A DNA stretch of 37,759 nucleotides from a virus. Below, in pieces: positions 1 through 37,759 of this stretch. The notes under the pieces are model-generated. The model saw only the letters and a program-made list of their open reading frames with translations, was not told the origin of the DNA and did not search any database. Where the stretch lies: positions 1-37,759 of IMG/VR virus record IMGVR_UViG_3300048033_000223, one strand, 5' to 3'. Each line of letters starts with the position of its first letter. Within the stretch, counting starts at the first letter, position 1. Both the position numbers and the translations under genes were made by a program.

Positions 1-180
1 CCCCGGTACACCTGGAACGACCCCAGGACCCCCGCACCCGGTCCAAATGGCCCCCAATCGGACCCCCGAACGGCCGAAATCGGACCCCGGACGGCCCCCC
101 GTGACCGGACGAGGCGAGCGCGGTAGTAACTTAGACCTCAACATCCGCGGGGAATTGAACGATGATCTCCCATTTCCTCA
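1..180. other. GC-rich non-coding left end
   Basis: The first 125 bases or so are far richer in G and C than the rest of the window, with runs such as GGACCCCGG, and then change abruptly to AT-rich DNA. No start codon with a reasonable reading frame is seen. The 10-mer CGAACGGCCG at 67-76, followed by AAATCGG at 77-83, recurs in the same order at the right end. This could hold a packaging (cos/pac) site or an origin; that is inference. Confidence 0.5.
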
Positions 181-213
181 AAACCTAAAAAGTTTTCTTG
201 TATATACATAGGA

Positions 214-280
214 TATACTTATATTCTTAGTATATAAAGTATATATCCCTTTAGGGATATATACTGATATACTTAGTATG
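214..280. promoter_or_regulatory. Palindrome cluster upstream of the late genes
   Basis: Three elements sit together. TATACT (214-219) and AGTATA (229-234) form a split palindrome. A perfect 13-bp inverted repeat, AGTATATATCCCT (238-250) and AGGGATATATACT (253-265), has a 2-base spacer. TATACTTAGTATG (268-280) is one base from the exact palindrome TATACTTAGTATA found three times at 35512-35579. The arrangement suggests an operator, promoter or replication site for the terminase side of the genome; no host-type -33/-7 promoter was found here. Confidence 0.6.
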
Positions 281-358
281 TAGACTTAGGATATAGTTGT
301 GTTTATAGTGCCAATGAATCTCTTAATTCATTATCTTGTATATTAGATAAATGATACT

Positions 359-679
359 ATGACAACGAAACAGTTATTGATTAGGCTAACAGGAAGCGGC
401 CTTCCATTTGGTGAACTCAAGGATGAGATGTTCAAGTTTTACAACTCTAAGGTGGGTACGAGTAGGTATATGATGAAGCGTGAGAACCCTAAGACGGGTT
501 GTGGTAGTTGTATCCAGCGTGTAAAGATCAATATATGGAAGTGGTACCATAGCCAGGAGTCTCCGTCTTATAAGGGATTTGAGTTTACCGGTAAGTATGG
601 TATACGCATGCAGCCGATCTATACTTATACTGATCCTAAGAAAAAGACTACAGAGGATGTCGACCAAGAGGAACAATAA
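359..679 (+). CDS. Hypothetical protein upstream of terminase
   Basis: A 106-residue basic protein of unknown function, the first gene of the rightward set. It contains a short Cys-x-x-Cys pair (GCGSC, about residues 47-51) followed by a basic-aromatic stretch (VKINIWKWYH), and ends in a charged tail. There is too little cysteine or histidine to call a zinc finger. Its end overlaps the terminase small subunit start by 23 bases, so it is probably co-translated with it. Its position and small size recall the short proteins that often precede terminases, but no role can be assigned. Confidence 0.7.
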   Translation: MTTKQLLIRLTGSGLPFGELKDEMFKFYNSKVGTSRYMMKRENPKTGCGSCIQRVKINIWKWYHSQESPSYKGFEFTGKYGIRMQPIYTYTDPKKKTTEDVDQEEQ

Positions 680-1109
680 AGGCGAGGTGGTTTCGGGAAG
701 AGGATCTGATCTAACAGACTTGCAGAAGGAGTTTTTAGATCGCGTGGCGTCAGAGGGTATGGATTCAAGTGCAAAGATTGCACGCACCTTAAACTACACT
801 TCATACTATCGTGATCGCAGGAACCAGGGTACTGCTTTCCATAGGGAGTTGATGTCTATCGCTAACGCTGAGATGAAATCTATTGATGCAGCCAAGGGTA
901 CCAACTTAGGGGCGTTGATTAGGATTAGGGATCTTGCTTTGGCCGACGGTGATATGAAGGCCGCTATGGATGCCATTAAGATTATTAACGATATGCAAGG
1001 ATATAAGGCTCCGGTCAAGGTGCAGCAAACCAAGTTGGATATTAAAGCGACTATTGATCTTAGCGAACCGTCACCCGAGGAGGATTACTTAGACATTGAT
1101 ATTGACTGA
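657..1109 (+). CDS. terS: Terminase small subunit (putative)
   Basis: A 150-residue protein directly before the large terminase, sharing the junction TGATG with it. Small terminase subunits bind the packaging site and feed DNA to the large subunit. The N-terminal part (SDLTDLQKEFLDRVASEG, then SSAKIARTLNYTSYYRDRRN) looks like a helix-turn-helix domain, followed by a helical segment suited to oligomerisation (residues 65-110) and an acidic C-terminus ending in DIDID. The frame is open back to 579, but the start at 657 avoids a hydrophobic N-terminus that fits no small terminase and reduces the overlap with the upstream gene. The call rests on context and architecture rather than on a signature motif. 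Confidence 0.7.
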   Translation: MSTKRNNKGEVVSGRGSDLTDLQKEFLDRVASEGMDSSAKIARTLNYTSYYRDRRNQGTAFHRELMSIANAEMKSIDAAKGTNLGALIRIRDLALADGDMKAAMDAIKIINDMQGYKAPVKVQQTKLDIKATIDLSEPSPEEDYLDIDID

Positions 1110-2359
1110 TGCAGTTAAAACTATACAAACCCACTGAGCCGCAAAAGGACTTTTTACGGATCATATACCAGGACAAGCCATTTATCACACTGGCCGCTAT
1201 GGGGCGGCAGACCGGTAAGACCTATGCAATGATGAACGATGCTGTTATGCGAGCATTAAACAATCCTAAACACCGTATGTTCTGGGTTTCGCCAATACAG
1301 GATCAAGCAAACAAGGTCATGAAGGACATAGAGGCTATGTTCGTAGGTCGACAGGAGTTGTTTGAGCAGATCATAACGCGATACGATCGTAAGCATAACG
1401 AGATCTATTTCTACAACGGATCCTTTCTAAAGTTCCGATCTTCTGAGGCAGGGGACAACCTTCGTGGTGCAACGCTTGACTTTATCTATATCGATGAGGC
1501 GGCATTTATCAAAGAGGCGTTTATAAACGAGGTTTTATTGCCGATGGTCACCAGGACCAACGGTAGAGTTGTGATGTCGTCTACCTTTAACGGTAAGAAT
1601 TGGTACTGGGATTGGTTTGTTAGGGGCAAGGAGGAAGAAAACATCGAGCAGATCAAGTCTATTAAGAGGACATACCTTGATTTGAACGATGACGCCGTCG
1701 AGAAAACGGTTCTTGGCATCAAAAAATCGATGACTAAGGCTCAGTTCGACCAAGAGTTTTTGTGCAAGCCAGTGAGTGCCGACGCTTTGTTCTCAGATAT
1801 AGAAGAATCCATAGAAGAAGATTCTCCGAAGAATTATGAAAGGCTATATATCGGCATGGACATCGGTGTCGCACAGGATTATACGGTTTTAACAGCGATG
1901 ACTCAAGACTACCATGTAGTCGATATAGACCGTTTTAACTTTAAGGAAGAGGGATTAGATGCGGCTGGATTTAAGCAACGCATAAAAGACTTTTACCTAA
2001 AACACTTTGATAAACTTGCGGCGGCATACTTTGAGATCAATAACAACGACCTGCTTTTTGATGAGATAACTACAGATGAAAACATGTTTAAGTTACTACC
2101 CTTCCAGACTACTTCTAAGTCTAAACCTGTGATTATCAAGAACTTAATGAAGTTATTCGAGGACCACAAAATTAAGATACCTAACTACGACATCCTCATT
2201 AAAGAACTTTACGATTACAAGAGTAAGAAGAACCCGATAACAGGAAACCTTCAGTTCAGCAACACAGATGGTAAGCACGATGACTGCGTCATGAGTTTAG
2301 CGATTGCAGCGTATTGTTGCTTCGATGAACAAGACGGTGGTGTAACAATGTTCCTATGA
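1109..2359 (+). CDS. terL: Terminase large subunit
   Basis: The ATPase-nuclease motor that pumps DNA into proheads and cuts concatemers. The 416-residue protein has a Walker A motif GRQTGKT at 32-38, Walker B DFIYIDEA at 124-131 preceded by GDNLRGATLD, and a coupling motif SSTFNG at 157-162. The C-terminal RNase H-like nuclease shows its first acidic residue in GMDIG (D251), a second in FEINNND, and the final pair in HDDCVMS (D391/D392). The length fits the family. It overlaps the next gene by ATGA. This is the firmest call in the rightward set. Confidence 0.95.
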   Translation: MQLKLYKPTEPQKDFLRIIYQDKPFITLAAMGRQTGKTYAMMNDAVMRALNNPKHRMFWVSPIQDQANKVMKDIEAMFVGRQELFEQIITRYDRKHNEIYFYNGSFLKFRSSEAGDNLRGATLDFIYIDEAAFIKEAFINEVLLPMVTRTNGRVVMSSTFNGKNWYWDWFVRGKEEENIEQIKSIKRTYLDLNDDAVEKTVLGIKKSMTKAQFDQEFLCKPVSADALFSDIEESIEEDSPKNYERLYIGMDIGVAQDYTVLTAMTQDYHVVDIDRFNFKEEGLDAAGFKQRIKDFYLKHFDKLAAAYFEINNNDLLFDEITTDENMFKLLPFQTTSKSKPVIIKNLMKLFEDHKIKIPNYDILIKELYDYKSKKNPITGNLQFSNTDGKHDDCVMSLAIAAYCCFDEQDGGVTMFL

Positions 2360-3081
2360 TCACATTTAAGCACCATATAGGCATCTCTAAGGAACTTTCT
2401 TCTCTGGAGAGTATCAATACATACCTTGAAGGATTAAAGCCCTTAGAACGCATTGATTTCCTAAATGCATTTGAAGATACATACCCTATAAAGGACAGCG
2501 CCTATGTCAGCGACTATATAAAAAGTAACTTTAACTACTACGACAACGTCAACGACTTAGTGTTGGGTCAGTTTATAATGATTGAGCAGATAATAACAGG
2601 GAAGATTAAATTCAAGCATGAGATAGACATGGACCTGGAGATAGCGAAGTTATTACTTAGGCCACTCAGTCACAAGGAGTTTGACAACGAAGATCCTGCT
2701 ACGGAAAGAGATAACGAGAGAAAAATACTTGAGTGTCCAGTGCAGGACGTGTATTCCCTGGTTACTAAATTCATAAAAGACAGAGACTTTGTGTTGTTCA
2801 AGCAGTTCTCCGGTGTTTTCTATGACGCTATAGAAGAGGATACAGAGGAAAACGAAGAACACGAGCAAATATCACCCGGGGCAGACATGGTATTCAACCA
2901 GCAATGGTATTGGTATTCTATAGTTAGAATGCTGGCACAAGAAGATATACGCAAGTATAACGAAATATACATGCTCAGAATGAGCGTGGTGCTTCCGGAA
3001 ATGTCTTACTTATCACAGAAGAACAAGATCGACTCTGCTCAGAGACGCCAGGAGGCTGCGTTGCGCTCTGTCAAGCGATAA
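2356..3081 (+). CDS. Putative tail assembly chaperone
   Basis: A 241-residue acidic protein between the terminase and the tail module. The middle (DLVLGQFIMIEQIITG, then EIAKLLLRPL) resembles the 'low-dose packing' pattern of tail assembly chaperone-like proteins in Bacteroidota phages, and the C-terminal part (QQWYWYSIVRMLAQEDIRKYNEIYMLRM) resembles their helical end, with an acidic linker (EEDTEENEEHE) between them. Chaperones of this type coat the tape measure protein before tube assembly. No programmed frameshift is evident, because the gene is a single frame. The assignment is inference from pattern and from the tape measure gene lying three genes downstream. Confidence 0.45.
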   Translation: MITFKHHIGISKELSSLESINTYLEGLKPLERIDFLNAFEDTYPIKDSAYVSDYIKSNFNYYDNVNDLVLGQFIMIEQIITGKIKFKHEIDMDLEIAKLLLRPLSHKEFDNEDPATERDNERKILECPVQDVYSLVTKFIKDRDFVLFKQFSGVFYDAIEEDTEENEEHEQISPGADMVFNQQWYWYSIVRMLAQEDIRKYNEIYMLRMSVVLPEMSYLSQKNKIDSAQRRQEAALRSVKR

Positions 3082-3082
3082 A

Positions 3083-3092
3083 TTGTAAATTA
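3083..3092 (+). promoter_or_regulatory. TTGTAAATTA motif, copy 1
   Basis: The 10-mer starts two bases after the stop codon of the 2356-3081 gene and ends 13 bases before the GTG start at 3106. See the finding on this motif. Confidence 0.5.
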
Positions 3093-3105
3093 AGAAAAGA
3101 AATCT

Positions 3106-3546
3106 GTGAACGATTTAATTACCATATACGAACTATTCAAAGAGTTTGGGGATAATCACAATCTAATTAGTGAGTTCAAACTAATAGGATCCCTCGAAGA
3201 ACTACAGACAATAGAAGTCAAGCATCGCGGTCTATACGTCCATTTAGATGGAGCGAACCTTTCAAGACTAAATAATAATCCTGTATATGAGATTTCATTT
3301 AACGTCATAGTGGTAGACAAGGTTCCTTTGAACGAGGACCTCGCACTTATGCACTCTAACCAAGAGAATATCTTCGTTATAGGCCAACTGCAAGATTATT
3401 TTGGTCAAAACATGTCCGGGGAAGAGCGTTTCCAGGATGTAAATGCACAAGGTTTTTCCGCTGAAGACTTTAATATAACCACAGCAACAACGAGTTGTAG
3501 TTTTGTTATAGCAAGAAATCCATACAGCAGGGAAATAGACCTGTAA
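3106..3546 (+). CDS. Putative tail completion/terminator protein
   Basis: A 146-residue protein with a GTG start, the only in-frame start that follows the TTGTAAATTA spacer. It has alternating beta-rich segments (YEISFNVIVVDKV; ITTATTSCSFVIA) and a helix with ENIFVIGQLQDYF. A small alpha/beta protein located between the terminase/chaperone and an HK97 gp10-like protein would fit a tail terminator or neck protein. This is context only; no diagnostic motif is visible. Confidence 0.4.
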   Translation: MNDLITIYELFKEFGDNHNLISEFKLIGSLEELQTIEVKHRGLYVHLDGANLSRLNNNPVYEISFNVIVVDKVPLNEDLALMHSNQENIFVIGQLQDYFGQNMSGEERFQDVNAQGFSAEDFNITTATTSCSFVIARNPYSREIDL

Positions 3547-3547
3547 C

Positions 3548-4273
3548 ATGAGTAATCTCGAGGGGAGACTTCGTATAATACTTAGTCAGAAAAGCCAGAT
3601 TGCCGCACTGCGACAGCAGGAAGGTGCGCTACGATTTTATTTACAGGACGAACTCACTAAAGGTAGGGTCATAACCTTGATCAAAAGAAACCTAAAAGGT
3701 GATTACGACAAGGAAGGTAATCCGTATGACCACCGTGCAACAGGTTATCTTGAGAGTTCTATATACCCTGTAACTGACAATCCCCAAGGATGGACCGGTG
3801 ATTTAATAAAGTCAAGACTCGTTAGTGACGGTTACCTGGGACTCGCTATAGATGTAGAGCAATTCTCCGTTTATTTTAAGGCTGCTTCATATGCAGAGAA
3901 ACTTAATGACGGGTTTACTGCAGGAACTCTAACTGCTGACAGTATAAAAAATTGGATCTATTCAAAGGCAAGAAGAAATCCTACGAGTAAATGGTATGCG
4001 GCGTATCCAAGAAAAGAAGGGTACCAGACTTATTACTACTATGGTGATCAAGTTACCACGGGTGTCGCTAAATACATAGCAAAACCAATTGTTAAAAAAC
4101 TTAAAACTGTAGGTTATAAAGGAAGTGGGTGGTTAGAATTCCTACAAGGTCCTGCTGGATTTCAAGGCGCTTTGAAAAGAGCGTACATGAGATACTTGAA
4201 GGACTATCCAAGTTACACTTGGGCTACCATAACATATAAGATTGAAGAAACTTTAGAAAAAATAGGTTTATGA
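3548..4273 (+). CDS. HK97 gp10-like head-tail joining protein (putative)
   Basis: A 241-residue basic protein. The segment RATGYLESSIYP followed later by SVYFKAASYAEKLNDGF matches the layout of gp10-like tail-completion proteins, in which a small sheet carries a conserved 'G.L..S' strand and a 'YA..l..G' helix start. The C-terminus is helical and basic. It starts two bases after the previous stop and overlaps the tape measure start by ATGA. Such proteins sit at the head-tail interface. An alternative is another tail-tube completion protein. Confidence 0.5.
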   Translation: MSNLEGRLRIILSQKSQIAALRQQEGALRFYLQDELTKGRVITLIKRNLKGDYDKEGNPYDHRATGYLESSIYPVTDNPQGWTGDLIKSRLVSDGYLGLAIDVEQFSVYFKAASYAEKLNDGFTAGTLTADSIKNWIYSKARRNPTSKWYAAYPRKEGYQTYYYYGDQVTTGVAKYIAKPIVKKLKTVGYKGSGWLEFLQGPAGFQGALKRAYMRYLKDYPSYTWATITYKIEETLEKIGL

Positions 4274-7200
4274 GCCAAGAAGGTAAAAGACTTTCCGCAC
4301 TTGAGACTACTTTACGACAGATATCCGGTGTAGTAAAGAAACTCAACGAGAGAATTGCAAAATTAAACGCCAACCTAAGACAGTTTGGTACCAACGTAAC
4401 CTCTTTCAATAAAAAAGCAGGCGCTGCAGCCCAAAGCGTTGAAAAAATAGGCGGCGCTGCCAAAAACACAGGCGAGAACCTTGAGAAATCAGCAAAGAAA
4501 AGCAAAGGGTTCTTCAGAACGATTGGTAGCAACATAAAAACCATAACAAGGTTTTATGGTTCTTTCTTACTTCTTAGCACGGGTATAAAGTTATTAAATG
4601 AAATTTTTGTAAACTCTTCTAAAAGAGCCATAGCCTTCGAAAAAGCCCTTGCTGATCTTGCTGCGGTAGCAGGACTGACAAGGAGTGAACTATCAAAGAT
4701 AGAAAGAGTAGCACTAAAGGTTGCTGGATCTACATCTTTAACCACTCTTGAAGTAGTTGAACTGCAAAAACAACTGGCCAAGTTAGGTACTTCGACAGAT
4801 GACATAGCCAATCTAACAAGACCTATTGCACTTCTATCACAAGCACTCGGGGAAGAACCCGGCGGTGTTGCCGCGTCATTGAAAAAGGCTTTAAACGTAT
4901 TTGGAGAAACCACAGAGGCGGCTGATAGGTTTGCTAATGTAATGACAGGCGCTGTTAACGAATCAGCACTATCCTTGCAAGATCTTGGAACCGGGCTACA
5001 ATATGTAGGTCCAATTGCAAAGCAAACTGGGCTTACCTTTCAAGAGACATCTGCACTTCTTGGTATCCTTGCTGATAATGGCTTTAAGGCTTCAAGAGCC
5101 GGTACAGGTCTTCGTCAATTCCTAATTACTGCTGCTAAAGACGGTAGACCTTTCAATGAGTTTCTTGATGACGTTGCAAAGAAAAATCTAAGCCTTACCA
5201 GAGCAGTAGATGAATTTAAGAAGACAGGTGCATCACAAGCGATTGTTATCGCAGAAAATGTCGATGAATTCAGAAAGTTAGCCGCTGAGTTGGACGATCT
5301 AAACAGATTGTTTTTTGCCAACGCAAAGCAAATGGGAAGCACTCAAGGTCAGTTAGACCTGCTTGCTTCAGCGTATGACAACTTCTCTACGAGACTTGGT
5401 AACTTCATAACTCAAACAGATACGTTCTTAGAACTTATAGAACTTCTTGATCCTTCTACTGCCGGTCAAGCAAGGGCATTTAGATTGGTAGCAACTGCTT
5501 CAGCCGAAACAACAGAAGAGGTTAATAGACTGACTACGTCTATGATCAATTTCAAAGAGACAAATGAAGAGGCTTCTATAAGCACTACTCAGACGCTTTT
5601 AGATATATTAAAACAGTCTGGTGAGTTAACTGAAGAACAATACAAACAATTAACTACACAAGCAGAGTTTGGCGTCGATATACAGACCATGCTTGAAAGT
5701 GGTATAATTGAAAGATATGGGGGGGATGATTTGTCACTTCTTATAGAAGGGCTTCTTGAGATATCTGGAGAGAGAGCAAAAATTTTAAGAGATGAAAGGA
5801 TTAACCAGGCCGCAGCAAGCGCAGGTTACAAGTCTTTATTGGGTATATATAACGATCTACAGTTAGCCGCAAACAACGGCATACTATCTGAGGAGCAGCG
5901 ATTACAATTAGAGAAAGATGTTTTAGCCGCGCGAACGCAGGCTACTCAAGAATACGCTGATGCTGTAACCGTAGAAGAAAGTCTCATTAAGGGCAAGAGA
6001 ATGAAACTATACGATGATCTGTTAAAACAGATTCGCGGTGTAGTTAACGATGAAGATGCCGCGAGAGAAGGCGCCGCTAAAAAAGATAAAAAGAGAGTAA
6101 AAGAAGAAATAGATCTTCGTAAAGATGCTTTAAGAGACGAGTTAGATCAATTAAAAACTATAAGAGATGCTGAACTACTAAGGGCTGAAACTATAGAAGA
6201 TCGTGCCGAGCAAGGTGCTGCTATTGCAGCGGCTCAAGTCGGATATGCAGAAGCCGTAAGCGCTGCCAACTCTAACGCTGCCTCAGATATAAGAAATATA
6301 ACTTATTTAACAGAGGAGTCTAAAAAGGCAATTGAAGATGCTGCGAAGTCGTTAGAGGAAATAGCAAACATATCTGGTTCTGACGGAATAGGTGTATTCT
6401 CTAACATACTTACAGAGTTTGCTTCTTCCCAAGCAGAACTTGATAGATTAGTAAAACAAAGTGTAAAAGATGGAGGCATCGGCCAGAAGGACTACGAGCA
6501 AAGAGTCCAATCTCTTAGAGATGTTTTTAAAACTCAAGTAGAGGGTCTTATATCAGACCTTGAACTTGAGGGCGCAGCGGCAGAGGCTATACGAGAAAAA
6601 ACTGCTGAGTTCTTAAATGCTCCTTATGAGTTAAAGGACGAAACTGCTGACGACGACAGAAATGCACTTGAAAGACTTCTCGGATTTGATCCTACAGATG
6701 CAGGCGAGGTAGACAAGTATATTCAGATAATTGAAAGAGCGTTAAGCGAAGCGGCTGATGTATATAAAGAATTTAACGACGTAAGAATTGAAAATCTAAA
6801 GTCAGCAGCAGATGCTGAATTAGACATCGTTAAACAAAGATATGACGTTGAAGGCGATATACTAAAGGCACAGTTAGAGAATCAATTAATAACTGAAACC
6901 CAGTATAGACGTAAGCAAGACGAGTTAAGAAGAAAGCAGGTAAAAGAAGAGAATAAGATCAACGCTGCTGTTTTTGAGCAGGAGAAAAAGTCGGATGTAA
7001 ACATTGCGACACTTGAAGGTCTTGAGGCTATTGCGTCTTCTACGATAAACGCATTCTCTACTTACAAAGATCCTATAACAGCATCTCTTGTTGCGGCAGG
7101 TATGGCCGCTGTGATTGGAACGGCTACGGCTGCTAAAATCAACGCAGTTAATCAAAGACAATTCTTCCCTGCTAAGTTTGAGGACGGGGGTATGGTATAT

Positions 7201-7593
7201 GGACCTTCGCATGATCAAGGTGGTGTACCTTTCTCCGTACAAGGCCGTGGAGGATATGAAATGGAAGGTGGTGAGTTTATTATAAACAAGCGAGCCGCTG
7301 CAATTCACAGAGATTTACTTGAAACTATAAACAACTCATACAAATCAAACGCGACTCCGGCTCAATTTGCTTTTGCTGACGGGGGGTTAGTTAATCCTGT
7401 ATCTAAAGTCGCACCGACAGGTTCTATTAGACAGAACTCTGAGGAAAGTGTAAGTTACCTAAGAGCAATTGCTGAAGCAAGTACAGCGACAGCGATAAAC
7501 TCCAATAAGCCTGTAAGGGCTTTTGTAACCTCATCGGACCTTAGAAGCGATGATAGTGCGAGAAGAATAAAAGACAGTAACACTACTATTTAA
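4270..7593 (+). CDS. Tail tape measure protein
   Basis: The 1107-residue ruler of tail length. Residues about 90-300 resemble the TP901-type tape measure core (FEKALADLAAVAGLT, then LSLQDLGTGLQYVGPIAKQTGLTFQE, then ADNGFKASRAGTGLRQFL). There are long helical and charged coiled-coil stretches (about 620-690 and 860-950), a hydrophobic alanine-rich segment (TASLVAAGMAAVIGTATAA) near residue 950, and a C-terminus with EDGGMVYGPSHDQGGVPF and GYEMEGGEFIINKRA, a pattern common to tape measures of Bacteroidota phages. At roughly 1.5 angstrom per residue the tail would be near 165 nm, which is an estimate. Confidence 0.93.
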   Translation: MSQEGKRLSALETTLRQISGVVKKLNERIAKLNANLRQFGTNVTSFNKKAGAAAQSVEKIGGAAKNTGENLEKSAKKSKGFFRTIGSNIKTITRFYGSFLLLSTGIKLLNEIFVNSSKRAIAFEKALADLAAVAGLTRSELSKIERVALKVAGSTSLTTLEVVELQKQLAKLGTSTDDIANLTRPIALLSQALGEEPGGVAASLKKALNVFGETTEAADRFANVMTGAVNESALSLQDLGTGLQYVGPIAKQTGLTFQETSALLGILADNGFKASRAGTGLRQFLITAAKDGRPFNEFLDDVAKKNLSLTRAVDEFKKTGASQAIVIAENVDEFRKLAAELDDLNRLFFANAKQMGSTQGQLDLLASAYDNFSTRLGNFITQTDTFLELIELLDPSTAGQARAFRLVATASAETTEEVNRLTTSMINFKETNEEASISTTQTLLDILKQSGELTEEQYKQLTTQAEFGVDIQTMLESGIIERYGGDDLSLLIEGLLEISGERAKILRDERINQAAASAGYKSLLGIYNDLQLAANNGILSEEQRLQLEKDVLAARTQATQEYADAVTVEESLIKGKRMKLYDDLLKQIRGVVNDEDAAREGAAKKDKKRVKEEIDLRKDALRDELDQLKTIRDAELLRAETIEDRAEQGAAIAAAQVGYAEAVSAANSNAASDIRNITYLTEESKKAIEDAAKSLEEIANISGSDGIGVFSNILTEFASSQAELDRLVKQSVKDGGIGQKDYEQRVQSLRDVFKTQVEGLISDLELEGAAAEAIREKTAEFLNAPYELKDETADDDRNALERLLGFDPTDAGEVDKYIQIIERALSEAADVYKEFNDVRIENLKSAADAELDIVKQRYDVEGDILKAQLENQLITETQYRRKQDELRRKQVKEENKINAAVFEQEKKSDVNIATLEGLEAIASSTINAFSTYKDPITASLVAAGMAAVIGTATAAKINAVNQRQFFPAKFEDGGMVYGPSHDQGGVPFSVQGRGGYEMEGGEFIINKRAAAIHRDLLETINNSYKSNATPAQFAFADGGLVNPVSKVAPTGSIRQNSEESVSYLRAIAEASTATAINSNKPVRAFVTSSDLRSDDSARRIKDSNTTI

Positions 7594-8207
7594 TGGCAGC
7601 AATAAATATTTACAACGTAGAGAATTTTTCAAATCAAGTAATAGATTGTGTCATAGAATCTGTTGGTGACAACCAATTTACTGTTTTGGAAGAGCAGACA
7701 CCTTCGCCTCCTTTCCTCACGGGAGTAAATGAAGTTATTAGGGTAAGAGTAACACATGAGGGTGTTTCTAAATACATCTATTGCATGTATATCAACCAGA
7801 CTTATGACGGAACGGATTACCGATTAGTTCTTGGTTATGATCAAGACGTTTACGGCGACTATGTAAGTGTCAATAAAAATGTGCAGCAGATTAGTTACTA
7901 CGAACAAGATCCGGATGATTTAATAATGCCTGTAGACGTTTACTCAGTTGTTAGCGAGTTAAACGTAGCGACATACTCTAAGAGTTACAAGGCGTACAAC
8001 ATATCAGAGAATTACTCTATATCTATCCCAAGGAAAAAGTATAACTTTACTGAAACGGTAAAAAAATTATATTTGTATTACGACGACAAAATACTTGTTG
8101 ATGGCTGTAACAAAAAGTGTTACAAGGTTTCTCCTGGTGACCTTACAGCAAACTCGCTTAACAACAAGTTCTCATCGTCTGTAACGCTAAATGTATTGAT
8201 TAAATAA
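7593..8207 (+). CDS. Putative distal tail protein
   Basis: A 204-residue beta-rich protein directly after the tape measure, overlapping both neighbours by one base (TAATG). It is rich in Tyr and Asn, with strands such as YRLVLGYDQDVYGDYV and a C-terminal FSSSVTLNVLIK. The position between the tape measure and a very large tail protein is that of the distal tail (Dit) protein, the hub joining tube to tip. No sequence motif confirms it. Confidence 0.45.
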   Translation: MAAINIYNVENFSNQVIDCVIESVGDNQFTVLEEQTPSPPFLTGVNEVIRVRVTHEGVSKYIYCMYINQTYDGTDYRLVLGYDQDVYGDYVSVNKNVQQISYYEQDPDDLIMPVDVYSVVSELNVATYSKSYKAYNISENYSISIPRKKYNFTETVKKLYLYYDDKILVDGCNKKCYKVSPGDLTANSLNNKFSSSVTLNVLIK

Positions 8208-10735
8208 TGAACTACTCTGTTAAGATCAAAAAGAAGTCTGACAACACCTATAGTGAGTTAGACATCTTTCCGGACACTGTAATTAATTTTGACCTTGATT
8301 TCTACGACGTAGATAACATAGACAAGATTAAGGTGCCTATATCCATAAACATGGATATACCAATGACCCAAAACAACATTGATCTTATAGAGTATGATCC
8401 GTCTTCCTCGACAAACAATGTTGTGCCATTTAACGCATTTGATATAGTTCTATCCTTAGACGGTACAGACATAATCCTGGGGGATATGTATATAGAGAAT
8501 TACTCTTATAACAACAATACCCCGGTTGTAGGTGTGAGGATTGTAGATAAAATACAGGGTATATTTAAGGAGGCAAATAGTATATTATTATCAGACATGT
8601 ATTCTGATTACGATTCGACAATGACCTTTGATGCGTTAATGGCGTTGAACGAAGGAACGGTAAATACTCTTCCTACTTTAAACTCCATATTGTTCCCTTA
8701 TATTGATTTTGCAAACGACTTAGAGAAATTTAGTTATGCTGCGAGACAGTTTATTCAATTTGGATTTAATAAAAAGGCAACAGGGTTAGTTCCTGTATTT
8801 AACGTCAAAGACTTTGTGTCTCGCTTCTTTACCGAAGTAAACGTAAGCGTAGTAAGCAGGTTCTTTCAATTAGGAAATTATACCACTGCTATAAGCAATG
8901 TTGATCCGGATCACATGTATATGGCTCTGCCTGTAAGGCTGAGAGCGTCAACAAGAACTAAAGAGAGAAGTTTTTATTTAGTAGAAGGTCCTTATAATTT
9001 TTATATAAATGAATATACAGGTGACCTTGAGGCTAACGAAACAACGGTAAAAGAAGCCGATATATGGCCCGACAGCACGGGGTCATGGAACTACAACAAC
9101 GTGCAATCTCCTTCGAAGACTATAACAGACTTCGGCACAGATGTTAAGTATAATCTACCTAATGACTTTGATAACCTAACAAGATCATATTTCGGAAGCA
9201 GTCAGAGTTATACAGGTATTCCTTTAAATACTTCATGGCAGTTGCCGGCAAACTCATACATAAGCGTAGATATACCTATGATCAGAGTTTCAGAAAGAAA
9301 CTACGCAGCAGTTAAGAGCATAGATATACCTAACTCTACAGCACAATTTATAGTCAAGAGTATCTTATGGGTCGATGGATATCCCTCTGAGTCTTTTAAA
9401 CTGTGTAATACCGATGGCAGCGTAAAGGTTTTAAATGTCTCTCAAGCGACCTTGCACAACCCCCCTGGAACTACAGGAATGAGAGCCAGTACAGGAACGT
9501 CTTTTGAAGATATCCAAGAGACACTGTCTGACTTACGTTCTCAATTGAGATTCAGCACCTCTGAGATTGGTAGTTTTATATGGGAACAAAAAGAGTACGA
9601 AGTGCTTGCCGGATCTACATATGGCATTAGTATAGAAATTGAAATATTAAACGGTCAACTAAGATTTGAAAAAGTAGACTCATGGCAACTGTCTGCGCCA
9701 AATAGCACATTCTATGTGCCGAACCAAACTTCATTCACACTGCATGGTGACGAGAAGATAGGTAAAATGATATACAGGGAGGACCCTAACAATATTGGTA
9801 ACCTGTACTTATCTTTAAAAAGTATTAACGGAACATTTAATCCTTACTTTGGAACAGATGACGATGTAAACGTGTTTCAGTCTATTAGGGATAACGAAAC
9901 AGAGGTTATAGCGTCTGATGTTCTTAAAGAGATTCTAAAAAGATTCAACCTTTCTATCGTCTTTGATCAGAACACAAACAGTGTCCTCATAGATAGGCTG
10001 CCGGATATTAGGTCTTTAAACACAACTACAGATATAGAGGGTAAGTTAGACGACGCCAGGTCTATAAATGTTGAGATCGTAAATAAGATTGCAAAGTCTT
10101 TAGATATATCCGGACTTGACGATTTGTTTTTTGATAATCATGGCTATGAAACCGTAACTCTGAATACAGCGGGATCGGATGAACTTAAATTTGAACTAAA
10201 ATCAAGATTCTATAACAAGTCACTTTGTGGTGACTATGTAGACGCTGTTGTTCCTGCCGGATTCAATGAATACGAAATAGGACTTACTACAAATGCTTTT
10301 ACACCTGTAACAGACTTAGGTATTACATTCGGTTATATAGCGGAGCCTCTGTATAAAACAAATTTAAAGAGAGCGAGATTCGAGGATAAAGATGATTACA
10401 AGGGACTTGTTTATGACACCTACGATTCACATGTGTTTGCAGGTAGGTTTAGAAAAGACAGGTCTGGCAGTATCAAATTATATCACTTTGATGAGTTAGG
10501 CCAGTCAACAGATCTATACGACTTCTTCGTAGGAAATGATAATATAAATTATTACTCTAATCCTAAAGTTAAATTTAACGCGTTAATGGACCAGGACTAC
10601 GCCTACAACATAAAAGATAACTACTCTAATATTACGATGCCTTATGTTAATTCTAATGGGATTATAATAAAATCTGTAAAGGGTGAACTCTTTGGATCTG
10701 GTATATACTCAACAGTAGAAGGTATTATATTGTAA
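8207..10735 (+). CDS. Putative tail-tip/baseplate protein
   Basis: An 842-residue protein that begins with NYSVKIKKKSDNTYSELDIFPDTVINFDLDF in pieces typical of Bacteroidota phage tail-tip proteins: an N-terminal beta domain giving position and type of a field (DIVLSLDGTDIILGDMYIENYSY), then a large beta-rich body. It follows the tape measure and Dit-like gene, as tail-associated lysin or hub proteins do. No lysozyme, peptidase or lectin motif was recognised. Its last codon and stop (TTG TAA) form part of a TTGTAAATTA motif. Confidence 0.5.
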   Translation: MNYSVKIKKKSDNTYSELDIFPDTVINFDLDFYDVDNIDKIKVPISINMDIPMTQNNIDLIEYDPSSSTNNVVPFNAFDIVLSLDGTDIILGDMYIENYSYNNNTPVVGVRIVDKIQGIFKEANSILLSDMYSDYDSTMTFDALMALNEGTVNTLPTLNSILFPYIDFANDLEKFSYAARQFIQFGFNKKATGLVPVFNVKDFVSRFFTEVNVSVVSRFFQLGNYTTAISNVDPDHMYMALPVRLRASTRTKERSFYLVEGPYNFYINEYTGDLEANETTVKEADIWPDSTGSWNYNNVQSPSKTITDFGTDVKYNLPNDFDNLTRSYFGSSQSYTGIPLNTSWQLPANSYISVDIPMIRVSERNYAAVKSIDIPNSTAQFIVKSILWVDGYPSESFKLCNTDGSVKVLNVSQATLHNPPGTTGMRASTGTSFEDIQETLSDLRSQLRFSTSEIGSFIWEQKEYEVLAGSTYGISIEIEILNGQLRFEKVDSWQLSAPNSTFYVPNQTSFTLHGDEKIGKMIYREDPNNIGNLYLSLKSINGTFNPYFGTDDDVNVFQSIRDNETEVIASDVLKEILKRFNLSIVFDQNTNSVLIDRLPDIRSLNTTTDIEGKLDDARSINVEIVNKIAKSLDISGLDDLFFDNHGYETVTLNTAGSDELKFELKSRFYNKSLCGDYVDAVVPAGFNEYEIGLTTNAFTPVTDLGITFGYIAEPLYKTNLKRARFEDKDDYKGLVYDTYDSHVFAGRFRKDRSGSIKLYHFDELGQSTDLYDFFVGNDNINYYSNPKVKFNALMDQDYAYNIKDNYSNITMPYVNSNGIIIKSVKGELFGSGIYSTVEGIIL

Positions 10736-10739
10736 ATTA
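10730..10739 (+). promoter_or_regulatory. TTGTAAATTA motif, copy 2
   Basis: This copy includes the last codon and stop of the 8207-10735 gene and ends 5 bases before the ATG at 10745. Confidence 0.5.
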
Positions 10740-10744
10740 TTCTG

Positions 10745-11074
10745 ATGGCAACTTATAACGACTACCCGAAATCAGCATCTAATAACGCCAAGAAGGCTCT
10801 TGAGTGGAAAAAGAAGTATGGTTCAGAGGTTAAGGGAATGACTGCCGTAGGATGGGCGAGAGCCAATCAATTAGCAAACAAAAGAAACTTGAGTTATGAA
10901 ACAATTGCTCGGATGGCTGCCTTCAATCGTCATCGTAAAAATGCTACAATTGACCCGAAGTACAAAAGCACTCCTTGGAAAGACAGAGGATACGTTGCTT
11001 GGCTTGGTTGGGGAGGAACAAGCGGAATTAATTGGGCGATTAGAAAGGCTGAAAGCATTAGAAAAAACAGGTGA
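10745..11074 (+). CDS. Small conserved phage head-module protein
   Basis: A 109-residue basic protein of the type that often precedes or is fused to phage head proteases: helices around NNAKKALEWKKKYG, then GMTAVGWARANQLANKRNLSYETIARMAAFNRHR, and a glycine/tryptophan end VAWLGWGGTSGINWAIRKA. I recognise the pattern (AxxRAxxLAxxxxLSxxTIxRMxxFxxRH ... AWLxWGGxxGxxWA) from head modules but know no established role. It overlaps the protease-scaffold start by ATGA, which supports a role in head assembly. Confidence 0.65.
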   Translation: MATYNDYPKSASNNAKKALEWKKKYGSEVKGMTAVGWARANQLANKRNLSYETIARMAAFNRHRKNATIDPKYKSTPWKDRGYVAWLGWGGTSGINWAIRKAESIRKNR

Positions 11075-12156
11075 TGAATAAAGATCTACCAGTATTTGAT
11101 ATAACATTAGCAGACATTGAGCAAGGTATGTTCAAGATATCTCTTGTAGATAAGCCTGCTATTGAAGAAAACTTTATATACTTCTCTAAAGAGGAGCAGA
11201 TCTTATTTGCTACAGACAACGAGAGAAAAGAGGTAGTAGGACCTATCATGATACCGAACAAGGAGATTATTAGATTTTCACCGGACATGGGTTACTACTA
11301 CGTTAGATTTTCTGAGGAGGTCATTAACGACATAATGTATCGTTACAGCAAAGAAGGATTGTTTAACGCATTTGGCATACACCACGAGTACGATACTCAA
11401 GATGTGGTTATGCTTGAAGTTTGGATGAAAGAAGGAGACAACGATAAGTCTCAGAACTACGGTTATGATCTTCCGAACGGAACAGTATTCGTAAAGGCTA
11501 AGATAGAGTCTGACGAATTATTCACGGCGATTAAGAATGGAGAGATCAACGGATTCTCTATCGAAATCAAGGCTGATATTAAACCTTCAAATAATATAGA
11601 AGAAAACATGAATGAATTTGCTTTCGCAAAAGAGTTAGGTAAGATGGAGGCTCATTTTGAGTCGACTGTATCTTCTCTTGTAAAAAAGGTAGAGTCTTTA
11701 GAGAACGAAAATGCTGTTCTTCTTGAGGCTATGACATCTTTTGAAGAAAAATTCGCTGGTGTCCAAGATCTAAAGGGCGCTATCGAAATGATTCAAAAGC
11801 ACATTGAAAGTATGGGTGCTTCCCAAGAAGAGGAAGAAACCCCTTACAATGAAGAGGTAATGGCAGAGGAAACTCCAGAAAAAAGCATCGCTCCTGTAGG
11901 AGAGGCTGCTATTGAAATGGAAGAAACAAAAGAAGAAGTGGTCGAAGAGGCTGCTGAAGAGTCTTTTGATGAAACCAAAGTAGAAGAGGAATTCACTGCT
12001 GAAGAAGAAGTCAACGAAAACGAAGTTGAAGAGCAATTTGCTGCAGAGCAAAAGGCTGAAGAGGCTGAAGAAACAGTTGAGGACAAGACAGTAGTTTTTG
12101 ATTCAATCACACCGGACAAGGTGAGTATGATCAACAACTTCTTTAACAGAAAGTAA
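11074..12156 (+). CDS. XkdF-like prohead protease fused to scaffold
   Basis: A 360-residue protein. The N-terminal 170 residues look like the XkdF/Peptidase_S78_2 family: VVGPIMIPNKEIIRF, then GYYYVRFSEEVI, then FGIHHEYD (H103/H104) and INGFSIEIKAD (S162), where His and Ser are the likely catalytic residues. From about residue 190 it becomes a coiled coil (LVKKVESLENENAVLLEAM) and a strongly acidic Glu/Ala-rich tail, as expected for an internal scaffold. The protease would process scaffold and capsid during maturation. GTG at 11071 is one codon upstream; ATG at 11074 gives the usual TGATG overlap and is preferred. Confidence 0.82.
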   Translation: MNKDLPVFDITLADIEQGMFKISLVDKPAIEENFIYFSKEEQILFATDNERKEVVGPIMIPNKEIIRFSPDMGYYYVRFSEEVINDIMYRYSKEGLFNAFGIHHEYDTQDVVMLEVWMKEGDNDKSQNYGYDLPNGTVFVKAKIESDELFTAIKNGEINGFSIEIKADIKPSNNIEENMNEFAFAKELGKMEAHFESTVSSLVKKVESLENENAVLLEAMTSFEEKFAGVQDLKGAIEMIQKHIESMGASQEEEETPYNEEVMAEETPEKSIAPVGEAAIEMEETKEEVVEEAAEESFDETKVEEEFTAEEEVNENEVEEQFAAEQKAEEAEETVEDKTVVFDSITPDKVSMINNFFNRK

Positions 12157-12159
12157 TTA

Positions 12160-12169
12160 TTGTAAATTA
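12160..12169 (+). promoter_or_regulatory. TTGTAAATTA motif, copy 3
   Basis: It lies 3 bases after the protease-scaffold stop and 32 bases before the major capsid start, in an A/T-rich leader. The leader is longer than at copies 1, 2 and 6. Confidence 0.5.
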
Positions 12170-12201
12170 AGTAAAACGAATCTTTTTTAAATCTAAATAA
12201 A

Positions 12202-13089
12202 ATGAGCATTACTATCTCAAACTTGCCATATGGTGATCGTCGTCCAGACTTGTTCATCGACTCTATGGTTAAATCTGCGGCTGTATTAAACCGCTTCCGT
12301 CTTGTTGACGGTGTTAAAGCAAAAGTAAACGTGCCAATCTTTGATGCATCTTTAACTTTTGGAAACGACCTATGTACGTTTGATCCACAATCAACTGCTT
12401 CAGTTGGTGAGAAGGAAATGACTGTAGACACTTACAAGTGGGCTTTCCTAAACTGTAAGAACGCTCTTGAGTCTTCTTACCGTGGTCTATTGTTGAAAAA
12501 AGGTCAGCACAATCCAGAGACTATGGACGCTGAGTTCAAGGACTGGGTATTCGACTTCTTCGCTAAGAAATCTGCTGAAAAAGCATTGGAATTGGCTGCA
12601 ACTGAGTTGACTACTGAAATGACTGCTGATGCTGACGTTATCGATCACGTTCTTGCTGGTGGTTTAACTGTAGCAAACATCCTCGACGAAATGGAGGCTG
12701 CTTACGCTGCTATGAGCGATCTAATGTTGGCTGCTGTTTACGGCGACGCTGACCGTGATTTCAAACCAACATTCTTCTTGGGTACTGCTGCTATGCAGGT
12801 TTACCAAATCGCTATCGCTGAGAAATTCACTACTACTCCACAGGGTATTGTAGAAGGTAACATTCCTCCTTACTTCGGTATGGAAGTTGTACACTTCCCA
12901 AGCCTTGCTGCTGGTGAGTTCTTCGTTGCTGCTCCTCAAAACTTAGTTATGTTGACTGACGAGTACAATGATGTTCGCGCAATCGACATGAAGTACGAGG
13001 CAGAATTGTCAAGCGACAAGATCTGGGGTCAGTTCAAGTTAGGTTTCTCTTACTTGAAAGGTGACGAAATCGTTTACGCTCACGCATAA
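12202..13089 (+). CDS. Major capsid protein
   Basis: A 295-residue HK97-fold shell protein by context and by its C-terminal half: GMEVVHFPSLAAGEFFVAAPQN followed by LVMLTDEYNDVRAIDM and WGQFKLGFSYLKGDEIVYA, a typical P-domain ending. The N-terminal extended arm and E-loop region lie around residues 20-80. It directly follows the protease-scaffold gene. Codon use is visibly more uniform than in neighbours (GCT for Ala, GAC/GAG, CGT for Arg), as expected for a very highly expressed gene, and a strong hairpin terminator follows. Confidence 0.9.
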   Translation: MSITISNLPYGDRRPDLFIDSMVKSAAVLNRFRLVDGVKAKVNVPIFDASLTFGNDLCTFDPQSTASVGEKEMTVDTYKWAFLNCKNALESSYRGLLLKKGQHNPETMDAEFKDWVFDFFAKKSAEKALELAATELTTEMTADADVIDHVLAGGLTVANILDEMEAAYAAMSDLMLAAVYGDADRDFKPTFFLGTAAMQVYQIAIAEKFTTTPQGIVEGNIPPYFGMEVVHFPSLAAGEFFVAAPQNLVMLTDEYNDVRAIDMKYEAELSSDKIWGQFKLGFSYLKGDEIVYAHA

Positions 13090-13097
13090 TCAAATTA

Positions 13098-13124
13098 AAG
13101 GGGGAGGTTTTCCTCCCCTTTTTT
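13098..13124 (+). terminator. Terminator after the capsid gene
   Basis: GGGGAGG (13101-13107) pairs with CCTCCCC (13112-13118) around a TTTT loop, with flanking A/T pairs and a run of six T. It probably ends or reduces transcription after the capsid gene. Confidence 0.8.
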
Positions 13125-13146
13125 AACACTTTAAAAATAAACAAAC

Positions 13147-13758
13147 ATGGCATGTAACGTATACTTAGGAGAAATCAACTTCTCTTGTGCGGAATTACCA
13201 GTAGGTGGTTTGACTGACGTTCTTATCGGTGATAAGGCTGCATTGATGGGTGGGGCAAGTCCTGCAATCGCTGTAGATACCCGTAAAGAAATCGAAGACA
13301 CAAACAACCTTGGTACATATATTATCAACCCAAACTATGGCGTTGTAACAGTTACCGCTACAGGTGCTGGTTTAGCAACTGATGGCTTGATTCACGAATT
13401 ATCTTTCAACAACAAGGATGGTTTCTCTGTATTTACTGATGTAAAAACAGTTAACGCTGACGGATCTGTATCTACAGTACCTACTATCTCTGTTGAGTTT
13501 CCTGTAATGAGCGTTGAGAAGCGCAACCAACTTGAGCAAATCGCTGTAGGTGGTGCTGAATTGATTGTCTTCGTTAAGACGGCTGCTGGTACTTACCACA
13601 TGGTTGGTGCTGAGTACGGTCTTTACGCTGGTACTATTGACGGTAACTCTGGAACTGTTCGTTCTGATAAGAACCGCTACCAATTAACATTAACCGGTGA
13701 GGAGCAGTCTTTGGCTTTCGCTCTTACTTCTTCCAACTGGGATACTGTTTCTGCGTAA
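13147..13758 (+). CDS. Major tail tube protein candidate
   Basis: A 203-residue beta-rich protein. The N-terminus MACNVYLGEINFSCAELPVGG and the segment VEKRNQLEQIAVGGAELIVFVKTAAGTYHMVGAEYG fit a tail tube subunit: a beta-sandwich with one helix, ending in a strand pair (NRYQLTLTGEEQSLAFAL). Codon use resembles the capsid gene, so it is likely made in large amounts, and it is flanked by its own terminators. The next gene (13829-14344) is a diverged relative. An alternative is a second capsid-decoration protein. Confidence 0.6.
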   Translation: MACNVYLGEINFSCAELPVGGLTDVLIGDKAALMGGASPAIAVDTRKEIEDTNNLGTYIINPNYGVVTVTATGAGLATDGLIHELSFNNKDGFSVFTDVKTVNADGSVSTVPTISVEFPVMSVEKRNQLEQIAVGGAELIVFVKTAAGTYHMVGAEYGLYAGTIDGNSGTVRSDKNRYQLTLTGEEQSLAFALTSSNWDTVSA

Positions 13759-13769
13759 TAGAAGCAAAA

Positions 13770-13779
13770 TTGTAAATTA
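13770..13779 (+). promoter_or_regulatory. TTGTAAATTA motif, copy 4
   Basis: It is placed between the tail-tube stop (13758) and the hairpin at 13786; 49 bases separate it from the next start. Confidence 0.45.
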
Positions 13780-13785
13780 ACCAAG

Positions 13786-13817
13786 GGGGGTGAGGATAAA
13801 TCCTCGTCCCCTTTTTT
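13786..13817 (+). terminator. Terminator after the tail tube gene
   Basis: An 11-bp stem (13786-13796 with 13801-13811, two G-U pairs) and a TAAA loop are followed by six T. It sits between two related structural genes and probably keeps expression of the second one low. Confidence 0.75.
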
Positions 13818-13828
13818 ATTTTAAGCAT

Positions 13829-14344
13829 ATGCCTTTTAACTGTAGTATTTTTCTTGAAGATATAGACATCAATTGCCAAAAGGGTGATGCAGGTGGTATA
13901 AGCAAAGTTGTACTTGGTCTTCAAAGAGATCTAAATATAGCACTTGACCCTGTAGACGAGACACTGGTTACTCAAGCAGAACTTGTTGACCATGTCGTGT
14001 TTGAGCATAACAAGAAGGACACTACAACGATCTTTAATGAAACTAAAACCACGTCTAATGGTCTTGGTGTAGTTAAGACGAGTATAACGGTTAGAATACC
14101 TTCTATTGACAGAAGGATGAATAAGATTGACTACATGTCAAGGAGAACTGATATTGTGTGTATACTTTACCATAATAATGGTACTGCTACAATTAGTGGA
14201 TGGATGGATGGATTAATAATGGATTATACTGCTACGAGTAATGTAAGTCCATTTGAAAAATCCTATACTGATGTAACACTAAGCACAGATAGTTGGATCT
14301 CGTCTTTGGCAGTAGATAATGCTAATTTAATAGACTTGAGTTAA
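13829..14344 (+). CDS. Tail tube-like paralogue
   Basis: A 171-residue protein whose N-terminus (MPFNCSIFLEDIDINCQKGDAGGISKVVLG) parallels that of the 13147-13758 protein (MACNVYLGEINFSCAELPVGGLTDVLIG), and both share a late helix followed by a strand that contacts 'YHNNGT' or 'AGTYHM'. Codon use is ordinary, unlike the upstream copy. It may be a minor tail tube, tail terminator or tube-cap subunit. The start at 13829 is chosen because the frame upstream runs through the terminator hairpin. Confidence 0.65.
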   Translation: MPFNCSIFLEDIDINCQKGDAGGISKVVLGLQRDLNIALDPVDETLVTQAELVDHVVFEHNKKDTTTIFNETKTTSNGLGVVKTSITVRIPSIDRRMNKIDYMSRRTDIVCILYHNNGTATISGWMDGLIMDYTATSNVSPFEKSYTDVTLSTDSWISSLAVDNANLIDLS

Positions 14345-14598
14345 TGTACGCATCTACAACTACAGGTTATAGTAGAAATGTTAATCAAGTACAAACAGGA
14401 ATTGTAGATTATTTACCAGGCAGTCCTATTGGATTCTCTTTTGATTTTAATCAAATAGACTTAGGTAGGGTTGATTATTTAACAGGTGTGTCAGCGTGGT
14501 ATTCTGATGTTTTAATTGCCCAGGCATCGGGATGGACCGTTAACTGGGAATTGATAAATATGCCTTGGGAAACTATTAATAATATTTGGGAATTATAA
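14344..14598 (+). CDS. Small protein with WETIN motif, copy 1
   Basis: An 84-residue protein of unknown function, overlapping both neighbours by a single base (TAATG). It ends in NWELINMPWETINNIWEL, which is nearly repeated at the end of the 44-residue product of 14858-14992. It is neither a membrane nor a coiled-coil protein; the aromatic, Asn-rich composition fits a virion protein. Its place between tail tube and fibres suggests a minor tail component. Confidence 0.6.
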   Translation: MYASTTTGYSRNVNQVQTGIVDYLPGSPIGFSFDFNQIDLGRVDYLTGVSAWYSDVLIAQASGWTVNWELINMPWETINNIWEL

Positions 14599-14861
14599 TG
14601 GAAAACAACATTACAAAAGACAGAAACTATTACCAATCATCTATGGGTGATTTCGGTTTCCGTAAAATTGCAGCCGGAGAGACATCTCCAGGTGGAGAGA
14701 CTTACCGTGTTATCGTCTGTATTCAAGAAGCAAGCATTAACGCTGAGTCTATGGTAGGAGATAGTTTGACTGGACAAGTCCTTCCTACAGGAATGCAAGT
14801 GTTTGGCAAATTTACGCAAGTGTCTTGCTATCAAGGTGTTGTGTTAGCATACTTAGGATGA
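14598..14861 (+). CDS. Hypothetical virion-region protein
   Basis: An 87-residue protein of unknown function. The segments DFGFRKIAAGETSPGGETYRVIVCIQEASINA and GDSLTGQVLPTGMQVFGKFTQVSCYQG look like a small beta-sandwich. The start at 14598 gives the TAATG overlap used throughout this gene run; four extra in-frame codons upstream are less likely. It is wedged between two genes whose products share a C-terminal motif. Confidence 0.6.
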   Translation: MENNITKDRNYYQSSMGDFGFRKIAAGETSPGGETYRVIVCIQEASINAESMVGDSLTGQVLPTGMQVFGKFTQVSCYQGVVLAYLG

Positions 14862-14992
14862 TATTAAGCCTTGGCATATCGGTACATACTCAATCGTTTA
14901 TTGGCGATAATTATGAGTTTGATAACAGATACTGGCAACTAATATCTATGCAGTGGGAAACAATTAATGATACTTGGGAAGAAGAAATATAA
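14858..14992 (+). CDS. Small protein with WETIN motif, copy 2
   Basis: A 44-residue product starting at an ATG that overlaps the previous stop and ending exactly at the next start (TAATG). Its last part, YWQLISMQWETINDTWEE, closely matches the end of the 14344-14598 protein in amino acids and in DNA, which is good evidence that this short frame is expressed or recently was. Its function is unknown. Confidence 0.6.
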   Translation: MILSLGISVHTQSFIGDNYEFDNRYWQLISMQWETINDTWEEEI

Positions 14993-15345
14993 TGGCGACA
15001 CTAACAGGAAATAAACCAAAAGACACCTATAAGGGTCTTATAAAAACATCAGACAACCAAGAGGTTACTGGATCGGTAGATTTAACTGACGGTAATGGAA
15101 ATGTGTTGCCTATAAACGTATCTGCTACCGAGGTAAGAATTAATGGAGAGAAATCTTCATTTATATACAACCAGACAGTTGCAGAGGAAGTTTGGACCGT
15201 AAACCACAATATGGGTAAGCGTCCATCTGTAACGACTGTTGATACTACAGATAGAATAGTTGTTGGCGAGGTCAACTATCTTGATAATGAAACCCTTGTT
15301 ATAACCTTTAAATATCCCTTCAAGGGAAAAGTATACTTAAATTAA
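14992..15345 (+). CDS. Tail fibre-region protein with HNMGK beta domain
   Basis: A 117-residue protein. The C-terminal half (EEVWTVNHNMGKRPSVTTVDTTDRIVVGEVNYLD, then LVITFKYPFKGKVYLN) matches a small beta domain common at the ends of phage tail fibres and tip proteins ('W...HNLGK.P.V..vd..G..v.g.v.y...n.v.i.f.....G.vyl'). The N-terminal half is also beta-rich. It starts the fibre gene run and is probably an attachment or tip component. Confidence 0.65.
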   Translation: MATLTGNKPKDTYKGLIKTSDNQEVTGSVDLTDGNGNVLPINVSATEVRINGEKSSFIYNQTVAEEVWTVNHNMGKRPSVTTVDTTDRIVVGEVNYLDNETLVITFKYPFKGKVYLN

Positions 15346-15356
15346 ATAAATAAAAA

Positions 15357-16286
15357 ATGGCTCTAAAATATCTTGTTGATTTAGATTTAGGAGGGAATGA
15401 GGTACAGAACTTCGCCCTTCAGACGCTTGCTACAGCCCCGGAATCCGGATCTGTTGGTCAAGTTTATTATGACACGCAGGCACGTTCTGTGTTTGTTTAC
15501 ACCGGTACTGCATGGCAACGTGTAGGTTTATCTGTTGATGGCAGCACAATTACTCAGACAGGTGGTGAAATATCTGTAGGTACTATTGCTATAAGCAATG
15601 TGAGCGGACTTCAAGCAGATCTTAACACACGTCTAACTTCTGCGGCTCTTAATGGCTATGCAACTGAGGCTTATGTAGACACTGCCGAGGCAGATGCTAA
15701 TGCTCATGCAGACGCTGCTGCTGGAGTTGTAGACGCAAGAATTGAAGAAGAAATTCTACCTGCACTCGACTTAAAAGCAAGTATCACATATGTTGATGCT
15801 CAAGTTGCTGCTGTTGTAGATTCTGCTCCTGCTGCACTCGATACTCTTAATGAGTTGGCCGCTGCTTTAGGTGACGACGAGAATTTTGCTACCACTGTAT
15901 CTACAAGTATTGGAACTAAGTTAAATTCTGCAGACTATACTGCTGCTGATGTATTGGCTAAGTTATTGACTGTTGATGGTTCTGGATCCGGTATTGACGC
16001 TGATAAATTAGATGGTCAAAACGGTTCTTACTACCTTGATTGGACTAACGTAACAAATAAGCCTGCAATTCCGATTCACGCGGTAGTTAATGTAACTGGT
16101 GAGGCTACTCCTTTTGGAATAGACTTAGGTACTATTGGAATTAGTTCAGCACCTGTAGTTACTATTTACCAATCAGATACGGGAGAAATGGTATTGACTG
16201 GAGTTGTTTATGATTCCAATACTAATACACTCTCTGTTGACATTCCGGAGACACTTGAAGTTAAAGTTTCTATTACAGGTTCGTAA
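15357..16286 (+). CDS. Tail fibre protein
   Basis: A 309-residue fibre protein. The N-terminal domain (LKYLVDLDLGGNEVQNF, then APESGSVGQVYYDTQARSVFVYTGTAWQRVG) is a common fibre base. A helical segment (EAYVDTAEADANAHADAAAGVVDARIEEEILPAL) probably trimerises. The stretch VDSAPAALDTLNELAAALGDDENFATTV is shared with the 839-residue fibre downstream, and the end includes LDGQNGSYYLDWTNVTNKP, a widespread fibre motif. It would bind the host surface or link to other fibres. Confidence 0.85.
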   Translation: MALKYLVDLDLGGNEVQNFALQTLATAPESGSVGQVYYDTQARSVFVYTGTAWQRVGLSVDGSTITQTGGEISVGTIAISNVSGLQADLNTRLTSAALNGYATEAYVDTAEADANAHADAAAGVVDARIEEEILPALDLKASITYVDAQVAAVVDSAPAALDTLNELAAALGDDENFATTVSTSIGTKLNSADYTAADVLAKLLTVDGSGSGIDADKLDGQNGSYYLDWTNVTNKPAIPIHAVVNVTGEATPFGIDLGTIGISSAPVVTIYQSDTGEMVLTGVVYDSNTNTLSVDIPETLEVKVSITGS

Positions 16287-16290
16287 TAAT

Positions 16291-16300
16291 TTGTAAATTA
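16291..16300 (+). promoter_or_regulatory. TTGTAAATTA motif, copy 5
   Basis: It follows the fibre stop at 16286 by 4 bases and precedes the hairpin at 16311, the same motif-then-hairpin order as copy 4. Confidence 0.45.
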
Positions 16301-16310
16301 CCAATAGAAG

Positions 16311-16334
16311 GGGAGGGTTGATCCCTCCCTTTTT
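16311..16334 (+). terminator. Terminator between fibre genes
   Basis: GGGAGGG (16311-16317) pairs with CCCTCCC (16323-16329) around TTGAT, followed by five T. Confidence 0.75.
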
Positions 16335-16351
16335 ATTTAAAATATATTTAT

Positions 16352-18871
16352 ATGGCTGTTAAGTTTCTAAACGGTATTGATGTAGAGGGTTCGTTGAACC
16401 TGCATTCTGATGACATTCCAGATTTAAACGCAAGAAAAATCACTGCAGGTGCTTTAGATGGAGCAAGATTACCTTGGAATGACAACGATGGATTTTCCGG
16501 TACTTACCCTATTGTATGGACTGCCACAGACGGTTTATATAGATCAACTTGGCTTAAAGTAAGAGGCTCGGATGATACCCTTCTTACAAGAAACATTACT
16601 GCCGACGGAAACGTAATTGCAGATAACTTAAACATTGCAAACTGGGATGTAGCCTACGGATGGGGTAACCACGCAAGTGCTGGTTATGTAACATCGAGTG
16701 GTAATACTATTATAGGTACTGATACAGATATTAATACAAGTGGTGCTACAATCATAGACAACTTGTATATGACTGATGGTGTAATAACATCACACGGTAC
16801 AAGGAATCTCACGACTTCCGACATCGGCGCTGCGGCCACATCTCATAAATACCATAGTTTCTCCAATGGTAATGAATTTTACGATAGTTACGGCCAAGGA
16901 AACTATCTCCGCATGTTTACTGAGACAGCGACATTTGACACCTTTAGATTTAGATCTTATTCGAGAGTAGAGGTTTATGACGGAAACTCATGGCAACCTT
17001 CCGCTATGAATCTTGACAGTCTCTTAGACGGTAGAGAAGATACTGGTATTAGTTTACTGCCCGAAAACTCTCACTTTAGATTTGAGATTAACAGAGCAAG
17101 CGGATGGCCTACAACTGCTTTGTTTGTATTGCAAAGTAGTTGGACAGACACCAATGGCTATACATGTAGCATAACACTTGAGACTCTCAATGGATCGACT
17201 TGGGAGGTAAAAGACACTTGGACCTATTCTAACTTCCAAAGAGGATTAAACCTACACACCACAACGCAGACACATGACGGTCGTGCCAACATGCGCGTTA
17301 CTATAAACATGAGTTGGGACGCTGCCAGTCATGACTATCACGCATTAAGAAGAATAATGTTCTTGTCTAACTTCTCCGGTGGTGAGACACTTGATCCTTG
17401 GACATGGAACTATAATAAGGTTGTTAATTTTGATGCCTTGCCGCAAGCCGGAGGCGCTAACTTAGCGACTCAATCTTGGGTAGGTAGTCAAGGCTATCTA
17501 ACAGCGGTACCTTCAACATACGCAACCACGAGTTATGTAGACACTGCTGTTGCCAATGTTGTATCTTCTGCACCAGGTGCTTTAGACACTTTAAATGAAC
17601 TTGCTGCTGCTTTAGGAGATGATGAGAACTTCAGTACAACTGTGGCGAGCAACATATCAGCAGTAGGAACTCGCATCGACGAAGAAGTTCTGCCGTTAAT
17701 CCCTACTGATAACTCTTCATTGACGAATGGCGCAGGTTATTTAACATCTGTACCTTCAGAATACTTGACTCAGACAGAAGGAGATGACAGATACCTTCAG
17801 TCTTTACCTGCTCACAACCATGATCGTATAGTAGAGAAGTCTTTAATTAGTTATGGATCTGGTTTTTTACAATGGGCTGATCACGCTGGAAATGGAGGAA
17901 ATGGTTTAAATGGCGAGGCTCCTGGCAACCCATTTAATGACTGGCATCATCATATTATACAGAACCACGCTAACGGCGGTGGGTACTACGTTGATATCGC
18001 ATCATCTTTTCATAGTGATAGAATTCACTTTAGAAGATTGACTAATGGCGTGATGAGTTCTTGGAGAGAGTTTTACCATACCGGTAACTTTACAGACAAT
18101 TCAAGCAATTGGGACGCAGCACATGGATGGGGCGATCATGGATCAGAAGGTTACTTAACGGGTATAACGTCGTCTCAAGTAACCACAGCGTTAGGCTACA
18201 CTCCATATGAAGAGGGAACAACCTTAAGTGTAGGGACAGGCGAGATAAACGGAACAAACTTTAATATAAAAGGTGTTAATCAAATAGAGATTAACGATCC
18301 GGGAGAGGGCATTGTATGGACGAGTGGTTCAAGTGGTAACATCACTCTTGCAACTGTAGATGACACGTCGGACAACATTCTTAATTTAACTGGTACAAAT
18401 GCTTCTTTTGCTATAAACGGTGCAACCGTAGCAACGCAGACATATGCTGACAACGCTGCAGGAGCAGTTAACACTGCTTTGTCTGAAGAAATAGGTAATT
18501 TATCTACTGCGGTTTCTGCTAATACTACAGAGGCGGCTAATAACAGAACGGCTATTACTAACTTAGGAACATCTAAGCAAGACGCCGGTAATTACTTTAC
18601 TGATGGTGACACAGTTTTAAACATGGCCAACAATGATGGTCTTGTTTATAACGATACTACCAATAGAATGTATGTTAAACTTGACGGTACGAACCGTGAA
18701 ATTTACCATGAAGGAAACTTTACTCCAAGTAATTATTTATCTTTAAGTGGAGGTACTGCAACAGGCACTATAGCGGCACCTACTTTTGACGCTACAACCG
18801 AGGTTACGGTAGGACCTTGGGCTATAAGACACAATGCTGATAATGGTAGATTAGAATTTGTATTATCGTGA
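16352..18871 (+). CDS. Large tail fibre protein
   Basis: An 839-residue modular fibre. It opens with a base domain (VKFLNGIDVEGSLNLHSDDIPDLNA), contains a jelly-roll-like region (about 190-350) and the segment SSAPGALDTLNELAAALGDDENFSTTV shared with the 309-residue fibre. It also has the common fibre-tip pattern GNPFNDWHHHIIQNH ... YYVDIASSFHSDRIHFRRLTNG ... SWREFYHTGNF, and several 'NWDAAHGWGDH' / 'WGNHASAGY' repeats typical of flavobacterial phage fibres. It most likely carries a receptor-binding function. Confidence 0.88.
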   Translation: MAVKFLNGIDVEGSLNLHSDDIPDLNARKITAGALDGARLPWNDNDGFSGTYPIVWTATDGLYRSTWLKVRGSDDTLLTRNITADGNVIADNLNIANWDVAYGWGNHASAGYVTSSGNTIIGTDTDINTSGATIIDNLYMTDGVITSHGTRNLTTSDIGAAATSHKYHSFSNGNEFYDSYGQGNYLRMFTETATFDTFRFRSYSRVEVYDGNSWQPSAMNLDSLLDGREDTGISLLPENSHFRFEINRASGWPTTALFVLQSSWTDTNGYTCSITLETLNGSTWEVKDTWTYSNFQRGLNLHTTTQTHDGRANMRVTINMSWDAASHDYHALRRIMFLSNFSGGETLDPWTWNYNKVVNFDALPQAGGANLATQSWVGSQGYLTAVPSTYATTSYVDTAVANVVSSAPGALDTLNELAAALGDDENFSTTVASNISAVGTRIDEEVLPLIPTDNSSLTNGAGYLTSVPSEYLTQTEGDDRYLQSLPAHNHDRIVEKSLISYGSGFLQWADHAGNGGNGLNGEAPGNPFNDWHHHIIQNHANGGGYYVDIASSFHSDRIHFRRLTNGVMSSWREFYHTGNFTDNSSNWDAAHGWGDHGSEGYLTGITSSQVTTALGYTPYEEGTTLSVGTGEINGTNFNIKGVNQIEINDPGEGIVWTSGSSGNITLATVDDTSDNILNLTGTNASFAINGATVATQTYADNAAGAVNTALSEEIGNLSTAVSANTTEAANNRTAITNLGTSKQDAGNYFTDGDTVLNMANNDGLVYNDTTNRMYVKLDGTNREIYHEGNFTPSNYLSLSGGTATGTIAAPTFDATTEVTVGPWAIRHNADNGRLEFVLS

Positions 18872-19035
18872 TAGAGATCATAGAAGATATAAGCAACGAT
18901 TTATTTATTGTTTCGCATAATAACTTTGAGACATATGAATACTCGTCCTTAGAGGACGCTGTGTCTAAGGCTCGAGAGTTGTGTGATTGTAACGATGAAT
19001 TTGAAGTAACACCTTTTTTTAATGATGAACTTTGA
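18868..19035 (+). CDS. Small acidic protein (GTG start)
   Basis: A 55-residue frame that starts at a GTG overlapping the fibre stop and ends 14 bases inside the next gene, filling the gap completely. The product (MIEIIEDISNDLFIVSHNNF at the start, then SSLEDAVSKARELCDCNDEF) looks like a compact alpha/beta protein. The non-ATG start makes it less certain. No function can be given. Confidence 0.5.
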   Translation: MIEIIEDISNDLFIVSHNNFETYEYSSLEDAVSKARELCDCNDEFEVTPFFNDEL

Positions 19036-20134
19036 TACAGAAGGTAATCTAAGAACACCTAACTTAGACTCAAATCTTCATGGAGACGCTACATTAGGAC
19101 GTACTAACCTGTACACTAATGGTGACTTTGAACAAGGTACTGACTTTAATTTCTGGAGTGGTTTATCTATAAGCGAAGATGGGCCGCAGTCTGGCCGTTA
19201 CTATGCTGTTCAAAATGTATACGCTGGATGGCAGTCATCTCAAATGGTACCTGTTGACACTACAAACGAATATCAGATATCGTTTTGGGGCAAAACTATT
19301 AGTTTAGGAACCAATGACAGTTTAAGTAGGGGTCATGTAGGCTTTGCTTGTTATGATAAAAACCAATCCTTTATTGATCTTAGAAATTGCGGTGGATTAG
19401 GAAATACTGTTCTTAGTAGAGAGTTGCAGCCGGGAGATGAGTATGCTTATTTTGAATCTAATAGTGGTTGGTACAGCGGAACATTTGAGCAGACTACATC
19501 TGCAAGAGGTTATCAAAGGCAAATAATATTTTTTCCGCCGGATCACCCGGACTATAGCGAGCCTTGGTATTACTCAAGATTAAATAATATTGCCTATCAA
19601 GAGATGTTGCAAACTCCAGAGGGAGACTGGAAAGTAAGATTATCAAGTTATAAAGGTAGCGCAACGGGTGTGGATGCTCCTACAACAATGCCAGACTATG
19701 GATACCCTTTGCCAGCCGGCACTCCTGTGTCCAGAGGTCATGCAGGGGGTACTTATAACTACGCATTTGGTACACCTACCCTTCCTTTAAACACTTGGGC
19801 TAATCACATAAGAACGATTCCTGCAAACGTAGAGGTAAGAAATTCGGATACTCGATTTAGACAAGGCACTAAATTTATAAGGTTCCTTATATTAGGTAAT
19901 TACTACCAAAGATCAAGCACATATACAGTTAAACCTACTTTCGGTTTAGATAACATAGCGCTTGTGAATGTTACGCAGGCTCAAACAAATACTTACGAAA
20001 CACCTTTAGAGTTATCCGAAGAGGGTGTACATGTTCAAGATTTTGTTGAATTAGGTGCAGCACCTGTAGAAAATGTAGCAAGTTATATTGACAATGGAAC
20101 ATTGTATGTTGCAAACGAAATAATAGAAGAATAA
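19022..20134 (+). CDS. Putative carbohydrate-binding tail protein
   Basis: A 370-residue protein. Residues about 28-180 (TNLYTNGDFEQGTDFNFWSG, then YYAVQNVYAGWQSSQMVPVD and YQISFWGK) look like a jelly-roll carbohydrate-binding module of the CBM4/9-like type often found in phage adhesins. The rest is Tyr- and Gly-rich beta structure, and the C-terminus (EEGVHVQDFVELGAAPVENVASYIDNGTLYV) resembles fibre linkers. It probably contributes to host surface recognition. The start is at 19022 or one codon later (19025). Confidence 0.6.
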   Translation: MMNFDTEGNLRTPNLDSNLHGDATLGRTNLYTNGDFEQGTDFNFWSGLSISEDGPQSGRYYAVQNVYAGWQSSQMVPVDTTNEYQISFWGKTISLGTNDSLSRGHVGFACYDKNQSFIDLRNCGGLGNTVLSRELQPGDEYAYFESNSGWYSGTFEQTTSARGYQRQIIFFPPDHPDYSEPWYYSRLNNIAYQEMLQTPEGDWKVRLSSYKGSATGVDAPTTMPDYGYPLPAGTPVSRGHAGGTYNYAFGTPTLPLNTWANHIRTIPANVEVRNSDTRFRQGTKFIRFLILGNYYQRSSTYTVKPTFGLDNIALVNVTQAQTNTYETPLELSEEGVHVQDFVELGAAPVENVASYIDNGTLYVANEIIEE

Positions 20135-20135
20135 A

Positions 20136-21572
20136 ATGGCTCAACTAAAAGAGGGAACAACGATCGCAGGAAGCGTAGCATTACACGCTGGTAATTTCAA
20201 TCCAACTGACTATCCTAATATGGTTGGTCCACAAGGGCCACAAGGTGAACCAGGATTACAGGGAGAACCTGGCGCCGCAGGAGCCGCAGGAGGAACCGGG
20301 CCACAGGGTCCACAGGGTCCACAGGGCGAACAGGGTCCACAGGGGGATATAGGTCCGGAGGGACCAAGAGGCGCCGAGGGTGGTGTTGGACCCGAAGGTC
20401 CGGCGGGGCCGGCCGGGTCTAACGGTACAAATGGATCTAATGGATCTAATGGTTCTAACGGCGCATCTGCTTACGACTTAGCATTAGCAGAAGGATTTGA
20501 AGGAGACATATCAGAATGGTTAACAAGTTTAGTTGGAGCCACGGGCGCTCGCGGGGCCGAAGGTCCGGCGGGACCGGCTGGCGCTAACGGTACTAATGGT
20601 ACTGATGGTACTGATGGTGCTGCTGGAGCAGAGGGTCCGAGAGGACCTGCTGGTGCAAATGGTAGTAATGGTACTAATGGAGCCAACGGAGCATCGGCAT
20701 ATGAATTGGCATTGGCAGAGGGCTTCGAAGGAGATATTACTGAGTGGCTTGCAAGCCTAATTGGAGAGACAGGAGCAAGAGGTGCTGAAGGGCCACAGGG
20801 GCCAGAGGGTGCCGCAGGTGCAAATGGAACTAACGGAGCAGAAGGGCCGCAAGGGCCGCAGGGAGAGCCTGGAACAAATGGTAGTAATGGAGCAGAGGGA
20901 CCACGGGGACCGCAAGGGGAGCCTGGTGTAGAGGGGCCACAAGGGCCTGCTGGGGCAGACGCTTTCTCTGGTTCGTCAATAACGCTTGGTAGCGGCGTTG
21001 TTTTATCTGAATCTACTGATCGTGCAGATCTTCTTTCTGTTACAAGCAGTACAAGCGGCTGGGGTGGACTACAAATCACAAACACATCCGGTGATGGCAT
21101 ATGGTCATTTATGGTAGACGGCGCTGCTGCTGGTATTTATGATGATCAACAAGGTGACTGGGCCATTTACTGTGTGGAAAACAGTTATGTAGAATTAAGA
21201 CATAATGGAGCAGGTAAACTTGCAACCACAAGTGGTGGTGTAAGTGTAACAGGTGCAATCACAGCGACAGGTGATGTAACAGCATTCTCGGATGCTCGCG
21301 TTAAAGAAAACGTAGAGACGATACCTAACGCCCTTGAATCTGTAAAGCAGATGAGAGGTGTCACATACAATAAGATAGGCGAAGAGAAGCAGTCTATAGG
21401 TGTTATAGCGCAAGAACTTGAAGAGGTTACTCCACAACTTGTACATAATAATGAAGACGGCATGAAGTCCGTGGCCTACGGAAATATTACAGCAGTGCTT
21501 ATTGAGGCTCTTAAAGAGCAGCAAACGCAAATTGAAGAACTAAAAGCAAAACTTGATGGCCTTACCAAGTAG
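20136..21572 (+). CDS. Collagen-like tail fibre with S74 chaperone domain
   Basis: A 478-residue fibre. After a short base ([18 protein letters not shown]) comes a long Gly-x-y collagen-like shaft (residues about 30-275) interrupted twice by a helical insert, [19 protein letters not shown] and [20 protein letters not shown] beta tip follows, and the C-terminal 100 residues ([17 protein letters not shown], then [21 protein letters not shown]) form an intramolecular chaperone of the peptidase S74 type. In that family a Ser-Lys pair in SDxRxKxN cuts the chaperone off after trimer folding; S and K are both present here. Confidence 0.9.
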
Positions 21573-22437
21573 TGGTGCGTTAAGCATAGGTGATATAAGA
21601 ACTGAAGTTGGATCTACGAGTGGTAGCCTTGCAGCACTTTCTGCTGCTGTAGGCTTTACTACGCCTCATAGAATATCCGACTTTTACGGCTATACTTCAT
21701 CTACACCTAATGACTTGTATTGGGACTTTGCAGAGAATGCTGGTGGTGCTGCATTTACAGGTAATGCAGGCTCAGAAACAGTGCCTTTTTCATTTAGTAT
21801 GTGGGTTAGGCCAACATGGGCTGCGAGTGATACAAACACATTATTATTCGAGATAAACTCCAATTCTGGTGTTAACAGCAACAGGTTGATGCTAATATAT
21901 GATTATGGATTTAACAGATTGGTTTTTAGAAATAGATCTGGAACATCTAATTACCACATCAACTGGGCTTTAAATCAAAACGCTGCAGCAGGAAATATAG
22001 GCAGGTGGCACAATACATCAAGAGGACCTGTAAACTCTAATGGATTTGTACATTTAGCAGGAACTTTTGACCCAGGTCAAAGCCAGGCTGTAAACGGTCT
22101 AAAATTGTACTGGAATGGCGTGGCCTTTACTACCACAATTACACAGGCTAATGGCAATAACGCTGCATTCTCTAAAACACATATGTATATAAATGTAGCG
22201 TTTAATGGAGCGGGTGACAGAGCAGGTGACTTTGATAATGTAGCATTTTGGTTCGATAGATTGTTAACTTCTACAGAGATCGGTGCGCTTTACAACAGTG
22301 GAGTACCGACTACAGCGGCCGATGCAGGATTGACTACGGGACTAAACTTCGAGGCTACTATGGAGACAGGTGAGTTTATAGACAACACAGGTAATTGGAA
22401 CGCTGGAGCAACAGGTGGATCAGTTGCGGAATATTAA
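21556..22437 (+). CDS. Concanavalin-like lectin/adhesin (LamG fold)
   Basis: A 293-residue protein overlapping the collagen-like fibre end by 17 bases. The N-terminus ([18 protein letters not shown], then PHRISDFYGY) is a peptide commonly found at the front of phage adhesins. The rest reads as a LamG/concanavalin-like jelly roll: FSFSMWVRPTWAASDTNTLLFE, FVHLAGTFDPGQ, LKLYWNGV and NVAFWFDRLLTSTEIGALYNSG. Such domains bind sugars, so this is probably a receptor-binding or decoration protein. An in-frame TTG lies one codon upstream. Confidence 0.8.
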   Translation: MALPSSGALSIGDIRTEVGSTSGSLAALSAAVGFTTPHRISDFYGYTSSTPNDLYWDFAENAGGAAFTGNAGSETVPFSFSMWVRPTWAASDTNTLLFEINSNSGVNSNRLMLIYDYGFNRLVFRNRSGTSNYHINWALNQNAAAGNIGRWHNTSRGPVNSNGFVHLAGTFDPGQSQAVNGLKLYWNGVAFTTTITQANGNNAAFSKTHMYINVAFNGAGDRAGDFDNVAFWFDRLLTSTEIGALYNSGVPTTAADAGLTTGLNFEATMETGEFIDNTGNWNAGATGGSVAEY

Positions 22438-22439
22438 TG

Positions 22440-22465
22440 TATATTTGTTAGGATAACAAATTAAT
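22440..22465 (+). promoter_or_regulatory. Putative host-type promoter with operator palindrome
   Basis: TATATTTG (22440-22447) fits the Bacteroidota -7 element TAnnTTTG, though no -33 TTTG at the right distance is seen. It overlaps a perfect 8-bp inverted repeat, ATTTGTTA (22443-22450) and TAACAAAT (22454-22461). The 13-mer ATAACAAATTAAT (22453-22465) recurs at 29545-29557. It may control the gene run from 22473 to the portal. Confidence 0.45.
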
Positions 22466-22472
22466 TTTAATT

Positions 22473-22709
22473 ATGTCAGACGTTAAAAAATTATCAGAAG
22501 AAAGACTAAAGTCTATCAACGAACTTGTTGGTACTTTAAACTATGTAGGTTCGAAAGTTACTGAATTATCGGTAGAGCATTCTCGTGCTACAGAAGCATA
22601 CCGTCATCTGCAAGAGCAACTTGAAGGTGAAAAAGAAAAGATCCGTTCAGAATACGGTGACGTAGAAATAAACCTACAGACAGGAGAACTGAAGGAAAAT
22701 AAAGAATAG
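22473..22709 (+). CDS. Small coiled-coil protein
   Basis: A 78-residue charged, mostly helical protein (residues 5-60 form a heptad-rich helix), ending in YGDVEINLQTGELKE. Short proteins with this layout are frequent near the portal or fibre genes of Bacteroidota phages, but their role is not known to me. It follows an operator-like palindrome and begins the portal cluster. Confidence 0.7.
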   Translation: MSDVKKLSEERLKSINELVGTLNYVGSKVTELSVEHSRATEAYRHLQEQLEGEKEKIRSEYGDVEINLQTGELKENKE

Positions 22710-22715
22710 ATTATT

Positions 22716-23048
22716 ATGAAGCGATTAAGGGTAGGAGTTGTAAACACAATCTCTTTTATTAAGTCTGACTATACGGTTAACGACTTTGAAATAACTTTAG
22801 ACAAGGTTGTAGGCACTACAACTCTTACTCTTAATAATCTTACAGATATTCACAACCTTGATTCTTGTAAGGATTTCATATCTATAAACATAGATCTCGT
22901 CACAAACGACCTGGAAGGGGGAGAATATCATTTGACGCTGTCCAACAACGGTAATAGTATCGTATATCTATGTAATGTGGTTGATCATGAATACACTAAG
23001 CCGGGTACGAGTATTTACGGTGATACTGTAGTTGTAACAGACCTTTAA
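22716..23048 (+). CDS. Hypothetical beta-rich structural-region protein
   Basis: A 110-residue protein of unknown function, with alternating strands (FEITLDKVVGTTTLTLNNL, then EGGEYHLTLSNNGNSIVYLCNV). It resembles small Ig-like virion proteins that occur between fibre and portal genes in related phages. Its stop codon (TAA at 23046-23048) directly precedes a TTGTAAATTA motif. Confidence 0.65.
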   Translation: MKRLRVGVVNTISFIKSDYTVNDFEITLDKVVGTTTLTLNNLTDIHNLDSCKDFISINIDLVTNDLEGGEYHLTLSNNGNSIVYLCNVVDHEYTKPGTSIYGDTVVVTDL

Positions 23049-23058
23049 TTGTAAATTA
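23049..23058 (+). promoter_or_regulatory. TTGTAAATTA motif, copy 6
   Basis: It lies between the stop at 23048 and the portal ATG at 23064, with 5 bases between motif and start, as at copy 2. Confidence 0.5.
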
Positions 23059-23063
23059 TAGTA

Positions 23064-24305
23064 ATGGGACTATTTGATAACATCGTAAATTACTTTGCTT
23101 CGAACACTTATGTTCAAGCCACAAGTGACAGCATATCTTCTAACGAGTTAGAAAACTCTATTGAGGACTTAAATGGCCGTTATAAATTAGGCCAGACAAT
23201 CGTAGGAAACTACATTAAGTTTGGTGTAAACGACGATTTTCCAGTTATTCTTGAGAAAATGTTGCGCCAATCTCCTGTTCATGCAGGTATTCTAACTAAA
23301 AAAGCCAAAATGGTTGCAGGTAATGACATCGATTACGATGATTCGTTTCTAAAAACCAACAAGGCTAAACAAGAACTGAGAGTATTCTTAAAGAACTGTG
23401 CAGGTCAGAATCAAGGGTTGCATCATGTTATTAATCACGCTGCTTTCCAGTATGAATCTAAGGGTGCTTATGCTCTTTACATTCGCTGGAATAGAGGTAG
23501 AACTAAGATACTTGAACTACAGTCTTTAGATGTAAAAGGTGTACGCGCAGTAGAGCCGGGTCAAGACGGTAAGGTAAAAGAATATATTGTTCGTCGATCA
23601 TTCGGATACGGAGCAAACTCTGTACAGCATAATGATCCAAAGAAAGTCAAGGCTTTCGATAAATTTGACAAATCAAGCAGAGAGGCGGTTCTTTACGTTT
23701 CTAATCCTTACAGCGGAAACCCTTACTATGGAGTACCTAATTACATCTCTGCATACCACTTTATATCTTCGGACTTTGCCTTCGGTAAACATATTAAGAC
23801 TACAGCAGAGAATGGCTTTACACCAAAGGTTATGGCTACTTTTGTTGGGCGAAACATGTCTAACGAGCAAAAAGCCGAAGAATACAAAAAACTAAAAGAA
23901 TCTTTTACCGGTCCAGACGGTGAGACTATCATCGCTTCTTGGGTTAAGAAAATTGAGGACAAGCCTCAGATAGACGTTCTTGATGTACGAAACCTGGACA
24001 AAACAATTGATGTCTTATCGAGACTCAACGACGCTAAAATTCTTACTGCTCACAATGTCACTTCTCCTACTTTGTTTGGTGTTATGGTATCCGGTAAACT
24101 TGGGGGCACGGGCAACGAATTGGTTTCAGCGTACCAAATATTTAGAGCAACGGAAACGCTACCTAACAGAGAGGTTATTTTAAACGGTATAAACCGTGTG
24201 TTATCCACCGTTGATTACGACAAAATGGAAGTGTCTATAGTTGAAGAAGAAATCAACTTAGAAAACATAAAAGGCGCAAACACAGATAACATCTCAAATG
24301 GTTAG
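23064..24305 (+). CDS. Portal protein
   Basis: A 413-residue protein with the look of HK97/PBSX-type portals: an N-terminal segment with FGVNDDFPVILEKMLRQSPVHAGILTKKAKMVAG, a central region (RNRGRTKILELQSLDVKGVR in part, then NPYYGVPNYISAYHFISSDFAFGKHIKTTAENGFTP), and the helical part LFGVMVSGKLGGTGNELVSAYQIFRATETLPNREVI. The portal is the 12-fold ring through which DNA enters the head. It lies 20 kb from the terminase, after the fibre genes, rather than next to it. Confidence 0.85.
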   Translation: MGLFDNIVNYFASNTYVQATSDSISSNELENSIEDLNGRYKLGQTIVGNYIKFGVNDDFPVILEKMLRQSPVHAGILTKKAKMVAGNDIDYDDSFLKTNKAKQELRVFLKNCAGQNQGLHHVINHAAFQYESKGAYALYIRWNRGRTKILELQSLDVKGVRAVEPGQDGKVKEYIVRRSFGYGANSVQHNDPKKVKAFDKFDKSSREAVLYVSNPYSGNPYYGVPNYISAYHFISSDFAFGKHIKTTAENGFTPKVMATFVGRNMSNEQKAEEYKKLKESFTGPDGETIIASWVKKIEDKPQIDVLDVRNLDKTIDVLSRLNDAKILTAHNVTSPTLFGVMVSGKLGGTGNELVSAYQIFRATETLPNREVILNGINRVLSTVDYDKMEVSIVEEEINLENIKGANTDNISNG

Positions 24306-24816
24306 AATTATATTCATAGACGACAATTATCTTTACAAGAACTTCCCTCTCCCTCAGAGAATGGATAGAGCATCTTTGTTGTCCATTATTCAGTTAGAGC
24401 AGTTTACATCTACACAAGACTTGTTAGGTACATGTCTTTATGAAGATCTTGAGGGAAAGGTTTATAATCAAACCTTGACGTCTACCGAGGAAGGTCTGTT
24501 TAAGTTGGTAAAGTATTCCCTGTCTATGTATGCAGCAAAGTCTGCAATATCTATACTACGAAGTGAGACTTCGAGAACTAAGAGAGAAGAGACTAACGCT
24601 GATCAATACGTTTTAGATACAATACTTTCAACCATAGAGAGTAAACTTGCTTATATAAACAAAAGAGTTGTAGAGTACATTAAGGCCGATACTACGCTTT
24701 ATGGAATTGCTACTGCGGATGGGTGTGATAATGACGTGTTTGATGAAACAGACACCTACAACTCGACAATTTACTACCCTAAAGAACCAATAAATAAAGA
24801 TTGCAATGCAGAATAA
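24298..24816 (+). CDS. Putative head-tail connector
   Basis: A 172-residue protein, mostly helical in the middle (RASLLSIIQLEQFTSTQDLLGTCLYEDL, then EEGLFKLVKYSLSMYAAKSAISILR), overlapping the portal by 8 bases. The pattern of helices that begin with 'I...Q...I...LG..Ly..l' resembles DUF6712-like or gp6-type adaptors that bind below the portal. Context and pattern agree; no motif is decisive. Confidence 0.55.
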   Translation: MVRIIFIDDNYLYKNFPLPQRMDRASLLSIIQLEQFTSTQDLLGTCLYEDLEGKVYNQTLTSTEEGLFKLVKYSLSMYAAKSAISILRSETSRTKREETNADQYVLDTILSTIESKLAYINKRVVEYIKADTTLYGIATADGCDNDVFDETDTYNSTIYYPKEPINKDCNAE

Positions 24817-25438
24817 AAAGTTAATAAATTTTGGTGGTGCTACCGTAGGCGAAAAAGGAGTCTACTCTATTGAGTTCCATGAGGACGATCAGTACGCTCA
24901 AGTAAAGCGTGCTAATCGGGATGGTACGGCAGATTACTTCCTATTGGACTCTACCGGCGCGCAACCAACAAGGCTGTCTCCGCAATACGAGAGAAGAGGA
25001 CACGATGCCAGTGCATTAGCATTTACATCTAACACGACGAGAACAGTTGATCTAAATGGAGGAGGCTTCTTCCATGATGATTCTCGAACTTTTGCCCCTA
25101 TTGCTGGAGCGCTTTCTTCAAACCAAGGCATTATAAGTTTAGCAGAACTAAGCGTTGGGGATACATTTACCATCTCTTTCGACATTAATGTAACGCCTAA
25201 CAACTCTAATGCAGATTTCACACTGGAGGTAAACTGGATCACTCAAAGCGGTATTTACACACAAACTCTTTGGGAAGGTGGCGCTGGACATAGTTCGGGA
25301 ACAAAAACTGTTTCGGGAAGTAAAATGTTCACTGTTGTCGATGAAGCAATGAAAACAGCAGCCACTCACAGTATGAGAATGACATGTAACGCCGATGGTA
25401 CTATCGTTCCTTTGTGGGTGATGATCACCAAGATGTAA
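24806..25438 (+). CDS. Putative structural protein
   Basis: A 210-residue beta-rich protein of unknown function. The N-terminal 55 residues (TVGEKGVYSIEFHEDDQYAQVKRANRDGTADYFLLD) look like a small attachment domain, and the rest (ISLAELSVGDTFTISFDINV, then ADFTLEVNWI and HSMRMTCNADG) a jelly roll or Ig-like sandwich. It may be a head fibre, decoration or minor tail protein. It overlaps the connector by 11 bases. Confidence 0.5.
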   Translation: MQNKKLINFGGATVGEKGVYSIEFHEDDQYAQVKRANRDGTADYFLLDSTGAQPTRLSPQYERRGHDASALAFTSNTTRTVDLNGGGFFHDDSRTFAPIAGALSSNQGIISLAELSVGDTFTISFDINVTPNNSNADFTLEVNWITQSGIYTQTLWEGGAGHSSGTKTVSGSKMFTVVDEAMKTAATHSMRMTCNADGTIVPLWVMITKM

Positions 25439-25444
25439 TGTCAA

Positions 25445-25903
25445 ATGATGCTGTCGAAGAACCTTTCGCTTGTGGAAGTGACGAAGTCTGCTACTGCGAT
25501 AAAGCATGGAATTGTAAACGAACCAACCCTGGAGCATTTGCTAAGTCTAAAAGAATTAGCGACGAACGTCTTTCAGCCGATAAGAGATCATTTCTCAACG
25601 CCTGTAGCCGTATCATCGGGATACCGGTCAAATGCATTAAACGACTTAATAGGTGGTTCAAAAAGATCTCAGCATTCCAAAGGAGAGGCTTTAGATCTTG
25701 ATGCAGATGTATATGGTGGCATCACTAACCGACAAATATTTGAATACATAAGAGAATCTTTAGACTACGATCAGTTGATCTATGAGTTCGGCACAGACGA
25801 AGAGCCAGCGTGGGTTCATGTTTCTTATAAGTCAGAAGGCAATCGCAGAGAAGTATTAAAGGCTTACAAGGATAATGGCCAGACTAAATACAAACACATA
25901 TAA
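25445..25903 (+). CDS. Endolysin, peptidase M15 family
   Basis: A 152-residue zinc peptidase that would cleave peptide cross-links in peptidoglycan at lysis. It shows SSGYRSNALNDLIGG (58-71), SQHSKGEALDLD (75-86) with zinc ligands H77 and D84, and WVHVSY with H125, the family pattern SxHxxGxAxD ... WxHxS. The length fits a stand-alone M15A domain without a wall-binding module. It overlaps the following membrane-protein gene by one base, and the next genes look like holin and spanin, which supports a role in lysis. Confidence 0.88.
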   Translation: MMLSKNLSLVEVTKSATAIKHGIVNEPTLEHLLSLKELATNVFQPIRDHFSTPVAVSSGYRSNALNDLIGGSKRSQHSKGEALDLDADVYGGITNRQIFEYIRESLDYDQLIYEFGTDEEPAWVHVSYKSEGNRREVLKAYKDNGQTKYKHI

Positions 25904-26271
25904 TGAAGCAAGTCTTAAAGAACTTAAAGGAATTATTTCTTTGGAGCGATAGCGAGCCTAACGAAATATTGATAGGTACATTACACGCTTTTGTTCTTCC
26001 TTTCGCTATTTTGGAGATTGGAAACATTTGGTACTTGCAATTAGCGGGCATACTTGGAGGTCTTTTTCAGTTGTATTCTGTTGGAACTAAGGACATTTAC
26101 TGCAGGAGAATAGCATGCATAGTGGCAATGACCATATCATGTGCAACAGTTGTAGATTATATTACAGCAGGTATGATGAAGGGCAGTCAATTGGGGTGGT
26201 TTTTGATACTTGTATTTACACTATGGAATCTAATAAGAGTATCAAAAGAATATCATTACAAAAATGGATAA
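25903..26271 (+). CDS. Membrane protein in the lysis cluster
   Basis: A 122-residue protein with about four hydrophobic segments (residues about 22-40, 42-60, 68-86 and 95-112) and a basic C-terminus. It lies directly after the endolysin. It could be a holin or antiholin, but the 26682-27047 product is the better holin candidate, so this one may be an accessory. No signal peptide-type cleavage site is evident. Confidence 0.6.
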   Translation: MKQVLKNLKELFLWSDSEPNEILIGTLHAFVLPFAILEIGNIWYLQLAGILGGLFQLYSVGTKDIYCRRIACIVAMTISCATVVDYITAGMMKGSQLGWFLILVFTLWNLIRVSKEYHYKNG

Positions 26272-26551
26272 CAATCTAATCACTATCGTTATAACGCTTA
26301 TCACAGCGTTGGGATCTGCCGGTGCCTGGAGGTATTATGAGGTAAAATTAAAAACCAAGGCAGTCGAAGATCAAGCAGGAAGAAAAGACGAAACGATGTT
26401 TCGGGACGATTTAAGAGCACGGGTGAAGAAATTAGAGGACTTACTTACCGAGAGTAATGAACGAGTCATAGAACTAACCGCAGAGGTCAATGCACTTCGA
26501 ACAGAGGTACAGTTCTTGAGACAAGAAAATGATAGACTTAAACACAGATAA
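26264..26551 (+). CDS. Spanin-like protein (TM plus coiled coil)
   Basis: A 95-residue protein with one N-terminal membrane segment (LITIVITLITALGSAGAW) followed by a long charged coiled coil (about residues 40-94). This is the layout of inner-membrane spanin (Rz-like) subunits, which bridge to the outer membrane in the last step of lysis. No separate outer-membrane lipoprotein (Rz1) was found, and small proteins of the same layout exist with unknown roles. Confidence 0.55.
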   Translation: MDNNLITIVITLITALGSAGAWRYYEVKLKTKAVEDQAGRKDETMFRDDLRARVKKLEDLLTESNERVIELTAEVNALRTEVQFLRQENDRLKHR

Positions 26552-26679
26552 TGAACGACACAGATTTTGGCTTTGAAAACGACTTCCAGGACTTTATTGA
26601 AGAACTGGAAAGTTCAGACAAGAACGATAACGCTCAATGCTCCATTGATAATCCAGAGTGTGAAGCCTGCGGAAGTTAA
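26551..26679 (+). CDS. Very small acidic protein in the lysis cluster
   Basis: A 42-residue frame starting at a TAATG overlap and ending 2 bases before the holin start. It is strongly acidic (FENDFQDFIEELESSDKND), with three cysteines near the end (C30, C37, C40). It has no membrane segment or lipobox. The exact fit between neighbours argues for a real gene; its function is unknown. Confidence 0.55.
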   Translation: MNDTDFGFENDFQDFIEELESSDKNDNAQCSIDNPECEACGS

Positions 26680-26681
26680 TT

Positions 26682-27047
26682 ATGGGGAATCCACTAAGAA
26701 AACTTATAACTGGAAGTGCCAAGGAAACTGTGGAAGCAGTTGCCAATGTGGTGGATAGATTTGTATCTACTCCGGCAGAAAAAGAAGAGATCCGCAAGTC
26801 TATAGAAGCGGAGATCACCAGCCGCTGGCAAGCGGATATGGAATCAGACTCCTGGTTATCTAAAAATGTAAGGCCACTAACACTCATCGTTGTGGTTTCT
26901 TTCCTTGTTTTAATGACCTTTTTTGATGGATTAGGTCTTGTAGAAGTAAACGAAAGTTGGATCAGTCTATGGGAAATAGCAAGCGTAACAGTGATAGGAG
27001 GTTACTTCGCAGTAAGAACGGTCGACAAAAGAACGAAGGTGAAGTAA
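26682..27047 (+). CDS. Holin (3TM holin family, putative)
   Basis: A 121-residue protein: an amphipathic N-terminal half ending in RWQADMESDSWLSKNVRPLT, then hydrophobic segments LIVVVSFLVLMTFF and SVTVIGGYFAV, and a basic tail. The 'SWLSKNVRPLTL...' junction and the closing 'GGYFAvRtvdK' are typical of the GTA/3TM holin family. Holins open the inner membrane at a set time to release or activate the endolysin. It is the last rightward gene, just before the bidirectional terminator. Confidence 0.75.
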   Translation: MGNPLRKLITGSAKETVEAVANVVDRFVSTPAEKEEIRKSIEAEITSRWQADMESDSWLSKNVRPLTLIVVVSFLVLMTFFDGLGLVEVNESWISLWEIASVTVIGGYFAVRTVDKRTKVK

Positions 27048-27050
27048 GGT

Positions 27051-27066
27051 GGTGCGAATCTGCACC
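27051..27066 (+). other. Short hairpin downstream of holin
   Basis: GGTGC (27051-27055) and GCACC (27062-27066) form a perfect 5-bp stem with a 6-base loop, four bases after the holin stop. It has no T-run, so it is perhaps an mRNA 3' end stabiliser ahead of the terminator. Confidence 0.35.
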
Positions 27067-27100
27067 GGTTGAATGTAACTGTACTAATATATGTAAACAT

Positions 27101-27123
27101 AAAGGGGGCTAAACGCCCCCTTT
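27101..27123. terminator. Bidirectional terminator between convergent gene sets
   Basis: AAAGGGGGC (27101-27109) and GCCCCCTTT (27115-27123) form a perfect 9-bp stem around TAAAC, with A and T runs on the two sides. Rightward late genes end upstream and leftward genes end immediately beyond (stop at 27125-27127). Confidence 0.85.
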
Positions 27124-27124
27124 G

Positions 27125-27280
27125 TTATTTCGTTTTCTTAGACTCTGTACTCCAAGACCTGTAGCATACTGCGAGCCGTTGCTCTGTTTCGGGATATTCA
27201 CCGATCATTGTATCGTTCTGCATACATCTGTTTATAAAGTCACTTCTTGTTTCGTTCTTTTTCGGAATTGGTGTTGGCAT
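27125..27280 (-). CDS. Small conserved phage protein (RCM...AVCYxxW type)
   Basis: A 51-residue product with the pattern MPTPIPKKNETRSDFINRCM ... EYPETEQRLAVCYRSW. I recognise this short pattern (a proline-rich start, 'FixRCM', then 'QRxAVCyxxW') as widespread in phages, alone or at the front of head proteins, but its role is not established. It is the last leftward gene and ends right at the terminator. The first 41 bases overlap the preceding small frame. Confidence 0.7.
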   Translation of the reverse strand: MPTPIPKKNETRSDFINRCMQNDTMIGEYPETEQRLAVCYRSWSTESKKTK

Positions 27281-27362
27281 TGCCGCTATCGTTAGAGTTA
27301 GTAAATGAAATATCGTCCCAGTACAAAAATACTTGGTCGCTTTTATAATTTACATTACTCAT
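27240..27362 (-). CDS. Very small hypothetical protein
   Basis: A 40-residue frame whose ATG overlaps the stop of the 27359-27607 gene (ATGA). It is rich in Asn, Ser and Asp (WDDISFTNSNDSGNANTNSE) with no recognisable domain. It overlaps the stronger 27125-27280 gene in another frame by 41 bases, so either may be wrong. The sequence TGTAAATTA (minus strand, 27354-27346) lies just after its start codon. Confidence 0.35.
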   Translation of the reverse strand: MSNVNYKSDQVFLYWDDISFTNSNDSGNANTNSEKERNKK

Positions 27363-27607
27363 GAAACAAGTTTCCGATATGTTAGTTCAGCAATCAAAGC
27401 CGAATAGATCGCGTATAAGGGGTTTATACCGATAAAACTAAATATGAGTATGCTGCACCAAAAACAAAGGCACAGAACGCAGTTAAATGGCTTAAAGGAT
27501 AAGAAATTCTCCATCAACCAACCATAAGGTTCGAATATAAACAGGTAGGAGAATAAGAATCCTACTGCTGACACTATTACCCACTCATTATAAATAATCT
27601 CCATCAT
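27359..27607 (-). CDS. Small membrane protein with Cys cluster
   Basis: An 82-residue protein with two membrane segments (about 8-30 and 45-70). Between them lies FKPFNCVLCLCFWCS, a group of four cysteines that could bind metal or form disulfides. The start at 27607 gives ATGA overlap with the previous gene; an ATG one codon later is possible. Its function is unknown; it may alter the host envelope. Confidence 0.6.
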   Translation of the reverse strand: MMEIIYNEWVIVSAVGFLFSYLFIFEPYGWLMENFLSFKPFNCVLCLCFWCSILIFSFIGINPLYAIYSALIAELTYRKLVS

Positions 27608-28005
27608 AATTTTTTACTTATGTAATCGTCCTTGGTGTACTTAACAAGTTTACTTGTTGGCTTACCATTCTCGATCACGATTATACGGCCTTTAATTTTT
27701 TCGCCGTAAACATCTCTCCAGTTTAAAGATACTATTTTATTAGTCATTGTTGAATATATCATAGATATAATCAAGTTTGCTGCACATTTACCTTCGGTAT
27801 AGTATTCAAGGAACTTTAGACACACTCTCATTACAGCATCGTCGATCAAGGCTTGCTTGAGTTCGGAGTTGCCGTTCGTAACAAAAGAGTGTCCGGCGAT
27901 CTCGAGTGAGCGCTGCAATATAAACCTACCCAGTTCGTTAGTTAACCTACCTTGCTGCGCGGATAAAATTGCTTCTTTTTCTATTATAGCCTTATCGTAT
28001 TTCAA
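27604..28005 (-). CDS. Possible T4 gp55-like late sigma factor
   Basis: A 133-residue protein with a TTG start (a stop codon lies just upstream in frame, and no ATG is available near the N-terminus). The middle, LGRFILQRSLEIAGHSFVTN, then QALIDDAVMRVCLKFLEYY and AANLIISMIYSTMTNKI, parallels the layout of T4 gp55-type sigma factors ('iG..i..ia..l....nF', 'ddMi..ai..c...l..F', 'NpfaYfT.ii...f'). If right, it would direct RNA polymerase to late promoters. The similarity is weak: the FD..ks.NpFaY core is not conserved. Confidence 0.4.
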   Translation of the reverse strand: MKYDKAIIEKEAILSAQQGRLTNELGRFILQRSLEIAGHSFVTNGNSELKQALIDDAVMRVCLKFLEYYTEGKCAANLIISMIYSTMTNKIVSLNWRDVYGEKIKGRIIVIENGKPTSKLVKYTKDDYISKKL

Positions 28006-28210
28006 ACTCGTCTTCTACCTTGTTTAAGATGACTAAGATTTGAGGTAGATAGTCTGCCAGTTCTGACGGCCTCGTGTCGAGTTCATAACCCAAGCGAACG
28101 AGTGTAACGTCGATGTCGAGCAGTACGAGTTTTCTAATAACGTCATATAGTTCTAATAAGAAGTTGGCTTCTGAGTCGGTGATATCTTCGTAATATTCAT
28201 TAATCGACAT
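27992..28210 (-). CDS. Hypothetical protein
   Basis: A 72-residue acidic, helical protein (EANFLLELYDVIRKLVLLDIDVTLVRLGYEL) of unknown function. It overlaps the next leftward gene by 14 bases and the previous one by 11. The middle helix may dimerise. No motif is recognised. Confidence 0.55.
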   Translation of the reverse strand: MSINEYYEDITDSEANFLLELYDVIRKLVLLDIDVTLVRLGYELDTRPSELADYLPQILVILNKVEDEFEIR

Positions 28211-28403
28211 ATGGCCTTATAGATTTCGCTTTGTCCGGATCTAATTCAGCGATCCGATCGATAAGCGCATTCTCTTCAGCATAGGCTTCTTGTATTTCTG
28301 CTAAAGTAGAATCTGTTCCTAAATTCGTAAATATAGATGCCATATCCTTTAAGATCTGGTCTATATGTGTTCTTGTTAATTTACAATTATCGTAGCGTTT
28401 CAT
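28200..28403 (-). CDS. Hypothetical protein
   Basis: A 67-residue helical protein of unknown function (HIDQILKDMASIFTNLG, then IQEAYAEENALIDRIAELDPDKAKSIRPYVD). Its first codons contain a TTGTAAATTA motif on the minus strand, directly after the stop of the resolvase gene, so the true start could be further downstream than the ATG at 28403. Confidence 0.55.
   Translation of the reverse strand: MKRYDNCKLTRTHIDQILKDMASIFTNLGTDSTLAEIQEAYAEENALIDRIAELDPDKAKSIRPYVD
28377..28386 (-). promoter_or_regulatory. TTGTAAATTA motif, copy 7
   Basis: The only exact minus-strand copy. It starts at the last base of the resolvase stop codon (TAA, 28389-28387) plus one, inside codons 6-9 of the next annotated frame. 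Confidence 0.4.
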
Positions 28404-28782
28404 ACTCAGTATAGTTGTGTAATTTAAGCGTTACTGAAACCTCGTCCTTTTCAATAGGTTCGTCATCATGTTTAACACGGATGTTAAGCCCTTTAAAATA
28501 CTTCTTTGAATCATCGTTGACGTACCCGTTATCTTTGAGATAATCCGCGAGAAACTTAATAACAAGTATAACATTATCGCAGTCGTAGCGAGTATTATGA
28601 ACGACGTCAATCTGAAAAGTTTCAGCATGAAATTTATCAAACGCTTTAAGTTGTTTCTCAATATGTTCATTGTAATCTTTTTTGTATTTGATCCTAACAG
28701 CAAAGTGTTTACCAGCGTAAAACTTATTTAGGCTCGGTGGTTTAGGTAATGAAAAAGTTACTTCTTTATATTCTTCTTTCAT
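28387..28782 (-). CDS. RusA-like Holliday junction resolvase
   Basis: An enzyme that cuts four-way DNA junctions formed during replication and recombination. The 131-residue product begins with EVTFSLPKPPSLNKFY, matching the RusA N-terminus, then RYDCDNVILVIKFLADYL (two catalytic-type Asp) and GYVNDDSKKYF (third acidic site). The Lys that in E. coli RusA follows the DxD motif by four residues is not in that position; a Lys occurs a few residues later. An upstream ATG at 28797 would add five residues; 28782 gives the smaller overlap with the previous gene. Confidence 0.75.
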   Translation of the reverse strand: MKEEYKEVTFSLPKPPSLNKFYAGKHFAVRIKYKKDYNEHIEKQLKAFDKFHAETFQIDVVHNTRYDCDNVILVIKFLADYLKDNGYVNDDSKKYFKGLNIRVKHDDEPIEKDEVSVTLKLHNYTEYETLR

Positions 28783-29281
28783 AGTATGGTGCGCCATAAG
28801 GCCCTTGCTTTAGATCCCAGTGACGTATTTCGTCAACGGTAAATTTATCTACAACATATTCTGTTGGAGACGTAAACAGGAGGAACACTATAATATCCGA
28901 ATCTTCTTTCTCAAGAGCCTTCGAGTTAAATTTATAGGACCCTTCGCCGGCCTTAATTCCTATCTTTTGTCGCTGTCCATTTTTAACAACAGAAAGGTCG
29001 GTATCGTCCTTGACTAACCGACCTTCCTTAATAAGTGTTGACGCAGTATACGACGTATGAGTGGGGCTGATTTCATAGTAGTACCGAGTCAACAACTCTC
29101 CTATGATGCCAATGTATTCCGTGTAGTATTCACGATCTACCTCTCCAAGTAACAGAGATTGTTTAACACCTTTTCTTTGTTTGCTTGTACCTGCATATCT
29201 TTCACGATTAATAGCGACACGTCTCCTGGTAATGTCGTGAGCATAATCTTTAATGAAAGGAGGTATCTCTACAAACTTCAT
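28766..29281 (-). CDS. Putative PD-(D/E)XK-fold nuclease
   Basis: A 171-residue basic protein. YIGIIGELLTRYYYE, DDTDLSVVKNGQRQKIGIKAGEG in two pieces, and the preceding helix suggest a restriction-endonuclease-like core: a Glu in the first helix, an Asp in 'DTDL' and a Lys in 'IGIKA'. In place of the usual (D/E)xK this site reads GIK, so the catalytic acid is missing or moved. It could be a DNA-binding or nicking relative. It overlaps the RusA-like gene, so both probably act in DNA processing. Confidence 0.45.
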   Translation of the reverse strand: MKFVEIPPFIKDYAHDITRRRVAINRERYAGTSKQRKGVKQSLLLGEVDREYYTEYIGIIGELLTRYYYEISPTHTSYTASTLIKEGRLVKDDTDLSVVKNGQRQKIGIKAGEGSYKFNSKALEKEDSDIIVFLLFTSPTEYVVDKFTVDEIRHWDLKQGPYGAPYYERRI

Positions 29282-29535
29282 TTTCTCATGGCTGCTTTTA
29301 AGAGTATCAAGTAACCAATCAAATCAGTGACTGTATCTTCAGTCAAGTCGTTGATCCCTTTGTTTTTTATACGCATCAACTTATCGTCGATCCTTGCACA
29401 TAAACTCTGAATCGCATCTCCCTTAGAGAAGATACCTACGGGGTTGAGAGCCGAGTCCCCGTAGGCAGTATTCTTCTCCAGGAGCAGGGCCGTGACCTCC
29501 TGCGATATTTCTTTTATTAATTGTTCGCTGTTCAT
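29278..29535 (-). CDS. DUF1599 / nucleotide modification-associated domain 1 protein
   Basis: An 85-residue protein with the pattern LLLEKNTAYGDSALNPVGIFSKGDA, then CARIDDKLMRIKNKG and DLIGYLILLKAAM. This matches the DUF1599 family, named nucleotide modification-associated domain 1 because of its genome context. The fold is helical; the family link to nucleotide metabolism is by association and the reaction is not established. It starts immediately after a palindrome. Confidence 0.8.
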   Translation of the reverse strand: MNSEQLIKEISQEVTALLLEKNTAYGDSALNPVGIFSKGDAIQSLCARIDDKLMRIKNKGINDLTEDTVTDLIGYLILLKAAMRK

Positions 29536-29557
29536 GTTATAAATATAACAAATTAAT
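29535..29557 (-). promoter_or_regulatory. Palindrome at the DUF1599 start
   Basis: TGTTATA (29535-29541) and TATAACA (29544-29550) form a perfect 7-bp inverted repeat with a 2-base spacer that begins at the A of the start codon. The plus strand then continues as ATAACAAATTAAT (29545-29557), the same 13-mer as at 22453-22465. Confidence 0.45.
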
Positions 29558-29822
29558 CCACAATTCCTACTTCAAATTTGTAAACTTTCTGACGTCCAGC
29601 GTTTTCTATAACCATTCTACCATTGGCGGGGTTTAAAAAAATGTATCTTTCTGATGATCCAGTGTAGTTAGTAACATCAACTTTATACTCTTTACCTTTT
29701 ATAGATATGATGTCATGTTCAATAACTTCTACCTCGTCAGTTAGATTGAACTTTATGAAGGCGCGAATCATTTCGCACCAACTCTTTTTGTAGGCATCAG
29801 CCCAACTTCTTTCTATCTCCAT
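29553..29822 (-). CDS. Hypothetical protein
   Basis: An 89-residue protein of unknown function. A helical N-terminus with Trp and Lys residues (RSWADAYKKSWCEMIRAFIKF) precedes a beta-rich half (IISIKGKEYKVDVTNYTGSSERYIFLNP). It lies between the helicase and DUF1599 genes, so a role in replication is possible but unproven. Confidence 0.6.
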   Translation of the reverse strand: MEIERSWADAYKKSWCEMIRAFIKFNLTDEVEVIEHDIISIKGKEYKVDVTNYTGSSERYIFLNPANGRMVIENAGRQKVYKFEVGIVD

Positions 29823-29823
29823 A

Positions 29824-30789
29824 TTAAAATTGTAGTTCTTCTTGTGATGGCGTTGGTATTATTTCCGGCTTGTTTGGATCGGGATATGCAAATACCTTTT
29901 CTCCATTACCACCTTTTTCATAATACCTGTTGCTTAATTTATCGTAGTATAATGTAACTGATCCTAACTTACCCACGATTTTAGGTTTGGCTTTTACAAT
30001 AGTAATCTCAACCTGGTTCGCTTCGTATGGCACACCGTTAGAATCTTCAAGTCCAAAAGGACATCTCCATACGTTAAGTATCATCATACCTTTACGGCTC
30101 CACTGCATTCCTCCTGCAATATCGTTCATCGTTGGCTTATCCACATAAGGTATCCCGTTCTTGTACTTGGCCTGTTGGTGCTTGGTATGTACAGTGACCA
30201 CAGTATGGTAATTGTTATCTGCGCTATGCTTGCGTACCTTTGTGAGTACCTGTCCAATAGCGATGTCGTCACGAACACCTGTAGAAACGTCTGTTTTTAT
30301 TTCTGTAAATGGATCTATAAAACATCCGTCTATCTTGACCTCCTGCTCTATCTCCTTAACGCAGTTAAAGAACGCTTCAACGCTGAGGTCTTGAAGACCG
30401 GAGTCTATTATGTAAAAGTGATCATTGATGAAATCAACAGCACGCTGGGCTTCTTCATTGGAGGCAGTCAACTTATCGTTTACCAGGTATGGCTTGCGTA
30501 GATACACCCAAAGTAATTCTGCAAAAACCTCTGTTGGAGATCCAGTCTCCGGGCTGTACACGGCCCACTTCCACCCACTGTACTCAGATAGGTTCATCAT
30601 TATCTCAAAACCAAACTGCGACTTACCTTGATGCGCTCCAGCATAGATGTAAGTAGTGCTTCCTTTCTTCATTGAGTATTTGTCAAAGAGTGACCAGAAT
30701 CCGGTCCAGGCACCTTTGCTTACTCCATGTTCACGAAGTTCGGTTAGTGAGTTCTTTAATTCCTCGGCTCTAAAAATAAAGTTTCTCAT
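29824..30789 (-). CDS. Replicative helicase, DnaB/RecA-type
   Basis: A 321-residue ATPase of the RecA-fold helicase family, without a primase or N-terminal DnaB domain. The N-terminal linker GAWTGFWSLFDKYSMKKGSTTYIYAG leads to Walker A GAHQGKS (51-57). A Walker B-type strand (CFIDP, D159) and the H3-like segment HTVVTVHTKHQQAKY follow, and the C-terminal part (DIAGGMQWSRKGMMILNVWR ... VEITIVKAKP) is typical of DnaB-like phage helicases. It would unwind DNA at the phage fork; no phage primase or polymerase is visible. Confidence 0.85.
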   Translation of the reverse strand: MRNFIFRAEELKNSLTELREHGVSKGAWTGFWSLFDKYSMKKGSTTYIYAGAHQGKSQFGFEIMMNLSEYSGWKWAVYSPETGSPTEVFAELLWVYLRKPYLVNDKLTASNEEAQRAVDFINDHFYIIDSGLQDLSVEAFFNCVKEIEQEVKIDGCFIDPFTEIKTDVSTGVRDDIAIGQVLTKVRKHSADNNYHTVVTVHTKHQQAKYKNGIPYVDKPTMNDIAGGMQWSRKGMMILNVWRCPFGLEDSNGVPYEANQVEITIVKAKPKIVGKLGSVTLYYDKLSNRYYEKGGNGEKVFAYPDPNKPEIIPTPSQEELQF

Positions 30790-30795
30790 AGTTTC

Positions 30796-31107
30796 TTATT
30801 CTCCATATTCACGGACGTAGTCCTTTTCTTTATGTGTAAACGATCTATTGATCTCCTTTCTATAGAACTCTTCCTGTATATAGAAATCATAGATACGCTT
30901 TCCTGTAAGTCCGTTGAAAGACATCAACTTAGCAATCATCTCTGGACTTCGATTTATATGTTCAATACTCTTAGCCCTGGTAACGAATTGGAAAGGATGA
31001 GTTTTGTCTCCTTTGTACATGTTGGTGTACCCGTTACCTCTTTTTATCTTCCATGCAAGGCGAACGCCTATGTCATAGATCATTTGCCCTTCTTCCTGTG
31101 TATCCAT
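30796..31107 (-). CDS. Hypothetical protein upstream of the helicase
   Basis: A 103-residue basic, helical protein (IYDIGVRLAWKIKRGNG, then PEMIAKLMSFNGLTGKRIYDFYIQEEFYRKEINR) of unknown function. It ends 6 bases before the helicase start, so it is probably co-expressed. A helicase loader or accessory role would be a guess from position alone. Confidence 0.6.
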   Translation of the reverse strand: MDTQEEGQMIYDIGVRLAWKIKRGNGYTNMYKGDKTHPFQFVTRAKSIEHINRSPEMIAKLMSFNGLTGKRIYDFYIQEEFYRKEINRSFTHKEKDYVREYGE

Positions 31108-31108
31108 A

Positions 31109-31306
31109 TTACATTTTGATTAGCCTTAATCTACGCTGATATTTCCTAATCAGCAAGGCTGAGTTCATAATTTGATTCTGTAGATCGTCATTCCATCCAA
31201 ACCTACTGGCTTGTAGTGTCATGTTTACATTGTCGATCATCAACATGTCCAGGAATTTTTCAACCTGCCGTACATGTTTACGCTTCCTAATCAGCCTCGA
31301 TACCAT
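31109..31306 (-). CDS. Small basic protein
   Basis: A 65-residue, very basic helical protein (RLIRKRKHVRQVEKFLDMLM at the front, RKYQRRLRLIKM at the end). An in-frame GTG at 31327 would add seven residues but overlaps the previous gene more. The charge suggests nucleic acid binding; nothing more can be said. Confidence 0.55.
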   Translation of the reverse strand: MVSRLIRKRKHVRQVEKFLDMLMIDNVNMTLQASRFGWNDDLQNQIMNSALLIRKYQRRLRLIKM

Positions 31307-31460
31307 AAGTAGATAGATCTTGGACACATCGCTGTACTATGCCAATGTATGTGTCGCGTTTAACTTTAGTTTTCTTTGAGTTCTTTACAGCATATAAACC
31401 TATGCTCTGGATCACCTTGCGTGATTCCTCACTCCTGTTTGGTTTGTAGTTTGTCTTCAT
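31287..31460 (-). CDS. Small basic protein
   Basis: A 57-residue protein (MKTNYKPNRSEESRKVIQSI, then KRDTYIGIVQRCVQDLSTYGIEAD) of unknown function. The frame is open to 31490, but the upstream start would be TTG; the ATG at 31460 is used. It overlaps the 31429-31545 gene by 32 bases. Confidence 0.5.
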   Translation of the reverse strand: MKTNYKPNRSEESRKVIQSIGLYAVKNSKKTKVKRDTYIGIVQRCVQDLSTYGIEAD

Positions 31461-31545
31461 ATTCTTCTTGGTAATAATATTCAAAATCAACGTAGTTACC
31501 GAACAACTGTCCGTCCTCGTATGCTTTCCTTAGTAGTTCTTTCAT
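31429..31545 (-). CDS. Very small hypothetical protein
   Basis: A 38-residue frame beginning MKELLRKAYEDGQLFGNYVD and continuing with Tyr- and Glu-rich sequence. The pattern 'MKxLLRxAYExG' recurs in short proteins of Bacteroidota phages. The leader before its start (31546-31565) closely matches the leader of the 31644-31886 gene, which supports it being a real start. Confidence 0.6.
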   Translation of the reverse strand: MKELLRKAYEDGQLFGNYVDFEYYYQEEYEDKLQTKQE

Positions 31546-31565
31546 TTCTCTTGGTGTTAAAGGTT

Positions 31566-31638
31566 AAAAAAGACCCCATTAACTGCGTGTACTTTGCAGA
31601 GCCTATGCGCCTTGTTCTTATGGGTAAGGGGTGGGGTC
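31566..31638 (-). terminator. Structured element or terminator
   Basis: On the minus strand GACCCCA (31638-31632) pairs with TGGGGTC (31578-31572), followed directly by six T. The 53-base interior can form two further short hairpins (CTTA/TAAG and CTGC/GCAG). It lies just after the stop of the 31644-31886 gene. It is either a terminator with an unusually large head or a small structured RNA. Confidence 0.45.
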
Positions 31639-31643
31639 AGTTC

Positions 31644-31886
31644 TTAATTATTAAAGGTTTGGTCAAATATTATTTTGATTTTTGGGTAGTCAATTAGACA
31701 ACTACCCACATATTCTTCAGCAAACTCACAATAAGACTCTTTCTCTTTATCAAGCATTGATTCTGCTCTTTCTATTGCCTCACGCAATCCATTTCTCCAC
31801 ATTCTATCTTCAATATGGTCATTGTCGCTTATAAATTGTGCTTCTTTTTTGAGTTGCTCAATCAACTCTTGCATTGGTGTTTTCAT
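31644..31886 (-). CDS. Hypothetical protein
   Basis: An 80-residue acidic, helical protein (MQELIEQLKKEAQFI, then WRNGLREAIERAESMLDKEKESY). Similar short proteins starting 'MKTPMQELIEQL' are common among small early genes of Bacteroidota phages; the function is unknown. Its 5' leader and the 240 bp upstream carry repeats. Confidence 0.6.
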   Translation of the reverse strand: MKTPMQELIEQLKKEAQFISDNDHIEDRMWRNGLREAIERAESMLDKEKESYCEFAEEYVGSCLIDYPKIKIIFDQTFNN

Positions 31887-31910
31887 TTCTCTTTTGTTTT
31901 AAAGGTTTCT

Positions 31911-32111
31911 AATTTGCGCCTATTTTTTTATGCTTGCGCCTATAATTTGACGGATAAGCCCATCATTATATGTATTTGCGTACAAATTGATGGAAAAGCC
32001 CATCTTTATATGCTTAAACTCTTGTTAGTGGTGTAAATAAGCACCATTCAATCTACTTATTGTAAGGCTATACCCTTACCTAAATCCGATTCCGTGAGGT
32101 TATACCCTTAC
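31911..32111. repeat. Intergenic region with paired hairpin repeats
   Basis: A 240-bp gap (31887-32126) without a gene. TTGCGCCTAT occurs at 31914-31923 and 31934-31943. An imperfect repeat of about 40 bp (31934-31972 and 31975-32012) contains a hairpin in each copy: GACGG/CCATC (31949-31964) and GATGG/CCATC (31989-32004). A second pair follows: GTAAGG/CCTTAC (32062-32079) and GTGAGG/CCTTAC (32094-32111), both with the loop-end TATAC. The first pair folds best as minus-strand RNA, the second as plus-strand RNA. It may be an origin, binding region or RNA regulator. Confidence 0.55.
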
Positions 32112-32126
32112 TTTGCGATTCGCGAA

Positions 32127-32387
32127 TTAAGAATCAATCCAATCAAAGACCTCGATAAAAGAAGGAGTGTGTTCTCCTACATAGGTATTGAAGGTGTTAT
32201 ACTCCAGGTAGTCTATAGCATCCTCTTCCGTCATGCCGTCTTCTGCTACAAGTTGGTCGATGCATTTACTGCGAGAGTACACTACCTTCCAGGCAACCGG
32301 ATCAAAACCTATGATGCAATCGTCAAAACCATTAGCAAAGAGTACATCTTCAGTATCAGCATAGTTTTCTATAATTAGATCTCTCAT
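32127..32387 (-). CDS. Conserved phage hypothetical protein
   Basis: An 86-residue acidic protein of a family I recognise from phages and some bacteria by its pattern: ADTEDVLFANGFDDCIIGFD, then VVYSRSKCIDQLVAEDGMTEEDAIDYLEYN and YVGEHTPSF. The function is not established. It follows the 77-residue gene, sharing the base at 32387. Confidence 0.7.
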   Translation of the reverse strand: MRDLIIENYADTEDVLFANGFDDCIIGFDPVAWKVVYSRSKCIDQLVAEDGMTEEDAIDYLEYNTFNTYVGEHTPSFIEVFDWIDS

Positions 32388-32620
32388 TAAAATCCCACTT
32401 TTATGCCTCTTTCCTCAAGGAATTTCTTAATAGCCCTGGGCAAATCATAATACCCGTCAAAATCATTTACGCAAGGCTCATTAGTGCCTTGTGGATAATA
32501 TAAGGTAATGTATCCACCTACCTCATCTTCATCATTGCCCCACAACCAGTTGTACTCAACAGGAGATACCTTTCGCATCTCGTAGTAGCAATCGCCTTCT
32601 GTCCACTCAAAACTCTCCAT
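32387..32620 (-). CDS. Hypothetical protein
   Basis: A 77-residue acidic, Trp/Tyr-rich protein (EGDCYYEMRKVSPVEYNWLWG, then GYITLYYPQG and YYDLPRAIKKFLEERGIKVGF) of unknown function. It starts 1 base after the 46-residue gene ends, so both are probably translated together. Confidence 0.6.
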   Translation of the reverse strand: MESFEWTEGDCYYEMRKVSPVEYNWLWGNDEDEVGGYITLYYPQGTNEPCVNDFDGYYDLPRAIKKFLEERGIKVGF

Positions 32621-32621
32621 A

Positions 32622-32762
32622 TCAAATATCTTTTTCTATGTTCTTTCTTTCTACGAAATTGGCCCACATTTTTGCGACCCACGCCTTACGCTGTGTACCA
32701 TTAGGATACACCCTTCTCAACCTCGCATTTGCTATGCGAAGAAACTGTTTCATGTTATTCAT
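32622..32762 (-). CDS. Small basic helical protein
   Basis: A 46-residue frame: MNNMKQFLRIANARLRRVYP, then QRKAWVAKMWANFVERKN. It starts just after the tRNA-like element and ends 1 base before the next gene's start. The 'KAW' helix pattern is seen in small phage proteins with no known role. A second ATG three codons later is also possible. Confidence 0.6.
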   Translation of the reverse strand: MNNMKQFLRIANARLRRVYPNGTQRKAWVAKMWANFVERKNIEKDI

Positions 32763-32775
32763 AACTTATTAATTT

Positions 32776-32804
32776 TGGAAGGGAGAGGGGAATCGAACCC
32801 CTCT
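32776..32804 (-). other. tRNA T-arm-like element
   Basis: On the minus strand AGAGGGG (32804-32798) and CCCCTCT (32790-32784) enclose the loop TTCGATT, a canonical T-loop, and six bases further downstream lies CCA (32778-32776). The element lies in a 90-bp gap. I cannot fold the upstream bases into acceptor, D and anticodon arms, so this is at most a tRNA remnant or a mimic. Confidence 0.4.
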
Positions 32805-32852
32805 AATGCCTACTCCGCTAAAAGTATTTCCTTTTCCCCTCTTGACCTTACC

Positions 32853-33098
32853 TTAAAAGATATCGTCTTCTACTGCATTCGTCGCTTGTGCTGGACCATT
32901 TGCAGCCATAGGCTGCTCAAGTTCTGCGTAGTAACCACCAGCCTTCTTAGACTTTAAGTTGATGTTTACCCAACCACGATCGTTTAAGTGTTCTTTAAGA
33001 AGGTTAATGTCCTTCTCGTTAAAACCGACGTTAATGATCTCACCATACTTGGCATTCTTAACTCGGGTACTTCCTACAAAAATCTTGTCTTGTGACAT
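32853..33098 (-). CDS. Putative single-stranded DNA-binding-like protein
   Basis: An 81-residue protein: KIFVGSTRVKNAKYGEIINVGFNEKDINLLKEHLND, then GWVNINLKSKK and a low-complexity tail that ends in VEDDIF. The acidic-hydrophobic tip resembles the DDIPF tip through which SSB proteins recruit partners, and the small beta domain could be an OB fold, though shorter than a normal SSB. It is flanked by recombination and DnaA-like genes. An alternative is a replication accessory of unknown type. Confidence 0.45.
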   Translation of the reverse strand: MSQDKIFVGSTRVKNAKYGEIINVGFNEKDINLLKEHLNDRGWVNINLKSKKAGGYYAELEQPMAANGPAQATNAVEDDIF

Positions 33099-33129
33099 AA
33101 TTAAAAAAAAATAAAGGATTAAAAAAATA

Positions 33130-33555
33130 CTATTCTAAAATCAATTTAGAGAGGTGATTAACTCTTTGTTCTAAGCGGATCATGCGTGTCTGCATGTTGT
33201 CTACTGTTTGACCTAAGTCAGTGCTGTCATCAGCGCTTTGTTTCAAAATGCCATTTAACTTTTTGTAGTTAAAAGCATAGTGACCATCCGCTAATCTATT
33301 TTCGTGGCTGTGTATGTACTCGTATGCCATTCGCTGGCTCACTCCAAGTATCTTACCTACCTCGACACTACTATAGTTATGTTCGGATAAAACACGAGCG
33401 ATCAACGCTCTTGTTGTAACCACCTTTCGGTTCTTACTATTTTCAGTCACTTTGTCTACCGGCACATCCGTAAGGTTACAGGCAGTCTCGATGATGAAGC
33501 GCTCCATAGGACTATAGTTCTCCCACATGAGCATAGTACGGTCTAAATTCTCCAT
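33130..33555 (-). CDS. DnaA domain IV-like DNA-binding protein, first copy
   Basis: A 141-residue protein. Residues about 40-88 (RKVVTTRALIARVLSEHNYSSVEVGKILGVSQRMAYEYIHSHENRL) in sections resemble the helix-turn-helix of DnaA domain IV ('R.iaiyL..e.t..s...Ig..fg.rdhstV.ya...i'), without its ATPase domain. The C-terminus (VDNMQTRMIRLEQRVNHLSKLI) is a short coiled coil for dimerisation. It would bind phage or host DNA, possibly at an origin. It overlaps the exonuclease gene by 44 bases. Confidence 0.6.
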   Translation of the reverse strand: MENLDRTMLMWENYSPMERFIIETACNLTDVPVDKVTENSKNRKVVTTRALIARVLSEHNYSSVEVGKILGVSQRMAYEYIHSHENRLADGHYAFNYKKLNGILKQSADDSTDLGQTVDNMQTRMIRLEQRVNHLSKLILE

Positions 33556-34267
33556 TGAGGAATAATTTTTCGTAAAGATTAATAGATTTGTCCAGTTCCC
33601 TCGCCCCGAACTCTAAGAATGCATCTGAGGCTTTGTATATACCCACCTCATAAGGGAATTCTTTTTCAATTACTAAGAAGTAAAACTCAACGCAATCGAA
33701 GATCTCGGAGTAAAGGTATGCTTGCTGTGCGTACATCCACTTAGCATTGCGAACCCATTCATCCAAAGGCTTTGCTGTAGTCTTTAGATCAACCAGGTAC
33801 TTTCCGTTGATACCTTCAACTATTGAATCTGCTTTACCTTTTAACTTAACAATTTCTCCAGATTCTAACGACCACTCCATTACGCCAGGAACCTCCGGCT
33901 TAAAGTCAAACCCCATTAGATCTATGACTTGATCGACCTTGCATAACTTATCGTACATGCCTTGTACACAATCATAATCCTTTGTAGGTAAAACAAGTTT
34001 ATCGCTGTGTTCAGCCTTAAACTCTTTGTAGTCGTTTCCTCGTCTCGTTCCGTTCCACTTGACTGAAATGTCTTTGCCTTCAAGGAACATAGAGTGTAAT
34101 GCCTGGCCCACATCAAAGTAAGAGGCACCTGGCCAGGACCACTTACCTTGTCTCCACAAGTGAAACTTGGTAGGTGATTTACGCATCAACTTTAGCGAAC
34201 TATTTGAAAGGTAAGACCTGTCAGCATAGTAAGCCTCGTCGTCATTAAAGCGAGTTACATCATCCAT
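33512..34267 (-). CDS. PD-(D/E)XK exonuclease (RecE/lambda-exonuclease type)
   Basis: A 251-residue nuclease. It begins with SYLSNSSLKLMRKSPTKFHLWRQG and contains GQALHSMFLEG (H58), an acidic residue in EWSLE (E131), KGKADSI (D147), YLVDLKTTA (D160, K162) and YAQQAYLY (Q182, Y186), the order expected for PD-(D/E)XK exonucleases of recombination. It would resect 5' ends to give single strands for the annealing protein encoded just upstream. The junction with that gene is ATGA-like. Confidence 0.85.
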   Translation of the reverse strand: MDDVTRFNDDEAYYADRSYLSNSSLKLMRKSPTKFHLWRQGKWSWPGASYFDVGQALHSMFLEGKDISVKWNGTRRGNDYKEFKAEHSDKLVLPTKDYDCVQGMYDKLCKVDQVIDLMGFDFKPEVPGVMEWSLESGEIVKLKGKADSIVEGINGKYLVDLKTTAKPLDEWVRNAKWMYAQQAYLYSEIFDCVEFYFLVIEKEFPYEVGIYKASDAFLEFGARELDKSINLYEKLFLNGEFRPYYAHVGEL

Positions 34268-34809
34268 TACGCAAGAATTGATTTCTTCTGCTCTTCGTTC
34301 ACTTCGTAGTTAGCAAGTGCTTTTTCAACAGCGGCTTTCTTACCGTCTTTAACAGCAGCCTTCATCTTTTCGATTACTTCGTCAGTAAGTTGCTTCTTTG
34401 CTACTTCAGCAGGCTTCTTAGCCGGTGCAGCAGTCTTACTTTCTTTAGTGTTCTGCTTGGCGATGGCGATAGAAACTTCGTTAGAACTTGCAATCGAAGT
34501 GTCAATACCAATACCGAGATTAGCCAATGCACGGCCCCAGGCACTTGTTTCACAATTCTCCACATAACTTGTTTTGTTTATGTAAGAAGATGATTTGTCT
34601 TCCTGGGCAAAACCAGTTGCTACAACTGCACCTTCGCTGTTTAACACTGCTGCTTTGATCACACATGAATCTGCATCTAAATGCACTACATCCGAAGTGA
34701 GTGACCACCCTTCGTAGTTTCCACTCTCGCGGAAATACTTAATACGTTCGTTGACCTCGACATAGTTCTTGCCTTTAATGTTGGTCGTCTTAAATTGATA
34801 ACGTGACAT
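34267..34809 (-). CDS. Putative single-strand annealing protein (ERF/Rad52-like)
   Basis: A 180-residue protein: FKTTNIKGKNYVEVNERIKYFRESG, then SCVIKAAVLNSEGAVVATGFAQE and SSSYINKTSYVENCETSAWGRALANLGIGID in parts. The 'YVENCETSAxGRALxxLGIGxD' helix is characteristic of annealing-type recombinases related to ERF/Rad52. A basic Lys/Ala tail follows. Together with the neighbouring exonuclease it forms a RecET/Redαβ-like recombination pair for genome concatemers and repair. The family assignment is by pattern only. Confidence 0.65.
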   Translation of the reverse strand: MSRYQFKTTNIKGKNYVEVNERIKYFRESGNYEGWSLTSDVVHLDADSCVIKAAVLNSEGAVVATGFAQEDKSSSYINKTSYVENCETSAWGRALANLGIGIDTSIASSNEVSIAIAKQNTKESKTAAPAKKPAEVAKKQLTDEVIEKMKAAVKDGKKAAVEKALANYEVNEEQKKSILA

Positions 34810-34839
34810 ATATAATAAAATTGGTTACTGAATTAATGC

Positions 34840-34880
34840 TTGGTTGAAGGGGACGAGGCCACCCCTTCCTTTAAAACCAA
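34840..34880. other. Hairpin between the annealing and DnaA-like genes
   Basis: AAGGGG (34847-34852) and CCCCTT (34862-34867) form an inner stem; outer bases TTGGTT (34840-34845) and AACCAA (34875-34880) also pair. On the minus strand it follows the stop of the 34947-35486 gene and lies 30 bases upstream of the annealing-protein start, so it may limit read-through between them. Confidence 0.5.
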
Positions 34881-34946
34881 ACCATGCTTAACATGTACAA
34901 TGAACACCTCGTTCTGTTTAACCTATACGAATATACTAAAAAATTG

Positions 34947-35486
34947 TTACCAGGCAATACCCGATAGTTTTTTATTTAGATTACTATTTTTAACTACTTC
35001 TTTACTGAGTTCAATGTTTAATGTTTCCACCTTATCATTGAGTTCCTCAAAATGGCTCATGGTTTCATTGCGCTCCACGATCAACTCTCTATTCATTCGG
35101 GCTAACTTCATTAGCCTTACACGAAGTTCTTTATTCTCGTCCTTCAAACCTTCCCGGGAAAAAAAGTCAATGTCCGTTACGAGTATATCTGAGATATCCA
35201 TGTAGATGTTTTGGTAGACCTTTGCGTAGTTCTTATCAAACCTCATATTGGCTTCGTGAGACTTTTGAGCGTGTATTACCGACGCATGGTCCCGGTGTAG
35301 TAGATTACCTATCGCTTTAAATGTAAGGCCGGATATCTCTTTAGCGGCTACCATGAACGCGTGTCTATAGACCACGTTTCTTCTATTCCTACTGTCATCT
35401 AAGCCGTGCGTCCTTACTATTTGCTTCCAATACTCTTCGAGTTGGTGCTGCTGGTTTACACGTTCTATAATATCTACTCTATTCAT
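34947..35486 (-). CDS. DnaA domain IV-like DNA-binding protein, second copy
   Basis: A 179-residue protein. VVYRHAFMVAAKEISGLTFKAIGNLL precedes RDHASVIHA (65-73), which is very close to the DnaA signature in which these residues contact the DnaA box. There is no AAA+ domain. From about residue 110 a long coiled coil begins (LKDENKELRVRLMKLARMN ...), which could oligomerise it. Upstream lies a cluster of TATACTTAGTATA palindromes that could be its target. Probable role: origin recognition, or recruitment or blocking of host initiation. Confidence 0.7.
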   Translation of the reverse strand: MNRVDIIERVNQQHQLEEYWKQIVRTHGLDDSRNRRNVVYRHAFMVAAKEISGLTFKAIGNLLHRDHASVIHAQKSHEANMRFDKNYAKVYQNIYMDISDILVTDIDFFSREGLKDENKELRVRLMKLARMNRELIVERNETMSHFEELNDKVETLNIELSKEVVKNSNLNKKLSGIAW

Positions 35487-35511
35487 TTTTTCTTTTTTTC
35501 TTGGATTTCTA

Positions 35512-35579
35512 TATACTTAGTATATATTATATACTTAGTATAGAAACCCTTATAGGGTTTCTATGATATACTTAGTATA
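35512..35579. promoter_or_regulatory. Palindrome cluster upstream of the DnaA-like gene
   Basis: TATACTTAGTATA occurs exactly at 35512-35524, 35530-35542 and 35567-35579. Between the second and third lies an 11-bp inverted repeat, ATAGAAACCCT (35540-35550) and AGGGTTTCTAT (35554-35564). The order palindrome, CCCT/AGGG repeat, palindrome also occurs at 214-280. It is likely an operator, promoter or origin region. Confidence 0.65.
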
Positions 35580-35604
35580 TAGTGGTGTTTAGTGTGAATT
35601 CTAT

Positions 35605-35724
35605 TTAGACACCTAAATGGCTATCATATTCGTCGTCTAAGCGACTATCGGTCCATAACTGGTACCAGTATTCATCATCGCTGTAATCATCTCTTAGACA
35701 TGTCTCTTTGCATGTAGTCTTCAA
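35605..35724 (-). CDS. Small acidic protein, start uncertain
   Basis: The C-terminal part (LRDDYSDDEYWYQLWTDSRL, then DDEYDSHLGV) looks like a real short acidic phage protein, but no ATG lies near. A TTG at 35724 gives 39 residues and a 38-base overlap with the previous gene; the first ATG (35868) would overlap that gene almost wholly and its product looks unnatural. The TTG start is my choice. The function is unknown. Confidence 0.4.
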   Translation of the reverse strand: MKTTCKETCLRDDYSDDEYWYQLWTDSRLDDEYDSHLGV

Positions 35725-35998
35725 GTCTTTTTGAGACGCTCTTCCAGTCAGCGAGATACTGGTTGCGTTCTGCAAGAACTTTACGGTGCTTATTGCGAGC
35801 CTCGTTGATGCCTCTTTGAAGTTTAAGTAAGTCATTTGTTCGGGTTTTATGGATTGCATAGAAGTCATTTAAAGCCGCTAATAACTTAACCTTGTCTTTG
35901 TTATCCTCAAGCAGCATAACTACTTCGGACATCTCACCTAAGATGTAGCCAAGCAACTGCAAGTCATTAGCATAAATTAATTCGTCTGCTGGATTCAT
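35687..35998 (-). CDS. Coiled-coil hypothetical protein
   Basis: A 103-residue, almost entirely helical protein (NDLQLLGYILGEMSEVVMLLEDN, then LLKLQRGINEARNKHRKVLAERNQYLADW) of unknown function. Heptad spacing from about residue 55 to 95 suggests a coiled coil. It starts 3 bases inside the previous gene's end. Confidence 0.6.
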   Translation of the reverse strand: MNPADELIYANDLQLLGYILGEMSEVVMLLEDNKDKVKLLAALNDFYAIHKTRTNDLLKLQRGINEARNKHRKVLAERNQYLADWKSVSKRLEDYMQRDMSKR

Positions 35999-36207
35999 TT
36001 AAAAAGTACATTATGTCGCCAGGTTTTTTGATCGGGCGCGTTACACTCAAATTTGTAGTATCCTATCACGTCTGCAAACACCTCATCACTGACATCGTAC
36101 CAGGCAGTAATGATTGCTATGTCAGCCTCAGTGATATAGCCGTGTGCATTGTTTCTTTTCCACTTGTTTGCGATTTTCGCAAAGTCCTTAAAGCAAGATA
36201 TCTTCAT
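35995..36207 (-). CDS. Hypothetical protein
   Basis: A 70-residue protein (MKISCFKDFAKIANKWKRNN, then YITEADIAIITAWYDVSDEVFADVIGYYKF) of unknown function, with a possible compact helical fold. Overlaps of 20 bases upstream and 4 downstream place it in the early operon. Confidence 0.6.
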   Translation of the reverse strand: MKISCFKDFAKIANKWKRNNAHGYITEADIAIITAWYDVSDEVFADVIGYYKFECNAPDQKTWRHNVLFK

Positions 36208-36418
36208 TTTCTTTTTCGAATGTTAGTCGTTTGTATTTGAGTAAACCCGTGAGTTCTTCAAGGTCTTCATCGTCAAAAAATTCAGTGCATAGGATTGATA
36301 AAATATGCTCTGCGGACCAGCCATGGTCAAGTTCATCGCGAAACGCGTCTTTGATTTTGTCATCGTGTGAGTCTACACACCATTCGCCCGTGTAAGGCTT
36401 CGTAATTATAAGTGTCAT
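36188..36418 (-). CDS. Hypothetical protein
   Basis: A 76-residue acidic protein (TLIITKPYTGEWCVDSHDDK, then GWSAEHILSILCTEFFDDEDLEELTGLLKYKRLTF). The longer frame to 36442 would use a TTG start inside the previous gene; ATG at 36418 is chosen. No family is recognised. Confidence 0.55.
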   Translation of the reverse strand: MTLIITKPYTGEWCVDSHDDKIKDAFRDELDHGWSAEHILSILCTEFFDDEDLEELTGLLKYKRLTFEKENEDILL

Positions 36419-36428
36419 AATATTGTGT

Positions 36429-36701
36429 TTAATAAGTTTCAATAAACTTTAAAACGCTATCGTAGGTAGATAGTGAATTGGTATGATATGGTCCCGCCTC
36501 GCTGTACATCTCGTCCCATAATACCCACTCTGCGGAAAGGCTCAAAGCCTTTTCCCAAGTCGTATCGTATGCTTCCAGGTTTTCATATCCAATCATCCCG
36601 GGATCAAGTTGTGTTATTAAAAACGCAACGTATCCATCGCTCTTATCTTCTTCGGTATTCATATTGTTTAGTATTTGTTTCTGCCAATCTTGTAATTCCA
36701 T
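36429..36701 (-). CDS. Hypothetical protein
   Basis: A 90-residue acidic, Trp- and Tyr-rich protein (MELQDWQKQILNNMNTEEDK, then EAYDTTWEKALSLSAEWVLWDEMYSEAG). It starts 5 bases after the previous small gene. The function is unknown; similar acidic early proteins often act on host functions, but this is not shown here. Confidence 0.55.
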   Translation of the reverse strand: MELQDWQKQILNNMNTEEDKSDGYVAFLITQLDPGMIGYENLEAYDTTWEKALSLSAEWVLWDEMYSEAGPYHTNSLSTYDSVLKFIETY

Positions 36702-36705
36702 ACCA

Positions 36706-36879
36706 TTATTCGTTTATCATTTTAATAATTTCAGTATAACTTTCCGTGTATTCACCCCAGCCGTTATTTCCAAGTCCACTCACACATGTAACGTGGTCTT
36801 TAACCCAAACCTTTTTAATAAATTCTGTATTGCAGTAATGTTTACCGCCTTGCTTATCCGTTAATGTAATCCATTTCAT
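36706..36879 (-). CDS. Small hypothetical protein
   Basis: A 57-residue frame (MKWITLTDKQGGKHYCNTEF, then IKKVWVKDHVTCVSGLGNNG and a helical end EIIKMINE). It fills a 180-bp gap between two early genes, with short spacers on both sides. The strand-rich first half and final helix look protein-like. No known family. Confidence 0.6.
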   Translation of the reverse strand: MKWITLTDKQGGKHYCNTEFIKKVWVKDHVTCVSGLGNNGWGEYTESYTEIIKMINE

Positions 36880-36883
36880 CTTA

Positions 36884-37171
36884 TTACTCGTTTATAAATT
36901 CATACTCCTTACCAAACGCAATAACCGAAACCAAATTCTCCGGTATGATAGCCATGTAGCGTTCACGTCTTACATCCCAAATCAACCAATTGCTGTCTTT
37001 AAGTGTAGACTTACCACCCTTGGTAAACTTATGGACGCCCATGCGGCCATTAAACTTAGTCACCTCGCCGTTCTTCTTCTTGTAAGTTCCGGCGAACATT
37101 TGACCACTCTTTGATAGTTCTGATTTGAACTCTGCTGCGTAACCTCTCGTTACTGATACCTTGTTTTTCAT
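36884..37171 (-). CDS. SH3-like beta-barrel early protein (putative)
   Basis: A 95-residue basic protein. FAGTYKKKNGEVTKFNGRMGVHKFTKGGKS followed by NWLIWDVRRERYMAIIPENLVSVIAFG matches small proteins annotated in Bacteroidota phages as 'SH3 beta-barrel fold-containing': a 'GRxGVxKxxKGG' turn and a strand-rich end. Its partner and role are unknown. It is the second gene from the early promoter. Confidence 0.6.
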   Translation of the reverse strand: MKNKVSVTRGYAAEFKSELSKSGQMFAGTYKKKNGEVTKFNGRMGVHKFTKGGKSTLKDSNWLIWDVRRERYMAIIPENLVSVIAFGKEYEFINE

Positions 37172-37182
37172 AATATATATAT

Positions 37183-37401
37183 TTAATAAAGCATTTCAAT
37201 AACTACATTGTCTCCGTCGTAAAGACAAACACAAAACTCTTCCCAATCTTCAGTTGATACAATAACTACACTTTCTGCTTCGGTGTAGGCATAAAGAGTG
37301 AACATGTCATTGAGTTCAATCTCTTGACCAGGCTCAATCTCTTTAATCATTTCCGCAGTCACACGCTCGGCTGCATCTTCAAATAAATAATCGTTTACCA
37401 T
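37183..37401 (-). CDS. First early gene, hypothetical acidic protein
   Basis: A 72-residue acidic protein (FEDAAERVTAEMIKEIEPGQ, then FTLYAYTEAESVVIVSTEDWEEFCVCLYD) of unknown function. It is the first gene after the only convincing host-type promoter, so it should be among the first products made on infection. Small acidic first genes often modify host processes; here that is only a suggestion from position. Confidence 0.6.
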   Translation of the reverse strand: MVNDYLFEDAAERVTAEMIKEIEPGQEIELNDMFTLYAYTEAESVVIVSTEDWEEFCVCLYDGDNVVIEMLY

Positions 37402-37425
37402 TGTTTCTAATTGTTTGATTCTCTG

Positions 37426-37456
37426 CTAAAGTAATACTAAACTTCTAACTTGCAAA
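37426..37456 (-). promoter_or_regulatory. Bacteroidota-type early promoter
   Basis: On the minus strand TTTG (37456-37453), a 19-base spacer and TACTTTAG (37433-37426) match the Bacteroidota promoter TTTG-N19-TAnnTTTG except for one base in the -7 element. Transcription would start about 20 bases before the ATG at 37401 and serve the leftward genes. Confidence 0.65.
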
Positions 37457-37759
37457 CATTTGTTAATTATTTTTCTAAAATTTCCCCAGTTTTTTAAAAA
37501 TCGCGCGTTACGGCCCAGATTCCCCCAAAATTTTCGCGGTTCGCCGTTAACGTGTGTGGGTACGCGACGTGCGTGTGGCGAGTGGTGCGGATACCCCGCC
37601 CCCGGCCCGGGGCCGAACGGCCGCGCCCAAATCGGGAACCGGGGCCAGGTGTGACCACCCGCAAGGCCAGGCCAGGCCTGGGATAGCCGTTTTTCTCACG
37701 ATCAATTCAATGCCCTATTTTTGGACCCGCTCAAAAAAAAAAACGAAAAAAACCGAAAA
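37457..37759. other. GC-rich non-coding right end
   Basis: About 37500-37690 is GC-rich (for example CCGCCCCCGGCCCGGGGCC at 37597-37613 or so), with A-runs at the very end. CGAACGGCCG (37614-37623) and AAATCGGG (37629-37636) repeat, in the same order, a segment of the left end (67-83). No convincing gene is present. It is probably a packaging or replication site, or sequence derived from genome ends. Confidence 0.5.

Follow-up and report, generated by a model that had tools for sequence, protein, structure and literature searches.

Two small genes in a viral genome sequence encode proteins, P1 and P2, each predicted to consist of a stand-alone DnaA domain IV and a C-terminal coiled coil. They are found in an operon of apparent replication and recombination genes whose order is kept in other phages. 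This operon and the late operon are each headed by an array of palindromic repeats. The arrays keep these two positions in related phages, and the repeat differs between clades yet agrees between both arrays of one genome. P1 and P2 probably belong to a switch by which the phage itself controls its replication or gene expression. There is about an even chance that the arrays are bound by P1, P2, or both, acting as initiator and/or operator proteins in a replication-recombination programme of the phage itself. The sequence analyzed, called the window below, is the whole stretch of 37,759 nucleotides at positions 1 to 37,759 of IMG/VR virus record IMGVR_UViG_3300048033_000223.

The two DnaA domain IV proteins and their operon

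The open reading frames of P1 and P2 are both present on the minus strand where the original prediction had placed them (Table 1). P1, the first gene after the repeat array, encodes 179 amino acids, with domain IV at approximately residues 14-103 and the coiled coil at residues 116-178, and contains the sequence RDHASVIHA. The Pfam profile PF08299 (Bac_DnaA_C) matches P1 with 34.2 bits (E 2.7e-8), above its curated cut-off of 31.5 bits. P2 has 141 amino acids, with domain IV at approximately residues 16-106, and the first 44 bp of its gene lie within the exonuclease gene. With the same profile the P2 of the window reaches 20.2 bits (E 6e-4), which is below the cut-off. In profile comparison P1 and P2 match each other too weakly to count for or against an origin by duplication.

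AlphaFold2 models of P1 (mean pLDDT 81.6) and P2 (82.3) were built from alignments of viral relatives. When the models are compared with the PDB, the top six entries for P1 are all DnaA (Z 8.1-10.1). For P2, six DnaA entries (Z 10.4-14.3) are followed by the first non-DnaA entry at Z 5.6. The predicted model of P1 aligns with 1j1v over 87 residues (Z 10.1, 2.4 Å) and that of P2 over 91 residues (Z 14.3, 1.5 Å). DnaA domain IV ranks first for both proteins, and the predicted structures settle their identity. The sub-threshold score of the window's P2 would fit a chance similarity of the common helix-turn-helix, but PF08299 matches all eight of the P2 homologues (8/8; best E 2e-6), and DnaA entries lead for both proteins, for P2 with a clear gap. 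Chance similarity is therefore extremely improbable.

No AAA+ domain is present in either protein; both are too short for one, and no AAA+ profile matches them. The C-terminus is predicted as one long helix in each (residues 116-178 of P1 and 91-140 of P2), with more hydrophobic residues in heptad positions than in shuffled sequences (p 0.02 and p <0.001, respectively). The original prediction of two DnaA domain IV-like proteins with coiled-coil tails and without the ATPase domain thus stands.

Both genes are under purifying selection. Their substitutions are mostly synonymous, and thus P1 and P2 are real genes. The basic loop and the helix-turn-helix are among the parts kept by this selection. 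P1 has diverged far more than any other gene of the operon: between the window and a relative (L003) P1 is 45% identical and its operon neighbours 69-88%, and between L003 and another relative (L004) P1 is 60% identical and the neighbours 91-98%. Positive selection on P1 was considered and rejected, as its dN/dS of 0.21 does not exceed 1. In the part of P1 that encodes the domain, dS is raised, which points to exchange or to a relaxation of constraint. Searches of isolates gave nothing closely related to P1 or P2, and searches of bacterial genomes gave no close relative of P1.

From its head, the operon consists of the array, P1, an annealing-like protein, the exonuclease, P2, and an SSB-like protein, with a DnaB-like helicase further on in the same leftward gene run. 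P1 and P2 flank a recombination pair, as originally described. The annealing-like protein, which sits between P1 and the exonuclease in all relatives, is a putative annealase judging from its Rad52/ERF-like motif. It matches NCBIfam slr1353 weakly; no curated family matches it above its cut-off, and PDB profiles gave nothing meaningful. The SSB-like assignment is likewise putative and based on gene position. The order P1-annealase-exonuclease-P2-SSB-like is kept among the IMG/VR relatives and in a distant phage, G047. Sigma-70-like promoters are fewer in the region than expected. A RusA-like Holliday-junction resolvase is encoded at 28387-28797 of the window, in the same leftward gene run.

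Table 1. Positions of P1, P2, their operon neighbours, and the repeat arrays in the window
Feature	Position	Strand	Description
Array 2	203..293		degenerate copies of the array 1 palindrome (203, 222, 268, 281) around hairpin AGTATATATCCCTTTAGGGATATATACT
DnaB-like helicase	29824..30789	-	phrog_239 DNA primase/helicase (E 1.6e-18); phrog_19 DnaB-like (E 4e-10)
Small SSB-like protein	32853..33098	-	after P2 in all relatives (synteny)
P2	33130..33555	-	second stand-alone DnaA domain IV with C-terminal coiled coil (family profile matches, model)
RecE/exonuclease VIII-like PD-(D/E)XK nuclease (DUF3799)	33512..34267	-	PF12684 (E 8.7e-19); phrog_412 exonuclease VIII (E 7.8e-35)
Single-strand-annealing-like protein	34267..34809	-	Rad52/ERF-like motif SAWGRALANLGIGID; phrog_11717, unknown function (E 6e-35)
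P1	34947..35486	-	stand-alone DnaA domain IV with C-terminal coiled coil (Pfam, model, structure comparison)
Array 1	35511..35581		three exact TATACTTAGTATA palindromes and a central hairpin, directly upstream of P1

Many phages of this broad class carry stand-alone DnaA domain IV proteins, and the earlier view that the two proteins are unusual fails. In a sample of 23 phage contigs longer than 20 kb, which is biased towards this broad phage class and whose members have only the GP88 gene in common with the window's relatives, such proteins are found in 19, and two contigs have two. A DUF3799 exonuclease is found in 14 of the 23, and in all 14 the DnaA domain IV gene is on the same strand. In nine of them such a gene lies immediately downstream of the exonuclease, and in others one is found 1.3-2.8 kb upstream (for G045, only if its contig ends are joined). 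The window fills both slots around the exonuclease, so the domain alone is ordinary and the pair is a variant.

Both slots are likewise occupied in G047 (IMGVR_UViG_3300022921_000024), whose large terminase is 74% identical to that of the window. Its P1-like protein has 154 amino acids (25% identity over 57 residues, E 3e-5) and its P2-like protein has 142 (26% identity, E 3e-20), again with a 44-bp overlap between its gene and that of the exonuclease. The annealase and exonuclease are 60% and 45% identical to those of the window, and the SSB-like protein and the helicase are also present.

Paired repeat arrays

The palindromes of array 1 start at 35512, 35530, and 35567, and the hairpin is ATAGAAACCC-TAT-AAGGGTTTCTAT. 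Three exact copies of TATACTTAGTATA are observed and 0.003 are expected in order-3 Markov sequence, so the palindromes first noticed at 35512-35579 are real. Array 2 is upstream of a late operon that starts with a small ORF (359-679) followed by terminase. G+C-rich stretches are found at both contig ends (37500-37690 and 1-150 of the window). In four relatives (G001-G004) the region matching the window ends is continuous, with array 2 closely preceded by a GP88 (PF17338) gene, and the window contig is therefore probably missing a stretch between its ends.

Every relative checked has an array immediately upstream of P1, and in G001 and G002 both arrays are found at the same places as in the window. 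G047 resembles the window in having the P1/P2 pair in the same operon and the arrays at the same two positions, but its repeat is CTATATAGT where the window has TATACTWAGTATA, and its recognition helices are different. Thirteen copies of CTATATAGT are found in the G047 genome, all within the two arrays (0.37 expected), and the window-type site is found nowhere in this genome. G004 also has arrays in both positions, where ATATTAGTAATAT-like sites partly take the place of the palindrome; its array 2 (L078 8130-8290) is made of such sites and may represent an intermediate step of the repeat change. Most arrays include an inverted repeat whose arms vary with the pairing kept (AAACCC...GGGTTT, CTCTCT...AGAGAG, GTAGACCTCT...AGAGGTCTAC). 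Because the repeats switch between phages and match within a genome, a phage-encoded binder that changes with its sites is indicated. Paired arrays are nearly absent from bacteria, being found at four places among 84,980 bacterial genomes, all Firmicutes. This argues against a host factor, and a host-factor site was rejected as an explanation.

Arrays of TATACTWAGTATA are also found outside the relatives of the window. In a second phage group (L039, L042, L043, L045, L047, L049) they have 14-bp spacing, and in G010 of this group one array is upstream of a helicase-primase gene and one is ahead of structural genes. A DnaA domain IV protein is found in four of the six second-group records; it has 161 amino acids, contains KHHTSVLHN, and is encoded directly downstream of the exonuclease. 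A third group (G009, G011, G014-G017), with palindrome arrays in L041, L044, L046, L050, L051, L081, and L082, has TATACTWAGTATA arrays, and the DnaA domain IV protein was not detected there. None of nine control-palindrome contigs has a DnaA domain IV protein, and three isolates that have one lack such arrays.

Co-occurrence of palindrome and DnaA domain IV was dropped as proof of binding: with a base rate of 19/23 in related phages, the domain is so common that its co-occurrence with arrays means little. GP88 was also rejected as a correlate, since all three array-bearing groups have GP88 and an array is found at only one of 75 unrelated GP88 loci.

Candidate readers of the arrays

In the proposed mechanism, P1 and P2 would be sequence-specific DNA binders, with a helix-turn-helix and a basic loop in domain IV and a coiled-coil tail through which they most likely dimerize; the palindromic sites fit such dimers. 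As members of the phage's replication-recombination operon, one or both would recognize the palindromes that precede the P1-annealase-exonuclease-P2 genes and those that precede the late operon. Binding would mark a phage origin and/or act as an operator, tying early and late expression to replication, and P1 and P2 would stand in for host DnaA and its AAA+ machinery. Such an origin or operator role is plausible because P1 and the late operon are each preceded by a position-conserved array, directly so in the case of P1, and the suggestion that the proteins recognize a phage origin gains by this. In the window clade and in G047 alike, the repeated sites are beside a candidate initiator gene, as is typical of iterons.

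The P2 recognition helix reads VSQRMAYEYIHSH throughout the window clade, in which the repeat hardly varies; in G047 it is DLKVSHTYVMSH, changed as the repeat is. The P1 recognition helix varies even among phages with identical sites. P2 is thus mildly favoured as the reader. More tentatively, P1 and P2 may form a two-protein, ATPase-free DnaA-type system, in which both bind the same fast-switching repeats at the origin/early and late operons. This lineage-private initiator-site code would coordinate recombination-dependent replication with late transcription.

Arrays without DnaA domain IV in the third group and isolates with the domain but without arrays count against P1 and P2 as readers. 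In the third group another, unrelated protein must read the palindrome, and another phage protein, known or unknown, could be the array binder in the window as well. P1 and P2 would then have another task in replication or recombination, such as loading the annealase/exonuclease or the helicase. The P1 helix that varies over constant sites and the tight tie of DnaA domain IV genes to the exonuclease across phages agree with this, but the selection on the basic loop and helix-turn-helix and the array that immediately precedes P1 in all the relatives checked do not, and such a division of labour is a possible, less probable explanation.

It is also conceivable, with a probability well short of even, that P1 and P2 are purely transcriptional regulators, the DnaA-type domain being a re-used helix-turn-helix and the arrays being operators at the early and late operon heads. 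There are two arrays, one per operon head, and array 1 is inverted relative to P1 between the window, L015, and L016 on one side and the G001/G002 lineage on the other (window 35500-35600 vs L064 10200-10370), which fits symmetrical operators. DnaA itself also acts as a transcription factor (PMC8203912). However, the annealase, exonuclease, SSB-like protein, and helicase share the operon, and operators do not usually have a central hairpin whose arms change while their pairing is kept. Both of these explanations overlap with or rival P1 and P2 as initiator and/or operator proteins.

The original prediction had also offered host-directed roles, in which the proteins occupy host DnaA boxes or capture host DnaB. 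DnaA-box-like sites with at most one mismatch number 75 in the window (94.5 expected); since the boxes are not enriched, the blocking of host boxes is unsupported. Exact TTWTNCACA is found three times in the window, an exact DnaA box is not found in G047, and the box cluster typical of a DnaA origin is not found in the window. At the positions of the base-contact residues D433, H434, and T435 of E. coli DnaA, the window's P1 has D/H/A and thus retains the D and H, but the P1 of five or six relatives has H/H/A and every P2 of the window clade has Q/R/M, so that neither protein keeps the three residues. The contact between DnaA and DnaB runs through DnaA domains I and III. Both domains are absent from P1 and P2, and the phage encodes its own DnaB-like helicase. 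The exceptional divergence of P1 might suit a host-directed factor; on balance, host takeover is improbable, and neither proposed role is upheld.

Relation to known systems

P1 and P2 share with DnaA domain IV (PF08299; PDB 1j1v, 3pvp) a fold of approximately 90 residues, including the basic loop and recognition helix. They differ from DnaA in lacking domains I-II and the AAA+ domain III, in their altered base contacts (D/H-H-A in P1, Q-R-M in P2), in the added coiled-coil tail, and in the lack of DnaA-box enrichment. The repeated sites and an A+T-rich stretch beside a DNA-binding protein of a replication operon resemble iteron-type origins with a nearby initiator gene, such as lambda O and its iterons. 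Unlike these, the window has two arrays, the second at the late operon, its palindromes surround a hairpin, and its role in initiation is a proposed one.

Stand-alone DnaA domain IV proteins have already been annotated as 'DnaA' in several isolates: Polaribacter phage P12002L/S (PMC4615864; phrog_30669), Olleya phage Harreka_1 (gp24), and Pelagibacter phage HTVC203P (gp22). Like P1, these proteins (145-177 amino acids) match Pfam above the cut-off, and in Harreka_1 and HTVC203P, as in the window, exonuclease and annealing genes lie in the same region of the genome. They differ from the window in having one copy, no flanking pair, and none of the TATACTWAGTATA arrays. The new part is the DNA repeat arrays.

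Phage 'DnaA' annotations have so far been listed without function. The conserved pairing with exonuclease and annealase, together with arrays that keep their position and switch their repeat jointly within each genome, turns this label into a concrete, testable system. Such a system would provide natural variants in which the specificity of the DnaA DNA-binding domain changes without the ATPase.
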